The notes beneath the pieces are model-generated. The model was not told the origin of the DNA, made no database searches, and saw only the letters and a list, made by a program, of their open reading frames with translations. From Rheinheimera riviphila (GTDB lineage: Bacteria; Pseudomonadota; Gammaproteobacteria; Enterobacterales; Alteromonadaceae): DNA of 64,000 bases. The stretch lies in the NCBI RefSeq assembly GCF_004005945.1, contig NZ_SACS01000001.1, positions 62,001 through 126,000 on the forward strand, read 5' to 3'. The position numbers and the translations under genes were made by a program. Shown here in pieces: positions 1 through 64,000 of this stretch (positions are counted from its first letter, which is position 1; every line of letters starts with the position of its first letter).

Positions 1-444
1 TGCCTGGATATAATACGCCAAAACCGTTGGACCAAAGCGTTCCTGATCGACCCATGGCATTAGCGATCCAATCAAAGTCCCCAGCGGCACAAAAGCAAAT
101 ACCAACGCGACGACAGCATAAGAACCGATAAACCGACCCAGTTGATATTGCCAGCTGACCAGCGGTTTGCTGTACACCAGCTCCTCCATTTGACTGGCAT
201 TGTTGCGAAGTGCGGTACTGCCGACAAAGTTCACCACCAGAAACATCGAAAAAATCGACATCACCAGCAATGTCTGACTAATGGCAAAAGGGCCATTACC
301 CCAGACTTCACCACCACCGCCGATCTGCACAGATTCGGAGGAAGCAGCAAAAAACGTCATTAAAAAGAACAACAGGGACGTCACATAAAACGATGGCTGG
401 CGCAGGTAATAACGCCATTCAAAGCGGATAAGTTGCCAAAGCAT
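1..444 (-). CDS. ABC-2 type transporter permease, N-terminal part
   Basis: Partial gene: the first 148 codons are present and the frame is still open at the left edge. The start is the ATG at 444, preceded by a GAGG-like ribosome site. The protein opens MLWQLIRFEWRYYLRQPS, a cytoplasmic amphipathic start, followed by a hydrophobic segment at about residues 17-32 and further hydrophobic stretches at about 60-75 and 105-135. This is the pattern of ABC-2 permeases that pair with a separate ATPase; some members of this group also carry an M1-aminopeptidase domain further on, which cannot be tested here. The ATPase gene lies 10 bp upstream on the same strand, so the two almost certainly form one exporter. 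Substrate unknown. Confidence 0.8.
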   Translation of the reverse strand, partial: MLWQLIRFEWRYYLRQPSFYVTSLLFFLMTFFAASSESVQIGGGGEVWGNGPFAISQTLLVMSIFSMFLVVNFVGSTALRNNASQMEELVYSKPLVSWQYQLGRFIGSYAVVALVFAFVPLGTLIGSLMPWVDQERFGPTVLAYYIQA

Positions 445-454
445 GGTGAATTCC

Positions 455-1336
455 TCAGGCTGACTGCCGCTGACGTGAATTAAACAAGGTGGAGAAATAC
501 ACGTCTTCCAGCCCGGCCGGCGTCGCGTCAAACCCTTGCGGTTGCGATATGGCGAACACGTTCAGCACAGTGCGACCTGCAAACAAGCGTTTGGAAATCA
601 CTGGTAATTGTTGCTCCAGCTCAACCGCTTCCGCTTGCGACACCGTTTTACTCCAGACCTGGCCTTGCAGCTCGTCTACCAGTTTTAATGGCTCGCCTTG
701 TAGTAAAATTTGCCCACCGGCCAACACGGCCATTTGAGGACAAAGTTCAGCCACGTCATCAACGATATGGGTGGATAAAATAATCACTTTTTCTTCGCCC
801 AGACTCACCAGTAAATTGTGAAATCTGTTGCGTTCTTCCGGATCCAGACCGGCGGTAGGTTCATCGACGATCAACAGTTTCGGATCGCCCAGCAACGCCT
901 GCGCGATACCAAAACGCTGGCGCATCCCACCAGAGAAGCTGCTGACCGCTTTGTCTTTATGTTGAAATAAGTTGGTATGGGCCAATAACGCATTCACCGT
1001 TTCATGACGGGATTTTTTCTCAGCTAAGCCTTTAAGCACCGCCAGATGATCAAGTAAATCAAAAGCGCTGATCCTTGGATAAACATTAAAATCTTGTGGC
1101 AGATAACCCAGAGTGCGGCGCAGCGCATTCGGGTTTTGTAACACATCAATACCATCAAAATTGATGGTGCCGGTATCGGCGCTTTGTAAGGTGGCGATGG
1201 TGCGCATCAGGCTGGATTTACCGGCGCCATTCGGGCCTAACAGCCCGTACATGCCTTTGGGAATATTCAGGCTGACATCGGCCAATGCTTTAACGCCATT
1301 GCCGTAAGTTTTCGATAGGTTTTTGATTTCTAACAT
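455..1336 (-). CDS. ABC transporter ATP-binding protein (ABC-2 exporter)
   Basis: A 293-residue ATPase that would energise the permease encoded just downstream. Walker A is GPNGAGKS at residues 34-41, the signature is SGGMRQR near 133, and Walker B with its catalytic glutamate is LLIVDEPTAGLD. The H-loop histidine is in STHIVDD. The frame stays open for 26 codons upstream, but the ATG at 1336 is chosen because AGGAAG sits just before it and the protein then begins MLEIKNLSKTYG, the normal start of this family. The C-terminal 80 residues are a regulatory extension typical of drug and antibiotic exporter ATPases. Family assignment is firm; substrate is not known. Confidence 0.93.
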   Translation of the reverse strand: MLEIKNLSKTYGNGVKALADVSLNIPKGMYGLLGPNGAGKSSLMRTIATLQSADTGTINFDGIDVLQNPNALRRTLGYLPQDFNVYPRISAFDLLDHLAVLKGLAEKKSRHETVNALLAHTNLFQHKDKAVSSFSGGMRQRFGIAQALLGDPKLLIVDEPTAGLDPEERNRFHNLLVSLGEEKVIILSTHIVDDVAELCPQMAVLAGGQILLQGEPLKLVDELQGQVWSKTVSQAEAVELEQQLPVISKRLFAGRTVLNVFAISQPQGFDATPAGLEDVYFSTLFNSRQRQSA

Positions 1337-1523
1337 GCTTCTTCCTGGCTGCTGTTTGAAGTGATGACAAAAAATATGCTGTATGGTCAAAAATGCCGAC
1401 CGCAACTCGCGCACAAGTCACGACTGAATTTCACCTGATAGCAGAATGCCAGAGCGGCGTGAAATCACCAAAGCAAAATATTTACAAAGTATTTCAGTTT
1501 GTTTCAAAAGTGGCAGTCTTTGC

Positions 1524-1553
1524 TTGAGTCAAGACCCGGAGCGCGATTAAGAT
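1524..1553 (+). promoter_or_regulatory. Probable sigma-70 promoter of the response regulator gene
   Basis: TTGAGT (1524-1529), an 18-bp spacer, and TAAGAT (1548-1553). Transcription would start near 1560, just ahead of the AAGGGG ribosome site used by the regulator gene at 1578. Judged by eye only. Confidence 0.45.
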
Positions 1554-1577
1554 ACTTTGCAAACACAAGGGGTGCGA

Positions 1578-2960
1578 ATGACCAAGCCACTGATTTTATT
1601 GATAGAAGACAATCGAGAAGTACGACTGAGTGCGCGTTTTATTCTTGAGGATCATGGCTTTAGCATCACGGAGCTGGAAAGCCCGACACAGGCAATTGAG
1701 TATCTACAAACGCAGTCTGCTGCTTTAATTTTGCTTGATATGAATTTTGCGCTGGATACCACTTCAGGCGAAGAAGGATTACGTTTTCTACGCTGGTTGC
1801 AACAGCAGCCGCACAATATTCCGGTCGTCGCGATGACGGCTTGGTCCAATACACAGCTTGTAGTGCAGGCAATGCAGCTAGGCGCTGGCGACTTTATCGA
1901 AAAACCCTGGCAAAACCAGCGCTTGGTGCAAGTGATTTCGCAGCAGCTTAAGCTCAAAGAATTGCAGCAAAAAAACCAGCAGTTAAGCTCAGCCCTTCAC
2001 GATAACGAACCCGAGTTGGTGTGGCAAAGTGCCACCATGCAACGGCTGATGCAGCAATTACAGGCCGTAGCCACCAGCGACGCTCATATTCTGCTGACCG
2101 GTGAAAATGGCACTGGCAAAAGTCAGCTGGCGCAGTTTATTCATCGCCATTCTGGCCGCAAAGCTGCGCCTTTAATCAGCGTCAATATGGGGGCCATTCC
2201 GGAAACCTTGTTTGAAAGTGAGATGTTCGGCCATAAAAAAGGGGCGTTTACTGACGCCAAAGAACAGCGCATTGGCCGTTTTACGCTGGCACAAGGTGGC
2301 TCGTTATTTCTGGACGAAATCGCCAGTTTGCCGTTGCCACAACAAGCCAAATTATTACGGGTGCTGGAATCGGGGCATTACGAAGTGCTGGGTTCTAGTG
2401 TCACTGAACAAAGTGATGTACGGTTACTGAGCGCCAGTAATGGCAACTTCACGCAGCTCATCAGCGATGGGTTGTTTCGACAAGATTTGTACTACCGTTT
2501 GAATACACTGGAGTTTCGGGTGCCGGCACTACGGGAACGGCCGGAGGATATTGTGCCGCTGGTGCGGTTTTTCCTGCAAAAGCATGGCCTGCGTTATCAG
2601 AAAACGGCGTTGCGGTTATCGCCTGCCGCCGAAAAACAACTGCAAGCCTATGGCTGGCCCGGCAATATCCGCGAATTAAGCCATCTGATCGAACGCGCGG
2701 TGTTGTTGTGTCAGGATACGGTGATTGAACCTGCGGATCTGGCGTTGCCAAAGCAGGTGAGTGCAATGTCCGCGAACGAACACGATACGCAGCAACTGCC
2801 GATGATGACGTTGGAACAAGCAGAATTACAGTTGGTTCGCCAGGCTTTAGGTCACTGTCAGGGCAATAAACAAAAAACCGCTGATCTGCTGGGTATTACT
2901 AAATCGTCCTTGTATCGCAGACTGGAAAAGTATGGCCTGGAGCAATATGGCGCCGAGTGA
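1578..2960 (+). CDS. Sigma-54-dependent NtrC-family response regulator
   Basis: A 460-residue enhancer-binding activator. An N-terminal receiver domain (about 1-120) has the acidic pair E10/D11, phospho-acceptor D54 and conserved K109. The central AAA+ domain has Walker A GENGTGKS (175-182), the sigma-54 contact loop GAFTDA (222-227) and Walker B GSLFLDEI (241-248). A Fis-type helix-turn-helix occupies about 415-455 (GNKQKTADLLGITKSSLYRR). The start at 1578 is preferred over the in-frame 1557 because AAGGGG precedes it. The contact loop has D where most members have the second G (GAFTGA). The histidine kinase gene overlaps the 3' end. The sigma-54 promoter and tandem palindromes downstream make the adjacent efflux operon the likely target. 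Confidence 0.93.
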   Translation: MTKPLILLIEDNREVRLSARFILEDHGFSITELESPTQAIEYLQTQSAALILLDMNFALDTTSGEEGLRFLRWLQQQPHNIPVVAMTAWSNTQLVVQAMQLGAGDFIEKPWQNQRLVQVISQQLKLKELQQKNQQLSSALHDNEPELVWQSATMQRLMQQLQAVATSDAHILLTGENGTGKSQLAQFIHRHSGRKAAPLISVNMGAIPETLFESEMFGHKKGAFTDAKEQRIGRFTLAQGGSLFLDEIASLPLPQQAKLLRVLESGHYEVLGSSVTEQSDVRLLSASNGNFTQLISDGLFRQDLYYRLNTLEFRVPALRERPEDIVPLVRFFLQKHGLRYQKTALRLSPAAEKQLQAYGWPGNIRELSHLIERAVLLCQDTVIEPADLALPKQVSAMSANEHDTQQLPMMTLEQAELQLVRQALGHCQGNKQKTADLLGITKSSLYRRLEKYGLEQYGAE

Positions 2961-4272
2961 TATGGACAAGAGTAAAATGGCCAAGAGCTTTAAAACTTTG
3001 TCTTTTCACTCGCTGGAAGCCAGCAGCCGATGGCACTCTTTGCTACTGCTGGTGGTAAGCTGCTCGCTGGCGTTGCTGGCAAGTTGGACCTGGCCGCACT
3101 GGTGGATTTGGCTCGCGGCAACCCTGCTGCTGTTTCTGCTCAATCGCCAGCAATATCTAGCCCGAAAACGCTTATTAGCCGCCTTTAATCGCGCCAGCGT
3201 ACAGCTGGAAGCCTTGCAGAATCAGGATTACAGCTTACAGGCCAAACCAGCGTTTCAAACTGGCATCGCCGCGACTTTTCAAAGTCAATTGCAACAACTT
3301 GGCGAGCAATTGCAACAACGGAAAAGTTTTTTCGATGAACAGCAGTTTTTACTGTACCGGCTGATCGACCAGCTGAATACACCGATCTTAGTCTTTGATC
3401 ACAAACAACAACTTAGCTACGCCAACAGTGAATTTAACCATTTATTTGGCCGACCTTGGCAGAGTTTGCGCCATGCCTCGGCGGCGTTACTGGGGCTTTC
3501 CAGCGAACCGAACTGGCATTTTGTTGACCAAAGCCGCCAACGACAATGGCAAATCCGCCATAGCCGTTTTTTGGACCAAGGTCAGCGCCATCAATTATTG
3601 GTGTTTATCAATATTCAGGCGGCACTACGCGAAACCGAACTACAGGCCTGGCAACAGCTGATCCGGGTGCTCAGTCATGAAATTCGTAACTCGTTAACAC
3701 CGGTGTTGGCGTTATCTGAGTATCTGAAAAGCAAACTGCCGGCTGGGCGGGAACAGGAAGCTCTGGACGTCATTAGCCAGCGCAGCCAACACTTGCAAGA
3801 TTTTGTTGGCCGTTATAGCGAGCTGAACAAACCGCTACTAGTCCAGCTCCAGCAGCTGCAGGCCAGCCGATTGGTGACGGCATTGCAATTGTTATTCAAG
3901 GAACAGCAGCTCCAAGCAAAAGGCGAAGACTTGGAGTTTTGCAGCGATGGCATGCTGCTGCAACAGGTGCTGATTAATCTGCTGAAAAACGCTATTGAAG
4001 CCGGTAGCCCAAGCGGCACTATTGAGCTGTCGTTCCGCCAGCTAGATAGCAGTATTGAAATCTGTCTGCTGGATCAAGGACAGGGTATTGCCAATCCACA
4101 AGATTTATTCGTCCCCTTTTATAGTACTAAACCAACTGGTCAAGGCATTGGGTTAGTGCTATGTCAGCAAATCATCGAACAAATCGGCGGCCAATTGCAC
4201 CTTAGTAACAGAACCGACGGCAAAACCGGCGCCTGCGCCCGGATCTTGCTTTCGCGTCCGGTTTCGGATTAG
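2932..4272 (+). CDS. Sensor histidine kinase, partner of the sigma-54 regulator
   Basis: A kinase of up to 446 residues, NtrY-like in its C-terminal half. Two hydrophobic segments (about 36-51 and 57-70) form a membrane hairpin with almost no periplasmic loop, so it probably senses a signal in the membrane or cytoplasm. A PAS-like region covers about 140-190. The H-box is VLSHEIRNSLTPV with H249; the N-box is LINLLKNAIEAG, and the G-boxes are LLDQGQGIA and GQGIGLVLC. Its start overlaps the regulator gene; ATGs at 2932, 2947, 2962 and 2977 are all possible and ribosome sites do not decide between them. Translational coupling with the regulator is likely. Signal unknown. Confidence 0.9.
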   Translation: MAWSNMAPSDMDKSKMAKSFKTLSFHSLEASSRWHSLLLLVVSCSLALLASWTWPHWWIWLAATLLLFLLNRQQYLARKRLLAAFNRASVQLEALQNQDYSLQAKPAFQTGIAATFQSQLQQLGEQLQQRKSFFDEQQFLLYRLIDQLNTPILVFDHKQQLSYANSEFNHLFGRPWQSLRHASAALLGLSSEPNWHFVDQSRQRQWQIRHSRFLDQGQRHQLLVFINIQAALRETELQAWQQLIRVLSHEIRNSLTPVLALSEYLKSKLPAGREQEALDVISQRSQHLQDFVGRYSELNKPLLVQLQQLQASRLVTALQLLFKEQQLQAKGEDLEFCSDGMLLQQVLINLLKNAIEAGSPSGTIELSFRQLDSSIEICLLDQGQGIANPQDLFVPFYSTKPTGQGIGLVLCQQIIEQIGGQLHLSNRTDGKTGACARILLSRPVSD

Positions 4273-4288
4273 GCCGTCCGAAATCGGA
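4257..4288 (+). promoter_or_regulatory. Tandem palindromes, candidate enhancer (UAS) for the sigma-54 regulator
   Basis: Two copies of TCCG-N4-CGGA: TCCGGTTTCGGA at 4257-4268, spanning the end of the kinase gene, and TCCGAAATCGGA at 4277-4288. The second extends to the 18-bp palindrome CCGTCCGAAATCGGACGG (4275-4292 approximately). Their starts are exactly 20 bp apart, about two helical turns, and they lie 65-95 bp upstream of the -24 element at 4352. This is the arrangement expected of paired enhancer-binding sites. The second could alternatively act as a hairpin at the end of the kinase transcript, though no T-run follows it. Confidence 0.6.
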
Positions 4289-4351
4289 CGGTTCGGCACT
4301 TCACCATGAAGCCAACCCGAATATACCCTTAAATATCAATGAATTAACTTA

Positions 4352-4367
4352 TGGCATAAGCCTTGCT
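4352..4367 (+). promoter_or_regulatory. Sigma-54 (-24/-12) promoter of the efflux operon
   Basis: TGGCATAAGCCTTGCT matches the RpoN consensus TGGCACG-N4-TTGCW, with GG (4353-4354) and GC (4365-4366) exactly 12 bp apart. Transcription would start near 4378, leaving about 90 nt of leader before the adaptor gene. Its position between an NtrC-family regulator and the efflux genes supports function. Confidence 0.75.
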
Positions 4368-4469
4368 ATTTTTAGTGAGTTAGCGAGAACGCAGTGTTCT
4401 GACCATTGTTTCAAACGCCAGAGTCAGACTGCGCATTGATTTTCTATTTAGAAATAAAGGTTTAACCAG

Positions 4470-5717
4470 ATGGACGTACAAAAAACCAAAGCAACATCAG
4501 CCTGGAAAAAGCCATGGGTGTTGCTGGTCGCCGCAGGCTCGCTGGTGCTGGTTGGCACTTTAGTCGCATCCCCTACCCACCGCTACAAAATTGAAAAATC
4601 CCAACTGTTATTTGGTGAAGTCAAACGCGGTGATTTACAGGTAACGGTCGATGGTTATGGTGTACTGCGCTCAGACAAGCAAAAGCTAATCAGTGCGTTG
4701 TCAGCTGCGACTGTCGAAGAAGTAGTGTTAAAACCAGGCGCTGTCGTCAAAGCGGACGATGTGATTTTGCGGTTGAGCGACCCGGAATTGCTACAAGATA
4801 TCGAAGCCGCCAGTATGGCGACCAGTCAGGAGCGCGCCAATTTACGCCGCCAACAACTGACCAATCAACGCGAATATCTGACCGAAGAAGGCCGTTTTGC
4901 TGAACTCAACGCCAACTATCAGATGGTTGCCCTGCGCCATACCGCGGAGGAAGATATGGCGAAAAAAGGCATTGTGTCGCAACTGAGTTTTCAAACCACG
5001 GTGCTGCAAAAAGCCCAACTGGCAGAGCAAGTCACACTGCAAAAAAACCGGTTAAAACAGTTACAGTTGGTGAATCAGGAAGCGCTGACCATTTCGCAGG
5101 AGCAACTGAATCAGGCGATTGCCCGCGAGTCACAACTACGGCAACGGCTGGAACGGCTGACGGTACGTGCCGGTATTGCAGGTGTGTTACAGCGGCTGCC
5201 GGTTGAGCTTGGCCAAAGCGTCACCGCCGGGCAGGAACTGGCGCTGGTCGGCAGTACCGCCGATTTAGTCGCGTTGGTGCGGGTGTCGCAAAGTAAAGCT
5301 GAACAAATTCAACCGGGGCAAAAAGCCCGCATTAATACCAGACGCGAACAAGCCGACGCTATTGTCAGCCGGGTCACGCCACAAGTGGTTGAAGGCACCA
5401 TCGAAGTAGAACTGCAGTTCACCGAAGCAGTGCCGACCTCCGCGCGGCCGGAACTAAACATCGACGCGCAGATTTTCACGGCAGCGCTCAGCGATACGCT
5501 GTACGTCGAGCGGCCGGTCAATTTACAAAGCCACAGCGCCGGTTCGTTATTTAAGCTTTCCGCTGATGGCCAGAATTTAACTGCCACTTCACTGCAATTT
5601 GGCGAAGAAGCCGGTCGTTTTTTACAAATCCAGCAAGGTGCTGCGGTGGGTGAACAGCTGGTGCTGTCCGATATGACGCTGTACCGCGATGCTGACAGCA
5701 TCCATCTGTTGCAATAA
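4470..5717 (+). CDS. Efflux periplasmic adaptor (HlyD/MacA-like membrane fusion protein)
   Basis: A 415-residue adaptor linking an inner-membrane ABC permease to an outer-membrane exit duct. One membrane anchor lies at about residues 16-34 (WVLLVAAGSLVLVGTLVAS). A split biotinyl-lipoyl domain follows: the first half around 60-95 (VDGYGVLRSDKQKLISALSA) and the second around 225-250 (VRAGIAGVLQRLPVELGQSV). Between them is a long alpha-helical hairpin rich in Gln, Glu and Arg (about 105-220). The C-terminal part is a beta-barrel and membrane-proximal domain. It is first in the operon downstream of the sigma-54 promoter; the ATPase follows after 29 bp. No TolC-like gene is present in the window. 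Confidence 0.9.
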   Translation: MDVQKTKATSAWKKPWVLLVAAGSLVLVGTLVASPTHRYKIEKSQLLFGEVKRGDLQVTVDGYGVLRSDKQKLISALSAATVEEVVLKPGAVVKADDVILRLSDPELLQDIEAASMATSQERANLRRQQLTNQREYLTEEGRFAELNANYQMVALRHTAEEDMAKKGIVSQLSFQTTVLQKAQLAEQVTLQKNRLKQLQLVNQEALTISQEQLNQAIARESQLRQRLERLTVRAGIAGVLQRLPVELGQSVTAGQELALVGSTADLVALVRVSQSKAEQIQPGQKARINTRREQADAIVSRVTPQVVEGTIEVELQFTEAVPTSARPELNIDAQIFTAALSDTLYVERPVNLQSHSAGSLFKLSADGQNLTATSLQFGEEAGRFLQIQQGAAVGEQLVLSDMTLYRDADSIHLLQ

Positions 5718-5746
5718 TTTGCTTCACATTTTCCAAAGGAATGATC

Positions 5747-6499
5747 ATGCGCGAACAAAAAATCAATATGCAAGGCATCACCAAAGTCTACGCCACTGAC
5801 GAAATGGAAACCCATGCTTTGCGCGGTATCGATTTGGCGATTTATGCCGGCGATTTTGTGTCGATTTGCGGCCCGTCCGGCTGTGGTAAATCCACTTTAT
5901 TGTCCTTGTTGGGACTGCTGGATATGCCAAGCGGTGGCAGTTATCAGATTGAAGGTAAAGAAGTCAGTGGTCTTAGCCTTAGCGAAGCGGCCTATATCCG
6001 CAATGAAAAAATTGGTTTTATCTTTCAGTCATTTAACTTAATTGACGAACTGACAGTGTTTGACAATGTGGCTTTGCCTTTACGTTATCGCCGCCAAACT
6101 GTGCCTAAAGCCGAGCTGGAAGCGCGGGTGATGGCCTGCCTGAAAACCGTGGATATGACACATAGAGCCGGCCATCGACCAAACCAGCTTTCGGGTGGTC
6201 AGCAACAACGCATTGCCATCGCCCGCGCGTTGGTCGGCTCGCCTGCCCTGCTACTGGTCGATGAACCAACCGGTAACCTCGATTCCAGAAATGGCGACGC
6301 GGTGATGGATATGTTGTGTGAGCTCAATAATAACGGCACCACGCTGTGTATGGTGACGCACGACCCACGTTACGCCGATATGGCCAGTCGTAAATTGCAT
6401 TTACTGGATGGTCGCATTCTGGATGCCGATGGCACGCCGTTACAGCAAACTTCACGGCCTGAACCAACGATCCCGCCATTACTGCAGGTCGCACCATGA
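5747..6499 (+). CDS. ABC efflux ATP-binding protein (MacB/LolD type)
   Basis: A 250-residue ATPase for the adjacent adaptor and permease. Walker A is GPSGCGKST, the signature LSGGQQQR, and Walker B LLLVDEPTGNLDS; H-loop in VTHDPRY. The motif set is that of the MacB/LolD/FtsE branch, which works with FtsX-fold permeases by mechanotransmission. The longer frame begins at 5741, but that ATG abuts the AAAGGA ribosome site, so the ATG six bases later (5747) is preferred. Its stop overlaps the start of a small ORF in an ATGA arrangement. Confidence 0.92.
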   Translation: MREQKINMQGITKVYATDEMETHALRGIDLAIYAGDFVSICGPSGCGKSTLLSLLGLLDMPSGGSYQIEGKEVSGLSLSEAAYIRNEKIGFIFQSFNLIDELTVFDNVALPLRYRRQTVPKAELEARVMACLKTVDMTHRAGHRPNQLSGGQQQRIAIARALVGSPALLLVDEPTGNLDSRNGDAVMDMLCELNNNGTTLCMVTHDPRYADMASRKLHLLDGRILDADGTPLQQTSRPEPTIPPLLQVAP

Positions 6500-6663
6500 T
6501 TGTCGGCTATCACCTATGGCTGCTGCATAGCCTGTTATTGCCAACAGTGTTGCTGGCTGCGGCGATGTTGTGGCCGACGCCAAATGATCTATACCCAAAA
6601 TCATTGAAGATTCGGGTAGGCGACGAAGGAGCGAGACCCCAGGAGCATAGTAGTCCTATGTGA
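6496..6663 (+). CDS. Small membrane ORF whose 3' end lies in an ERIC repeat
   Basis: A 55-codon frame overlapping the upstream ATPase stop (ATGA). Residues 1-26 (start MIVGYHLWLLHSLLLPTVLL) form one hydrophobic segment. From about codon 32 onward the reading frame runs into the ERIC element at 6590 and stops within it at 6661-6663. The C-terminal half is therefore repeat-encoded and not conserved protein. Either this is a gene truncated by ERIC insertion, or a chance frame kept open by tight coupling to the ATPase. I do not recognise a family. The ATGA overlap and membrane segment argue it is, or was, translated. Confidence 0.4.
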   Translation: MIVGYHLWLLHSLLLPTVLLAAAMLWPTPNDLYPKSLKIRVGDEGARPQEHSSPM

Positions 6664-6717
6664 CTGGGGCGAGCGACTGAAGACAACAACCCCGAATATT
6701 CAAGGATGAAGGGTATA
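6590..6717 (+). repeat. ERIC repeat, copy 1 (128 bp)
   Basis: A 128-bp imperfect palindrome bounded by TATACCC (6590-6596) and GGGTATA (6711-6717). The centre holds the ERIC landmarks CCCCAGGAGC and TGACTGGGGCGAGCG. It lies between the ATPase and permease genes, in the transcribed direction. A second, same-length copy is at 47112. In RNA it can fold into a long hairpin and could affect transcript processing within this operon. Confidence 0.85.
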
Positions 6718-6785
6718 AACGAAACTGAGATTTTGACAAAAGGATGAACCAATGATGTCCATCTATACATTACAAGGACAATAAG

Positions 6786-9299
6786 ATGCTGCGTTTTTCA
6801 CTTTATCCCTGGTTTCAGACGGCATCACTTTTGCTGCGCCGCCAGCAGTTGTATGCGCTGACCATTATTTTAACCCTTGGCCTGACGCTAGGTGCATTGG
6901 TTGCCACTTTTAATCTGAATTATCAGCTATTTATGGCACCGTTACCCTACCCAGATGCCGAGCGGCTGCAGTTAGTGCGCGGTAGTCAATGGCAGCAAGA
7001 CAAACAGGTCGCCGCCGAATGGCTGCCGGCGCAAGGGCAGCTGGATGTTTACCGCCAAAACTGGCCGGAAGTAGAAAGCAAAGCGCTGCACAATATCGGG
7101 ATTGATGTAGCACAAAATCTGCCCGGCAACCCGTCCTTTAACGTCGGTTATATCACCCCGGAATTTTTGCCGATGTTTGACGCGCCACTGGCGCTTGGCC
7201 GCCACTTCAGCCCAAATGAAGGGTTGGACAGCCAGGTGCCGGTAGCGGTGCTGAGTTATCAGGTCTGGCAACAGCATTTTGCGGGCGATCCGGCGGTGCT
7301 TGGCAAAACCCTGCAATTTCGCGGCGTGTCTTTTACCGTGGTTGGCGTGCTCGCTGAGCGTTTTGTCGAGCCGGTATTGGCCGCGCCTGGCTGGTCGACC
7401 GATCTTTGGCTTAGCTACGACTTTCACGATGTCGGTACGCCCAACTGGAGTTTTAGCAGCAATCAAATCCATCTGCTACTGAAACTCAAAGCTGACGCCA
7501 ATCCACAGCAACTAGCACATAGTTTTGAACAATGGGCGGCACCGGAATTTGCAGCAGCCAATCAGAGCAACGCTTTTCTGAAAAATAGCACTGTGCGCTG
7601 GCGTCTTGAGCCGGTGCGCAGCCGGATTTTGGGCGACGCTGCAGGTCTTAGTCTGAGCTTATTGGCGGGCAGTTTACTGCTGTGCGCTATTGCCATTGCC
7701 AATATTGCCAATCTGGTGCTTGGACGGGCGATGGCGCAGCAAAGATCACTGACTATACGCATTGCGCTGGGTGCGCGTGCGTCGCATCTGTTTCGCCAAT
7801 ATTTGCTGGAATTTTCAGTGCTGGCCATTCCGGCTTTGCTGCTGTGCCTGAGTGTGGCAGAGGCTTGTTATCAGAGTTTACAGGCAGGTTATGCCGGGCC
7901 TTTGCCACGGTTGCAGGAACTAGGCAGTGGCACTTTCAGTGTGCTATTTGCGATTGGCCTGTTGATTGTACTTTGCCTGACGCTGGCGCTGTGGCTGACC
8001 CGACAGCTGAATTACCGCCAGCTGCAACAAAGTCTGCAGCAAAGTGGTAAAGGTTCGGCAGTGCAAGTATCCGGACGCACCCGCCAATTGCTATTGATGT
8101 CGCAAACGCTGTTTTGTTTGGTCACGTTGATTTATTGCAGCCAGATTTTTGTGCAGGCGCTGGCCAAATTACGCCAGCCGTCCGGGCTTGATTTACAAAC
8201 CTATCAGGTGGCACTGACCCAAGGATCGTTACTGGCAAGTTCGCAAAATGAAGAGCGTCGGCAGTTGTTTGTACAAGCCGCTGAAGCGGTAAAAGCGCAA
8301 AGCAACGCACAACTGGTTGGTATCGGTGGTTACCCGCCAATCTCCTTCTGGCAAGCCGGGTTTCCCATGACATCGGTCAGCCAGCACGCCGATCAATCCG
8401 CACCTGCCCCAACTTATCGGTATAACGGTGACGCTGCATATCTGACTGCACTCGGACTTACCTTGCAAAGTGGCGAGACATTCAGTCCGCAACAAGTACA
8501 AAATCAGGAAAGCGTGGTGTTGATCAGCCAAAGTCTGGCCCGGCGGCTGGCGGCAGATTTGAGTACAGGTGTGAGTGCTGGTGTTGATACCACAGGCAAT
8601 GATCCCATTCGTACCATGCTGGACAAACCGTTGTACCTGCGCGGCGCCACCTCGCCAAGCCGGATCATTGGTGTAGTCAGCGATCTAACCCTGCCCGGTC
8701 AAGCCGATAGCGCCGCGGTTTACACCCCAGCGACACCAACAGCCTTTCCACATTTGCTGGTCAGGTTGCCCGATGGCCAAAGCCTCAGCCGTGAGCTGGT
8801 GAATCAGGCGTTGGCGCAAGTGCATCCACAACTCAAAGTTTTCCGTTTTCACGCCAGTGCTGAAATTTTTGCCAGCCATACCCAGGATGCCAAAGTGGCA
8901 ACAGTGGTCACCGCCGGTTTGTCGTTACTGGCGTTAGCACTGGCTGGCCTTGGCATTTTTGCGGTTATTCGCACGCAAATTCAGTTACGCCAATATGAAC
9001 TAGCAGTGCGCCAATCACTGGGTGCACGGCCGAAGCATTTGCTGCAGCTAACGTTACTAGACAGTTTAAAGCCTTTGTTATGGGCGGTGTTGGTGCTGGT
9101 TGTTAGTTATAGCGCTTTGCAACTGAGTCTGAATTTTGGGTGGGTCTTTGGTTTTGCAGAGCAGCTAAAAATAGCCCCGCTGAATGCGATATTAGCGCTA
9201 TTGACGGTGCTGCTGCTCACAACGCTGATTGTTGTTGGCTGCATGCGGCCGTTATTAACCCGGCCGGTGGTTCACGCATTGCGTGGTTCGACTATGTAA
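6786..9299 (+). CDS. Duplicated FtsX/MacB-type ABC permease
   Basis: An 837-residue permease with two MacB-periplasmic plus FtsX units in one chain, the layout known as ADOP-type. The first membrane helix is at about 20-42, followed by a periplasmic core to about 280 and an FtsX domain with three helices (about 285-410, with ANIANLVLGRAMAQQRSLTI). After a further helix near 435, a second periplasmic core precedes a C-terminal FtsX domain (about 705-830, with RTQIQLRQYELAVRQSLGAR). One chain thus supplies both halves of the transporter. AAGGA precedes the ATG. It lies 68 bp after the ERIC repeat, in the efflux operon. Substrate unknown; peptides, lipids or antibiotics are possible. Confidence 0.9.
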   Translation: MLRFSLYPWFQTASLLLRRQQLYALTIILTLGLTLGALVATFNLNYQLFMAPLPYPDAERLQLVRGSQWQQDKQVAAEWLPAQGQLDVYRQNWPEVESKALHNIGIDVAQNLPGNPSFNVGYITPEFLPMFDAPLALGRHFSPNEGLDSQVPVAVLSYQVWQQHFAGDPAVLGKTLQFRGVSFTVVGVLAERFVEPVLAAPGWSTDLWLSYDFHDVGTPNWSFSSNQIHLLLKLKADANPQQLAHSFEQWAAPEFAAANQSNAFLKNSTVRWRLEPVRSRILGDAAGLSLSLLAGSLLLCAIAIANIANLVLGRAMAQQRSLTIRIALGARASHLFRQYLLEFSVLAIPALLLCLSVAEACYQSLQAGYAGPLPRLQELGSGTFSVLFAIGLLIVLCLTLALWLTRQLNYRQLQQSLQQSGKGSAVQVSGRTRQLLLMSQTLFCLVTLIYCSQIFVQALAKLRQPSGLDLQTYQVALTQGSLLASSQNEERRQLFVQAAEAVKAQSNAQLVGIGGYPPISFWQAGFPMTSVSQHADQSAPAPTYRYNGDAAYLTALGLTLQSGETFSPQQVQNQESVVLISQSLARRLAADLSTGVSAGVDTTGNDPIRTMLDKPLYLRGATSPSRIIGVVSDLTLPGQADSAAVYTPATPTAFPHLLVRLPDGQSLSRELVNQALAQVHPQLKVFRFHASAEIFASHTQDAKVATVVTAGLSLLALALAGLGIFAVIRTQIQLRQYELAVRQSLGARPKHLLQLTLLDSLKPLLWAVLVLVVSYSALQLSLNFGWVFGFAEQLKIAPLNAILALLTVLLLTTLIVVGCMRPLLTRPVVHALRGSTM

Positions 9300-9314
9300 C
9301 CAGTGCTGAAAGTG

Positions 9315-9339
9315 CGAAGTCGTCTGACCAACGACTTCG
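9315..9339 (+). terminator. Hairpin after the efflux operon
   Basis: CGAAGTCGT (9315-9323) pairs perfectly with ACGACTTCG (9331-9339) around a 7-nt loop, 15 bp after the permease stop. No T-run follows, so it may be a weak terminator or an RNA-stability hairpin. Confidence 0.4.
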
Positions 9340-9345
9340 TGAAAA

Positions 9346-9374
9346 TTGCCCCAGCCAAAACTTATGCATAGAAT
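9346..9374 (+). promoter_or_regulatory. Probable sigma-70 promoter of the MBL-fold lipoprotein gene
   Basis: TTGCCC (9346-9351), 17-bp spacer, TAGAAT (9369-9374). It follows the hairpin at 9315 and lies 45 bp before the next ATG. Confidence 0.5.
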
Positions 9375-9418
9375 GGACATAATCAAAACAAGGAAATTAA
9401 AGCAAGGAAATCAAGCTG

Positions 9419-10558
9419 ATGAATGATTGCGTTTTCAAATTTTCACTGCATATTGGGAAGACTCTTCCCCGGCGCAGTCTAATGATGCTGGTCGTTGGTA
9501 GCTTGTGGCTAACTGGTTGCAGCCAAACAAATACCGTCAATACCTTATCAACTGTGCAACAACCACTGACTGCCGATGGCCGCTTTAAAAATCTCTATCC
9601 GGGTGAAAAAAGCTATCCGCTTACTTGTCAGCAGGATTGTTATTTACCGCAGGCAACCTTGTCTTGTAAGACCGATGCTCCGGCCGAACAATGCCGTTAT
9701 ACCGGGCCGCAACAATGGCCGGAACTTGATACCGGTTTTACCCTAAGGTGGCTTGGCCACGCCAGTTTTCAAATTCAGACCCGCGATGGCCAGCAGTTAT
9801 TGCTGGATCCTGTTTTAGAGCAATTTGATTGGCCGGTGAACTGGGCGTTTTGGCTGAGTGAAGGTTTTAACCGGCAGCTGCCAGCAGCTTTATCAGAGCA
9901 AGAGCTGGCCGCCACTGACGCGGTGTTGTATTCGCATATTCATTACGATCATTTAAATAAATCAGATATCAGACGCTTAGGTGCCAAGCCGCACTATCTG
10001 GTGCCGCTGGCAGTGGCAGAGCATTTGCCACAACAACAGCTGCAGATCACCGAAATGGCCTGGTATAGCCAAATGCAACTTGGCGCGTTAAAAGTGCATG
10101 CGCTGCCGGCACATCACTTCAGTAACCGCATCTGGGTGCCGTTTTTATATGAAGATTTCGGTGACAGTTCCTGGAATGGCTGGCTGCTGGAATTCAACGG
10201 TAAAAAGTTATTTTTCGCCGGAGATACCGGTTATTCGCAACACTTTGCCGATATCCAACAGAAATATGGCGACATCGATATCTGTTTGTTACCCATCGCG
10301 TCTTACCATCACGACACCGATGGCGACTGGTATCGGTATGTCCACAACACACCCGAAGATGCGCTCAGTGCGGCCGTAGATTTGGGCTGTAAAGTGATGA
10401 TCCCCTGGGGGTATGGCAACGCTAGCTGGAAAATGGGCGATCACAGCAGCCATGCTCCGCTTCAGCGATTGCTCACGATGCAGCAGCGCCTACAAGGTCA
10501 ACCACAAGGCCTGGTGCCGCTGTTGATCCTTAATGAAGGCGACAAGGTAAAACTCTAG
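9419..10558 (+). CDS. Metallo-beta-lactamase-fold lipoprotein (NAPE-PLD/RomA-like)
   Basis: A 379-residue MBL-fold hydrolase. The N-terminus has a hydrophobic segment ending in the lipobox LTGC (cysteine near residue 34), so it is probably a lipid-anchored envelope protein. The fold markers follow: LGHASFQI near 115, the metal-binding HxHxDH in SHIHYDHLN near 175, a later histidine in ALPAHHFSNR, and FFAGDTGYS near 265. This is the N-acyl-phosphatidylethanolamine phospholipase D / RomA branch, so a phospholipid or similar phosphodiester is a plausible substrate, but the true substrate is not known. It has its own promoter and is convergent with the hydroxylase gene at 10585. Confidence 0.85.
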   Translation: MNDCVFKFSLHIGKTLPRRSLMMLVVGSLWLTGCSQTNTVNTLSTVQQPLTADGRFKNLYPGEKSYPLTCQQDCYLPQATLSCKTDAPAEQCRYTGPQQWPELDTGFTLRWLGHASFQIQTRDGQQLLLDPVLEQFDWPVNWAFWLSEGFNRQLPAALSEQELAATDAVLYSHIHYDHLNKSDIRRLGAKPHYLVPLAVAEHLPQQQLQITEMAWYSQMQLGALKVHALPAHHFSNRIWVPFLYEDFGDSSWNGWLLEFNGKKLFFAGDTGYSQHFADIQQKYGDIDICLLPIASYHHDTDGDWYRYVHNTPEDALSAAVDLGCKVMIPWGYGNASWKMGDHSSHAPLQRLLTMQQRLQGQPQGLVPLLILNEGDKVKL

Positions 10559-10584
10559 CGTAATGTTAACTCAGCCCCCATATT

Positions 10585-11265
10585 TTACAACTGTGCCCAT
10601 TGTCGCAACAGATTGTGATAGTGGCCGGTCAGGCTGAGCACTTCGGTGCTGTCGCCGACTTGCTGGCGCAGCGCTTGAATAGTGCGATCCAGTTCAAATA
10701 ACATCGCACGTTGTTGATCGTCTTTCACCATACTCTGGGTCCAGAAAAAGCTGCAAACCCGCTCGCCGCGTGTCACAGGTTTCACTTGGTGCAGGCTGCT
10801 TGATGGATAGACAATTAAATCACCGGCCGGAAGTTTCACTTCGTGTGCGCCATAAGTGTCCAGCACCTGTAACTCACCGCCGTCATAATCGTCAGGCTCA
10901 GTCAGAAACAAGGTTGACGAGACATCAGTGCGCAAACTTAAGGTGCTGCCGGGTAAAATCCGGATCGCGCCATCGACGTGCAAACCATAATGCTCCCCGC
11001 CGCTATAACTGTTAAACAGCGGCGGTACGGTGCGATATGGCAGCGCAACCGCTAAAAACTGTGGATGTTGATAGAGCTTTTGCAGAATATATTCGCCAAG
11101 CTGGCGTGCCAACGGACTATCGACCGGCAGCTGACGATTTTGCTTCACTTGCGCACCTTGTGGCCCGACCGTCGCCCGGCCATCGCCCCATTCGCCCGCC
11201 GCCAGCAATTGGCGCATCTGACTGACTTCGGCTTTGCTCAGAAATTCCGGAATTTGTAACATCAT
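10585..11265 (-). CDS. piuC: PKHD-type Fe(II)/2-oxoglutarate hydroxylase (PiuC/YbiX)
   Basis: A 226-residue oxygenase of the PKHD family. The iron-binding triad is HVD in GLHVDGAIR plus the histidine in SSLHQVKPV, and the 2-oxoglutarate arginine is in GERVCSFFW. Members of this family sit next to Fiu/PiuA-type siderophore receptors (fiu-ybiX in E. coli, piuA-piuC in Pseudomonas), as here, where the receptor lies 193 bp upstream on the same strand. The exact substrate in iron uptake is not established. Two ATGs in a row (11265, 11262) are possible starts. A strong terminator between receptor and hydroxylase suggests only partial read-through or a separate promoter. Confidence 0.93.
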
Positions 11266-11362
11266 AAAAGATCGGCCTTTTTATTCGAAAGAAGCACAAG
11301 TACAACCACCTATCGCCAATGTAGAGCATGTCGAGGATGTTCAAATACACAGAAACCAAAAA

Positions 11363-11392
11363 GCCGGGATCAAGGTTTTCCCTGATCCCGGC
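11363..11392 (-). terminator. Rho-independent terminator between siderophore receptor and piuC
   Basis: GCCGGGATCA (11363-11372) and TGATCCCGGC (11383-11392) form a perfect 10-bp stem with a 10-nt loop. On the minus strand it is followed by TTTTT, so it should stop most transcripts from the receptor gene before piuC. Confidence 0.8.
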
Positions 11393-11458
11393 ACTGCGAA
11401 CGCTGAGGCGTAAAACCCCACAGTCCGGCGCTTAGCGCGCTAGATTTACATCCACTCC

Positions 11459-13753
11459 TTAGAACGCAACATTCACACCCAGTTTGGCCGAGCGTGGGGT
11501 GCCCTGATGGAAACGTGAGCCGCCATTGTTCAGACTGCCAATATATTCTTCATCCAACAGGTTATACAGGTTAAATTGCACTGTCACTTCCGGCGTCACC
11601 GCATAAGATGCCATCGCGTCAACCACCCAATAATCAGGTACTTGCAGCACTGAACTGGTAGCAGGATTCAGGTTGGTGGTATTAGAGCGAGCGACCGAAT
11701 CCATGTAACGGACACCACCACCGATGCTGAAATTATGCTGACGGTAAGTACTCCACAGCGTGAAGGTCGTTTTTGGTGTCCACTGGATCACGGCGCCATC
11801 AGTCGGTGACGTCGCAAACCGGGCGCCACGGGTGATTTTTGGATCCAACAACGCCAGACCAGCACTCAGTTCCAGGCTATCAAGCGGCATGCCAACTAAC
11901 CCCAGCTCCACACCTTTGACGGTTTTTTCACCGATAGGCACATAAGTATTGACGTCGTCGCGCACCAGCTCGTTTTTATTGACGCTTTTAAAGACTGCGG
12001 CGGTCGCAAACAGTTTTTCGTTGCGCAAATTCCACTTGGTGCCAAGTTCCAGATTGCTGCCTTTTTGCGGTTCCAATGCCGGGTTATTCTGGTTGGTAGC
12101 AGAACTGCTGAGCTGGAAGCTGGTGCCACCTGGTGGTAATTGGGATGTCGCGTAACTTAAATACACCGAACCATCTTTGTTCGGTTTGTAGTTAGTGCCA
12201 ATTTTGTAGCTTAACAGGTTGTCAGAAGCCTGTTCATGGCTACCAATTTTGGTGCCGACCGGTACCGTTTGCGGTGTAGCAACAGCCTGCAGGGTAATGT
12301 TATCGGTGGTGGTATTGTAATGCTCGGCCCGAACGCCCGCGGTTAATTGCCATTGTGCATTCAAATCAATGGTATCCATCGCATAAATGGCAGCGGTATC
12401 GGTCGAACCTTCAGCTTTGGCGCCAGTTAACACCACCGGAGCAAACACATCGGCAGTCGATGGGTTATACAAATTCGCAGCAACCTGCGTCACCCCGGTT
12501 GGCATACCTTTGGTGTAATTCAGCTGACTTTCGTAACTGAACTCAACGCCGGAAGCCACAGTGTGCTGCAGACCACCGACGTTGAAGCTTGCCTTCAGAT
12601 TCGTTTGGTTAATTAAAATCTGGTTTTTCTGATCTTTGCCCTGACGTGAACGGGCAACCGTCCAGGTCGCAGGATCATTTTTGGTCGCAGCCGGGAAAGC
12701 CAGCGCGTTGACACCGGTTAACACATAATCCTGTGTCGCCACGCCATAACGTGAGGTGTTGGTTAAGGTCACGTTTTCAGTGAAATCGTGTTCTACACGT
12801 AGTGTCAGCATATCCGCCAGCACATGGTCATAATCGGCAGCTGAACCATAAAAATTGCTGCGATCCACCGCGGTTAAAGCCGGACCACCGCCTTGTGGGA
12901 AAGCGGCAGCATAAGTGCTGCTGTAAAAACCTTCCTCGCCAACTGTAGGTAAACCGCCATCCTGAATATTATCTTGTTGCATATGTAACAGGTTTAACAC
13001 AGTACGGGTTTGGGTGTTGATGCCAAAAGCCAGTGAAGCGGCCAGACCGGTGCTGTTGTTTTCAACCACATCACGGTTTGGCACACCGCTGTCCTGACGC
13101 ATTACGTTCACCCGAATGGCGGCGTTTTCGATCGCCAGACTACGGTTGACGTCGGCAGTCACCCGTTTATGTGAGCCAGAGCCAATAGTCGCAGTACCGG
13201 TGCTGGAATCTTCCAGACTAGCCATTTTTGTACCCATGTTGACATAACCAGACGAGCTGCTGCGGCCGTTATCAACGCCAGCCGGGCCTTTGGCGATTTC
13301 AACCATATCGGTGTTAAACACATCGCGGCTGATGGTCCCTAAATCGCGGATGCTATCGACATAGATGCTGCCCTGCGTATCAAAACCACGCATAAAAATG
13401 GAATCGCCGGTCGCGGTATTACCGTTTTCACCCATCAGCATGGTGATGCCCGGTGTGTTACGCAAAGTGTCGCTTAAGCTGACGGCAGCCTGTTGTTGGA
13501 ACAGTTCTTTTTTAACCACCACGATGGTTTGTGGGGTATCCACCAGCGCCTGAGTCTGTTTTGGCGAACTGGCTTTTTTGGCGATAAATTCAGGCTCGAT
13601 GCTATCGGCCTTTACTTCAACTTCAGCCAGCTTACCGGCTTTGGTGGTGTCATTGCTTTGTGCTGCCATCGACATTGCCGGAATGGCCAGCAGTAACGCC
13701 GAAGCCAGTGCAGTCTTGGTCATAGAATGTTTTTTCGCCTGAATAAACGCCAT
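11459..13753 (-). CDS. TonB-dependent catecholate siderophore receptor (Fiu/PiuA-like)
   Basis: A 764-residue outer-membrane receptor. A signal peptide spans about residues 1-30 (core TKTALASALLLAIPAMSMAA). The plug domain follows with the TonB box region EVEVKAD near 45-51 and typical plug text (GENGNTATGDSIFMRGFDTQ, then SIYVDSIRDLGTISRDVFNT). The plug closely resembles Fiu and PiuA, which import catecholate siderophores and some siderophore-drug conjugates. The C-terminus ends in F after a beta-strand (SAKLGVNVAF), as expected for BAM insertion. AAGGAAAAGG precedes the ATG at 13753; an ATG ten codons later is an alternative. Expression is probably Fur-controlled through the box at 13860. 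Confidence 0.93.
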   Translation of the reverse strand: MAFIQAKKHSMTKTALASALLLAIPAMSMAAQSNDTTKAGKLAEVEVKADSIEPEFIAKKASSPKQTQALVDTPQTIVVVKKELFQQQAAVSLSDTLRNTPGITMLMGENGNTATGDSIFMRGFDTQGSIYVDSIRDLGTISRDVFNTDMVEIAKGPAGVDNGRSSSSGYVNMGTKMASLEDSSTGTATIGSGSHKRVTADVNRSLAIENAAIRVNVMRQDSGVPNRDVVENNSTGLAASLAFGINTQTRTVLNLLHMQQDNIQDGGLPTVGEEGFYSSTYAAAFPQGGGPALTAVDRSNFYGSAADYDHVLADMLTLRVEHDFTENVTLTNTSRYGVATQDYVLTGVNALAFPAATKNDPATWTVARSRQGKDQKNQILINQTNLKASFNVGGLQHTVASGVEFSYESQLNYTKGMPTGVTQVAANLYNPSTADVFAPVVLTGAKAEGSTDTAAIYAMDTIDLNAQWQLTAGVRAEHYNTTTDNITLQAVATPQTVPVGTKIGSHEQASDNLLSYKIGTNYKPNKDGSVYLSYATSQLPPGGTSFQLSSSATNQNNPALEPQKGSNLELGTKWNLRNEKLFATAAVFKSVNKNELVRDDVNTYVPIGEKTVKGVELGLVGMPLDSLELSAGLALLDPKITRGARFATSPTDGAVIQWTPKTTFTLWSTYRQHNFSIGGGVRYMDSVARSNTTNLNPATSSVLQVPDYWVVDAMASYAVTPEVTVQFNLYNLLDEEYIGSLNNGGSRFHQGTPRSAKLGVNVAF

Positions 13754-13832
13754 GTTGCCTTTTCCTTGAATAAGTTGACGTCAATACAGGACGCCGGTTT
13801 GTCTGGTCGGGAGACGATGAAAATCGCGGCGG

Positions 13833-13861
13833 ATCTTATCGATAACCATTCGCATATGCAA
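13833..13861 (-). promoter_or_regulatory. Sigma-70 promoter of the siderophore receptor gene
   Basis: Read on the minus strand: TTGCAT (13861-13856), 17-bp spacer, TAAGAT (13838-13833). The -35 element overlaps the Fur box, so Fur binding would block RNA polymerase. Confidence 0.65.
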
Positions 13862-13874
13862 ATGATTTTCATTT
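13860..13874. promoter_or_regulatory. Fur box upstream of the siderophore receptor
   Basis: AAATGATTTTCATTT is a perfect inverted repeat (AAATGA/TCATTT) close to the Fur consensus core AATGATAATCATT. It touches the -35 hexamer of the receptor promoter, the usual site for iron-dependent repression. Confidence 0.8.
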
Positions 13875-14004
13875 GTGGGGAAAAATAACACATGACTTCA
13901 GGTTGCTGTCAGCAGGGTTCATCGAAAAATTACCAAGTGTGGATAAAGGGGAAAATCAAAACATCGCGGCGCGTAATGGCGGTCTCCGCTCAGACAAGTA
14001 ACAA

Positions 14005-14823
14005 TCAGGGCGATTTAGTGGCTTTTGCAGAGGGTAAAAACTGAGTCTTGTGGCGTTGCAATTGTTGATTAAATTTTTGAATTAACTTGCGGTTTTTTGG
14101 ATTGGCTAAAAACACCAGGTGCAGACTTTTATGCTCACGCAGGCTTTGACTAAATTGCACCTTACCCGCGGCAGCGGCTTTCACATCGGCGTCATACTTC
14201 AGCAGATACTGCAGCACCCGTTTGTCGATAACCGCCGCATCCAGCTCACCACGCGCCACCTGTAATACATTGTCTTTATCGGTGCTGTTTATTTTCGGTC
14301 GCAATGTATTCGCCGCAATTAACCGGTCGAGCTCGGTCATGTTCAGATAATCCTGCACCACGCCAAAGCGGTAGTTGGCCAGCGCCAGAAAGTTGGTCAG
14401 TAGCAGAGGTTTTTCCACTGACTCGACCAAACCAAGCTCGCTGTAGCCAATAGCACCGGATAATAATAACTTCGGGTCTTGCAGCGGATATTCCGGATAA
14501 TAAGCCAGATGCCCGTTCACCCCGCTGACCACCTGATTGACCGCATTAGTCCAGGGCAAAAAATCGACCTGCAGCTGGTAGCCAATTTCGGCAAACACCT
14601 GTCGCAGCAGATCGGTGGTTTCGCCACCTTCGGGCAACCCAGCGCCGGTATAAGGCGCCCAGTCGAGACTGGTAAGCCGCATTATTTCCCCGGTCGCAGC
14701 GCCTTTGTTCGCGGACGTACTGTGTTTAGAAAGTTGATCGGGCGCAGCCAGACTCATGGTGCTACTCAGCCCAAGCAGTACTATCAATATTGACCTTCGC
14801 CACACCAGCTGCACCCGTCTCAT
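14005..14823 (-). CDS. Periplasmic solute-binding protein, family 3 type
   Basis: A 272-residue secreted protein. The ATG at 14823 is chosen because AAGGAGG lies 12 bp upstream and a signal peptide follows (MRRVQLVWRRS, then ILIVLLGLSSTMSLAA). The mature part matches the family 3 solute-binding fold: LDWAPYTGAGLPEGGETTDL at its start and a hinge around GELDAAVIDKRVLQYLL. No transporter permease or ATPase genes are near. Instead it lies downstream of a chemoreceptor gene on the same strand, with 83 bp between, so it may deliver a ligand to the receptor or to a distant transporter. Ligand unknown. Confidence 0.8.
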   Translation of the reverse strand: MRRVQLVWRRSILIVLLGLSSTMSLAAPDQLSKHSTSANKGAATGEIMRLTSLDWAPYTGAGLPEGGETTDLLRQVFAEIGYQLQVDFLPWTNAVNQVVSGVNGHLAYYPEYPLQDPKLLLSGAIGYSELGLVESVEKPLLLTNFLALANYRFGVVQDYLNMTELDRLIAANTLRPKINSTDKDNVLQVARGELDAAVIDKRVLQYLLKYDADVKAAAAGKVQFSQSLREHKSLHLVFLANPKNRKLIQKFNQQLQRHKTQFLPSAKATKSP

Positions 14824-14906
14824 GTTGCCAGATGGCCTCCTTTTTTGGCTTGCATCATTGGCGCCAGCCTGGTGAATACTGTAATAGCTGGCGTAAATCA
14901 CCAATT

Positions 14907-17021
14907 TTAGCTGCGCAATTTCGCCAGTTGATTGTCAATTTCGGTGGTGATCTGTTCGATCGCCTGGCTGATATTCAAATTCGTGCCGGACAGCTGATTC
15001 AAATCACGGGTCGCATCATCAATGGCGGTAATGTTGCGGTTAATTTCTTCGCTGACCTGATTTTGCTCTTCTGCCGCTGCAGCCACCTGAAAGGCGTTGT
15101 CGGCGATGGTTGAAATACCGGCGGTAGCTGCTGACAGCTGGGTATAGGAACTTTCGGCTTCCACCAGGGTGGTGCTGACTTTGTTGGTATTGGCAGTGAT
15201 TTGACTGACGGTATTCGCCACTTGTTGTTGCAAGCCATGAATAAGATTTTTAATTTCATCAGTCGAGCTGTGCGTACGCGCCGCTAAAGATCGCACTTCA
15301 TCGGCGACTACCGCAAAACCACGGCCTTGCTCGCCGGCCCTTGCGGCTTCAATTGCGGCGTTCAGTGCCAGCAGATTGGTTTGCTCGGCAATCGCCTGAA
15401 TGGTTTCGATAATGCCGTTAATTTGTTGACTGCTGTTGGACACGGTTTGCACCGCCTGTCGGGTTTGTTCAAATTCACCAGCGACATTTTTAAAAGCGCC
15501 GACCGTATTTTGAAACAGCTGATTAGCAGCGGTTAAAGCGGCTAATGAGCTCTGCGCGCCCTCAGCGGTACGACCGGCTAAACTGGCGACTTCATGGGCT
15601 GTTGCAGTCATCTGGTGCATGGCAGAAGCGACATTCTGTACTTCAGCCGCCTGTAAATTGGTGGCCTGATTAGTCTGGCCGCTGACGCCAACCAACTGCT
15701 GACATTGTTGCTGTAACTGACCGGAGTTTTGTTTCAGCGCCAGGATCATTTGCCGCAGTTTGGCGGTAAAGGCATTAAAACCTTCCGCCATATCCCGTAA
15801 TTCCTGGTCGCGACTGCTGGCCAATTGCCGGGTTAAATCGCCTTCTGATCCCGCCAGTTCTTTCATCAACTGGCTCATATCAACAATCGGCTGCGTTGCT
15901 GATTTTAACCAAACCGCGGTCAGCAACACAAAACCTGCCAGCAGCACTAAGCCCAAGATAATCATCTGCGCTGTGGTCGCCGCTGCATCTTCAGACAACT
16001 GCGCCGACAGCTGATTCGCCACGCTCAGCGCAACCTCTTTGGGCACCGCAATCACCACTTGCCAGTCGGCGTTGGCAGCTTCAACACTTAATTTGCGGCT
16101 GATCACAAAATCCTGCTGATAGGTCGATAACTGCGCCTGATGGTCGGCCAGATGGCGGCTGAAGTCGCGATCCAAATCAGGCAGCGGCTGGCCAAGTTTG
16201 TCCGGAAAACTGTTACTGGCCAGCAGCAAACCAAATTTACTGACCAGGTAAATCCGCGCTTTGCCATCGTAAAGATGCTCGGCTTGTTTCTGTAACAAGG
16301 TTTGCAGTACTGGCAGATTCATATCGACCCCAGAGACACCTCGAAATTCGCCTGCTGCCAGCACCGGATAGACCAAGGACGTCAACAGCACTGAATTGCC
16401 TGGTGTTATTTCCCATAAATAGGGTTCCATCAAACAAGGTTTTTTCTGATCGCGGCTGCATAAATACCACTCCGCTTCACGGATGCCATGCTGATTTTTT
16501 TTATCGGCATACTTCACCGCCGGATCCGGTACCTGCACAAATTTCACGCCACCGTTTTCGCGCACCCAATAAACTTCCATGCTGCCGGTTTTGGAACTGT
16601 GCGACTGCGCCAGCGAAAAATTGCTGTCGGCATTGTCATAACCATTCGGCTCAAACTGACCAAACAACGAGCTGATGCCACTGTTGGCACTTAACAGTTC
16701 ACCGGCCATTTGCTGCACTTGCTCGCGACTGTACGGCGGTTGTTTGCTGCCATGGGCGGTGGCACTCAGCACGGCCGAGAAGTATTTGGCGAGGTCAAAG
16801 TTTCGGTTGATCAGCGCTTCTGTTTCAAAGGCGATCGCCGCCGCAGCTTCGTTTAAGGTTTGCTCGGCTTGTTGCTGCATCGACTTACTGAGTGCGGTGG
16901 TGGCGGAATCGTTATTGCGACTCATCGAATACCAGCCAACGCCAGTCATCACACTGATACTAATGGCAACAAACAGTGCCACGCCAAAGGTTAACTTAAA
17001 TCGCAGAGAGCTTAATTGCAT
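14907..17021 (-). CDS. Methyl-accepting chemotaxis protein with Cache sensor
   Basis: A 704-residue chemoreceptor. The first membrane helix is at about 8-30 and a large periplasmic double-Cache domain at about 35-340 contains [20 protein letters not shown]-like text typical of amino- or organic-acid sensors. The second helix (about 350-372, [20 protein letters not shown]) is followed by HAMP and a signalling domain with the hairpin tip [20 protein letters not shown]. There is no C-terminal CheR/CheB tether pentapeptide. The codon at 17024 is TTG; the ATG at 17021 is the likely start. It is preceded by a porin gene and followed by a binding-protein gene, all on one strand. Confidence 0.93.
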
Positions 17022-17060
17022 CAAAATACCTGCCTATACGTCATTAATTTTTATGAATAT

Positions 17061-17756
17061 TCAGAACTGAAAAGTCCGCGCCACTGATAACGATATTTTG
17101 GCATCACCATAAAATGGCAACGAATAATCGGTATCATCAAAGGCCAAAGTCCAGTTAAAACCCAAGCCACTGACCAGATAAGCAATCCGCCAATGATGGT
17201 AAGTGCCGTCGGTATCACGCAGGAATTTGTCCGTTTGGGTCGAGGTTGAGCGATCGGCAGTCAGCAATAAACTGCCGTTTTCATGTAGCGGAATGGTATG
17301 AAATAACGCCACGATATAATGACCACCGCCAGCACCAAAATAGTCGGACGCGTACCAATAACCAAGTTTAGTATTGTGATAAGTCAACTTGACGTACGCT
17401 TCGGGGAAATTAAACGCCTCACTATTGGCGTTGCTGTCGCCATGGTAGGTGTATTGCGCCACACCGACATCAATCAGCCAGTCGTCATTAAGCTGGTGCC
17501 AGTAACCAACAGTGGCGTCAAATTCGAGATCGGTACCGGGTGAAAACTTAATATTCGACGCCCAAAGCCCGGCATACCAGCCATCGCCACTACTCCAATC
17601 CAGACTGGGCTGCAGCGCCGGGTCGTGGTCGGTTAAAGTAATACCGTTAAACAAATAATTCGAAGTGTAAGTGACGGTTGAGCTGACATCAGCCTGGCAA
17701 TGTACTGAAATCAGAGAACAAAATGCAAAAAGGACAGTGGCGGGATGTCGCAGCAT
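17061..17756 (-). CDS. TorF-family putative porin
   Basis: A 231-residue outer-membrane protein. The signal peptide ends around SVHCQA, and the mature protein begins DVSSTVTYTSNYLFNGITLT, the hallmark opening of the TorF/Gcw_chp family (TIGR02001). Alternating aromatic beta-strands continue to the terminal F (SLSVARTFQF). GGAGA precedes the ATG at 17756; the codon before it is TTG. The chemoreceptor gene starts 39 bp downstream, so porin, receptor and binding protein are probably co-transcribed. The family is proposed to form pores for small solutes, without a firm substrate. Confidence 0.85.
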   Translation of the reverse strand: MLRHPATVLFAFCSLISVHCQADVSSTVTYTSNYLFNGITLTDHDPALQPSLDWSSGDGWYAGLWASNIKFSPGTDLEFDATVGYWHQLNDDWLIDVGVAQYTYHGDSNANSEAFNFPEAYVKLTYHNTKLGYWYASDYFGAGGGHYIVALFHTIPLHENGSLLLTADRSTSTQTDKFLRDTDGTYHHWRIAYLVSGLGFNWTLAFDDTDYSLPFYGDAKISLSVARTFQF

Positions 17757-17898
17757 CAATTTTCTCCGGAAGGAAGTGACAACAGAACAGCAGACTAAAG
17801 GTATAGCAGGGGAAAACCGGTATTAGCCAGTGAAGCGGGAAAATAAACGGGATTGATGTCAGCTAAATATCTGAATTAGAAACAAAACCAAGATCGAC

Positions 17899-18090
17899 CG
17901 TAGGGCATCACTCATCGCGACAGGTACGCCGGACGATGAGTTGACGCTACTCGGCTTGATGGCGGACTACCTCCGGTGAGTCCGCCCTACTTTTCCCCTT
18001 AAAATTAAGAGGTTCCGTAGGGCGCTACTCACCGCGTCAGGTACGCCGAATGACGCTACTCACCGCGTCAGCGGTAATACGCCGAATAAC
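17899..18090. repeat. Cluster of short GTAGGGC/ACTCACCGCGTCAGG intergenic repeats
   Basis: This gap between the porin and lysS holds no gene. It contains GTAGGGC at 17900 and 18017, the same word inverted (GCCCTAC) at 17984, and TACTCACCGCGTCAG twice (18025 and 18057), each followed by a TACGCCGAAT(G/A)ACGC motif. A diverged copy runs from 17907. A perfect hairpin GGCGGACT/AGTCCGCC lies at 17961-17986. The layout suggests a family of small palindromic repeats that has duplicated in place. It could affect the end of the lysS transcript. Confidence 0.65.
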
Positions 18091-18113
18091 GCCACTAACC
18101 ACATCAACAACAA

Positions 18114-19640
18114 TTAGCTACCCTGTTTATCGGTATGACGCATATGCGGGAACAAAATCACGTCGCGGATGCTTGGCGCGTTAGCCAGTAACATCACCAG
18201 GCGATCAATCCCAATACCCTGGCCTGCGGTTGGTGGTAAACCGTGTTCCAGTGCAGTGACGTAATCTTCGTCATAGAACATCGCTTCATCATCACCAGCG
18301 GCTTTTTGGGCTACTTGCTCATGGAAGCGTGCAGCTTGATCTTCAGCGTCATTTAACTCGCTAAAACCATTGCCTAATTCACGGCCGCCGATGAAAAATT
18401 CAAAGCGGTCAGTGATTTCCGGATTGTGGTCGTTACGACGGGCCAATGGCGAAATCTCAGCCGGGTATTCAGTGATAAAAGTGGGTTGTAACAGCTTGGT
18501 TTCGACCAATTCGTCAAACACTTCCATCAGAATACGGCCGTGGCCATAGTTGGCTTTGACTTCAATGCCAAGCGATTTAGCAAATGCCGCCACTGCTTCG
18601 CGCGTGGTTAATTGCTCAATCTTCACTTCCGGGTTGTAGTGCAGAATTGATTCCGTCACTGACATCCGCGCAAACGGCTGGCCAAAATCAAAGGTATGAC
18701 CCTGATACGGCACTTCGGTTGTACCCAACACCGACAACGCCAGACCGCGGAATAACTCTTCAGTTAAGTCCATCAGGTCGTTGTAATCGGCATAAGCCCA
18801 ATAGAATTCCAGCATGGTAAATTCTGGGTTGTGACGGGTTGAAACACCTTCATTACGGAAGTTACGGTTCAGCTCAAACACTTTTTCAAACCCACCAACC
18901 ACCAGCCGCTTTAAGTACAGCTCTGGCGCAATACGCAGGAACATTTGCATATCCAGCGCATTGTGGTGCGTTTCAAACGGACGGGCCGAAGCGCCACCCG
19001 GAATACTTTGCAGCATTGGGGTTTCGACTTCTAAAAAGCCTTTGCTGTTAAAAAACTGGCGAATATAAGCCACGGTTTTGGAACGGATTAAAAAGGTTTT
19101 GCGCGACTCGTCGTTGACGATTAAATCTAAATAACGCTGACGATAACAAGCTTCCTGATCGGTTAAACCGTGGAACTTGTCCGGCAGTGGCCGTAAGGCT
19201 TTGGTCAGTAAACGGATTTCGTCTAACCATACTGTTAACTCACCAGTCTGGGTTTTAAACAGGGTACCGCTACCACCAACGATATCGCCTAAGTCCCACT
19301 TTTTAAAACCTTCGTTGTAGACGTTTTCCGGCAGGCTATCGCGCGCCACGTACAACTGCAATTTGCCGCCAACATCCTGAATGGTGGTGAAACTGGCTTT
19401 ACCCATAATGCGACGCAGCATCATCCGGCCAGCCACAGTCACCCGGACTTTTTTCTCTTCCAGTTCTTCTTTGGTCAGATGCTCATACTCTGCATGGATC
19501 TGATCCGAAATGGCATCACGGCGAAAGTCATTTGGAAAGGCATTGCCAAGTTCACGCAACCCAGCCAGCTTATGTTTACGCTCAGCAATCAGTTTATTGA
19601 CGTCCTGGTGTTCTTCAAGAGGAGTATTCTGTTCTGACAT
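18114..19640 (-). CDS. lysS: Lysyl-tRNA synthetase, class II
   Basis: A 508-residue class II aminoacyl-tRNA synthetase that charges tRNA-Lys. The N-terminal OB-fold anticodon-binding domain covers about 60-160 ([20 protein letters not shown]). Class II motif 1 is around 180-215, motif 2 around 260-290 ([20 protein letters not shown]) and motif 3 near the C-terminus ([13 protein letters not shown]). Length agrees with E. coli LysS (505). It follows prfB by 26 bp on the same strand, the usual prfB-lysS pair. No editing-domain insertions or anomalies were seen. Confidence 0.97.
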
Positions 19641-19666
19641 AATAAGTTCCTGATTTTAAGCGAAAA

Positions 19667-20765
19667 TTACAAACCGGCTTTTAAGCTGGCTTCAATAAAT
19701 TTGTCGAGGTCACCGTCCAATACCGACTGGGTATTGCGGGTTTCCACGCCGGTGCGCAAATCTTTGATCCGCGAGTCATCCAGCACATAAGAGCGGATTT
19801 GACTGCCCCAGCCGATATCCGACTTGGTATCTTCCAGCGCTTGTTTTTCGGCGTTTTGTTTTTGTAATTCAAACTCATACAGCTTGGCGCGCAGTTGCTT
19901 ATAAGCATTGTCGCGGTTTTTATGCTGCGAGCGGTCGTTCTGACACTGCACCACAATATTGGTCGGTAAGTGAGTGATCCGTACCGCAGAGTCGGTTCTG
20001 TTCACGTGCTGACCACCGGCGCCTGATGCGCGATAGGTATCAATCCGTAAATCGGCAGGATTGATATCAATTTCGATATCGTCGTCCACTTCAGGGGAGA
20101 CAAACACTGACGCGAAAGATGTGTGGCGGCGGTTACCCGAGTCAAACGGGCTTTTGCGCACTAAGCGGTGGACGCCGGTTTCAGTGCGTAACCAGCCGTA
20201 AGCATATTCACCGGTAAATTTGATGGTACAACCTTTGATACCGGCGACGTCGCCGTCAGTGACTTCGTATAGTTCAGGTTTAAAGCCTTTGGCATCACCC
20301 CAACGCAGGTACATCCGCATCAGCATGCTGGCCCAGTCCTGCGCTTCAGTACCGCCGGAGCCGGACTGAATATCCAGGTAACAATCGCTTGGATCGCTTT
20401 GGCCGGAAAACATCCGGCGGAATTCCAGTTTAGCCAGTTGTGCTTCTAAATCAGCGAGTTCGGTTTGCGCTTCAACAAAGGTATCTTCGTCTTCGGCTTC
20501 AACGGCGAGTTCAACCAAACCGGCCACATCTTCGAGGCCTTGATCCAGTTTATCGATGGTATTAACGATTTGCTCCAGCGCCGAACGCTCCTTGCCTAAG
20601 GCCTGGGCTTTTTCCGGATTGTTCCAGACATTGGAGTCTTCGAGCTCGCGGGAAACTTCTTCTAACTTTTCTTTCTTGGCATCGTAGTCAAAGATACCCC
20701 CGAAGCACATTAGTGCGTTCAGCTAAGTCTTTGATACTGTTATAAACTGGATTGACTTCAAACAT
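19667..20765 (-). CDS. prfB: Peptide chain release factor 2, with programmed +1 frameshift
   Basis: RF2 recognises UGA and UAA stop codons. The gene is read in two parts. A 25-codon frame from the ATG at 20765 ([20 protein letters not shown]) ends in an in-frame TGA at 20690-20688. Slippage by one base at CTT-TGA then continues in the frame from 20689 to 19667, giving 365 residues, exactly the E. coli length. The stop-recognition motif SPF (in RKSPFDSG) and the catalytic GGQ (in [10 protein letters not shown]) are present. The residue matching E. coli K-12 position 246 is alanine, as in most bacteria, not threonine. Taking the downstream ATG at 20710 as a start would miss the true N-terminus. 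Confidence 0.96.
20685..20702 (-). promoter_or_regulatory. prfB autoregulatory frameshift site
   Basis: On the minus strand the site reads CGGGGGTATCTTTGAC: an internal Shine-Dalgarno-like GGGGG, three bases, then CTT and the in-frame TGA followed by C. When RF2 is scarce the ribosome pauses at TGA and slips to the +1 frame. The usual AGGGGG has C in its first position here, which slightly weakens the anti-SD pairing. Confidence 0.93.
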
Positions 20766-20888
20766 GATTTTTAATGGCGCCTTAAAAATAAGGCGGCAAT
20801 TGTAGCAAAATTTCAGCAGCAGGTGCAGCCTTTTCCTGCCGGTAGACGTCCGGATCGCCGATGAAATTTATCGCGTTGCGGTAGCTCG

Positions 20889-22874
20889 TTAAGACAACAA
20901 CGGAAATTGCACATAAAAACAAGCGCCTTGCCCTGGCACCGAATCAAAACCAATGCTGCCCTGCATCGATTCGGTCAGTTGTTTTGACAATGCCAGCCCC
21001 AGCCCGGTGCCGCCTTTTTGCCTGGCGTCACTGCTGTCGGCCTGCGAAAACCTCTGAAAAATAAGCGGTTTAAACTCATCAGGAATTCCCGGACCTTGAT
21101 CCTGCACCATAATTTTCAGCCGTTGCTGTTGGCGCTGCAACAGAATTTGTACCGTACTTTGTGGCGGGGAAAACTTCACCGCATTAGAAATTAAATTCGC
21201 CATGATCTGGGCAAAACGTAATTTATCAATTTGAACGTGCCACAACTCAGCGCCGGCGTCCGCCGACAGTTGCAAGGTGACCGCGCGCTGGTGCCCATAA
21301 TGGAGATTGTCGGCGACGCATTGTTCGACCAGCGCCAACAGCGGCTCCGACTGCAATTCAAACTGCATCATGCCCGCCGACAACTTTTCGATATCGAGTA
21401 AGTCGTTGATAAGACTGGTAAGCCGCTGACAATTGTTATTCGCCAGCTGCAGCATGTGCTGCACCTGCGTCGGTAATTCGCCTAACACACCGGACGACAC
21501 CAATCCCAGCGCACCACTGATTGAGGTTAACGGGGTACGTAGTTCATGGCTGACGGTCGACACAAATTCCCGTTTTAACTGCTCCAGCTGCTGTCGTTCG
21601 GTAATATCCTGCGCTGAGGCATACACTTTGCTAGTGGCCGGATCGCGGATCGACGACCATTGCAACGTCAGATAATGGCCGTCTTTGTGCCGGTAACGAT
21701 TGATAAATCCTGAAGCGGCCTGACCTTGCTGCATTTCAGTGACCACATCTTCAGTTGGTTCTAAATCGGCCGGATGAATAAATTGGGTAAAAGGCCGGCT
21801 TAGTAACTCGGCTTCGCTGTAGCCGGTGATCCGGCAAAACGCCGCATTCACCCGTTCGAAATAATTTTGATCGTTGGCGATACACAGTACATCACGCGAT
21901 AAAGTGAAAAACTGCTGTAACTCGCAGCGCAGTTGTTGTTGCGCCGTCACATCCTGCACTGAACCGATCAATCTGGCGGCGGAATCACCTACCGAAGTGG
22001 TCCATTTCGCCACTTCATGAACCCAGCGGATACTGCCATCGGGCAACACAATCCGGTGCATCACATTGTGCTCACCGCCTGCTTCTGCCAGCGCTTCACT
22101 TTGCCTGACCAGAGCCCGGTCTTCCGGATGGAGCTGTTGATAAAATAGAGTTCTGCTCGGCGAAAAATTGGCTGCAGAGACGCCAAAAATTTCGTACACC
22201 ATTGGCGACCACCAAAGTTCATCGCTTCCCATATTGGCTTCCCAAAAACCAATCCGGGCATGACGGCTGGCCATTTCCTGCCGCTCCAGTAACAGCTGAT
22301 AATCCCGTTGCAACGCCAGATGCTGGCTAAAGGTGTGCACGGTACTGGCCACCGATGCCATTGCCGTAACAAAATGCTGCTCATCAATGCTCCACTGCCG
22401 TGGCGTACTGACCTGCTCGATACAAATAACCCCGCACAACCCTTGTTCCGATTGGATCACCGCATCCAGCATCGAACAAATACCGGCCGATTGCAGATAA
22501 CCATCGTTAAACTCCGCTGTGGCGGGATGCGTAGCGGCATCAAAAGCGGCGATCAGAACATCCTCGGACAGCGCTTGAAAATACTTTGGATAATGACTGC
22601 GCTGCAAACAAACGCCATTCAGATGTGATTTGTTTTTATATTCAAATAAATCAATGCACTGCAGCACATCGACCGCACTAAACAACCACACGCTGACCCG
22701 GTCAGCATACAGCGCATGGCTGATTTGTTCGGTCAAAAAACGCCAGGCTTGTTGGGTATCACTGGCGAACAACAACGGGGATGCAAGAATTTTCGTTTGT
22801 AGCGCCAGTAATTGCCGACCTTGGCGAGGCGCAGCAGTGGTGTTGCCAGAAGATGCCGATGACGGTTGCGTCAT
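20889..22874 (-). CDS. GAF/PAS sensor histidine kinase
   Basis: A 661-residue soluble kinase with no membrane helix. A GAF-like domain spans about 25-190, followed by two PAS domains: about 200-310 (GFWEANMGSDELWWSPMVYE, PAS_3 type, ending RWVHEVAKWT) and about 320-430 (FFTLSRDVLCIANDQNYFER). The H-box is FVSTVSHELRTPLTSISGAL, the N-box NLISNAVKFSPP, and the G-boxes VQDQGPGIPD and GGTGLGLALSKQL. It is an orphan with no receiver gene beside it. It lies between recJ and prfB, genes normally adjacent or nearly so. The ATG at 22874 is preferred over one 27 codons upstream because the extra residues look non-coding; neither has a strong ribosome site. Confidence 0.88.
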   Translation of the reverse strand: MTQPSSASSGNTTAAPRQGRQLLALQTKILASPLLFASDTQQAWRFLTEQISHALYADRVSVWLFSAVDVLQCIDLFEYKNKSHLNGVCLQRSHYPKYFQALSEDVLIAAFDAATHPATAEFNDGYLQSAGICSMLDAVIQSEQGLCGVICIEQVSTPRQWSIDEQHFVTAMASVASTVHTFSQHLALQRDYQLLLERQEMASRHARIGFWEANMGSDELWWSPMVYEIFGVSAANFSPSRTLFYQQLHPEDRALVRQSEALAEAGGEHNVMHRIVLPDGSIRWVHEVAKWTTSVGDSAARLIGSVQDVTAQQQLRCELQQFFTLSRDVLCIANDQNYFERVNAAFCRITGYSEAELLSRPFTQFIHPADLEPTEDVVTEMQQGQAASGFINRYRHKDGHYLTLQWSSIRDPATSKVYASAQDITERQQLEQLKREFVSTVSHELRTPLTSISGALGLVSSGVLGELPTQVQHMLQLANNNCQRLTSLINDLLDIEKLSAGMMQFELQSEPLLALVEQCVADNLHYGHQRAVTLQLSADAGAELWHVQIDKLRFAQIMANLISNAVKFSPPQSTVQILLQRQQQRLKIMVQDQGPGIPDEFKPLIFQRFSQADSSDARQKGGTGLGLALSKQLTESMQGSIGFDSVPGQGACFYVQFPLLS

Positions 22875-23007
22875 GAGAAACGTTAACTCTGCGGTTTTGC
22901 GGATTGGGTTATTAGGTGTAGCAGGAGGCCAGATACACAGCAAGCCCAACCTCATGCCAGGAACAAAGCGGCAACGACCAGACGCTGCTGCTTTGTCACC
23001 GGGCCAA

Positions 23008-24735
23008 CTAGAGGGCCGTCATCTGCCGGACCAACAATTGCAGGTTTTGCTGATCACGAAAATCATTGATATCGAGCTGATACGCCAGCTGCACTTGCTG
23101 CACATTGGCATTGGGCCAGGTTTTATTGTCGGCATTAAACCAAATCGCATCCACCAATGTGCCATCGCTGGCCTGTAACATCATTTTCAGATGTTTATCC
23201 GCCAGCATCCGTTGTTGCACTAACTTAAAACGACCTTCAAATACCGGCTCCGGGAACGATTGCCCCCAAGGCCCGGCTTGTTGCAGGATGCCGGCCATTG
23301 CTACCGTCAGATCACTGCTCGCCAGCTCGCCATCGGTGTAAATTACCGCAGTCAGCAGCTCAGGGGTCAGATATTTTTTAGCGATAAAATTCAGCGCCAA
23401 CTGGAAAGTTTCCAGCCGATCTTCGGCAATGGTCAAACCCGCCGCCATCGCATGGCCACCAAATTTTTTAATCAGTCCTGGATACTGACTGGAAATTTCT
23501 TCCAGTAAATCACGGATATGCACGCCGTGAATGGATCGCGCCGAACCTTTTAATTCACCTTCATCACCCTGGGCGAAAGCAATCACCGGTCGGTGATACA
23601 ACTCTTTGACGCGCCCTGCCAGAATACCAATCACCCCCTGATGCCAGTCGGCCTGGTATAGACACAAACAATCGGGTAGCTGATCTTGGGTAAAAGATAA
23701 TTTTTGCAAAAAAGCTAAAGCTTCGGCTTGCATCCCTTGTTCAATTTCGCGCCGTTCGACGTTTAAGCTATCCAGCTCAGCCGCTAAGCGGCGGGCAACA
23801 TTGATATCCGGCGCCAGCAAACAAGAAATGCCAATCGACATATCATCCAGCCTGCCGGCCGCATTGAGCCTCGGCGCCAGTGAAAAACCAAAATCGCTGG
23901 CGGTCAGTTTTTCCGCTTTGCGATTGGCAACGTCGATCAGGGCCTGAATACCTGGCCGTACTTTGCCAGCGCGAATACGCTGCAAGCCCTGATGCACCAA
24001 AATACGATTGTTGCTGTCCAGCGGGACGACGTCGGCCACAGTGCCAAGTGCAACTAAATCCAATAGTTCGGCCAGGTTTGGCTCGGCTATAGTTGCAAAA
24101 TCTCCGCGTTCGCGCAGAGCAGAGCGTAGCGCCAGCAACAGATAAAACGCTACACCAACACCGGCCAAGGCTTTACTTGGGAATTCACAGCCTGGCTGAT
24201 TTGGATTGACGATGGCGTCAGCCGCCGGTAGTTCGTTGCCGGCCAGATGGTGGTCAGTGACCAGTACTTTCACGCCGGCTTTTTTGGCCAGCGCCACACC
24301 TTCAATCGCCGAAATACCGTTGTCGACGGTGATGATGAGCTCCGCACCTTGCGCCACGGCCAGTTCGGCCATTTGGGGCGACAGGCCATAACCAAAGGCA
24401 AAACGGTTGGGGACCAGATATTCCAGATGTTTAAAGCCAAAGGCTTTCAGCCCGGCTAATAACACGGCGGTACTGGTGGCGCCATCGGCATCAAAGTCGC
24501 CGACAATCACAATTTGTTGTTGTTGATCAAGCGCCTGGGTTAACAACGCCACCGCATCATTGATGCCTTTGAGCGCCGTAAATGGCAGTAAGTTAGCGGC
24601 GGAGCGTTGCAACTCTTCCGGCAAGCCAATCCCACGATGGGCATAAACACGTTGCAACACCGGATGCACCGGTAACGCAAAAGCGGCGCTACTTTGCACC
24701 GTCCTTTGCTGGAGTTGTTTTAGCCGAAAGGTCAT
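23008..24735 (-). CDS. recJ: Single-stranded-DNA-specific exonuclease RecJ
   Basis: A 575-residue 5'-3' exonuclease of the DHH superfamily, acting in RecF-pathway recombination, mismatch and base excision repair. The catalytic motifs are present: VGDFDADGATST near 80 (motif I), VTDHH near 158 (motif III, DHH), and GGHAMAAGLTI near 420 in the DHHA1 domain. The C-terminal OB-fold completes the usual length (E. coli 577). It follows dsbC by 12 bp on the same strand and is part of the xerD-dsbC-recJ operon. Confidence 0.97.
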   Translation of the reverse strand: MTFRLKQLQQRTVQSSAAFALPVHPVLQRVYAHRGIGLPEELQRSAANLLPFTALKGINDAVALLTQALDQQQQIVIVGDFDADGATSTAVLLAGLKAFGFKHLEYLVPNRFAFGYGLSPQMAELAVAQGAELIITVDNGISAIEGVALAKKAGVKVLVTDHHLAGNELPAADAIVNPNQPGCEFPSKALAGVGVAFYLLLALRSALRERGDFATIAEPNLAELLDLVALGTVADVVPLDSNNRILVHQGLQRIRAGKVRPGIQALIDVANRKAEKLTASDFGFSLAPRLNAAGRLDDMSIGISCLLAPDINVARRLAAELDSLNVERREIEQGMQAEALAFLQKLSFTQDQLPDCLCLYQADWHQGVIGILAGRVKELYHRPVIAFAQGDEGELKGSARSIHGVHIRDLLEEISSQYPGLIKKFGGHAMAAGLTIAEDRLETFQLALNFIAKKYLTPELLTAVIYTDGELASSDLTVAMAGILQQAGPWGQSFPEPVFEGRFKLVQQRMLADKHLKMMLQASDGTLVDAIWFNADNKTWPNANVQQVQLAYQLDINDFRDQQNLQLLVRQMTAL

Positions 24736-24747
24736 GTCGCTGCGCCA

Positions 24748-25458
24748 TTAACGAGCATTTAAAGTCGCAACCAACGCCGCAGCAGGCTGATATCCCGGAA
24801 TTAAGGTCCCGTCGGCCAGTACGATGGCCGGGGTGCCGCTGATGCCAAAACTCTGACCAAGATTATATTGATCGGCCACAGTGTTTTTACATTGGGCAAT
24901 GGTCACTTTGTCACCGGCTTTGGCTGTATTCATCGCCTGTTGCGGGTTTTTCGCACACCAGATGGATTGCAATTCAGTGTAAGTCTCACTGGAAACACCA
25001 CCGCGCGGGAACGCCAGATAACGCACGGTAATGCCTTGATCTAAATAGGTTTGAATTTCAGTGTGTAACTTGCGGCAATAACCGCAGCTGGTATCCGTGA
25101 ATACCGTAATAACGTGCTTTTCATCTTTGGCTTTGTATTCGATCACCGAACTTTGCATCGCCTTAATCCCTGACTTGCGAACTTCCTGCAGGATTTTATC
25201 GTTGACCAGTTGCTTGTTGGTTAAATCGTAAATGTTGCCTTCAATCAGAAACTGTCCCTGATTGGCCGCGAAAAACAAACCTTTGTCGGTTAATACTTGC
25301 TGCACACCCGGAATGACGGAATCGGCTACTGAATTCACTTTTAAGCCAACCTGCGCCAATTCGGCTTTCAGTTTAGCGTGATCGTCGGATACGGTTGCGG
25401 CAGCCAATGAACCTGCTGCGAATGCCAGCATCAAACCTGCTACGACTTTTTTCATCAT
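24748..25458 (-). CDS. dsbC: Thiol:disulfide interchange protein DsbC
   Basis: A 236-residue periplasmic disulfide isomerase. A signal peptide (KKVVAGLMLAFAAGSLAA) precedes an N-terminal dimerisation domain, a linker helix, and a thioredoxin fold with the active site CGYC in FTDTSCGYCRKLH. The cis-proline loop is SGTPAIVL. A second cysteine pair (WCAKN and AQCKNT) matches the structural disulfide of E. coli DsbC. Two successive ATGs (25458, 25455) follow AGGAA. It lies between xerD and recJ as in other gammaproteobacteria, and needs DsbD to stay reduced. Confidence 0.97.
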   Translation of the reverse strand: MMKKVVAGLMLAFAAGSLAAATVSDDHAKLKAELAQVGLKVNSVADSVIPGVQQVLTDKGLFFAANQGQFLIEGNIYDLTNKQLVNDKILQEVRKSGIKAMQSSVIEYKAKDEKHVITVFTDTSCGYCRKLHTEIQTYLDQGITVRYLAFPRGGVSSETYTELQSIWCAKNPQQAMNTAKAGDKVTIAQCKNTVADQYNLGQSFGISGTPAIVLADGTLIPGYQPAAALVATLNAR

Positions 25459-25482
25459 TTAATTCCTGTATATATAAAACCA

Positions 25483-26430
25483 TCAGCCACGAGGATGATG
25501 TTGTTGATGGATCTGTTGCAAGCGCAATTGCGCTATATGGGTGTAAATTTGCGTTGTCGACAAATCACTGTGCCCGAGCAACATCTGTACGACCCGCAAA
25601 TCGGCCCCATGATTCAATAAATGGGTGGCAAAAGCGTGTCTTAAGGTATGGGGTGACAACGGCGTCGAGATTGCCGCCACCTGCGCATAAAATTTAATCC
25701 GGTGCCAAAAGGTTTGCCGGGTCATCTGAGTACCACGTTGGCTTGGAAACAGCACATCACTTTGGGTGCTTAACAACAAACCACGACCTTGCGCCAGATA
25801 ACGTTGTAGCCATTCTACCGCGACTTCACCAATTGGCACCAGCCGCTCTTTGCTGCCTTTTCCGGTCACCCGAATCACACCCTGCCGTAGATTAAGCTGT
25901 TGCATGGTCAGCGTCACTAATTCGCTCACCCGCAAACCGGCAGCGTATAACAATTCCAGCATCACTTTATCGCGAAACTGAATTAAATCATTGACATCCG
26001 GAGCTGATAACAAGGCATCAACGTCTGCTTCCGATAAAGATTTGGGTAACGACAAACCGATTTTTGGATTGAGTAACGAAGCAATTGGATTGTCGCTGAT
26101 CTGGTGGCTTTGGTGCAGCCACTGATAAAAATTACGCAGACTACTGAGCGTTCTGGCGGTGCTACGCGGCTGCATACCGGCGTCATGGCGGTGCGCCAGG
26201 TATTGATTCAGGACATCAGCGCTGGCCTGGCACAACAGCCGTTCATGACGCTGCAGAAAAAAGGCAAACTTCCGTAAATCGGTACCATAAGCCGCCAACG
26301 TATGTTCACTGACGCCTTTTTCCAGCCACAGTTGATCCAGATATTGCTGGATCAACGCGGCTTCAGCTGCTGGTAGCTGTGGCACCACGGCGCCCTGCTT
26401 CGGTCGGCCTTTTGCGGTCAGACGTGTCAT
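25483..26430 (-). CDS. xerD: Site-specific tyrosine recombinase XerD
   Basis: A 315-residue recombinase that, with XerC, resolves chromosome dimers at dif under FtsK control. The N-terminal SAM-like DNA-binding domain covers about 20-110. Catalytic residues are visible: R in AAGLRVSELV, K in GKGSKERLVP, HxxR in SPHTLRHAFATH, H in LLGHSDLSTT and the nucleophile Y in TQIYTH. The N-terminus is about 15 residues longer than E. coli XerD. It is first in the xerD-dsbC-recJ run and divergent from fldB. Confidence 0.96.
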   Translation of the reverse strand: MTRLTAKGRPKQGAVVPQLPAAEAALIQQYLDQLWLEKGVSEHTLAAYGTDLRKFAFFLQRHERLLCQASADVLNQYLAHRHDAGMQPRSTARTLSSLRNFYQWLHQSHQISDNPIASLLNPKIGLSLPKSLSEADVDALLSAPDVNDLIQFRDKVMLELLYAAGLRVSELVTLTMQQLNLRQGVIRVTGKGSKERLVPIGEVAVEWLQRYLAQGRGLLLSTQSDVLFPSQRGTQMTRQTFWHRIKFYAQVAAISTPLSPHTLRHAFATHLLNHGADLRVVQMLLGHSDLSTTQIYTHIAQLRLQQIHQQHHPRG

Positions 26431-26571
26431 TGTTCGTTCCCTTGCACCAGTGTGCGTTGCAACCCAAAGCGCCCGGATAATCGGCCATGATCAAACCGGA
26501 CGGCGCTTTCTGCCACAGCATGCTTCTGCTAAACTGCCGCCCATCCGATCAAGCCTGCTGCTGAGTTTGTT

Positions 26572-27117
26572 ATGTCGTTAAAAATCGCCGTGTTTTATGG
26601 CTCAACCACTTGTTATACCGAAATGACCGCCGAAAAAATTCAGGCCCTGTTAGCGGTGGACCCGGCGTTACCGGCTGGCAGCAGTGTAACACTCCATAAT
26701 CTGAAACAGCAGCCTCTGGCGACGATGGTCGAATATGACGTGCTGATCCTGGGGATTTCGACCTGGGATTTTGGCGAACTGCAGGAAGATTGGGAAGCGC
26801 ATTGGGATGACATTGCTGCTGTTGATCTGTCTGGAAAAATAGTGGCGATTTACGGTATGGGCGATCAGTTGGGGTATGCCGAATGGTTTGTCGATGCCAT
26901 TGGCATGCTACACCAAGCTATCAGTGACCAACCCTGTCAGCGCATCGGTTTCTGGTCGACTGAAGGCTACGAATTTATCAAATCCAAAGCGGTCACTGAC
27001 GATGGGGAATGGTTTTATGGTTTGGCACTGGATGAAGAAAACCAGTATGACCAGACTGACCAGCGGTTGTCGTTGTGGCTAAATCAAATTGTCGAAGAAA
27101 TAACCGAGCTGCAATAA
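26572..27117 (+). CDS. fldB: Flavodoxin FldB
   Basis: A 181-residue FMN-binding electron carrier. The phosphate-binding loop is YGSTTCYTEM near residues 9-18; the isoalloxazine loops are around ISTWDFGELQ (60s) and YGMGDQLGYAEWF (about 95-107). It is longer than short-chain flavodoxins and matches FldB. Its place, divergent from xerD, is the conserved one in gammaproteobacteria and favours FldB over FldA. Partner reductases are encoded elsewhere. Confidence 0.94.
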   Translation: MSLKIAVFYGSTTCYTEMTAEKIQALLAVDPALPAGSSVTLHNLKQQPLATMVEYDVLILGISTWDFGELQEDWEAHWDDIAAVDLSGKIVAIYGMGDQLGYAEWFVDAIGMLHQAISDQPCQRIGFWSTEGYEFIKSKAVTDDGEWFYGLALDEENQYDQTDQRLSLWLNQIVEEITELQ

Positions 27118-27200
27118 ACATTTAATCGCACGACGAACAGCGGGGTTTTATCGACTAAAACCATGCTGTGCAGAAAAAGACCACAAATGTTAAAAAACAC

Positions 27201-27229
27201 TTGCACTCTAAATTAGCATTGCATAGAAT
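27201..27229 (+). promoter_or_regulatory. Sigma-70 promoter of the riboswitch-DUF3718 unit
   Basis: TTGCAC (27201-27206), exact 17-bp spacer, TAGAAT (27224-27229). The start site would be near 27236, immediately before the riboswitch aptamer. Confidence 0.7.
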
Positions 27230-27240
27230 GCCTACCATTG

Positions 27241-27330
27241 AAGGGCAAGTCAGCTGAAAAGCTGAACACGCAAAGCTTCGGGTCTACAGGTAAATCAATC
27301 ATTTACCCACGACGGCCGAGCTACCATCGT
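27241..27330 (+). ncRNA. Cyclic-di-GMP-I (GEMM) riboswitch aptamer
   Basis: The aptamer core follows the GEMM pattern in order: GGGCAA (27243-27248), a short stem AGC-TGAAAA-GCT holding a GAAA-type loop (27252-27263), the invariant CACGCAAAGC (27267-27276), then TTCGGGTCTA opening the second stem, a variable helix GTAAAT/ATTTAC (27290-27306), and the closing GACGGCCGAGCTACC (27311-27325). Class I aptamers bind c-di-GMP with these conserved blocks. It lies between a good promoter and the DUF3718 gene 115 bp downstream. Identified by eye, without a covariance-model search. Confidence 0.85.
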
Positions 27331-27363
27331 TCAAAGCGATGTAAAACATATCCTTATTGATAT

Positions 27364-27400
27364 GCCTGCGTGTTCTGCTTCGACTTGCCTTTTCTGACCA
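27364..27400 (+). promoter_or_regulatory. Probable riboswitch expression platform
   Basis: TGCGTGTTC (27367-27375) is the exact complement of GAACACGCA in the aptamer (27264-27272), and GACTTGCC (27382-27389) is the exact complement of GGCAAGTC (27244-27251). The two pairings occur in matching order and are followed by TTTT (27389-27393). This segment could therefore compete with ligand-bound aptamer folding and act as a terminator arm. The linker between also holds two small hairpins, CATCG/CGATG and CATATC/GATATG. Confidence 0.6.
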
Positions 27401-27445
27401 AATTTTTGTTCAAGTAACAAACAACTTTAGGATCCGGAGCTGGCT

Positions 27446-27814
27446 ATGAAATTGAAATTTTTACCTCTGATTGCTGTGTTTGCAACCCCACTTTTCGCAA
27501 CTTCTGCCAGCGCCAATGATCAGGTGGCTGAATCAATTTGTGCTTACATTGCTGCAAACGACAAAAACAGCCTGCGTAAAACATTATCTGATAGCCGTAT
27601 CCGCATCAAAAACGTTTATGACGGTGTGAGCTGTGACGGCCTGCCGATGATCCGGTTTGCCATCAAAAACAACGCTGCTGATGCCGCTGAATTTATCATC
27701 AAACAGTTACCAGGCAGCTTCGTCGCCAAAATGGGTGACTCTGAGTGGGCAGCCAGCAATGGTTTTGCTGCTTCACCAATTCTGGAAGCGATCAAAGCGC
27801 GTAGCGCCAGCTAA
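27446..27814 (+). CDS. DUF3718 secreted protein under c-di-GMP riboswitch control
   Basis: A 122-residue exported protein. The signal peptide (KLKFLPLIAVFATPLFATSASA) is cleaved around residue 23; the mature domain of about 98 residues has two cysteines (ESICAYIA and VSCDGLP) that could form a disulfide. The sequence fits the DUF3718 family, known from Shewanella and relatives and without an assigned function. GGAG lies seven bases before the ATG. The gene is monocistronic: own promoter, riboswitch leader and terminator at 27832. Control by c-di-GMP suggests a role in the switch between motile and attached growth, which is inference. Confidence 0.85.
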   Translation: MKLKFLPLIAVFATPLFATSASANDQVAESICAYIAANDKNSLRKTLSDSRIRIKNVYDGVSCDGLPMIRFAIKNNAADAAEFIIKQLPGSFVAKMGDSEWAASNGFAASPILEAIKARSAS

Positions 27815-27831
27815 GTCAGAATTAGCTTGTT

Positions 27832-27858
27832 AAAAAAAGGCGCTGCGGCGCCTTTTTT
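27832..27858. terminator. Bidirectional terminator
   Basis: A-run, GGCGC-TGCG-GCGCC hairpin (27839-27852), T-run (27853-27858). It serves the DUF3718 gene and, in the other direction, the convergent YcaQ-like gene ending at 27864. Confidence 0.9.
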
Positions 27859-27863
27859 ATTGA

Positions 27864-29042
27864 TTAAGATTGCAGCCAATTCACCACAGCAGGCGTAGCC
27901 CGAACCAATTGCCACTGCTCACAACCGTTAAATGCCGCATAGTCAGCCAACGCCTGCCTGAGTGCCTGACGTAAACCATCGCTCAGCCCTGTTGTTTTGT
28001 TTAACATCAGTCCTTCGTTAAATACCAAATGCTGTACCAATAACACTTTTTCGGCCCGCACCGCTTTTACGTCCATCTGCCCTATCAATTGTTGCCGATA
28101 CAAAATCGGTAAACTGTAATAACCAATTTTGCGTTTTTCCGCTGGTACATAAACTTCAATCTGATAATCAAAATCGAACCAGTGCTGTAAACGTTGACGC
28201 TGGATCACTAAATTATCAAAGGGGTTCAACAAACTCACTTTGCGCGATACCGGCGCTAGTTCCGGCAAATTTTGCGGATAAAAATACCGCTGGCCCTGCA
28301 GCATAAAACTGCCCAGTTCACCACCCGCTTGCCGTTCCAGCAATTGCTGCTGCACTTCTGGCTTTAATCCAGCGCGTAAATAACTGATTTGTGTACTACT
28401 GCCACAACCATGGCTTTGCAGGTAACGGTCAATCAGATAGGCGACAAATTCTTCGCAGGAAGGCACCCGCAGATCCAGCCCGGCTGGCAACACCCGCTCG
28501 GTTAAATCAAACACTTTTTGAAACTTTTCGCGGCGAAGTACCATCAATTCGCCTTGCATAAACAGCTGCTCCAGCGCTTGTTTGGCCGGTTGCCAGTCCC
28601 ACCAGGGGCCGTTTTTCTGTGCGGTCGCGGTAAAATCACTGGCTTTAAGCGGGCCTTCCGCCGTGATCCGTTGGCGCACCAGCTGCATCATCTGATGATC
28701 AGGCGCAAACCAGTGTTTTTTCCCTTGCTGCAATTGTTGTTTGCGAAACAGACTAAAGCGAAAATCCTGCATCGGCAGATAAGCCGCGGCATGTGACCAG
28801 TACTCAAAGATTTTGCGCTCGGCCATTAACTCATCAAGCCACTGCGGCTGATAATTGGCGATGCGGCTTTGTAGCACATGATGGTGCGCCCGCTCGACCA
28901 CATTAATCGAATCAATCTGCACATAACCAAGCTGCTCGATGGTGGCGAGCGTGGCGGCTTTGCCTCGTCTTTGCTGATGGAGACCTTGCTGCTGTAAATT
29001 CAGCTGCACCCATTGCTCTGGACTTAACGGCATACTTGACAT
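27864..29042 (-). CDS. YcaQ-family winged-helix DNA glycosylase (crosslink repair)
   Basis: A 392-residue HTH_42 protein. E. coli YcaQ unhooks DNA interstrand crosslinks; its relative AlkX/AlkZ acts on bulky adducts. The family's catalytic QxD motif is present as QID in YVQIDSINVVER near residue 38. Other family text includes EYWSHAAAYLPMQDFRFSLF around 90 and NPFDNLVIQRQRL around 275. The N-terminus MSSMPLSPEQWVQLNLQQQG resembles E. coli YcaQ. It stands alone, convergent with the DUF3718 gene and followed in its own direction by the terminator at 27832. Confidence 0.88.
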   Translation of the reverse strand: MSSMPLSPEQWVQLNLQQQGLHQQRRGKAATLATIEQLGYVQIDSINVVERAHHHVLQSRIANYQPQWLDELMAERKIFEYWSHAAAYLPMQDFRFSLFRKQQLQQGKKHWFAPDHQMMQLVRQRITAEGPLKASDFTATAQKNGPWWDWQPAKQALEQLFMQGELMVLRREKFQKVFDLTERVLPAGLDLRVPSCEEFVAYLIDRYLQSHGCGSSTQISYLRAGLKPEVQQQLLERQAGGELGSFMLQGQRYFYPQNLPELAPVSRKVSLLNPFDNLVIQRQRLQHWFDFDYQIEVYVPAEKRKIGYYSLPILYRQQLIGQMDVKAVRAEKVLLVQHLVFNEGLMLNKTTGLSDGLRQALRQALADYAAFNGCEQWQLVRATPAVVNWLQS

Positions 29043-29106
29043 GAATTGTGCTATTCCCTGTATTTGGTTAAAAGGTGCGGTTAAACATTGCCCTGCACAG
29101 CTGCGG

Positions 29107-29850
29107 CTAAAACTTCAGATAAAAATCACGCAGTAACGCCCGGTACTCATCACTATAACTACCGTCAAAGGCATGGATCAGCAACTGCTCGCTGACCCTT
29201 TCATCCACTGACGAAGGCGACCGACGACTTAAACTAAATAAACAGCGCAGTGGCGGTTTGCCTGCCTTACTTTGCACCCAACATTGCCGCAACAACACCC
29301 AGCCCGATTGTTGTGCCAGCATGATCATTTGCGCGGCGCCTGCGGTTGGCAACACCAAACTGAATACACCGTCAGGCGTTAGCAAATCAGCTGCAACATT
29401 GAGTAAATCGGCAAAAGACAAGGTATCGGTGTGCCGCGCCTGGTTGCGTTTTGGATCGGCGGCTTTGAGACTATCGACAAAAAATGGCGGATTACTGATG
29501 ACGAGATGGTAGCGCCGGTCAGACGGATGGTCAGCACTGGCCGGATAGGTTAGAATGTCGCCTTTGATCAGACGGATCCTGGCGCTCCAAGGGCTTTGCC
29601 GGAAATTTTCTGCGGCAACAGCAGCAGCTGAAGAGTCCAGTTCAATCGCGTCGAGGATCATCGCAGCCTGCTGCTGGCAACGCTGCGCCAGCATCAACGT
29701 CAGAATACCGCTGCCAGTACCGATATCCAGGATAGCCCCGGCCGCAGGCAACTGCGTCCAGGCACCTAACAGCAAGGCATCGGTGCTGACTTTCATCGCA
29801 CAATCGCGGTGATCAACATAAAATTGTTTACAACGAAAACCTGTGCTCAT
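29107..29850 (-). CDS. trmN: tRNA1(Val) A37 N6-methyltransferase (TrmN6/YfiC)
   Basis: A 247-residue Rossmann-fold methyltransferase that modifies A37 of tRNA-Val. The SAM-binding motif is DIGTGSGIL and the catalytic N6-adenine motif is NPPF in LVISNPPFFVDS. The frame opens at 29925, but family members begin close to the sequence FRCKQFYVDHRDCAMKVSTD, so the ATG at 29850 is preferred; its ribosome site is weak. It is divergent from srmB, as in E. coli. Confidence 0.9.
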   Translation of the reverse strand: MSTGFRCKQFYVDHRDCAMKVSTDALLLGAWTQLPAAGAILDIGTGSGILTLMLAQRCQQQAAMILDAIELDSSAAAVAAENFRQSPWSARIRLIKGDILTYPASADHPSDRRYHLVISNPPFFVDSLKAADPKRNQARHTDTLSFADLLNVAADLLTPDGVFSLVLPTAGAAQMIMLAQQSGWVLLRQCWVQSKAGKPPLRCLFSLSRRSPSSVDERVSEQLLIHAFDGSYSDEYRALLRDFYLKF

Positions 29851-30009
29851 CACCAGCCCGGGACCGAAAAAATCACCACGCAGTAGCTTATTGGGCTGCT
29901 GCCAATTGCCTGCAGTGTAAGGCATCTACAGCGCGCTTGTCAGCCTGTAAGGTGCAAAGCTGTTCTGGCACGACTAAAGTTAATTTGTTTATTTAAGAGA
30001 TAAGGTACT

Positions 30010-31275
30010 GTGACTGTGACTGAAGAAATCAGCCAAGCCGAAATAACCTCCTTCAACGATTTTCAGTTTGACGACGACGTCAACAAAGCGCTGAGTTTTG
30101 CAGGTTTTGTCAAACCAACCAGCATTCAGCAACTGGCGATCCCACCGGCGATGGAAGGTCGGGATATTCTGGCGAGCGCCCCGACCGGTACTGGTAAAAC
30201 TTTGGCATTTTTATTACCAGCCATTCAATACCTGATTGATTTCCCGCGCCGTGATCCAGGGTTTGCCCGGGTGTTGATCATGACGCCAACCCGCGAACTG
30301 GCGTTTCAGATTTTTGAACAAATCAAAGTGCTGACCCAATTTACCGGCCTGAATGTTGGTGTGATCACCGGCGGTATTAACTACGGCAGCCACAAAGAAA
30401 CCTTAGAGAAAAACAACGACTTGCTGGTGGCAACACCGGGCCGGTTGATTGAATATCTGAATGAAGAAAGTTTTCAGGCCGACGAAGTTGAAGTGCTGAT
30501 CTTAGATGAAGCCGACCGCATGCTGGACATGGGGTTTGTCGGCGAGATGGACCGCATTATCGTTGAAGCCAAACGCCGTCGCCAAACCATGCTGATTTCC
30601 GCCACGCTGGAAGGTGTTGCGATCAGTCGTTTTGCCACCCGTGCGCTAAAAGAGCCACTGTTACTTGAAGCCGCACCACCGCGCCGTGAAATGGGTAAAA
30701 TCACCCAGTGGATCCATTTAGCCGACGATGGCGAACACAAACTAGCGTTGTTGCTGCACCTGTTAAAACAGCCGGAAATGACCAAAGTCATCGTGTTTAT
30801 CAAAACACGCGAACGTTTGGCCACGTTAACCGGGCAATTAGAAGCTGCTGGCATTAAAACCTGCTGGTTACAAGGCGAAATGCCACAAGACAAACGAATG
30901 ACTGCGGTATCGCGTTTTAGCGCCGGTCAGGTGCGGATTTTATTAGCCACCGACATTGCCGCCCGCGGTCTGGATATCGACGATATCAGCCATGTGATTA
31001 ACTTCGACATGCCACGCACCGCCGATATTTATATTCACCGCATCGGCCGCACTGGTCGTGCCGGTAAAAAAGGCATCGCAATTTCACTGGTTGAAGCGCA
31101 TGACATCGGCATCGTTGGCAAAGTCGAACGTTACACCGAACAAGCGCTCAAACGCCGGGTGATTGAAGAATTACGGCCAAAACACAAAGAAGCCAAGGCG
31201 CCAGGCAAAACCAAAAAGCCAAAGACAGTGGCTAAGAAAAAAGCCCTGAAAAAAGCGGCCAAAGCCCGCGGTTAA
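30010..31275 (+). CDS. srmB: ATP-dependent RNA helicase SrmB
   Basis: A 421-residue DEAD-box helicase that assists early 50S subunit assembly. The Q motif lies near 35-45, Walker A is APTGTGKT, motif Ia PTRELAF, motif II DEAD in LILDEADRMLDMGF, motif III SAT, and motif VI HRIGRTGRAG. The lysine-rich tail (about 395-421) is typical of SrmB RNA anchoring. The start codon is GTG at 30010, after AAGG. Position next to trmN supports SrmB over other DEAD-box paralogues. Confidence 0.93.
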   Translation: MTVTEEISQAEITSFNDFQFDDDVNKALSFAGFVKPTSIQQLAIPPAMEGRDILASAPTGTGKTLAFLLPAIQYLIDFPRRDPGFARVLIMTPTRELAFQIFEQIKVLTQFTGLNVGVITGGINYGSHKETLEKNNDLLVATPGRLIEYLNEESFQADEVEVLILDEADRMLDMGFVGEMDRIIVEAKRRRQTMLISATLEGVAISRFATRALKEPLLLEAAPPRREMGKITQWIHLADDGEHKLALLLHLLKQPEMTKVIVFIKTRERLATLTGQLEAAGIKTCWLQGEMPQDKRMTAVSRFSAGQVRILLATDIAARGLDIDDISHVINFDMPRTADIYIHRIGRTGRAGKKGIAISLVEAHDIGIVGKVERYTEQALKRRVIEELRPKHKEAKAPGKTKKPKTVAKKKALKKAAKARG

Positions 31276-31307
31276 TACTCCCCTTCAATATCCAAAATCA
31301 TTGGTGA

Positions 31308-31353
31308 AAAAGGGGGCGGAGCTAATTGCAAACAATTAGCTCCGCCCCCTTTT
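31308..31353. terminator. Long bidirectional terminator after srmB
   Basis: A perfect 21-bp stem (31308-31328 with 31333-31353) around a CAAA loop, with A-run and T-run at the ends. It terminates srmB and the convergent DUF5916 gene. Confidence 0.93.
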
Positions 31354-31358
31354 CGTTT

Positions 31359-33644
31359 TTACAGCATCCAGGCGTAACTAAACTTCATAAACACCGACCG
31401 CTCAGCGCGGGTGAGATCCTGAACTTCGTCGTCGCTAAATGCATTGTCGCTGTAGCCAGCAAAGAATAAGGTCTGTGGGTTGAGCTTATAGGAATACAGC
31501 AGCTGCGAGCCCAGGGTTTTCGAACGTTCGGTGACCTCGCCGGTGTTATTCAACGGGTTTTGCTCGATATCGGAATAAATCAGCGCCAGCCGTAAAAAAC
31601 TGCGCACCGAAAATTGATAGCTCAGCCGCAAGTCCGTCAGGTTGGCGGTAAATACTTCCGCCGAATCCGCGTCCAACGTCCGGTAAATATGCCGCGCCTG
31701 AATTTGCATATGCGCGTCGACGTTCCATTTCAGCTCAGGCGCCAGTTCTAAACCATCACCGAGCCGGTTGTTGCGAAAGTCGAGTTTCTTCCCCGTTTCA
31801 CCTTCAAATCCAAGAAATACTCCGGAGTACGGCTGCATTTCGGCACCGGCGCTGAAGGTATGTTCGGTGAATAGCTGACTATTGCCATCAACGATGAGAC
31901 GGCCGTCATCCAAACGGCTGCCAACGCGATCGCGCTTGGTTAAACCCACAAAACCATAAGATTGCGCAGCGCCCCACAATTGCACTTCCATCTCAGCTTC
32001 TTTTTCTAACAGCTCGCCGTCGGTGTTGTGGGTAATATCCCAGTCACTCCAGAGTTGCAGCCGGTTCCACCAGGGGCTGTCGGAAAACCATTGATAGGTC
32101 GCGCCGTGCGTTTGTTTGGTAAAATCGGTTTGTGGCTGATAGCCCATGTCGGCACGGAAATTCTCGCCCATCGCCTGATAACGGCTGTACCAGCTCCAGT
32201 CACGGTTTTCATGTTGATAGTCCAGATATTGTGAACCATCGTTGATCCGGTCAGCCGATGCCCGCAGCGCCGCTTCGCCACCCAGCTGTGCCGAGAGCGC
32301 TGCCGGATATTCACTGTCACTATGCAACACCTGCGCTATCAACCGGTTTTGATCATTCCACTGATATTTCGCGTCCAGGCCATGCACAAAGTTATGATAA
32401 TCATCAGATTGACGTAAGGTGCTGATCCAGCCCACCGATAATTCCGGCGTTAAATCGTTGCGATACCGCAGCACGGCGTTTTCACTTTTTTGATCCAAAA
32501 AGGCGATGTCGGAGCTGATGTTGCCCGGCACAATAAAGGTGGTGGTTTTATCGTTGGCGGCAAAAAATGCAAACGACTGCTGTTCATGACGCCCGGTCAG
32601 CTTCACCCCGGCATCCGGCGACGACACATTACGGGTATAAACTAAATCTAATGGCGACGAAAAGTAGTCGGCGTTATCAAGGAAAAATGTCCGCTTTTCG
32701 TCAAAAAACAACGCAAAGGTATCATTGACCGAAACCTGCGCTTCGTCGGCTTCAACCTGCGAAAAATCAGGGTTTAAGGTAGCGTTAAAGCTGATATCCG
32801 GGGTAATGCCCCATTTCACATCCAGACTCGGTTCCAGATTATTCTCTGTTTGCCAGTCGCCTTTGCTATTAGCCGCGACATCACGTTGCTGGCTCGCTCC
32901 CATCACGACTGACGGCACCAGGGTAAAATGGTTACTTTGTTTAGCACCGGCAAAACCGGTCGCATCCGACATTTGACAAATCCAACACGGATTGGCTCGT
33001 TCAATTTTATTGCTGGAGATCCGATGCCGCACATCACGCGGATAAAACCGCAGTAGCTCCAACTTCCATTTTTGGCTCGCCAGCCGGTCGTTAAAATTCA
33101 GCATCCGCAGTGGGATCGCCACTTCCACTTGATAACCGGTGGCGGTGACTTTACCGGCACTGTGCCAAATCCCGTCCCAGGCATCACTTTCCGATTTGGT
33201 GATTTCATTTTCAATCGCATCGGCCTGTACGCCAAACGGATTGATAAAAAACTGATAAGCCAGCTTGCTGTCGTTGTAAGTATCGAGTTTGAGGCCGACG
33301 TTATCGTCGTCCCAGATTTTGTCGCGGTCACGATAAAACGCACGGATTTGCGTTGGGTCCGGATCTTCAGCGATAAACGAAATATAGAAAAACTCGCCAT
33401 CTTCCATCACATAAGCGGTGGTTTTCACTGGCGCCGGGGTATTTTCAGCCGGCCAGGTATCATAAACAATCTCGACGGCAGTCGCTTGTTGCCAGGCCGG
33501 TTCAGATAAATCGGCATCGATCACAATGCTGCCGCTGGCTTTTGGAATATGGATATCTGCGGCCTGACTGGGATGAAACCACAGGCTGCCAAGCACCAGC
33601 ATACAACGACAGAAATGAGTCATTAGGGGTGTTATATCGTTCAT
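31359..33644 (-). CDS. DUF5916 outer-membrane protein with N-terminal CBM9-like domain
   Basis: A 761-residue exported protein. After a signal peptide (cleaved around residue 29, SQAA) comes a carbohydrate-binding family 9-like domain, about 35-220, with DADLSEPAWQQA and the typical end GYQVEVAIPLRML. The remaining 500 residues are rich in alternating beta-strands with aromatic girdles (SVNDTFALFFDEKRTFFLDN) and the protein ends KFSYAWML, consistent with an outer-membrane barrel of the DUF5916 family. Function is not established; a role in binding or taking up plant- or peptide-derived polymers is often proposed. Monocistronic. Confidence 0.82.
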   Translation of the reverse strand: MNDITPLMTHFCRCMLVLGSLWFHPSQAADIHIPKASGSIVIDADLSEPAWQQATAVEIVYDTWPAENTPAPVKTTAYVMEDGEFFYISFIAEDPDPTQIRAFYRDRDKIWDDDNVGLKLDTYNDSKLAYQFFINPFGVQADAIENEITKSESDAWDGIWHSAGKVTATGYQVEVAIPLRMLNFNDRLASQKWKLELLRFYPRDVRHRISSNKIERANPCWICQMSDATGFAGAKQSNHFTLVPSVVMGASQQRDVAANSKGDWQTENNLEPSLDVKWGITPDISFNATLNPDFSQVEADEAQVSVNDTFALFFDEKRTFFLDNADYFSSPLDLVYTRNVSSPDAGVKLTGRHEQQSFAFFAANDKTTTFIVPGNISSDIAFLDQKSENAVLRYRNDLTPELSVGWISTLRQSDDYHNFVHGLDAKYQWNDQNRLIAQVLHSDSEYPAALSAQLGGEAALRASADRINDGSQYLDYQHENRDWSWYSRYQAMGENFRADMGYQPQTDFTKQTHGATYQWFSDSPWWNRLQLWSDWDITHNTDGELLEKEAEMEVQLWGAAQSYGFVGLTKRDRVGSRLDDGRLIVDGNSQLFTEHTFSAGAEMQPYSGVFLGFEGETGKKLDFRNNRLGDGLELAPELKWNVDAHMQIQARHIYRTLDADSAEVFTANLTDLRLSYQFSVRSFLRLALIYSDIEQNPLNNTGEVTERSKTLGSQLLYSYKLNPQTLFFAGYSDNAFSDDEVQDLTRAERSVFMKFSYAWML

Positions 33645-33829
33645 TGGATCTCGTTAATTTATTGTGCGAAAGTCGTCGCGCCACACTCAACGCGACACTA
33701 TAAAGACCGGCACCACGCTTTACAAATTGATGCGTCCAAGCAGCATATTCTGTCGACCAAGACAAAGCCGCACAGAGGCGGCTTTGGGGGCTTTAACTTA
33801 ACTATCTGATTTAATTATAAAGAAGAGAA

Positions 33830-35128
33830 TTACCTTTCCCAATAAGCTTCTTCTAAACTATCTTCTTTTTCCGGCAAGCCGCGGGACAAGCGTGGCGCGT
33901 TTTGCACCAGAATGGCGTAGCTGACCCGGTTGGCGTATTTACAAATTTGGGCAAAAGATGAATAAGCTAAATACGGCAGTTCATGTTTACTCGACAGCGG
34001 CAGCGCATGCCGATGGTAATAATTGGCGGCAATATCGTGCAAAATGGCCGCTAAAGCGCCATCTCCAGCACCATTGGTATTTTTAATCCGCTCCGGCCCA
34101 CCTAAATAGGGGTCGATATGCGAATACACTTTCACTGGGTTTTTGCAGTGCTGTTTTTGCACCGGGCGGCTGAATTCAAATTGGTTATAGTCGGCGATGG
34201 TGCCGGATTTAATCGGATTGGTGGTTTCGCGTTTGCCTGGTTCATCGGTGTACCCACACAAATACAAACCTTCAGGACCGGCCGTCACCAACACCATATC
34301 GGTCAGTTCCAGCACGGCTTCAGCGGCCTGCAATGGGTCAGCAAAACCAGTTAAAGCTTCAGCTTCCAGCTCGTTCATCGCCAGCACATCAACATATTCA
34401 CGCACCGTGGCCAGAATCAGCTCACGATGTTCTTCCACCAGATGTTTGGTGCCAAGGCTCATCACCACTGGTACCCCGTGCTTTTTGGCCACTTCCAGCA
34501 ATCGTTGCATCGCTTGTTGGATCGGCTGGCCGCTGGCGCGCAGTGGATAAGCACTGACCACTACCGCTGCTGCTTTGGCGATAATATCTTCCGGAATATA
34601 AGCCGGCGTCAGCGCATCCATTTCACCCGGATCAATCACAAAAGTCCGTTCACCGTCCGGCGTAATCATGGTGATGCCACGGCCAACATCGCCGTGCACC
34701 CCTTGCAAATGGTTCATATCGACTTTCGAGCTGGTGTGACATAAATAATGATAAGCCGGACTACCCAGCGCAATACTGGCCGACATCACGCCCAGCAACA
34801 CCGATTTATCGTCAGCAAGCACCGAATAGTTGTGAATGGTATTGCCGATGGTGCCACCGGCGAAATGGTCAGAAATAGCGCCGTTTTGCACCAGTTCCTG
34901 ATAAATCTGATCGGCCTTACCGTGTTCAACTAAGTTAGATAAACCCTTGCCAATCTTGTACTTTTCTAAAAACTCGTCCGAGACATTGGCGATCACATCA
35001 ACGATGGTTTGATCTAAACCCACCACATAAGTGTCCAGTTCTGGCCGCACTTCGAAGCTTGGGAGTTGTAGTTTTGGTTGGGAAACCGGGAAATAGTGCT
35101 TCAGTTTACGGCGGCCGGGAAATTTCAT
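33830..35128 (-). CDS. gsk: Inosine/guanosine kinase
   Basis: A 432-residue PfkB-family nucleoside kinase salvaging inosine and guanosine to IMP and GMP. It begins MKFPGRRKLKHYFPV, nearly the E. coli Gsk start (434 residues). The substrate side has GGTIGNTIHNYSVLADDKSV, and the C-terminal PfkB signature with catalytic aspartate is NTNGAGDGALAA. It stands alone between the DUF5916 gene and yaaA. Confidence 0.95.
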   Translation of the reverse strand: MKFPGRRKLKHYFPVSQPKLQLPSFEVRPELDTYVVGLDQTIVDVIANVSDEFLEKYKIGKGLSNLVEHGKADQIYQELVQNGAISDHFAGGTIGNTIHNYSVLADDKSVLLGVMSASIALGSPAYHYLCHTSSKVDMNHLQGVHGDVGRGITMITPDGERTFVIDPGEMDALTPAYIPEDIIAKAAAVVVSAYPLRASGQPIQQAMQRLLEVAKKHGVPVVMSLGTKHLVEEHRELILATVREYVDVLAMNELEAEALTGFADPLQAAEAVLELTDMVLVTAGPEGLYLCGYTDEPGKRETTNPIKSGTIADYNQFEFSRPVQKQHCKNPVKVYSHIDPYLGGPERIKNTNGAGDGALAAILHDIAANYYHRHALPLSSKHELPYLAYSSFAQICKYANRVSYAILVQNAPRLSRGLPEKEDSLEEAYWER

Positions 35129-35183
35129 GCTGGATTCTCAGAGAAGGTCAGGCCAGTATTTTAGCAAAACTGGCTGTAAAAGC

Positions 35184-35205
35184 GCAGCCGCAATTTTGCG
35201 GCTGC
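35184..35205 (-). terminator. Hairpin downstream of yaaA
   Basis: GCAGCCGCAA (35184-35193) pairs with TTGCGGCTGC (35196-35205). On the minus strand it is followed by GCTTTTAC, a short T-run. It lies 45 bp after the yaaA stop. Confidence 0.6.
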
Positions 35206-35250
35206 AAGCATTAAGCGTTTTGATTGGGAGTTTTGGGTTACTGCTGTTGG

Positions 35251-36030
35251 TTACGCATCCGCCAAACGGCGCAAAAATACCAGTTCGCTATCTGATGATG
35301 CTGCGGCATTAAACTGATAACCACCCAGGTTAAAATCTTTCAGCCCTGATGGCTGATCGATCTGCTCAGTGATGACATACCGTGCCATCAAGCCGCGGGC
35401 TTTTTTGGCGAAAAAGCTGATAATTTTATAATCTCCGTTTTTAAAATCGCGAAATTGCACCTTCACCACCGGCCGTGCCAGCAGTTTTGGCCGTACCACT
35501 TTAAAGTATTCCTGCGACGCTAAATCCAACAGCAGTGGCGCGTTTAATTGCTCCAGCTGCTGATTAAGCTCGTTGGTGACGATATCGCCCCAAAACTGGT
35601 ACAGGTTCTGGCCGCGTTTATTGGCAAGCGAAGTACCCATTTCCAGCCGATACGGTTGCATCAAATCTAATGGTTTTAATACACCGTACAGGCCACTTAA
35701 AATGCGCAGTTTTTGCTGGGCATACTGCAGCTGGTCGGCAGTTAAAGTGGCGGCGTCCAAGCCTTGATACACATCACCGTTAAAAGCAAACAACGCTGGT
35801 TTGGCGTTTTCAGCGGTAAAGGGCAATTGCCATTCGGTAAATCGGGCAGCATTCAAACCCGCCAGTTTGTCGCTGATATGCATCAGTTCAGAGAGTTGTA
35901 ATGGCTTGAGTTTGCGACAAACTTTGATCAATTCACTGCTATGTGCCAGCAAGGTCGGTTGCGTCGCCAAAACAGCGGGGGCGGGAGTCTGATAATCTAA
36001 ATCTTTTGCCGGAGATACAACCATTAACAT
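35251..36030 (-). CDS. yaaA: Peroxide stress protein YaaA (DUF328)
   Basis: A 259-residue protein of the YaaA family, which limits intracellular free iron and Fenton damage during peroxide stress in E. coli, where it is OxyR-induced. Family text includes MLMVVSPAKDLDYQTP at the start, FNGDVYQGLDA near 80, LSGLYGVLKPLDLMQPYRLE near 110-130, and FFAKKARGLMARY near 205. The protein binds DNA in recent work. Length equals the E. coli protein (258). An AAGG lies about ten bases before the ATG. Confidence 0.94.
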   Translation of the reverse strand: MLMVVSPAKDLDYQTPAPAVLATQPTLLAHSSELIKVCRKLKPLQLSELMHISDKLAGLNAARFTEWQLPFTAENAKPALFAFNGDVYQGLDAATLTADQLQYAQQKLRILSGLYGVLKPLDLMQPYRLEMGTSLANKRGQNLYQFWGDIVTNELNQQLEQLNAPLLLDLASQEYFKVVRPKLLARPVVKVQFRDFKNGDYKIISFFAKKARGLMARYVITEQIDQPSGLKDFNLGGYQFNAAASSDSELVFLRRLADA

Positions 36031-36055
36031 CGATGTGAGCCTTTGCTGAGAAAGT

Positions 36056-36092
36056 GCGAAGCTTAAAAACCGCGAAGCTTAGAAACCGCGAA
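36056..36092 (+). repeat. Short tandem repeat upstream of yaaA
   Basis: Two 16-bp units, GCGAAGCTTAAAAACC (36056-36071) and GCGAAGCTTAGAAACC (36072-36087), differ at one base, followed by a partial GCGAA. It lies in the 5' region of yaaA. Confidence 0.75.
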
Positions 36093-36142
36093 AAGCCGGC
36101 ACTATAGCAAATTTATGCCGGTTCAGGCCAGTTTGCGCTCGC

Positions 36143-37768
36143 TCAGGCCAGTTGCAACAACGAGTTCAGCTCTTTCATCACCGCCTGAAACCGGCGTTGA
36201 TTTACATCCGACAACTCACTTTGTTCGAGGATCACCACACAACGGCGTGCGAGGCGAGCGCTGTCTTTATTTACGCCACCAATTTTACTGATGGTTTGCA
36301 GCAGATTCAGCGCCAGACTTGGGTTGTAAGGCATATAGTCAAAGGCTTTATTAAAAAACTCCAACGCCCGGCCGAAATAACCATTCTGGTAAGCATCGAG
36401 GCCATCATTGTTCAGAGTTTTAATTTCTTCACGTAAATTGTCATGTTGTTTATGTTCTTGCTGAATCAGCACCGTCAGCGTATTGGCCAATAAATCTTCG
36501 TGATTGACCACTTCACTGAGTTTTTCCATATATTCATCGGAACGGGACAAATTACCGGCTTCAAAATAGGCCTTGGCTTTGTCCAGGCATGCTTCGACCG
36601 ACAAAGTCCGGCCGCCTTCAGCCACATCACTTTTGACCAGCAACTCGCGGGCCTCGTCGATATTGCCTTTGAGCATATGAATGCGCGCCCGCACTGCCAG
36701 CTCTTCATGAATATAGGTTTCGAGTGAGAATCTTTTGCAGATATTGCCCAAAATTTCATCGGCCTTTTTCAGCAACCTGGCCTGTTCCAGTTTGTTCACG
36801 TCTTTGGCCTGCTCGATAATCGCCCGCACATAATTCAGGAAATTGTCCGGCGTGTCGTAAATGGAATAACGTGCGGCATTGAGCAACCTTGCATACACCT
36901 TCACCGTGTCTTCTTTTAAACCGTTAATTTCCGCCAGATTGGCCAGTGCTTTTTGCCGCTGATAGTTTTTGGGCGATAATTTGGTGACTTCACTTAAGGT
37001 TTCATAAGCGTCTTTGAGCAACTGCCGTTTGATAAATAACCGCGCTAACCAATCCAGCGCTTCAACTTTGGTTTCGTCCATCCGCGACAATTCACGCAGT
37101 TCAAACTCCGCTTCCAGCCAGCGCTGCTGACAAAAACGCGCAATCGCCAGGCCTAAACGAGCCCAGGCATAATCACGGCGGGTCAGAATATGGCCATAAA
37201 GTTGCTCGGCGGCCTGAAAATGTTCCATTTGCAGCAATAATTCTCCTTTGAGACGGACCGCAAAAATGGCAAAATCGGGGTCAGATTTAATCACGGTTTC
37301 ACAGGAGTTGGCGGCTTCGACAAACAACCCCTGATGAATTTCATCATAGGCTTTGGCCAAGGATGTCTTAATCTGCAAGGCACGCAACAGGCGCTTTTCC
37401 AGCTGAATAAAGGTAAAAGGTTTCAGTAAATAGCTGTCAGGTTGCAGTTCCACCACGCCGTGCACTATCTGCCGCTGGCTTTCGGCGCTGATAATCAAAT
37501 AACAACATGAGCTTTTTAATAAACTCAAATGACGCAGTGCTTCAAATAACTGATAACCGTCTTTACCTTCGCCGAGACTAAAATCGGACAGGATAAAGTC
37601 ATATTCAACTTCGGTACAATTGGCGATAGCGGCATTGGCGTCGGACACAGCTGCAATATGTTCGAAACCTATTTTTTGTAGCATGCTTTTGATTGACGCG
37701 CGGACAGGATCACAGTCATCGACGACCAGGACTTTTTTGTTTTTGTAGAATTTCGGCGTCAACGTCAT
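36143..37768 (-). CDS. Response regulator with TPR-repeat output
   Basis: A 541-residue protein. An N-terminal receiver (about 10-135) has the acidic pair in VVDDCD, phospho-acceptor D62 in ILSDFSLG, and a K in LLKPFTF. From about 140 the rest is a solenoid of TPR-like helical repeats (for example LFVEAANSCETVIKSDPDFA and ALDWLARLFIKRQLLKDAYE). There is no DNA-binding or enzymatic output, so phosphorylation probably changes a protein-protein interaction. No kinase gene is adjacent. This REC-TPR layout occurs in Shewanella- and Vibrio-type genomes without a fixed function. Confidence 0.88.
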   Translation of the reverse strand: MTLTPKFYKNKKVLVVDDCDPVRASIKSMLQKIGFEHIAAVSDANAAIANCTEVEYDFILSDFSLGEGKDGYQLFEALRHLSLLKSSCCYLIISAESQRQIVHGVVELQPDSYLLKPFTFIQLEKRLLRALQIKTSLAKAYDEIHQGLFVEAANSCETVIKSDPDFAIFAVRLKGELLLQMEHFQAAEQLYGHILTRRDYAWARLGLAIARFCQQRWLEAEFELRELSRMDETKVEALDWLARLFIKRQLLKDAYETLSEVTKLSPKNYQRQKALANLAEINGLKEDTVKVYARLLNAARYSIYDTPDNFLNYVRAIIEQAKDVNKLEQARLLKKADEILGNICKRFSLETYIHEELAVRARIHMLKGNIDEARELLVKSDVAEGGRTLSVEACLDKAKAYFEAGNLSRSDEYMEKLSEVVNHEDLLANTLTVLIQQEHKQHDNLREEIKTLNNDGLDAYQNGYFGRALEFFNKAFDYMPYNPSLALNLLQTISKIGGVNKDSARLARRCVVILEQSELSDVNQRRFQAVMKELNSLLQLA

Positions 37769-37904
37769 TACGGCCTTAACAAATCAGAATATCAGGTGGA
37801 CGGTGTCAGGCTGGCATCACGTAAAAGTGATAAAACTACTATAGTAACACGATAAAAATTGAGCAACTGTTTGGCAGGAATTCAACATTTACCCGCATTA
37901 TTTG

Positions 37905-37932
37905 TTGTAATATTCCTACAAATAAATAGAAT
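37905..37932 (+). promoter_or_regulatory. Possible promoter of tal-pgi
   Basis: TTGTAA (37905-37910), 16-bp spacer, TAGAAT (37927-37932), about 50 bp before the tal ATG. Judged by eye. Confidence 0.45.
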
Positions 37933-37981
37933 CGAAAGCAATTTCAGCATTTAGCTGACCAATAAATGGTAATTAAACAAT

Positions 37982-38935
37982 ATGAGCACATTATTAGCCC
38001 AACTAAAAGCGGTGACGACCGTCGTCGTCGACAGCGGTGATTTAAACGCCATCGAACAATTCCGGCCGGTTGACGCGACAACCAACCCTTCTTTATTACT
38101 CAATGCCAGTCAGTTGGAGTTCGCCAAGCCTTTGTTGGCACAGGCTGCAGCATACGCCAAAGCCAAGGCAACGGTTCAGACCGCACAACTGAGTCTGGCT
38201 TCAGATAAATTCGCGGTTGATGTCGGCACGGCCATCAGCAAACTGGTGCCGGGTCGTGTTTCAACTGAAGTTGATGCCCGTTTAAGCTTTGATACCGAGG
38301 CCACTATTGCCAAAGCGCTGCAGCTGGTTGCGCTTTATCAGGAAAATGGCGTTGGCAAAGATAAAATTCTGATCAAAATTGCCTCCACCTGGGAAGGCAT
38401 TCAAGCAGCCCGTGTGCTGGAGCAACAGGGCATTCAATGTAACCTAACCTTGTTATTCCATATGTGTCAGGCTCGCGCCTGCGCCGAAGCTGGTGTGTTC
38501 CTGATTTCACCATTTGTGGGCCGTATTCTGGACTGGTACAAAGCCAGCACCGGCCAAAGTTACGATGCTGAAACTGACCCTGGCGTCATTTCAGTCCGGG
38601 AAATTTACCGTTATTTCAAACAACATGGCCACAGCACTATCGTGATGGGCGCGAGTTTCCGCAATATCGGTGAAGTACTGGCGCTGGCTGGATGTGACCG
38701 TTTAACCATCGCACCGCCATTGCTGGACGAGCTGGATAAACAAAGGGGTGAATTGACGGTGTACCTCAAAGACACTGGCGCGACCACCGCAAAACCGGCC
38801 AGTTTGACCGAAACCGAATTCCGCTGGGCACTGAACGAAGATGCGATGGCGACTGAAAAGCTGGCAGAAGGCATCCGTAAATTTGCCATCGACCAACGTA
38901 AACTGGAACAGGTGATTAGTCTGGCGCTGCAATGA
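37982..38935 (+). CDS. tal: Transaldolase
   Basis: A 317-residue class I transaldolase of the non-oxidative pentose phosphate pathway, exchanging dihydroxyacetone units between sedoheptulose 7-phosphate and glyceraldehyde 3-phosphate. Catalytic D17 is in [11 protein letters not shown], the TTNPSL motif follows, and the Schiff-base lysine is in [13 protein letters not shown] near 132. Length equals E. coli TalB. It forms a unit with pgi 42 bp downstream, linking the two branches of sugar-phosphate metabolism. Confidence 0.97.
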
Positions 38936-38977
38936 TCCAGGCCCGACACACCCCACATCACGCACAAGGAGTTTAGA

Positions 38978-40591
38978 ATGCCGTCTGCAGTTTGGCGCGA
39001 TTTGGCGCAACTTGCGAAACAACCATTAAACCTGCGGCAGGAATTTGCTGCGGATCCTGAGCGCGCGACGCGTTATGCGCTGAACGCCTGTGGTATTGAA
39101 CTGGATTATTCTAAAAACCTGATTAACGACGCCATCTGGCAACATTTGCTTGGCATGGCGCAACAAAGTGAATTAACGAGCAAACGGGCACAGATGTTTG
39201 CCGGTGATAAAATCAACAGCTCCGAGCAACGCAGTGTCTGGCACACCGCCCTGCGCGCGCCGTTGTCGGCCAATCTGACGTTAGATGATGCCGATATCAG
39301 CGCCGAAATCAGTGCCTGCCATGCGCAGATGTTTGCATTAGTCGAGCAACTGAACAGTCTGCAATATTCCGGTTACACCGGCGAGCCCATCACCGATTTA
39401 ATCTGGATTGGCATTGGAGGCTCGTTATTGGGCCCGCAGATGGCGGTTGAAGCCTTAACGCCTTACAACATCAGCCCGCTGCAAATTCATTTTGCCGGCA
39501 ATATTGACGGTGCTGTGGTCAGTGATGTGGTGAAAGGTCTGGACCCAGCAACAACGCTGGTGTTTGTGGCGTCAAAGTCTTTTGGTACTGAAGAAACCAA
39601 ACAAAACGCGCTGGCTATTCGACAGTGGTTCACCGACAACGGCGCCGATCAAGCCGCCATTGCCCGGCATTTTTGGGCGACCTCGTCGAATATCAAAGCC
39701 GCTGCTGAATTTGGTATCGAAAGCGACCATATTCTGCCGATGTGGGATTGGGTCGGTGGCCGTTATTCGTTATGGTCAGCCATTGGTTTACCACTGTGTC
39801 TGATGCTTGGCACCGTGCAATTTAATCAGCTACTCGCTGGCGCGCATGCCATGGATCAACATTTCCAGCAGGCTCCGCTTGCTGAAAATATGCCGGTGAT
39901 TTTGGCTTTACTGGGCGTCTGGTATATCAATGGTTTAGGTTGTCAGACCCAGGCATTGTTACCGTACAGCCACTATCTGCGTTTGTTGCCTTCTTATGTG
40001 CAGCAGCTGGATATGGAAAGTAACGGCAAAGGCGTTGATATCGCAGGGGACACTTTAACTGCGGCCACGGCGCCGGTGATCTGGGGCGATGCTGGGACCA
40101 ACGGCCAACATGCTTACCATCAGTTATTACATCAAAGTGCGTTAGCGGTGCCTGCTGATTTTATCCTGCCGGTGAAACCAGCCCATGATCTGCAGGATCA
40201 TCACCACCGCTTAGCCGCCCATTGTTTTGCCCAGACGCAAGCATTGATGCAAGGGAAAACGCTGGACGAAGCCACCAATGAAGTTTTGGCTGCCGGCGGC
40301 ACAGCGGCGCAGGCTGCAGAACTTGCGCCGCATAAAGTATCGCCAGGCAATAAACCAAGCAATACTTTGTTGTTGCCTGAACTGTCGCCATTTTATTTAG
40401 GCGCGTTATTGGCGTTGTACGAGCATAAAGTGTTTGTGCAAGGGGTGCTTTGGAATATCAATTCCTTTGACCAATGGGGCGTCGAGCTTGGTAAACAACT
40501 GTCGACACCGATTTATCAGGTGCTGTCGGGGCAGAAAACACATCCCTTTGATGCATCGACCGAGCGATTGATTAAGCTGTTTCAGCAGTAA
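38978..40591 (+). CDS. pgi: Glucose-6-phosphate isomerase
   Basis: A 537-residue enzyme interconverting glucose 6-phosphate and fructose 6-phosphate. The first family signature is DWVGGRYSLWSAIG near 265-278, and the second is QWGVELGKQL near 500-509. Serine-phosphate binding text includes GIGGSLLGPQMAVEAL. AAGGAG lies just before the ATG. It is co-directional with tal and ends at the terminator at 40615. Confidence 0.97.
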   Translation: MPSAVWRDLAQLAKQPLNLRQEFAADPERATRYALNACGIELDYSKNLINDAIWQHLLGMAQQSELTSKRAQMFAGDKINSSEQRSVWHTALRAPLSANLTLDDADISAEISACHAQMFALVEQLNSLQYSGYTGEPITDLIWIGIGGSLLGPQMAVEALTPYNISPLQIHFAGNIDGAVVSDVVKGLDPATTLVFVASKSFGTEETKQNALAIRQWFTDNGADQAAIARHFWATSSNIKAAAEFGIESDHILPMWDWVGGRYSLWSAIGLPLCLMLGTVQFNQLLAGAHAMDQHFQQAPLAENMPVILALLGVWYINGLGCQTQALLPYSHYLRLLPSYVQQLDMESNGKGVDIAGDTLTAATAPVIWGDAGTNGQHAYHQLLHQSALAVPADFILPVKPAHDLQDHHHRLAAHCFAQTQALMQGKTLDEATNEVLAAGGTAAQAAELAPHKVSPGNKPSNTLLLPELSPFYLGALLALYEHKVFVQGVLWNINSFDQWGVELGKQLSTPIYQVLSGQKTHPFDASTERLIKLFQQ

Positions 40592-40614
40592 TCTCTCAAT
40601 CCGGTTGTATTCAA

Positions 40615-40643
40615 CGAAGGCCACGTCGATGTGGCCTTTTTTT
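40615..40643 (+). terminator. Rho-independent terminator of tal-pgi
   Basis: GGCCAC (40619-40624), 6-nt loop, GTGGCC (40631-40636), then seven Ts. Confidence 0.9.
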
Positions 40644-40829
40644 ATGCTGTAAATTCAGGTTCGTATCACAAGCTCTCGGTAAAAAACCACCGTTTCAGGT
40701 ACTCCCTAGCCGACATTGATCGCCAATTGTTCATTTTGAATTCATTTTTCTGTCATCTGACTATTTTAATTTGTCACAAAGTGTGATATCAATTTTGGCG
40801 ATAATAACAACAACTCAGCGAGGTGCAGT

Positions 40830-41006
40830 ATGGAAAGCTTTGAGGACTTACTGAACATGTTGGAGCGTCCAGCCGCGAAAAGCAGTCGAGCGGTGAAGCG
40901 CAAATGGCGCGAAATCGAGGCCGTCAAAGAACGGCAGAGATTACGCAAAGAGCTGGAAGACATAGACTTTAGTTTCGACGACGACCTGATTGAACAGCTG
41001 ATGTGA
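40830..41006 (+). CDS. DUF3545 family small protein
   Basis: A 58-residue protein too short for many gene callers. It begins MESFEDLLNMLERPAAKSSR, has the basic core KRKWREIEAVKERQRLRKEL and an acidic tail (DIDFSFDDDL). This matches the DUF3545 family found in Shewanella, Vibrio and relatives, which has no known function. The basic helix followed by acidic tail suggests nucleic-acid or protein binding, but that is inference. GAGG lies six bases before the ATG, and a terminator follows seven bases after the stop, so it is a self-contained gene. Confidence 0.85.
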   Translation: MESFEDLLNMLERPAAKSSRAVKRKWREIEAVKERQRLRKELEDIDFSFDDDLIEQLM

Positions 41007-41012
41007 CCCCTT

Positions 41013-41046
41013 AAAGCCCTCCCGATTCCGGTGGGCTTTTTTGTTT
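41013..41046 (+). terminator. Terminator of the DUF3545 gene
   Basis: AAAGCCC (41013-41019) pairs with GGGCTTT (41033-41039), followed by a T-rich tract. Confidence 0.85.
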
Positions 41047-41173
41047 TTAGCATTCAGCGAACCGCACCATAATGACTGCAGCTCAAAGGCTGCGGTCATT
41101 ATCTATGATGATTCGTTACTGCCAACAGGTTGGCGTTCTCACCTATCCACAATGAAGTGGACTGCGATGACCA

Positions 41174-41836
41174 CTATACCTGCCACTGTATCGCTACTTT
41201 TCCCTGCGCAACTAACCACTGATTGGCCGCGGCAAAATGGCCACAACCCAAAAAGCCCCGATGGGCCGACAAGGGCGACGGATGCGGCGCAGTCAGGATA
41301 TGGTGTTTGCGACCATCAATCAGTTTTTGTTTTTTGATGGCGTGTGAACCCCAGAGCAAAAACACCACCGGTTCAGACTTATCGCTGATCGCACGAATAA
41401 CGTTATCGGTAAATTGCTCCCAGCCTAAATGCCGGTGCGAATTCGGCTGATTCGCGATAACGGTCAGCACGGTATTGAGCAGCAACACACCTTGCGTCGC
41501 CCAACTTTCCAGACAACCATGTTTGGGCATCTGAAAATCCGGAGACTCCAACGCCAGCTCTTTGTACATGTTACGCAGCGAAGGCGGAATGGCGACGCCG
41601 GGACGCACCGAAAAGGATAAACCATGCGCCTGATTTGGCCCGTGATACGGGTCCTGGCCAATAATCACCACTTTCAGATTGGCAAAATCGGTCAGTTTAA
41701 AGGCTGAAAACACGTCAGCTTCCGGCGGGTAAATCACTTCACCGGCAGCGCGCGCTTGCTTTACTGCGTCAATGGTTTGCTGAAAATAAGGCTGAGATTT
41801 CTCAGCCCCAATCACATCATGCCAACTTAGATGCAC
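41174..41836 (-). CDS. ung: Uracil-DNA glycosylase
   Basis: A 220-residue family 1 glycosylase that removes uracil from DNA. The catalytic water-activating motif is [18 protein letters not shown] near 60, and the minor-groove loop is [11 protein letters not shown] near 185. The frame remains open far upstream to 42061, but that part runs through a MITE-like repeat and is not protein. The real start is the GTG at 41836, with AAGGA eight bases upstream, giving [10 protein letters not shown]-like N-terminal text of normal length (E. coli 229). Confidence 0.95.
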
Positions 41837-41868
41837 TATCGAATTCCTTGAGCGAGAGTCGGGTAACC

Positions 41869-42101
41869 CTAGAGCGTGTTGACCTTTGGTGTATGAATTT
41901 TGTTCAACCGAGAACCGCCTGTCCACCACAGGCACCGCGAAGTACGCGGCTCCCGTTTGAACCCTTCGGGCAGCGCTTGGCTGACCTTTCTGCGGCGTTA
42001 TCGCCCGCTCATGTAGAACAACTACATATCGCGGGCGATGCCTTGCATAAAAGCCAGCCAAACTGCTGCAAAACTATCCACCAATGGTCAACACGCTCTA
42101 G
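41869..42101. mobile_element. MITE-like element, 233 bp
   Basis: Terminal inverted repeats of 23 bp (41869-41891 and 42079-42101) match at all but one position; they begin CTAGAGCGTGTTGACC. The outermost CTAG may be a duplicated target palindrome. Inside, at 42001-42040, is a second hairpin with arms ATCGCCCGC/GCGGGCGAT and ATGTAG/CTACAT. There is no ORF for a transposase, so it would need one in trans. It lies between ung and thrC and may separate their transcripts. Confidence 0.8.
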
Positions 42102-42134
42102 TTATCTGAAGCTATCGCTGCAAGTAACCAACAA

Positions 42135-43424
42135 CTACTTTTCCAGCGACAACAGAACTTTGCGCAATTCTACAAAATCCGCAGCCATATCAACAGCTAA
42201 ACTTGCCTCACCGGCAACAGCGGCCAGCGCAGGCGGTAATGCAATTGGATTCCCGAGAATATTCTCAACCTGCTCTTTAAATTTTGCCGGATGGGCGGTG
42301 CCTAAAAAGATACCAAATTCATCAGGTTGCAGCTCACGCTTTAATGCACGGTAGGCAACTGCAGCGTGTGGCTCGCTTAAATAACCCAGCTGGGCAAGCT
42401 GGCGCATCGCCAGTTGAGTGTCTTCTTCATCGACCATGGTCGTCACCAAATCACTGCGCTGAATGACACCTTGTGCCAGCAAATCTTCCACCCGCGGCCA
42501 ATTGTTTGGCGCACTGACGTCCATCGCGTTGGATAAAGTCGCGACGGTCGGCTTGACCTGCCAGTCGCCACTTTGCCAATAACGCGGCACCGTATCATTG
42601 GCATTGGTGGCGGCAATCATCCGTTTAATCGGCAAACCGAGCACCTTGGCAATCAGGCCCGCGGTGACGTTACCAAAGTTGCCACTTGGCACTGAAATCA
42701 CAATATTGTGGCGTTTGTCAGCAGGCACCTGCGCCACAGCTTCAAAGTAATAACAAATTTGCGCAAATAAACGACTGATATTAATTGAGTTCGCTGAGTT
42801 GATATTCAGGCGTTTGACTAAATCGCGGTCATTAAACACTTCTTTGACTAAAGCCTGACACTGGTCAAAATCGCCATCAACCGCCAGCGTATGAATGTTT
42901 TTACCCAAAGTGGTGAACAGTTTTTCCTGCAGCACGCTGATTTTACCTTTCGGGAATAAAATCACCACTTCAGCGCCAGGACGCTGGTAGAACGCATGCG
43001 CTACGGCGGCACCAGTGTCACCAGAGGTTGCGGTAACAATGGTGGTATTGGTCACGCCAGAGCGCTGCTGTGACGCCATCAACGCGCGCGCCATAAAACG
43101 ACCACCAAAATCTTTAAAGGCTAAAGTCGGGCCATGGAACAGCTCCAGACAAGCCACATCTTCAGTCACCGCTGCTAAAGGCGCACCAAAAGCAAAAGCT
43201 TCAGCCACCAAGGCTGATAATTCCGCTTCCGGCAATTCATCACCAATCAGCGCCTGTAAAATAGCGGCGCTACGTTTGGCAAAAGGCTGCGCCAATAGAG
43301 TTTCGACTTCGAGCTTTGGCCAGCTATCCGGGAAAAACAACCCTTGTTGCTCGCCTAGGCCAATCCGTACAGCTTCTAAAAAACTCACTTGCTGACTCGG
43401 CACTTTGATATTTCTTAACTGCAT
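42135..43424 (-). CDS. thrC: Threonine synthase
   Basis: A 429-residue PLP enzyme converting O-phospho-homoserine to threonine. The PLP lysine is in TLAFKDFGGRF near 108, and substrate motifs include ATSGDTGAAVAHAF and SVPSGNFGNVTAGL. Length equals E. coli ThrC. Last in the thrLABC operon, 55 bp after thrB. Confidence 0.96.
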   Translation of the reverse strand: MQLRNIKVPSQQVSFLEAVRIGLGEQQGLFFPDSWPKLEVETLLAQPFAKRSAAILQALIGDELPEAELSALVAEAFAFGAPLAAVTEDVACLELFHGPTLAFKDFGGRFMARALMASQQRSGVTNTTIVTATSGDTGAAVAHAFYQRPGAEVVILFPKGKISVLQEKLFTTLGKNIHTLAVDGDFDQCQALVKEVFNDRDLVKRLNINSANSINISRLFAQICYYFEAVAQVPADKRHNIVISVPSGNFGNVTAGLIAKVLGLPIKRMIAATNANDTVPRYWQSGDWQVKPTVATLSNAMDVSAPNNWPRVEDLLAQGVIQRSDLVTTMVDEEDTQLAMRQLAQLGYLSEPHAAVAYRALKRELQPDEFGIFLGTAHPAKFKEQVENILGNPIALPPALAAVAGEASLAVDMAADFVELRKVLLSLEK

Positions 43425-43479
43425 GTCACTGAATCCTGTTTTAAGTACTACTTACAAAAATTGTATTTAAGTCTGGCGT

Positions 43480-44418
43480 TTATTCGAGGAGCACCCGGGC
43501 ACCGACTGTGGCCAAAGTGCAAATATGGGTCATCGCATCCTGGTTTTTTTCATAATGTTGCCGGAAATAGGCGGCAGCAAATTCGGCCTGTTGATCGTTC
43601 TGACAGACCGCAAACAAGGTCGGCCCGGCACCGGAAATACCAACATGGCCAATGCCTTCCGCCGTCAACGCTGCTCGAATAGCCGTAAGCTCTGGAATAA
43701 GCGGCAACCGTGCTGGCTCAGCCACCAAATCCTGCAGCGCGGCAAAAGCTTCGGTTTCATCCTGGCAATACAAAGCGCTGACAAACCGCGACAGCATATT
43801 GGCAAAGCGGATGCTGTGCTTCAGGCTCAGCTCTTTAGGCATCACTTCGCGCGCCGCTTTGGTCGACAGCACTGTGCCCGGATAACAAAGCACTACTTGC
43901 CAGTGTGGGAACCACGGCAAAGGCCGGCACAACAACGGGCTTTCCGGCAGCATCAGCAATAAGCCACCGTATAATGAAGGCGCGACATTGTCGTAATGCA
44001 CAGCGCCACTGACGCCACCTTCACAAACAGCCGTTAGTTGCAGCAGCTCAAAATCCGATAACGGTTTACCGAAATAATCGTTGAAGGCATAACAGGCCAC
44101 CACAATCGAGCAAGCGCTGGAGCCCAAACCACTGCCGACCGGTAGGTGCTTTTTCAGGTGTAGCTTTAACCGAGGCAACGTTTTACCGACCTTTTGTTCA
44201 AAGGCGTAAAAGCATTTGATCACCAGATTGTCGGTCACATCGCCCGGCAACTGATGCACATAACGTCCGGAAAGGCGCAGCGATAATTCCGCCGCTTCGC
44301 CTTCAATCACCAGCTCATCCCCCAATAACTCACCATTTTTTGGCGCAAACGCAGCGCCCAGTAAGTCAAACCCAACCGAAAAATTGCCGGTTGAAGCTGG
44401 TGCAAAATACGACTTCAT
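43480..44418 (-). CDS. thrB: Homoserine kinase
   Basis: A 312-residue GHMP kinase phosphorylating homoserine. The ATP-binding motif is PVGSGLGSSACS near 90-101, and the third GHMP motif is GHVGISGAGPTLFAV near the C-terminus. It begins two bases after the thrA stop, so translation is probably coupled. GGAG precedes the ATG. Confidence 0.96.
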   Translation of the reverse strand: MKSYFAPASTGNFSVGFDLLGAAFAPKNGELLGDELVIEGEAAELSLRLSGRYVHQLPGDVTDNLVIKCFYAFEQKVGKTLPRLKLHLKKHLPVGSGLGSSACSIVVACYAFNDYFGKPLSDFELLQLTAVCEGGVSGAVHYDNVAPSLYGGLLLMLPESPLLCRPLPWFPHWQVVLCYPGTVLSTKAAREVMPKELSLKHSIRFANMLSRFVSALYCQDETEAFAALQDLVAEPARLPLIPELTAIRAALTAEGIGHVGISGAGPTLFAVCQNDQQAEFAAAYFRQHYEKNQDAMTHICTLATVGARVLLE

Positions 44419-44420
44419 CG

Positions 44421-46886
44421 TTACATCTCCTGCTGCCAGCCAAGGGTTCGCATCACATCACCAAACACCCCAGCCGCCGTCACCGCAGCACCGGCGCCAT
44501 AACCACGCAGTACAAACGGGATCGGCTGGTAATAGCGGGTGTGAATGGCCAGCGCATTTTCGCCATCTTTGACTTTGGCCAGTGGATGATTGCTATCCAG
44601 CGCTTTGACTGACACCTTGCATTTGCCTTGCTCAATTTCACCGATGTAACGCAGCACCTTACCTTGTGCCGCTGCTGCCGCCACTTTGTCGGCAAACCAG
44701 CTGTCGAGCTCTGGCAGCTGTTGCATAAAATCGCTGACATTGCTGCCCGGCGCAAAATCTGTCGGTAACACGGATTCGACCGTTACATCAGTTAAATCCA
44801 GTTGCATGCCGGCTTCACGGGCTAAAATCAACAACTTACGCGCAACGTCCATGCCGGATAAATCATCACGTGGATCAGGTTCGGTAAAACCCAGCGCCTT
44901 GGCTTTGGCGGTGACATCAGACAGTTTGACGCCCTGCTCCAGCTCACCAAACATATAAGATAACGAACCAGATAAAATACCTTCAAACGCCATCAATTCA
45001 TCACCGGCATTGAGCAGTCCCTGCAAGGTATCGATCACCGGCAAACCGGCGCCAACAGTGGTTTCGTACAGGAAACGGCGACGGTTTTTCTGCGCCACGC
45101 TCCGCAGTTCGCGGTAGTACTCCAGACTCGCGGTATTGGCTTTTTTGTTGGGCGTCACCACATGGAAACCAGCAGCTAAGAAGTTAGCATATTGCATCGC
45201 CACTGGCTCAGCGCTGGTGCAATCGATCAGCACCGGGTTGGTTAGGTGATGGTCTTGCACAAACTGCGTCAGCGCCGCCAGGCTAAACTGGGCTTTTTGA
45301 TCAGTGATGCGCTGCTGCCAGTTGCTTAAATCGATGCCCTGACCATCTAAGAGCAATGCTTTGGAATTGGCGATACCGTACACCGTCAACCGCACGTTGC
45401 GTTGTTTTAAGAACTGCTGCTGGCGCTGAAACTGCGCCAGTAATTCGCTACCGACCACGCCACAACCGACCAAAAACACGTCGATACTTGGCACATGGCT
45501 GAAAAAGTTTTCATGACAAACTTTCACTGCATTACGACAGGCTTTTTGCTCGACCACTGCGGAAATAGAACGCTCAGACGAATCCTGCGCAATCGCCACT
45601 ACATTGACCCGGGCTTGTGATAACGAAGCAAAAAACTTCGCGGCCACGCCACGGTGCTGGCGCATGCCATCGCCGACCAGACTGACAATTGCCATATCCG
45701 ACTGAATGGACAACGGCCGTAACAACTTGCCTTGCAGCTCCAGCTCGAACTCGGTTTCCAGCGCTTGTTTCGCCACGCCTAAATCCAGCTGCGCCACACA
45801 AAAGCTAATGCTGAATTCACTGGAGGATTGGGTAATTAAACTCACCGACACCTGCTCGCGCGCCATAGTGGCAAACACCCTTGACGCCATACCCACCACG
45901 CCTTTCAGGCCAGGGCCAGATACGGTGATCAACGCCAGATGCTCCAGACTGGAAATGCCTTTCACCAGTGAATCACCGTTGTTATTGGCATCAATACAGG
46001 TGCCTGGCGCCGCCGGGTTTAAGGTGTTTTTGATATAACAAGGAATTTGGTAACGCGCTAACGGGCCGATGGTTTTTGGATGCAATACTTTGGCTCCAAA
46101 ATACGACAGCTCCATCGCTTCGTCGTACGACAAATGGTCAATCAACTGCGCTTGTTTCACCTGCCGTGGATCGGCGCTATACACACCATCGACATCGGTC
46201 CAAATTTCACAAACGCTAGCGCGTAGACTAGCCGCGACTATCGCTGCTGAATAATCCGAACCGTTGCGACCCAGCAGGCATAATTCACCTTTGGCGTTGC
46301 TGGAAACAAAGCCCGCCATCACCAATACCTGGACTGACTGTGGTACCGCTTTGATCGCGGCTGCCAACGCTGTTTCAGAGGCCGGTATATCTGCCACCGC
46401 GTTTAAAAAGTCGCCCTGACTTTTCACACACTGTACTGAGTCCAGTGCCGCCGTCTGAATATGCAGCCCTTGCAGCAATCCAGTCATCAGCGCGACACTA
46501 AACTGCTCACCTAAACCGAGGATCCTGGCTTTGATGTGATCCGGACAATACTGTAATAAAGCAACACCCTGCAGCTGGGCCGCAAGTGTCGCAAACTGTG
46601 CTTCCCGCACCTGGCTTAAAGCGTGATTGGCCGCTGCTGACAACTGCGCTTGCGCTTGTTGCTGCAGGCCAGACAACCGTTGTTGCCATTGCTGCAACAC
46701 CGGCAAATAGTCGGTGCCCAGAAAAGCCAGGTCGGTCAGTTCCACCAACATATTGGTGACACCCTGCGGCGCAGACAGTACCAGCGCAATAGGTTCTGCG
46801 CTAAGTTGTTGTTTTACAATGCCAGCAACTTCCAAAAATCGTTCAACTGACGCTAACGACGAGCCCCCAAACTTCAGCACCTTCAT
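44421..46886 (-). CDS. thrA: Bifunctional aspartokinase I / homoserine dehydrogenase I
   Basis: An 821-residue fusion catalysing the first and third steps of threonine synthesis. The aspartokinase domain (about 1-290) starts [17 protein letters not shown] and includes [17 protein letters not shown]. Two ACT domains (about 310-460) mediate threonine feedback. The dehydrogenase domain (about 465-815) has the NAD(P) motif [10 protein letters not shown] and catalytic-region text [13 protein letters not shown]. Length agrees with E. coli ThrA (820). AGGAGA precedes the ATG. Controlled by the leader at 46969. Confidence 0.97.
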
Positions 46887-46910
46887 CTGTTCTCTCCTGT
46901 AAGAAACGCA

Positions 46911-46945
46911 AAAGGCCCGTGACTGGTGAGGTCACGGGCCTTTTT
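46911..46945 (-). terminator. thr operon attenuator
   Basis: GGCCCGTGAC (46914-46923) and GTCACGGGCC (46931-46940) form a perfect 10-bp stem with a 7-nt loop. On the minus strand TTTT follows. It lies between the Thr/Ile leader peptide and thrA, the standard position of a transcription attenuator. Confidence 0.93.
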
Positions 46946-46968
46946 CAAGACAATACGCCGCCGACCTC

Positions 46969-47028
46969 CTACCCCGCAGGGTTGGTGGTAATAATCGTGG
47001 TGGTTGTATTGTTATTTTTATATTTCAT
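46969..47028 (-). CDS. thrL: thr operon leader peptide
   Basis: A 19-residue peptide, MKYKNNNTTTTIITTNPAG, ending in TAG. Six threonine and two isoleucine codons in one block are the signature of the thr leader: when charged tRNA-Thr and tRNA-Ile are plentiful the ribosome moves on and the attenuator forms. An in-frame ATG three codons upstream (47037) is a possible alternative start. No strong ribosome site precedes either. Confidence 0.9.
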   Translation of the reverse strand: MKYKNNNTTTTIITTNPAG

Positions 47029-47035
47029 GACGCTC

Positions 47036-47064
47036 ATATGCTCAAAGTTTTAGACGTCTGTCAA
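47036..47064 (-). promoter_or_regulatory. Possible thr operon promoter
   Basis: On the minus strand: TTGACA (47064-47059), 17-bp spacer, GCATAT (47041-47036). The start site would fall at or next to the thrL ATG at 47028, leaving little or no leader. A further upstream promoter cannot be excluded. Confidence 0.45.
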
Positions 47065-47111
47065 TCTAAATGTGTAGCACGCATCTTGTTTTTTGTAGTT
47101 AAACTAACATT

Positions 47112-47239
47112 TATACCCAAAATCATTGAAGATTCGGGTAGGCGGCAACTGAACGAATCCCCAGGAGCTTAGCAGTTCTAAGTGACTGGGGTGAGCGAAG
47201 GCGGCCAACAACCCCGAATCTTCAAGGATGACGGGTATA
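47112..47239 (+). repeat. ERIC repeat, copy 2 (128 bp)
   Basis: Bounded by TATACCC and GGGTATA, 128 bp like copy 1. The centre carries near-canonical ERIC text: GAATCCCCAGGAGCTTAG and TAAGTGACTGGGGTGAGCG. It occupies most of the gap between the thr promoter region and the diguanylate cyclase gene; the remaining bases (47240-47340) hold nothing I can identify. Confidence 0.9.
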
Positions 47240-47340
47240 TTGTCGTTGAACGGCAGAACAAGCGGTGTTGAACAGCAATGGCCGCTCAGAAAAAACACTT
47301 TTTGTTTCTGTTCACTATATGTTTCAGTTCACTATTTATC

Positions 47341-48312
47341 TTAATTCACTTTCTTCTGATATTCGGTTTCACCGGCCAGATAACTGCAGACCCGGTTGCG
47401 GCCGGCACGTTTGGCGTTATACAGCGCCATATCGGCACAGCGGATCACATCATCATGTAATAAGTGTTGTTTTGGCAGCAGTTCCGCCACGCCCATACTG
47501 ATGCTGGCACGAATGGTTTGCTGGTTAAACAACATCGGATATTCAGCCACTGCCTGACAAATTCGCTCCGCCACTTCGACCGCACCTTCTAGACCGGTAT
47601 CCGGCAGAATGATGCCAAATTCTTCACCACCATAACGGCCGAACAAATCAGAATCACGCAGCAAACTGCTGATAAAAGATGCCAGCTGGATCAACACAAA
47701 ATCGCCACCCAAATGGCCATACTTGTCATTGAGATCTTTGAATTTATCCAGATCAAACAAAATCAATGACAACGGGTGATGATAACGCTGCGCCCGATGA
47801 ATTTCCTGCTTCAGCTGCTCTTCCCAATACCGGCGATTCAGCACTTTCGTCAGGCCGTCCTGCCTATTCGCCCGCTCCAGTTCAATCAGCGTTTTACTTA
47901 AATGCTGCTGATAAACAAAGGCATCGGTAGCGTCTTCAATCAGAATGCAGATCAGTGGCTGGTCGGTCTGATCGGAAACGAGCGGCAACATGCTGCAGTT
48001 TTGCGCCATGTATTGGCTACTGCTGGTGATGGGTCTTAAATGCGGTAACTTAAAAATATACTGTCGCTGTTCCCAACTGCTGAAGGCTGGCGTGTTCAAA
48101 TCCAGCACGCTCATCAGCTTTCGTTTCAGCCAGGCTTCAGGTAAATCGGCAAATACCGAAAAAATCGATTTGCCCTGCACTTCGGATAATTGCACCGAGG
48201 CATGTCGTTCAATAAAGGCATTCAGATAGTGGATCTGATATTCGTCGTCGATCACAATCACGCCACTATTGAGTTGCGCCAGAATTGGACTACTTAACCA
48301 GGCATGCGACAT
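47341..48312 (-). CDS. Diguanylate cyclase (PAS-GGDEF)
   Basis: A 323-residue protein making c-di-GMP from two GTP. A PAS-like sensor covers about 10-140 and a coiled linker leads to the GGDEF domain (150-315). The active site is GGEEF at 228-232, with FDLDKFKDLNDKYGH upstream. The product-inhibition site RxxD is intact (RDSD, 219-222, five residues before GGEEF). The longest frame starts with a TTG at 48315, but the ATG at 48312 shares its A with the stop of the CheC-like gene (TGATG), so translation is coupled. Last of a three-gene signalling operon. Confidence 0.92.
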   Translation of the reverse strand: MSHAWLSSPILAQLNSGVIVIDDEYQIHYLNAFIERHASVQLSEVQGKSIFSVFADLPEAWLKRKLMSVLDLNTPAFSSWEQRQYIFKLPHLRPITSSSQYMAQNCSMLPLVSDQTDQPLICILIEDATDAFVYQQHLSKTLIELERANRQDGLTKVLNRRYWEEQLKQEIHRAQRYHHPLSLILFDLDKFKDLNDKYGHLGGDFVLIQLASFISSLLRDSDLFGRYGGEEFGIILPDTGLEGAVEVAERICQAVAEYPMLFNQQTIRASISMGVAELLPKQHLLHDDVIRCADMALYNAKRAGRNRVCSYLAGETEYQKKVN

Positions 48313-48926
48313 CAATAGTCTTCCAGGATCCGATCAAGAATACGTTGGATATTGGTGACGGCTTCGCCTGGGATCAGCAAAATCATGTCGCAATTAAAGG
48401 AGTGGTCAACCAGCTGATAGCTGATGTCAACTTTCAGCGCATGTTCCCAGTGAAACGAGGTATTGCGCAATAAACTCGACATATCGCCTTTCACCGAAGA
48501 CAACACCCGTGGCGCGCTGTAAGACAGGCTATTTTCGATTTGATCGGCTAAACCGTTTAAGAAGGTGGTGGTTAGAATAGAGCTGATATCGGTCAACATT
48601 TCAATTTCAGAAACATCGCCCACTTCATAACCCAGTAACGCCGAAATCTTATGGGCGTTTTCCATTTGATACAGCACGATGGCTTCACCACGAACGCCTT
48701 CATTACCGAAAAACCCCTGGCTGACCAGTGCGGCTTCGGTATCCTGATAGCGGTTTTCAAATTCAGCAGGGATATGGCTGGCACCAACTAAGGCGATCGA
48801 GGGTACTTGCAAATGCACAAAAGTATTGAGAAACCGGGCAAGTTTATCACTGGCCAGTCCCATCGCCACATTGATGATTTCCTGCAGACAATCGCGTTGT
48901 TCTTCGCTGAATCCCAAAGTACTCAT
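48312..48926 (-). CDS. CheC-like phosphatase
   Basis: A 204-residue protein of the CheC/CheX/FliY family, which dephosphorylates CheY-like receivers. The active-site pattern D-x3-E-x2-N-x22-P is complete once, from D in RDCLQEIINVAM to the P in LQVPSIA (about residues 11-41). The equivalent second site near 112-142 is degenerate, with D and S in place of E and N. So one phosphatase site is probably active. It overlaps the receiver gene (ATGA) and the cyclase gene (TGATG). The adjacent receiver is its likely substrate. Confidence 0.85.
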   Translation of the reverse strand: MSTLGFSEEQRDCLQEIINVAMGLASDKLARFLNTFVHLQVPSIALVGASHIPAEFENRYQDTEAALVSQGFFGNEGVRGEAIVLYQMENAHKISALLGYEVGDVSEIEMLTDISSILTTTFLNGLADQIENSLSYSAPRVLSSVKGDMSSLLRNTSFHWEHALKVDISYQLVDHSFNCDMILLIPGEAVTNIQRILDRILEDY

Positions 48927-49288
48927 ATCAATCCATACTGTTTTAAAATGCTGTGCAGTTTGTCTTCATTGACCGGCTTATGAATAAAAGCTAAAGCGCC
49001 GAGTTCCATCACCCGCTTTTTCATCTCAGGTTGGATATCAGCAGAAATGACAATGACAAAACAGTCGATGCTTTCGGCTTTGATTGCTTCCAGCACACCA
49101 ATGCCATCGAGCTCAGGCATGGTTAAATCGAGAAAAACCAGCCCAATTTCCTGTGCACGTAATATCGTCAGTGCTTCTAAACCGTTACCGGCAGTCTGAA
49201 ATTCAGCGTCAAAAGATTCAGGTAAACTCTTGCGCACTTGTTTACGCGCCAACAACGAGTCATCACAAATAAGCACTGGCAAAGCCAT
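48923..49288 (-). CDS. CheY-like single-domain response regulator
   Basis: A 121-residue receiver domain with no output domain. Acidic pair D9/D10 (LICDDS), phospho-acceptor D54 (VFLDLTMPELDG), a serine at the T87 position (VISAD) and K in FIHKPVNE. The ATG at 49288, with GAGG upstream, is preferred; the longer frame begins at a TTG. First gene of the receiver-CheC-cyclase operon, and divergent from a histidine kinase gene that could phosphorylate it. Confidence 0.92.
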   Translation of the reverse strand: MALPVLICDDSLLARKQVRKSLPESFDAEFQTAGNGLEALTILRAQEIGLVFLDLTMPELDGIGVLEAIKAESIDCFVIVISADIQPEMKKRVMELGALAFIHKPVNEDKLHSILKQYGLI

Positions 49289-49624
49289 TCGGTACAGCCT
49301 CAATTAATTCTAATTATTCTGCGAAGTTACGGGCAAAATATAACCAGTAACCCCAGCTAATGCAACAGATACCCACAAATTGCCGGTCCAAATTTGCGGT
49401 TATTAACAACCTTGCTTTAATTTTCAGCAAACCGGAAATTCAGCTATAGTTGCCAGTGGAAAATGACTTGAATCCGTGTCTCAAAACAATGGCTTGCATC
49501 ACGCCAAACCGCAAAACAAGTAAATACCGGAACTAAATCTGACATTTCTATTTTAATTGTTGTTTTTTTTAGCTAATTTTACAGCACCGGATGGATATCC
49601 CAAGCTGAAATCACAGGTAGTCAG
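49289..49624. other. Divergent intergenic region
   Basis: 336 bp between the receiver operon and the histidine kinase. AT-rich toward the kinase side, with T-runs near 49560. No convincing promoter pair, operator palindrome or RNA element was recognised. Confidence 0.5.
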
Positions 49625-51367
49625 ATGCAGCAAAAAAGTTTATCAAGGAAACTGCTGACCAAAGTGTTGTCAGTTTATTTTGTTTTAACCTTTGTCGTCA
49701 CACTTGGGCAGATCGTCGCCGAGTATTTCAATACTAAAAATCATATCAACGGCGAACTGGCCACGCTGCAACAAACCATCTCTGGCAGCTTAACCCGGGC
49801 CATCTGGGAGCTGAACACGACTCAGGCGCTGATTATCGCCGATGGCTTGTTAGCTATCCCATCGATTGAAGGTATTATCGTGCGTGATGACAGTGGCGCC
49901 GTCATTACCCAATTAGGTCAATACATCGACATCAGCGAGCGGTACAGCAATCAGCTGGTGAAAGAAGGCGTCAGACTGACCGAGCAAAAATCCGGTCTAT
50001 TTGGTTATACCTTCCCGCTGATTTTTGAATTTTCCGGCCGCGCCACGCAAGTCGGCGATGTCACCTTGTTTTCCAGCCGCACCATCGTGCTGGATCGGAT
50101 CAAAATCGGTATCTATTTCCTGATCGGCAATGCGCTGCTGAAAACCACTTTTTTAATCATTCTGTTTCTGATCGCCTTTCGCCGACAATTGACCCTGCCA
50201 CTGGCTGAACTCACCCAACAAATTGAAGAACTGGAACTGGATAACCTTGATGGCGCCAAAGTTGAAATTCAACACGGCGACACCAACGAACTGAGCGTGA
50301 TGGCAGATGCCTTTAACCGCCTGATCGCCCGGGTACAGGATTACAAAGGGCAGCTGGAAAACACCCAAAAACAACTACTACAATCGAACGAAAAGCTCGA
50401 TCAGCACAATCTGATTTTAGAGCAGGAAGTTGCCCGTAAAACGTCCGGCCTTAGCCAAGCGATGATGGACTTACAGCAACAAAAACAAGAGCTTGAAGTC
50501 AAGCAACAAGCACTTCGTGAAGAAATAGAGCGTCGTCGTCACACCGAAGAAGCCTTGCGTGGTAAACAAACCGAACTGGAAAAATTAGTCACCGATTTAC
50601 GCCAGGCGCAAGACCGGCTGGTGCAATCGGAAAAAATGGCGGCACTCGGTGGTTTGGTCGCTGGTATTACCCATGAAGTGAATACGCCGGTTGGTATTGG
50701 CGTCACTGCGACCAGCTTCCTCGCCGAAAAACTAGCCGCGCTGGAACATGCCTATCAGGAAAAAAGCCTGTCGCCAAAAGCGCTGGAGCATTTTATTGAA
50801 GAAGCCAAACAAGGCACTGAGTTACTGAACACCAATCTGATCCGCGCTTCTGAACTCATAGCCAGCTTTAAACAAATCGCGGTTGACCAAACCAGCGAAG
50901 CAATCAGAACCATCCAACTGGCTGATTATCTGAATGAAATTATTCGTAGCTTGCAGCCACATTTTAAAAAGACCAAACATCATATTGAAGTGAATTGTCC
51001 GGAAAACCTGATCCTGAGCTGTCCGGCTGGTGCTATTTCGCAAATTTTCACCAACCTGTTGATGAACTCCCTGATCCACGGTTTTGAAGAGATGACGGAA
51101 GGCAATATCAATATCACAGTCGTTGATGAAGGCAATGTGGTCGATATCAATTATGCCGACAACGGTAAAGGCTTAACGCCGGAGCAACTGGAGAAATTGT
51201 TCCATCCGTTTTTTACTACCAAGCGTGACCAAGGCGGCAGCGGTCTTGGCACCCATATTACTTACAACCTGGTGCGCCAAACCCTGGCCGGCAGCATCCA
51301 GGTGAAAAGCGAACTTGGCCATGGTTTGGCTTACCATATCCGCTTTCCGAAGGTGCTGAAGCGCTAA
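49625..51367 (+). CDS. Membrane histidine kinase with HAMP domain
   Basis: A 580-residue kinase. The first membrane helix is at about 12-32, a periplasmic sensor at about 33-160, and the second helix at about 160-185. HAMP follows to about 240, then a long coiled coil (240-340). The H-box is atypical for the common class but complete: GITHEVNTPVGIGVTATSFL, H350. N-box TNLLMNSLIHGF, G-boxes YADNGKGLT and GGSGLGTHI. Such kinases often respond to redox or quinone signals, but no specific ligand motif is visible. Divergent from the receiver-CheC-cyclase operon, its probable partner. Confidence 0.9.
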   Translation: MQQKSLSRKLLTKVLSVYFVLTFVVTLGQIVAEYFNTKNHINGELATLQQTISGSLTRAIWELNTTQALIIADGLLAIPSIEGIIVRDDSGAVITQLGQYIDISERYSNQLVKEGVRLTEQKSGLFGYTFPLIFEFSGRATQVGDVTLFSSRTIVLDRIKIGIYFLIGNALLKTTFLIILFLIAFRRQLTLPLAELTQQIEELELDNLDGAKVEIQHGDTNELSVMADAFNRLIARVQDYKGQLENTQKQLLQSNEKLDQHNLILEQEVARKTSGLSQAMMDLQQQKQELEVKQQALREEIERRRHTEEALRGKQTELEKLVTDLRQAQDRLVQSEKMAALGGLVAGITHEVNTPVGIGVTATSFLAEKLAALEHAYQEKSLSPKALEHFIEEAKQGTELLNTNLIRASELIASFKQIAVDQTSEAIRTIQLADYLNEIIRSLQPHFKKTKHHIEVNCPENLILSCPAGAISQIFTNLLMNSLIHGFEEMTEGNINITVVDEGNVVDINYADNGKGLTPEQLEKLFHPFFTTKRDQGGSGLGTHITYNLVRQTLAGSIQVKSELGHGLAYHIRFPKVLKR

Positions 51368-51492
51368 AACAAGGATGACCACTGGCACGTTGCCGGAACA
51401 TTGAACAGCTGTGTTGTTGGTGGCCATGAAGCTGTTGTGCCGCATCGGGTAATCGGTATACTGGCTTTTTTTGCAAAAGAGTCAGTTCTATT

Positions 51493-52392
51493 ATGTGGTT
51501 TAAAAATCTGCGTGTTTATAAAATTACCGAAGCCTTAAATCTGGAACCAGAAGCCTTAGAACGTGCGCTGACCGAACATAAATTCAGTCCCTGTACCGGA
51601 CAAGAAGCAGTCCGGATGGGCTTTACCTACCCGCTGCATCACAGCATTAAGCAGTATCATCACCAGCAGCAACACTTGCACCTTTTCGCGGTAAAACGTC
51701 AGGAAAAAGTGCTGCCTGCCGCAGTCATCAATGAAGAATTGCAGCCAAAAATTGACGCGCTGGAAATGGAAAAAGGCCGACCGCTCGGTCGCAAAGAAAA
51801 GCAGGCGCTCAAAGAAGAACTTATTCAAGCACTGTTGCCACGGGCATTTAGCCGCTCTACAGTGACCACTGCACTTTATGATGCTGAAAATCAATGGTTT
51901 ATCGTCAACAGCAGTTCAGCAGGTAAAGCTGAAGATGTGCTGAGTTTAGTGCGCAAAGCACTGGGTTCGTTGCCGGCACTACCGTGGATTGATAACAATC
52001 AACTGAATCTGGCGATGCAACAGTGGTTAACGGATCAGGATTTACCCACCGGTTTTAAATTAGGTAATGAAGCTGAATTAAAGGCTCCGGATGAAGAAGG
52101 CGCCAAAGTAAAATTCAGCAACCATCTGCTGACGGCGGCCGAAGTGCAAAGTCATCTCGAAGACAAGCTGGTGACGAAACTGGAGTTCGTGGTTGAAGGT
52201 CAGGCGAGTTTTATGGTCTGTGACGACGGCGGCCTGAAAAAGCTGCGTTTCCATGAAGTGCTGGCCAATCAGAATGACGAGTTAGGCTGGGATGATATCG
52301 TACTGCGCCTTGATGCCGATTTGCTGGTGATGGCGAATGAACTGGCGGTATTACTTAAATCGTTGCAGCAGGCGGTCACGCCAGCGGCTTAA
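51493..52392 (+). CDS. rdgC: Recombination-associated protein RdgC
   Basis: A 299-residue ring-forming DNA-binding protein that limits RecA filament formation. The N-terminus MWFKNLRVYKITEALNLEPE and the stretch RKEKQALKEELIQALLPRAF, followed by PWIDNNQLNLAMQQWL, are typical of RdgC (E. coli 303). Single gene with terminator at 52403. Confidence 0.96.
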   Translation: MWFKNLRVYKITEALNLEPEALERALTEHKFSPCTGQEAVRMGFTYPLHHSIKQYHHQQQHLHLFAVKRQEKVLPAAVINEELQPKIDALEMEKGRPLGRKEKQALKEELIQALLPRAFSRSTVTTALYDAENQWFIVNSSSAGKAEDVLSLVRKALGSLPALPWIDNNQLNLAMQQWLTDQDLPTGFKLGNEAELKAPDEEGAKVKFSNHLLTAAEVQSHLEDKLVTKLEFVVEGQASFMVCDDGGLKKLRFHEVLANQNDELGWDDIVLRLDADLLVMANELAVLLKSLQQAVTPAA

Positions 52393-52402
52393 GCTGATAT
52401 CG

Positions 52403-52447
52403 CAGCCAGTGAGCCGATGCAGATACTGCAACTCACTGGCTGTTTTT
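52403..52447 (+). terminator. Rho-independent terminator of rdgC
   Basis: CAGCCAGTGAG (52403-52413) pairs with CTCACTGGCTG (52432-52442), followed by TTTTT. Confidence 0.9.
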
Positions 52448-52485
52448 CGGATTTTCGAATCAAAGCTTAGCATCAAACCTTTGCA

Positions 52486-53325
52486 TCAAACAAACAGGGC
52501 TTTTGCTTCGTTATAAGCCAACGCAATGACAGGCTCCTGCATAAATGCGCTGGTACTGATTAACCCGACCTGCACATAAGCATCCAGTAATTTATCCTGC
52601 TCCCGCCGATCCCGATAATAATTGGCTGCAATCAGCCCCAGCCGGATAAAGTCGGCATAGCTGACATGTCCTTCGAATTCAGTCAGTTGCCAGCGATGCA
52701 CCACATCAATAAAGGTGTCTGAAAACTCCCAGCTGCGTAAAATCGCTTCGCCAATCGGCGATGAAAACTCATCAATCGCCCGCAATAAAAATGTTTCTTC
52801 ACCAAAAACTTGCGGGTGTTTTTCCGCCTCAGCCAAAATCGGCAATACCCCAATCCGGTGAATAAGCGCCGCCAGCGTCAGGGTATCCAGATTCAGATTG
52901 TCGTGTTTATGCTTGGGTAAATATGCTTGCAGACAGGCCATGGCTACACAGGTGACATGCACAGTATCACGCCACAATTCAGCCATTTTGGCGGCGATTT
53001 CCGGTGTATGGCTGACAAACAGCTGCTCCAGCGCCATGGCGGTTGCAATATTTTTCACCTGACTCAAACCGATCCGGGTCACCGCCTGATTCACGGTCGA
53101 CACCTTAATACTGCGTCCGATAAAAGCACTGTTGGCAATTTTGATCATCCGCGCCGCCAACGCCGGATCCAACGAAATCACTTCAGCCATCGCATGCAGA
53201 TTGATATCCGGATCATCGGCGGCCTGGCGTACCCGGACAGCGATTTCCGGCAAGGTGGGCAGCACCAACATATTGGTGGCCAGTTTTGCCATTAACAGGG
53301 TAACTAATGCATTTTCGGCTGACAT
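52486..53325 (-). CDS. HDOD-domain signalling protein
   Basis: A 279-residue protein whose HDOD domain spans about 10-215 (LPTLPEIAVRVRQAADDPDI, then ISLDPALAARMIKIANSAFI). HDOD domains lack the HD metal ligands of phosphodiesterases and act as signalling scaffolds, for example in c-di-GMP and two-component networks. The ATG at 53325, after AGGA, is used; upstream residues in the same frame overlap the HIT gene and are not protein. It ends the hybrid kinase-HIT-HDOD operon, 16 bp after the HIT gene. Confidence 0.9.
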   Translation of the reverse strand: MSAENALVTLLMAKLATNMLVLPTLPEIAVRVRQAADDPDINLHAMAEVISLDPALAARMIKIANSAFIGRSIKVSTVNQAVTRIGLSQVKNIATAMALEQLFVSHTPEIAAKMAELWRDTVHVTCVAMACLQAYLPKHKHDNLNLDTLTLAALIHRIGVLPILAEAEKHPQVFGEETFLLRAIDEFSSPIGEAILRSWEFSDTFIDVVHRWQLTEFEGHVSYADFIRLGLIAANYYRDRREQDKLLDAYVQVGLISTSAFMQEPVIALAYNEAKALFV

Positions 53326-53341
53326 AACCCATCCTGTCCCA

Positions 53342-53773
53342 TTAAAACAAAGCCCAGCGTCGGCATTCAGTGTGCAATTCAGTTTCGCTGTAAGAGACGG
53401 CGGGCACTTTCCCCCACACCGGTGCTGGCCAGGCCGCATCCGTGGTGAAACGGCCGATATGATGGAGGTGTAACTGCGGAACCATATTGCCAAGCGCAGC
53501 AATATTCAACTTATCCGGGGCATAACATTGTTGCAATAACCGGCTGAGCTTTTGGCTTTCCCGCCACAATAACTGTTGGTCATCATCAGTTAAATCAATG
53601 ATTTCACGCACATCAGACCTTCTTGGCACCAGAATAAACCAAGGGTAATTTTTATCGTTAATCAGCCGTAACTGACACAAAGGCCAGTCACTGATCCATA
53701 CCGAATCTTTCGCCAGCTGCGGATGTAGCTCAAATTCGCGGCTTACCGAAGCTGCTGCAGATGTTACCGTCAT
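53342..53773 (-). CDS. HIT-family nucleotide hydrolase
   Basis: A 143-residue histidine-triad protein with the active-site motif [10 protein letters not shown] near 103. Family members hydrolyse dinucleoside polyphosphates or nucleotide adducts; the closest text resembles the bacterial subgroup annotated as diadenosine tetraphosphate hydrolase, but the substrate is not proven. Its ATG overlaps the stop of the upstream hybrid kinase (ATGA), so it is translationally coupled to a signalling gene. Confidence 0.9.
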
Positions 53774-56442
53774 GCCATCCCCTTATCTGTGATCTGCGAC
53801 ACTGGTTGCCTGCTGCTCAGATGCTGCTGCATCCGGCCTAAAATCAGCTGACATGCCATCAAATCGGTACTTCGGGCCGACATCTCAAGTTCAGCAGCCA
53901 GCTGAGTGATCTCCGGAAAGCCCATACTACCGGCACAACCTTTCAGGCTATGCGCTTCATATTGTAGTTTGGCGAGATCTGCAACTTGCTGATAATGTTG
54001 CAGTTCACTAATCAATGACGGCAATTTTTCGGCAAAGTCGCGTTTTAACGCAATAATGGTCGGATCTTGTTCTAATCGCAGGGCCAACTCTTCTTCCATC
54101 GAGCGTTCCTTGTGAGTGTACTGTTTGATCATGGCGTAAAAGTCCTTTTGCACTATGGGTTTCGCCAGCAAGTCCTGACAACCGGCTAACAAATATCGTT
54201 GATGATCTTCACGCATCACATTGGCAGTTAAGGCAATTATAGGCACATCAATACCTGCGTGCCGGATTAATAAGGTCGCTTCTTCCCCCCCCATTTCCGG
54301 CATCTGCATATCCATAAACACCAAATCAAATTCAGTGACCAGCAGTTGCTCAACCGCCTGATGACCATTGGCGACCATCACATAATCGACATTCATTTTA
54401 TTCAGCAATACCGACACCAACAGCTGATTATCGGTGTTGTCCTCTGCCACCAGAATTTTTAATTTACTGGTCTGGAAATTATCCGGCGCAGGCTGCACAG
54501 TCGCGGCCTGATGTTCATAAGAATCCACCAGACTTACATGTTGGTTTTCACAATTCATCATAATCTCAAAACAACTACCAATGCCTTTTACACTTTCAAC
54601 CCGGATATCGCCCTGCATTTGTTGCATCAGCTTTTTCGAAATGACCAATCCAAGCCCGGTTCCGCCAAAATTACGGGTCACCGTAGCATCGGCCTGCACA
54701 AAGGGCTGGAACAACTTATTCAGCTCGTCAACGGACATGCCAATGCCGGTATCTTTAATTTTGATGATCAGCTGCTCGTCGCCGGTCAGGTAACTGACAT
54801 GGATCACCACTTTGCCGCGCTGAGTAAACTTCAAGGCATTGCTGGTCAAATTTAACAACACCTGCCGAAACCGCAGTTCATCGGTCTGTAAAAATTGGGG
54901 CAGCGGATAATTCAGTTCCAGCACGCAATTCAGATGCTTCGCTTGCGCCTGACTGCTGGTTTGCTGGTAGATATCGTCAATCATCTGCAGGAAATTAAAC
55001 GACTGGCTGGATAGCTCCAGTTTTTCGGCTTCAATTTTTGACAGATCTAGAATGTCGTTGATTAAATTCAGTAAATGATCGCCACTACGCAGTACCCGTT
55101 GTAAATAATCCGCCAGTTTTTCACGTTCGGTTTCAATCAGCGCTTGTTCGCTAAAGCCAATAATTGCAGTCAGCGGTGTGCGGATTTCATGGCTCATATT
55201 CGCCAGAAACACACTTTTCAGCCGGTTTGCCTGCTCGGCGGTTTCCCGTGCCTGAATTAACTCCTGGTTCGCTGCCGCCAGATTGCTGTTGGCTTGTGCC
55301 AGATCCTGCGTTCGCTGCAATACCTTGTCTTCCAGTAATTGTTTATAAGCACGCTCCCGATCCCGGTACACCCGCAACTGGCGCACCATCACATTAAAAG
55401 CGGCAAACATATCGCCCAGTTCATCCTGCTTTTTGACCACCAGTAACGAGCTTAAATCACCACGGCCAACGGCGGTCTTTGCTTCGGTCAGTACTTTAAT
55501 CGGCTCAAAAATATAACGAACCAGCACCCAATAGCACAGCAGAGGCAAACCAAGCGCAAAGATTAAACTGCTGCCAAACAAGAATAACGGCAACAAATCC
55601 ATGCCTTCAAGTAACTCGGATTCATCGACGGCGCTCACCAGCATAAAATCACCGGGTAGTGCCGCAGCCAGCACCAGCATTGGTTTTCCTAGCAGCACCA
55701 CAGATTTCAACCGTTCGGCGGCCACCGTTTGCTGAATTTGCCGGAAATTGGTGGGTGCAAAGGCACTCCCTACCAAATTGGCTTTGTCAGCGTAAGCAAT
55801 ATTGCCGCTGCCGCTCACCACCAAGGTTTCATGGTGTTCCAGTAGCTTGTCCTGCACCACGGAGTCAAGCTCCCGCATATCGACAGTGGCGACCAGGTAA
55901 CCCCATAACCGGTTGATATCGGAACTATTTTTAGCCGGTTGATAAACCTTTTGTGCGACGATGACTTTCAGGTCATTTAAATCAGTTTCCCTGGAAATAA
56001 AAATTCCGCTGTCATCGACCATACTTTGCAACGACGAGAAATATTCACTCCGAAATTTGTTGACCGCAATATCGGGCAAAGCATTAGCCGGCGCTGATGC
56101 AACCAGCTCACCGTTCAGTTTCAGCAATTTAACTTGTTGCACATCATCGTGCTGCTGTTGGTATTGCAAGAGCAGTGGCTGTACGGCGATAGCTGCAGGT
56201 GCTGATTCAGCGACAAATTGCTGCAACGTCGTTTGTTTCGCCAGCGTGATTAATGCCTGCTGCTGATAATTAAAGAAGTGTTCGAGTTTTTGCTGGTGGT
56301 GACCAAGATGGCGGGCAACTTTGATATAAGCCTGGTGACTGAAAGTGCTACTGCTGTAGTAATAAGACAGGTAGCCGAACAAGACAGTGGGCAGCACTAA
56401 CAACGGAAACATATAAATAACCAGAGTTTCGCGTAGTCTCAT
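53770..56442 (-). CDS. Hybrid histidine kinase (Cache-HAMP-HK-REC-Hpt)
   Basis: An 890-residue membrane phosphorelay protein. Membrane helices at about 8-28 and 283-310 flank a periplasmic Cache-like sensor. HAMP (about 312-360) and a coiled coil lead to the kinase: H418 in [15 protein letters not shown]535 in [11 protein letters not shown]564 in KDTGIGM, GGTGLGL at 593. A receiver domain has D711 ([11 protein letters not shown]), and a C-terminal Hpt has H831 ([12 protein letters not shown]). The complete His-Asp-His chain implies transfer to a separate receiver or regulator not encoded next door. HIT and HDOD genes follow in the same operon. Confidence 0.94.
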
Positions 56443-56554
56443 TCGTCTGTTGAACCCAAATCCGTCTGAATCATCATGCTATCCAGCATACCGAGCAAAG
56501 GCAGAGGTCACAACCTGTTTGGCGGCTAATATTCGCCGAGTTGGGTAAATAGTC

Positions 56555-56580
56555 GCTGCGACAGCGCTCGCTGTCGCAGC
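56555..56580 (-). terminator. Strong hairpin after the aminopeptidase gene
   Basis: GCTGCGACAGC (56555-56565) and GCTGTCGCAGC (56570-56580) form a perfect 11-bp stem with a 4-nt loop. It lies 102 bp after the minus-strand aminopeptidase stop. No clear T-run, so function as a terminator is uncertain. Confidence 0.5.
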
Positions 56581-56681
56581 AGATCAGCGCTTTTTAACCG
56601 AAGATCGGGTAAACAGCGCCCTAAACACCAACCAACGCTGGCCATCCTCACTTTTTCGGATGACCGGTTGAGACCTACAGG

Positions 56682-58238
56682 TCACGATGAAAGATAAGTC
56701 GCCACCAGCGCCGTCACCGGCGCGGCCGAAGGTTTACCATGTTGCCAGTCGCCGCCATCGACGCCACTACCGGCAATATCGATGTGCACATAAGGTAATG
56801 CTGATTTTGCAACAGCCGACGCCTGATCCAAACCCGCTGCGACCACCAGAAACGCCATCGGGAACTGATGACCGCGGGCAGTAACGGATGAAGGCGCATT
56901 GTTACAGCTCAGCACATCGTCGGCACAGCTGCGTGGTTTAATAAAACTGAAATCTTCGCGGCGACTCCGTGATACTTCGCTTGGATCACCCCAAATATCT
57001 CCCTGCCGCGCCAATGTCGCCGACAAGCCGAGTTGTAAAGCAGCACCATTTTCCACCAAAGCAGTGTAAGGACCCACAGCTCTGGCGGCGTGACCGGTTA
57101 AGGTTGCAACTGAAAACAAAGTGGGATTCACCGCATCCGCGGCATCCTGTTTCAGGTGAGACATCAAATCAGCCAGCACCAGACGTCCTTCGGCATCGGT
57201 ATTGCCAATCCGGACACGCACGCCAGCATGGCTTTTAATAATTTCATCAGGCACAAACGCATCGGATCCGATGCTGTTCCGAACGGCACCGATTTCGGCA
57301 ATGACTTTTAAACCGGCTGGTTTTAGCAAGGCGACAGTTTTTAAAAAGCCAGCAACGGCTGCTGCCCCGCCTTTGTCGCGGCTCATCCCGGCCATGCCGC
57401 CATTGATTTTGACATCGGCGCCGCCCGTATCGTACACCAAGCCTTTTCCAGCGAACAATAACGTTTGGGTGACTTCACCTTCCGGCACATATTCGAGGCG
57501 GATCACCGCCGGCTTGTGCCGTTCTACATGCAATGAACTACGGGCGACCGCCATCATTAATGGGTATTGCTGCTGCAAGGTGTCGACGTCTGTTTGTACC
57601 TGTACCGACACCGCGGAATCGGTAAAAGCCTCCACACAATAATCGGCAAAGCGTCGCGGGGTCATCCGTTCCGGTTCGGTGCCACATAAGTCACGTGCTA
57701 GTCGCTTGCCAGCTTCAATCGCCGTGAGCCTGATAGCAAGCTGTTCGTCAACGCCGACCAGACCAAGTTGTTGCACTGGTTCCACCACGGCTTCACCCAG
57801 CGCTTCACGACCTTCCAGCGGTTGCCATAATGCTTGTGCCATTGCCAGATACACGACTTCTGCCGCCTTGGAAAAAGCAGCGCCCTCTGCATGTTGCACC
57901 CATACCAAAGGCCTTACCGCGCCTGAATTTTTGGCCAGAACGATCGCTTGTTTTGCGATGTCGGCAAAACTACGCACGTCGTCATAGTCGCGCCCTAATG
58001 ACCCGACCGGTGCAACGATACAGCGATGACCCGGAACCAGTGTTGTGTGTAACAAAACCGCTTCTTTACCAACTCGCTGATCAATAGCAGCAATCTGATT
58101 GACCTGTTGTTGCAGGTTATTGTCAGGAATTTCGGTTACTTGCGTACAAATCAAAATAAGCGCATCAAATTGTGGATCGGTCAAAGCCGAACTCAGGTCT
58201 GATACTGTGATACAAAGAGGTAAGGCCATTGTTTTCAT
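56682..58238 (-). CDS. M17-family leucyl aminopeptidase
   Basis: A 518-residue dimetal aminopeptidase. The M17 residues are present: K and D in AGKGLVYDTGGADVK, D in MSRDKGGAAAV, and D, E, R in NTDAEGRLVLADLMSHL. It differs from PepA in text around the active site (SRDKGG where PepA has MKYDMCGA-like text), so it is a distant paralogue. The ATG at 58238 follows AAGGA; 58229 is also possible, and the longer frame to 58289 is unlikely. Monocistronic, divergent from an outer-membrane protein gene. Substrate preference cannot be read from sequence. Confidence 0.88.
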   Translation of the reverse strand: MKTMALPLCITVSDLSSALTDPQFDALILICTQVTEIPDNNLQQQVNQIAAIDQRVGKEAVLLHTTLVPGHRCIVAPVGSLGRDYDDVRSFADIAKQAIVLAKNSGAVRPLVWVQHAEGAAFSKAAEVVYLAMAQALWQPLEGREALGEAVVEPVQQLGLVGVDEQLAIRLTAIEAGKRLARDLCGTEPERMTPRRFADYCVEAFTDSAVSVQVQTDVDTLQQQYPLMMAVARSSLHVERHKPAVIRLEYVPEGEVTQTLLFAGKGLVYDTGGADVKINGGMAGMSRDKGGAAAVAGFLKTVALLKPAGLKVIAEIGAVRNSIGSDAFVPDEIIKSHAGVRVRIGNTDAEGRLVLADLMSHLKQDAADAVNPTLFSVATLTGHAARAVGPYTALVENGAALQLGLSATLARQGDIWGDPSEVSRSRREDFSFIKPRSCADDVLSCNNAPSSVTARGHQFPMAFLVVAAGLDQASAVAKSALPYVHIDIAGSGVDGGDWQHGKPSAAPVTALVATYLSS

Positions 58239-58498
58239 TATCCTTCTTTTGAGATTGGCAGCATTATCGGGCAGTAGCTTTGCCAGCACAAGCTAACCGG
58301 AATGAATGCAAAAATAGTCCGCTGTCAGCGGTGGGCTACAGCCAGCACACGGACATCAATCTACTTTTTGTGGTGGCAAAAAACCAATCAAACCATTCAT
58401 TTACCATTAAGTTGCATTTTAGCATCTTTAATTCCTATGTTAGGATCCGCCCTAAACGTACCAACAGCAAACCCATCTCTGAAAAAGGAATTTAGTTT

Positions 58499-59128
58499 AT
58501 GCAAAGACATACGTCAGCAGCCCTGTTACTACTTTGTGCTACAACAACCGGCAATGCCATGGCTGATATGTACCTGACAGTGGGTGGCTACTACAGTAAA
58601 GTTGAAAAACCTGTGGACCGCAGCGGGAATGGTGGTCAAATCGGCTTTGGCTATACACTGACCGAACAATGGAGCCTGGAGGTTGGGTATGACCAGTTGA
58701 TAGACCAATCGCCGAAATGGCCTCATTTTGGTGGCAACAACACTGTAGTATTCGAATCTGGCGTCAAAAATGCTGGTTTAGCACTGAGTGTATTGGGGAA
58801 AACCGCTTTAGATGATGACAGCACTTTGTTTTATCGGGTCGGCGCGATCAACAATAAATCTGAATCCTGGGTGTTTCATCATGGAAATAAAACATGCGCC
58901 GCCTCTGAATCACCAACACACACCAGTATTGTTAGCGTCAATCAAGTTATCGTTGGTACCATTGGGGGTTGTGCATCATCAAATACCAATATTGGTCTGC
59001 TTTATGGCTTAGGAGTAGATCATCAATTTAACCAACAATGGTTTAGCCGGTTCGAGGTCGTGGGACTCTCTGATCCAGATGCTGAATCGCTTTATGCCAT
59101 CAAGTTGGCTGTGGGTTATCGGTTTTAG
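58499..59128 (+). CDS. Outer-membrane beta-barrel protein, small (OmpA/AcfA-like fold)
   Basis: A 209-residue exported protein. The signal peptide ends around residue 22 (GNAMA); the mature part begins DMYLTVGGYYSKVEK and ends KLAVGYRF, with alternating aromatic strands, as in eight-stranded barrels. Two cysteines (KTCAASES and GGCASSN) lie in one long loop and may form a disulfide. No specific family was recognised. AAAGGA precedes the ATG. Confidence 0.75.
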   Translation: MQRHTSAALLLLCATTTGNAMADMYLTVGGYYSKVEKPVDRSGNGGQIGFGYTLTEQWSLEVGYDQLIDQSPKWPHFGGNNTVVFESGVKNAGLALSVLGKTALDDDSTLFYRVGAINNKSESWVFHHGNKTCAASESPTHTSIVSVNQVIVGTIGGCASSNTNIGLLYGLGVDHQFNQQWFSRFEVVGLSDPDAESLYAIKLAVGYRF

Positions 59129-59131
59129 TTG

Positions 59132-59168
59132 AAAAGGCGCATGTTGTCAGGGGCAGCATGCGCTTTTG
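59132..59168 (+). terminator. Terminator after the outer-membrane protein gene
   Basis: AAAAGGCGCATG pairs with CATGCGCTTTT (one bulged base) across a 13-nt loop, ending in a T-run. It faces the convergent nqrM gene and may serve both. Confidence 0.7.
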
Positions 59169-59176
59169 CGACATCT

Positions 59177-59389
59177 TCAAATAATTTTATTTTCCTGCCA
59201 CTCTTTTTCTTTACGCAGCCGCTCCTGACGTTTTTCGCAAGGATTGTCACAATCACAGGCTTTTTCGATCCCTAAGGCACCTAAACCGCCACAGCTACCG
59301 GCAATTGTTTTACGTTGCACCATATAACCGATGGCCATCGCAGCGAAAACTATCAGCATCAGAATAAATGTCAGTACAAAAATTTCCAT
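59177..59389 (-). CDS. nqrM: Na+-NQR maturation protein NqrM
   Basis: A 70-residue protein required to assemble the Na+-translocating NADH:quinone reductase, probably by delivering iron to the NqrD/NqrE cysteine site. It has one membrane helix (about 4-24) and the conserved cysteines CGG in AGSCGGLGALG and CDCDNPC. It lies downstream of nqrF on the same strand, its usual place. Confidence 0.95.
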   Translation of the reverse strand: MEIFVLTFILMLIVFAAMAIGYMVQRKTIAGSCGGLGALGIEKACDCDNPCEKRQERLRKEKEWQENKII

Positions 59390-59486
59390 CGTAACCTCAG
59401 TCAGAATCGCGGCATTGCTGGCCCGCAGTCAACACCTAGCTTCAAGTGCGCGCATTATAACAATCTTCTTGCGCGCTAAAAAGCAC

Positions 59487-59510
59487 AAAGCCAACCCGGA
59501 GGTTGGCTTT
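59487..59510 (-). terminator. Hairpin between nqrF and nqrM
   Basis: AAAGCCAACC (59487-59496) and GGTTGGCTTT (59501-59510) form a perfect 10-bp stem with a 4-nt loop. On the minus strand a T-rich stretch follows a few bases later. It may reduce nqrM expression relative to the operon. Confidence 0.7.
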
Positions 59511-59526
59511 GCTTGTAACTCAGTGA

Positions 59527-60759
59527 TTAACCACCGAAATCATCCAACAGGATGTTGTCATCTTCTACGCCTAAGTCTTTCAGCATATTGATGACCGCTT
59601 TGTTCATCATCGGTGGACCACACATGTAGAATTCACAATCTTCCGGAGCCTTGTGGTTCTTCAGGTAGTTTTCGAAAATGACGTTGTGGATAAAGCCGGT
59701 GTAGCCAGTCCAATTGTCTTCCGGTTGTGGATCAGACAATGCGACGTGCCACTTAAAGTTTTCGTTTTCCGCTTGCAGCATATCGAAATCTTCAACATAG
59801 AACATTTCACGCTTGGAACGGGCACCGTACCAGAAGGTGATTTTGCGCTGTGATTTTAACCGGCGCAGCTGGTCAAAAATGTGCGAACGCATTGGCGCCA
59901 TACCAGCACCACCACCGATAAAGACCATTTCGTTGTCGGAATCTTTGGCGAAGAACTCACCAAATGGACCCGAAATCGTTACTTTATCGCCAGCCTTCAG
60001 GCTCCAGATAAACGAAGACATTTTACCGCAAGGCAGCGTCAGGTTATTTGGCGGTGGTGTTGCGATCCGCACGTTTAACATGATGATACCTTCTTCTTCC
60101 GGATAGTTCGCCATCGAATAAGCACGGATGGTTTCTTCGTCGACTTTAGATTCTAAAGTGAAGAACTTGAAGCGTTCCCAGTCACCACGATATTCAGCAG
60201 GGATATCAAAATCTGCATATTTAATATGGTGTGCCGGGGCTTCGATCTGAATATAACCACCAGCGCGGAATGGCACTGATTCACCATCAGGAATTTGCAG
60301 CTTCAGCTCTTTAATGAAGGTTGCTTTGTTATCGTTAGAAATAACCGAACAAGCCCATTTTTTGATGCCGAAGATTTCAGCTTCAACTTCAATTTGCATA
60401 TCCGTTTTGACGCTGACCTGGCACGCCAGACGACAACCTTCGCGACGCTCGCCTTTGGTCAGATGACCAAATTCGACGGGCAGAACATCACCGCCACCTG
60501 AATGAACGTGCACACGACACTGGCCACAAGAGCCACCGCCACCGCAAGCAGACGATAAGAAAATACCTTTATCTGCCAACACGCTTAATAGTTTGCCACC
60601 AGCACCGGTTTTAATCGACTTCGTTGGATCACCATTGATACCAATGATAATTTCACCGGAAGATACCAGTTTCGCTTTAGCCGCCAAAATCATGACGACT
60701 AATGCAACAACCAGTAAGGTGAACATACCAACACCAAGATAAATCTCAGTATATTGCAT
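59527..60759 (-). CDS. nqrF: Na+-translocating NADH:quinone reductase subunit F
   Basis: A 410-residue NADH-oxidising subunit. One N-terminal membrane helix (about 5-25) precedes a [2Fe-2S] ferredoxin domain with [10 protein letters not shown] near 70-79 and a fourth cysteine near 111 (CRLACQV). The FAD site is RAYSMANYP near 210, and the NADH domain has [12 protein letters not shown] near 275. Electrons pass from NADH through FAD and the cluster into the complex. Last gene of nqrBCDEF in this window. Confidence 0.97.
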
Positions 60760-60784
60760 TGTGTTTTCCTTCTACTGCTGATGA

Positions 60785-61393
60785 TTACAGGGACACGCCT
60801 GAGAAGGACAAGAAGCCCAGACTCATCAGACCAACCATGATAAAACGTGAGCCTAAACCGCGCAAAGCCACAGGCACGTCAGCATATTTCAGTTTTTCAC
60901 TGACAGCTGCCATCACTGTGATTGCCAGAGTCCAGCCAATACCACCACCTAAACCGAACACGGCACTTTCGGCCAGGGTGTAATCACGTTCAACCATAAA
61001 CGCCACACCGCCGAAAATTGCACAGTTCACTGTGATCAACGGTAAAAAGATACCTAAGGCGTTGTACAGCGAAGGCACGTATTTATCGAGGAACATTTCC
61101 AGGACCTGCACTAAACCAGCGATAACGCCGATGTAAGCGATAAACCCTAAGAAACTCAGGTCGGTATCCGGAAAGCCCAACCAATCCAAAGCACCAGGCG
61201 CCAAAAACTGCTTAAACACGATGTTGTTCAGCGGCACTGACAAAGCCAATACCACGGTTACCGCAACACCTAAACTGAAAGCAGTTTTGATTTGCTTGGA
61301 AATTGCAATAAAAGTACACATACCGAGGAAAAACGATAACGCTAAGTTATCGATAAACACGGCACGGACAAACAAACTTAAATAATGTTCCAT
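60785..61393 (-). CDS. nqrE: Na+-translocating NADH:quinone reductase subunit E
   Basis: A 202-residue membrane subunit with six predicted helices. Start at 61393 ([20 protein letters not shown]) with AGGAG seven bases upstream; the longer open frame overlaps nqrD and is not used. The conserved cysteines, FLGMCTF in the first helix and VNCAIFGG in the fourth, correspond to the intramembrane iron site shared with NqrD. Confidence 0.97.
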
Positions 61394-61404
61394 GTCATGG
61401 CTCC

Positions 61405-62034
61405 TTAGTGCTTCTCTTGCTGTTCCGGACGCCAGGTCCGTAACAACCAAATCAATAAACCGATAATGAAGAATGCACTTGGTGGCATCAACAACAGACC
61501 GTTCGGCAGATACCAACCACCAGCACTCACCAGCGGCAGAATTTCTACGCCAAGCAGCGTGCCTGAACCCAGTAATTCACGGAATACGGCGACAATAACC
61601 AACAGCACGGTGTAACCCAAACCGTTACCGATACCATCCAGGAATGACATCAGGGGTGGGCTCTTCATCGCATAAGCTTCAGCACGTCCCATCACGATAC
61701 AGTTGGTAATAATCAGACCCACAAATACCGACAGCTCTTTTGCCACGTTATAGGCATAAGCTTTCAGGATTTGGTCAACGACAATAACCAATGACGCAAT
61801 GATGGTCATCTGCACAATAATCCGCACACTTGATGGAATGTGATTGCGAATCATCGAGATAAACATACTGGAGAACGCGGTAACCAAAGTCAGCGCCACC
61901 CCCATAACCAAGGCTTTATCCAGCTTGGTCGTTACAGCCAACGCCGAACAAATACCCAGAACTTGCAATGCAATCGGGTTGTTCGCGAATACAGGTCCGA
62001 AGACAAGGGCTTTCATTTCTTTTGCATTAGCCAT
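61405..62034 (-). CDS. nqrD: Na+-translocating NADH:quinone reductase subunit D
   Basis: A 209-residue membrane subunit, homologous to NqrE and inverted in topology relative to it. Conserved cysteine regions are [10 protein letters not shown] and ITNCIVMGR, the partner half of the intramembrane iron centre. It overlaps nqrC by 8 bp and precedes nqrE by 11 bp. Confidence 0.97.
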
Positions 62035-62815
62035 TGTTTAATGCTCCTTGACGAACTTTAGTCAGGAATGGCGCAAAGCCTTTTGCACCAGACCAGAATG
62101 CGAAGGTGTTTTGCACGCCGTTGCTGGTAATAGTTGCACCAGACAAACCATCGACCTGGTGGGCAGATGTCGCATCAGCATTACCAGGCTTCAGGATTTT
62201 AATTGCCGGATTGCCAGCATCATCCATCAGCTTTTTGCCAACAAACTGTGCCACCCATTTCGGGTTCTGAATTTCTGCACCTAAACCTGGCGTTTCACCA
62301 TGTTCATAGTAATTCAGACCTTTGATCGTATTGCCGTCTTTATCCAGCGCCAGAAAACCATGCATGGTTGACCACAAGCCATAACCGTGCACCGGTAACA
62401 CCAGCGAAGTGACGTTCTTTGAAGCAACACCTTCAGCATAGGCCAGATAAACCGGCGCAATTTTCGCTCTGGTTTTGATTTTCGCCTGGTCATCTTTCTC
62501 ATCAAGAGAAATACTGCCAGCCGGGTCTTTCATCATTTTGCGGTAATCGTAAGTCAATGGATCCTGGTCAACAAACTCACCAGTGTCTAAATCGACTAAA
62601 CGGATTTGCACATGTTTTTCAAACTGCGCTTTGACGTCAGCGCCGTCTAACATACCAACTGCAGCCAGAATATTTTTTTGTGCATCAAGCAGTTTGTTTT
62701 CGTTCTGCATTGGCCGTAAACCGACCGCTGCTGTGGATACAAAAATCGCACAGATCAGGCACAGACCAATAACGACAAAAAACGTTTTGCCGATACTTTC
62801 ATTATTACTAGACAT
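62027..62815 (-). CDS. nqrC: Na+-translocating NADH:quinone reductase subunit C
   Basis: A 262-residue subunit with one N-terminal helix (about 10-30) and a periplasmic FMN-binding domain. FMN is covalently attached to the threonine of SGATIT in [15 protein letters not shown] near 225. It overlaps nqrB by 8 bp. The covalent FMN is added by ApbE, whose gene is not in this window. Confidence 0.97.
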
Positions 62816-64000
62816 TGCGTGCCAGCCTCCGCTTGATATTGCTTTGCGCTACCATAAAATCAAATAATGGCGCGAACAGATTAGCGAACAAGATCGCCAA
62901 CATCATCCCTTCAGGATATGCCGGGTTCACCACACGGATCATCACGACCATAAAACCAATCAGAATACCGTATGCCCACTTGCCACCGTCGGTGAAAGAA
63001 GCAGATACCGGATCTGTTGCCATAAAGAACAAACCAATGGCAAAACCGCCCAACACCACATGCCAATACCATGGCATCGCGAACATCGCATTGGTATCAG
63101 AGCCAATCAGATTAAACATGGTAGAAAACACAATAGTACCGATCAACACACCAGACACAATGCGCCATGAAGCGATCCGCAGATAAATCAGCGCTAAACC
63201 ACCAATCATCAGTGCGAGTGTTGAGGTTTCACCGATTGAACCTGGAATAAAGCCATAAAAAGCATCCCACCATTGCGGGTTGATAGACCAGTCAGACACT
63301 TCACCGTTGGCAGCTTTGGATAACCAGGTCGCACCGGCATAACCGTCAGCTACGGTCCACACTTTGTCACCGGAAATTTGTGCCGGATAAGCAAAGAACA
63401 AGAAGGCCCGACCGGCTAAGGCTGGGTTTAAGAAGTTACGACCTGTACCACCAAATACTTCTTTGGCGATGACGATACCAAAACTAATACCAAGTGCAGC
63501 TTGCCATAACGGAATTGTCGCCGGCAGGATCAGGGCAAATAAAATAGACGAAACGAAAAAGCCTTCGTTGATTTCATGTTTCCGGACCGATGCAAACAGT
63601 ACTTCCCAGAAACCACCAACCGCAAAAACCACGGCATAAATCGGCAGGAACCAACAAGCACCATAGAGCATTTTGCTGCCCCAACCGGATTCAGTCGTAA
63701 GCTCACCACCAAGCAGATGGAACAACGCCACTTGCCAGGTATCAGGTACTGTCACAGTTGCTGACAACACCTGTGCGGCCTGATGACCAATGTTAAACAT
63801 GCCAAAAAACATCGCAGGGAATAACATCAACCAGACAAAAATCATAATTCGTTTCAAGTCGATACTGTCACGAACATGCGTTGCTGACTTGGTCACTTTA
63901 CCTGGCGTGTATAAAATAGTGGCAACAGCTTCGTACAAAGCGTACCACTTTTCATGTTTGCCGCCTTTTTCAAATTGCGGCTCAATTTTTTCTAAATAAT
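62808..64000 (-). CDS. nqrB: Na+-translocating NADH:quinone reductase subunit B, C-terminal 397 codons
   Basis: Partial: the frame runs off the right edge, so about the first 10-15 codons are missing. The visible part opens [20 protein letters not shown], typical of NqrB just after its start. It is a polytopic membrane subunit with about ten helices. Covalent FMN attaches to the threonine in [10 protein letters not shown], and [20 protein letters not shown] is the conserved riboflavin/FMN-region text. The non-covalent riboflavin of the complex also sits in this subunit. nqrA is expected beyond the edge. Confidence 0.96.

Follow-up and report, generated by a model that had tools for sequence, protein, structure and literature searches.

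A c-di-GMP-I aptamer recurrently placed upstream of DUF3718 genes in the Alteromonadaceae, with a proposed two-arm switch

The locus described here raises the question of whether DUF3718, a protein family without an assigned function, is under the direct control of cyclic di-GMP, and by what rearrangement of the RNA leader such control might be exerted. The window, the whole 64,000-nt stretch of Rheinheimera riviphila DNA that was analysed, contains a c-di-GMP-I (GEMM-I) aptamer at 27234–27328 on the forward strand, identified as a match to Rfam RF01051. The match scores 60.8 bits in cmscan (cut-off 35; E 2e-09) and covers all 87 model positions, a full-length result that confirms the aptamer proposed in an earlier sequence-only reading, which had named the Rfam covariance model as its check. 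At the gathering threshold this is the sole Rfam match in the window, and it is also the only c-di-GMP-I match reported genome-wide. The aptamer lies in the 5′ leader of a DUF3718 gene on the same strand, with 117 nt between its end and the ATG.

The aptamer is part of a compact, self-contained unit consisting of a promoter, the aptamer, the DUF3718 gene and a terminator; this earlier description holds at the stated coordinates, and the unit is kept in all 22 genus genomes searched, among them that of the window. The promoter (27201–27229, forward strand) is composed of the hexamers TTGCAC (27201–27206) and TAGAAT (27224–27229) separated by 17 nt. A matching pattern, TTGCNN-17-TA[AG]AAT, is found in 22 of 22 genus leaders, with a spacing of 17 nt in each when spacings of 15–19 nt are permitted. 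A generic sigma-70 scan returned no promoter-like sites, the TTGCAC-17-TAGAAT site included. Transcription would start near 27236. The ribosome-binding site, CCGGAGC at 27434–27440 on the forward strand, lies about 5 nt before the ATG. In 21 of the 22 genus leaders a GGAG is found no more than 25 nt from the start codon; in the exception (L057) the start was set differently.

The DUF3718 gene (27446–27814, forward strand) encodes 122 residues and is followed by a terminator hairpin at 27832–27858 with the layout A7-GGCGC-TGCG-GCGCC-T6. A generic terminator scan did not flag this hairpin, presumably because the A-T pairs were counted as stem. By eye, the printed tails of all 22 genus loci show a hairpin, and a run of five T residues is present within 75 nt in 17 of them. 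Weak small-RNA matches where the gene ends (STnc40, rsmX and others) stay below the cut-off in every case and are ascribed to the terminator hairpin. A flavodoxin-like gene precedes the unit on the same strand and a convergent AlkZ-like gene lies beyond the terminator, so the unit appears to be monocistronic.

The association between aptamer and gene extends well beyond this genome. Within the genus, an orthologue and a c-di-GMP-I match are each present in 22 of 22 genomes, and in every one the core of the aptamer precedes the orthologue, with both on one strand. A family sample composed of one genome from each of 40 genera was searched with RF01051 and PF12514, giving 59 aptamer matches in 24 genomes and 148 DUF3718 matches in 38. 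Twenty-three of the 59 aptamers, spread over 15 of the 24 genomes that carry any, are followed on the same strand by a DUF3718 match, with 144 to 223 nt between the end of the aptamer and the start of the domain match. About 0.03 linked pairs would be expected if the positions were independent, and no wrong-orientation pair was found within 1000 nt in this sample. Eight genomes carry two aptamer–DUF3718 pairs each (G001, G007, G013, G021, G027, G030, G034 and G039). The earlier suggestion that direct c-di-GMP control is a clue to the role of DUF3718 is much strengthened by these 23 linked aptamers over 40 genera.

In a sample of 59 genomes from the order, the matches listed include 41 aptamers and 50 DUF3718 rows, and their coordinates give at least five pairs, four in the Alteromonadaceae and one in another family (G245). 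The association is therefore mainly a feature of the Alteromonadaceae. On a tree of 65 DUF3718 proteins (26 linked, together with 39 of 125 unlinked ones picked preferentially from genomes that also hold linked genes), three changes suffice for the linked genes and the starred branches force three; shuffled labels require 20.6 on average, and none of 500 shuffles is as low. One of the three linked places is the lone G245 row, which sits on a long branch with an unsure placement. The linkage may reflect several gains, or one gain with losses.

Thirty-six of the aptamers in the family sample are not followed by DUF3718, and proteins from 20 of these loci were scanned against Pfam. The scan identified GGDEF, MotY_N with OmpA (two loci), ParA/MipZ-like, reprolysin-like, ShlB/FhaC, Ig-like/PKD, cadherin-like, pilin N-methylation and NIT with HAMP proteins, and gave no match at E 1e-4 for seven of the 20. 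Several of the 16 loci left out of the scan appear GGDEF- or MotY-like from the starts of their translations. DUF3718 is the commonest target recognised in the family sample, and its 23 of 59 aptamers would exceed any other recognised type even if all 16 unscanned loci were alike.

Other aptamer-bearing loci show several further arrangements. A second class I aptamer precedes a MotY-like gene, as judged by eye, in seven loci of the genus (L067–L071, L074 and L076); MotY_N with OmpA is confirmed by Pfam at L218 and L230, from other genera. A further class I aptamer precedes a PAS/chemoreceptor-like gene, again by eye, in the genus loci L089 and L091. An unexpected target is the ParA/MipZ-like gene whose start lies downstream of a class I aptamer in L210 (by Pfam) and L223 (by sequence likeness). 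At eight of the 36 loci (L209, L211, L212, L214, L222, L225, L229 and L231) the aptamer points towards the 3′ end of an open frame longer than 540 codons that converges on it from 48–158 nt away, and co-oriented frames are absent or overlap the convergent gene. All three of the frames scanned are DUF885, and these three opposite-strand genes, which are among the 20 scanned proteins, are not downstream targets. Seven such loci, some of them in additional genomes, were drawn out, and in all seven the neighbour on the far side is also encoded on the opposite strand. These aptamers are candidates for stand-alone c-di-GMP-gated RNAs or antisense RNAs.

A conserved sequence box, AGATATAGTGGGGGCTT[AG]TC, is present within about 20 bases after the aptamer in 29 of 244 loci (approximately 24 distinct places; for example L011:1588–1607 and L215:187–206) and possibly forms a hairpin with a G-rich loop. 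A downstream arm of at least 8 nt complementary to ACGCAAAGTTA was found in 16 of the 18 box loci checked, and five loci (four distinct places) contain no Rfam family besides the aptamer at E 0.1. The box is followed by a GGDEF-type gene in some genera and by nothing co-oriented in others.

The protein encoded in the window matches PF12514 with 71.2 bits (cut-off 22.5; E 8.3e-20) over profile positions 1–60 of 66, and the gene is also found in Rheinheimera sp. SA_1, where the protein is 99% identical. By eye, the N-terminus resembles a signal sequence, which makes export probable. Two cysteines, Cys32 and Cys63, do not vary among the 22 orthologues or across 42 aligned relatives. The AlphaFold2 model computed from a 42-row alignment has a mean pLDDT of 80.4 and a pTM of 0.68; after a low-confidence N-terminus it is mainly helical, with ten-residue pLDDT means of 80 to 93 over residues 31–120. 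Among the 50 PDB matches listed by Foldseek, most titles are ankyrin or DARPin (probability up to 0.99, best E 0.52, query TM 0.35–0.52), and a model from a shallower alignment likewise retrieves mostly ankyrin/DARPin chains. A Pfam scan of the window protein gave no ankyrin family at E ≤ 1. The modelled protein looks small, helical and weakly ankyrin-like.

Two segments between the aptamer and the gene are complementary to aptamer strands. The inner arm, TGCGTGTTC at 27367–27375, forms nine Watson–Crick pairs with the aptamer strand GAACACGCA at 27264–27272, a pairing found in the sequence and in duplex and folding calculations and contained in the predicted minimum free energy fold. The outer arm, GACTTGCC at 27382–27389, forms eight pairs with GGCAAGTC at 27244–27251 and is followed by TTTTC, so that the feature as a whole spans 27382–27394. 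With G-U pairs admitted, the outer pairing extends without gaps to 12 contiguous pairs with the aptamer 5′ strand GAAGGGCAAGTC (27240–27251), a partner identified by sequence, folding and the swap test described below; for this strand the outer arm is the best among 31 downstream stretches. All four segments lie on the forward strand. The 9 + 8 nt complementarity between the aptamer and 27367–27389, followed by TTTT, had been noticed in the sequence-only reading and is present just as described.

Folding calculations favour these pairings in the window. The unconstrained fold predicted for the leader is the anti-aptamer fold, at −68.7 kcal/mol (z −3.1 versus shuffles). When folding is followed along the growing transcript, the aptamer is the best structure until 27363, and the alternative is ahead by 4.5 kcal/mol at 27373 and by 17.7 kcal/mol at 27393. 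The alternative fold is predicted to keep all 14 pairs of P3, while P2 loses all six of its pairs and the GGC strand both of its own. The energetic penalty for holding the aptamer pairs is 18.0 kcal/mol, compared with 3.1 ± 2.4 kcal/mol when the downstream stretch is shuffled up to 27396, and none of 300 shuffles reaches the observed value. A looser duplex score that admits long loops gives p 0.07 for the window. As in a transcription-attenuating switch of the pilM type, the predicted minimum free energy fold of the window contains an unbound-state hairpin that uses aptamer strands.

These results are consistent with the following mechanism. Transcription from the promoter would begin at the aptamer's 5′ edge. 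In the absence of ligand, the two downstream arms would pair with two aptamer strands and so open the P2 hairpin together with the ligand pocket's GGC strand; binding of c-di-GMP would hold the aptamer and leave the arms free. By analogy with relatives that combine an arm with a U-rich tract, the unbound fold would stop expression and the bound fold would permit it, giving an ON switch in which the small, probably exported and possibly ankyrin-like DUF3718 protein would be made at high c-di-GMP. That the DUF3718 gene is under a working c-di-GMP riboswitch is very probable. Judged from the modelled folds, competition by the two arms is probably the switch in the window, and the core proposal, a riboswitch on the DUF3718 gene that works through two arms irrespective of direction, is fairly likely. 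The ON direction, argued from analogy, has a little better than an even chance. The identity of the ligand as c-di-GMP, a stop by attenuation rather than by a block of translation, and the role of the protein are inferred.

The argument for the ON direction comes from leaders of other genera. A strong U-tract (at least nine T in 11) occurs downstream in 14 of 22 such leaders, with TTTTTTCTTTT in 12 of these and mostly right behind GTGG. This arrangement looks like a terminator with a stem built partly from aptamer strands, which would make the switch ON with ligand, as reported for pilM (PMC9262584). No such tract is present in any of the 22 genus leaders, and the window has TTTTCT only. The two nearest relatives carry TTTCC and CTTCC in place of the window's TTTTC, so the TTTT behind the outer arm, if read as a terminator tail, is not conserved.

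The direction could be reversed if the leader acted on translation. The held aptamer would then free part of the outer arm (27387–27396) to close the ribosome-binding site and spacer (27435–27444), and without ligand an aptamer strand would take up the outer arm and leave the ribosome-binding site freer. The fold predicted with the aptamer held does contain the 27387–27396/27435–27444 pairing, with eight pairs. The computed accessibility of the ribosome-binding site drops from 0.43 in the free leader to 0.36 with the aptamer held, a slightly less open site that favours an OFF switch, and from 0.43–0.44 to 0.25–0.28 in G207, G083 and G199. However, the effect in the window is small, the free fold also partly pairs the ribosome-binding site (with 27398–27409), and in leaders of other genera the medians are practically equal (0.50 free, 0.51 held). 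We consider an OFF switch of this kind unlikely, and ON remains the better reading, though not a strong one. The GCTTCG linker that separates the two arms was also considered as the segment that closes the ribosome-binding site and was rejected, the fold showing the outer arm in that role.

In a further alternative, a functional, conserved aptamer would be accompanied by incidental downstream complementarity, with regulation through Rho-dependent termination or RNA stability. The displacement test was extended to 44 leaders, with the whole downstream stretch shuffled 40 times per leader. Displacement exceeds the shuffle mean by more than two standard deviations in 4 of 22 genus leaders (the window, G137, G203 and G199) and in 5 of 22 leaders of other genera; it falls below the shuffle mean in 13 of the genus leaders, including a clade of 12 species, and in 7 of the others. 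The below-mean leaders are evidence against a fold conserved as such and, together with the lack of a strong U-tract throughout the genus, they favour incidental complementarity. Whole-leader duplex energy surpasses shuffles at the 0.05 level in none of the 44 leaders, but this score allows very long loops and is uninformative. The suggestion that the ligand-contact strand is sequestered is supported by computation for the window, where the arms are predicted to displace the P2 hairpin along with the GGC strand, but not as a general rule.

Against incidental pairing stand the shuffle result for the window and a swap test in which aptamer strands were matched with the downstream stretches of 31 leaders (9 of the 22 from the genus and 22 from other genera; the stretch was ended at the first ATGAA in L189, L197, L200 and L205). 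For the aptamer 5′ strand, the mean best ungapped complementarity to the leader's own stretch beats all 10,000 permutations, and for the ACGCAAA/P3 strand the own-stretch fit has p 0.0002. Individual leaders give a less clear picture: a leader's own stretch is the best partner of its 5′ strand in 2 of 31 cases and of its second strand in 12 of 31, the lowest ranks being 18th and 26th. The test is support rather than proof, since near-copies within clades are not independent and the scan picks the best place.

The pairing letters change with lineage: the outer pair is GAAGGGCAAGTC/GACTTGCCTTTT in the window and GAAAGGCAAG/CTTGCCTTTC in G205, one group of other genera has AAAGAAAAGGC/GTTTTTTCTTT with AAAACCAC/GTGGTTTT, and G001 has AAAGCTA/TAGCTTT. 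Among eight folded leaders of other genera, four (L188, L196, L204 and L208) are predicted to pair the 5′ strand in an outer helix and the ACGCAAA/P3 strand in an inner one, in differing letters, and four lack one of the two helices. In the four with both helices, P2 stays formed between them, whereas it is opened in the window, so the switch is not built quite alike. Incidental complementarity beside a functional aptamer is, on this evidence, quite improbable for the window.

An A at the position of Vc2 G20 goes with a preference for cGAMP. In the covariance alignment, G27244 is RF01051 model position 11, which we equate with Vc2 G20 by inference, together with passages of PMC9262584 on G11 and G20; this position being G in the window aptamer, a class I fold that prefers 3′,3′-cGAMP or answers both dinucleotides is highly improbable here, even though the same passages report that cGAMP-sensing riboswitches, similar in structure, were first annotated as c-di-GMP ones.

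The recurrent pairing of aptamer and gene suggests that the DUF3718 family is a regular output of c-di-GMP, a bacterial lifestyle signal, and it turns a family without assigned function into a testable c-di-GMP output. We give an even chance to the broader proposal that DUF3718 is a dedicated riboswitch-coupled c-di-GMP output in the Alteromonadaceae, comprising small exported ankyrin-like proteins, three gene lineages and a shared anti-aptamer logic with fast-changing sequence, with two pairs in 8 of 40 genomes. Leaders that carry the anti-aptamer arm in different letters also offer material for studying expression-platform evolution around a fixed aptamer. The open-access literature searched contains no paper naming DUF3718 or PF12514 and none on a GEMM or cyclic di-GMP riboswitch in Colwellia; within that literature, the aptamer–DUF3718 link seems to be unpublished under either name.

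Like known RF01051 riboswitches, the window's element is a full-length covariance match in a 5′ leader, placed after the promoter and before the start codon; it differs from them in its target, DUF3718. Only 27446–27814, of the five DUF3718 genes in the window's genome, lies behind the genome's single aptamer. A passage of PMC6366702 places GEMM riboswitches upstream of motility, chemotaxis, adherence and other c-di-GMP target genes. The Vc1 riboswitch upstream of gbpA in Vibrio cholerae (PMC4744006) is likewise a class I riboswitch on a gammaproteobacterial gene, but its target is unrelated to DUF3718. The pilM riboswitch of Geobacter metallireducens is presented in passages of PMC9262584 as an ON switch whose aptamer and terminator cannot form together. 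The window resembles it in having a downstream strand able to take over aptamer strands; it differs in that pilM senses cGAMP, and in that the window's predicted unbound helix ends in TTTTC without a strong U-tract. The riboswitch class is a known one, and DUF3718 is newly noted as its target family.
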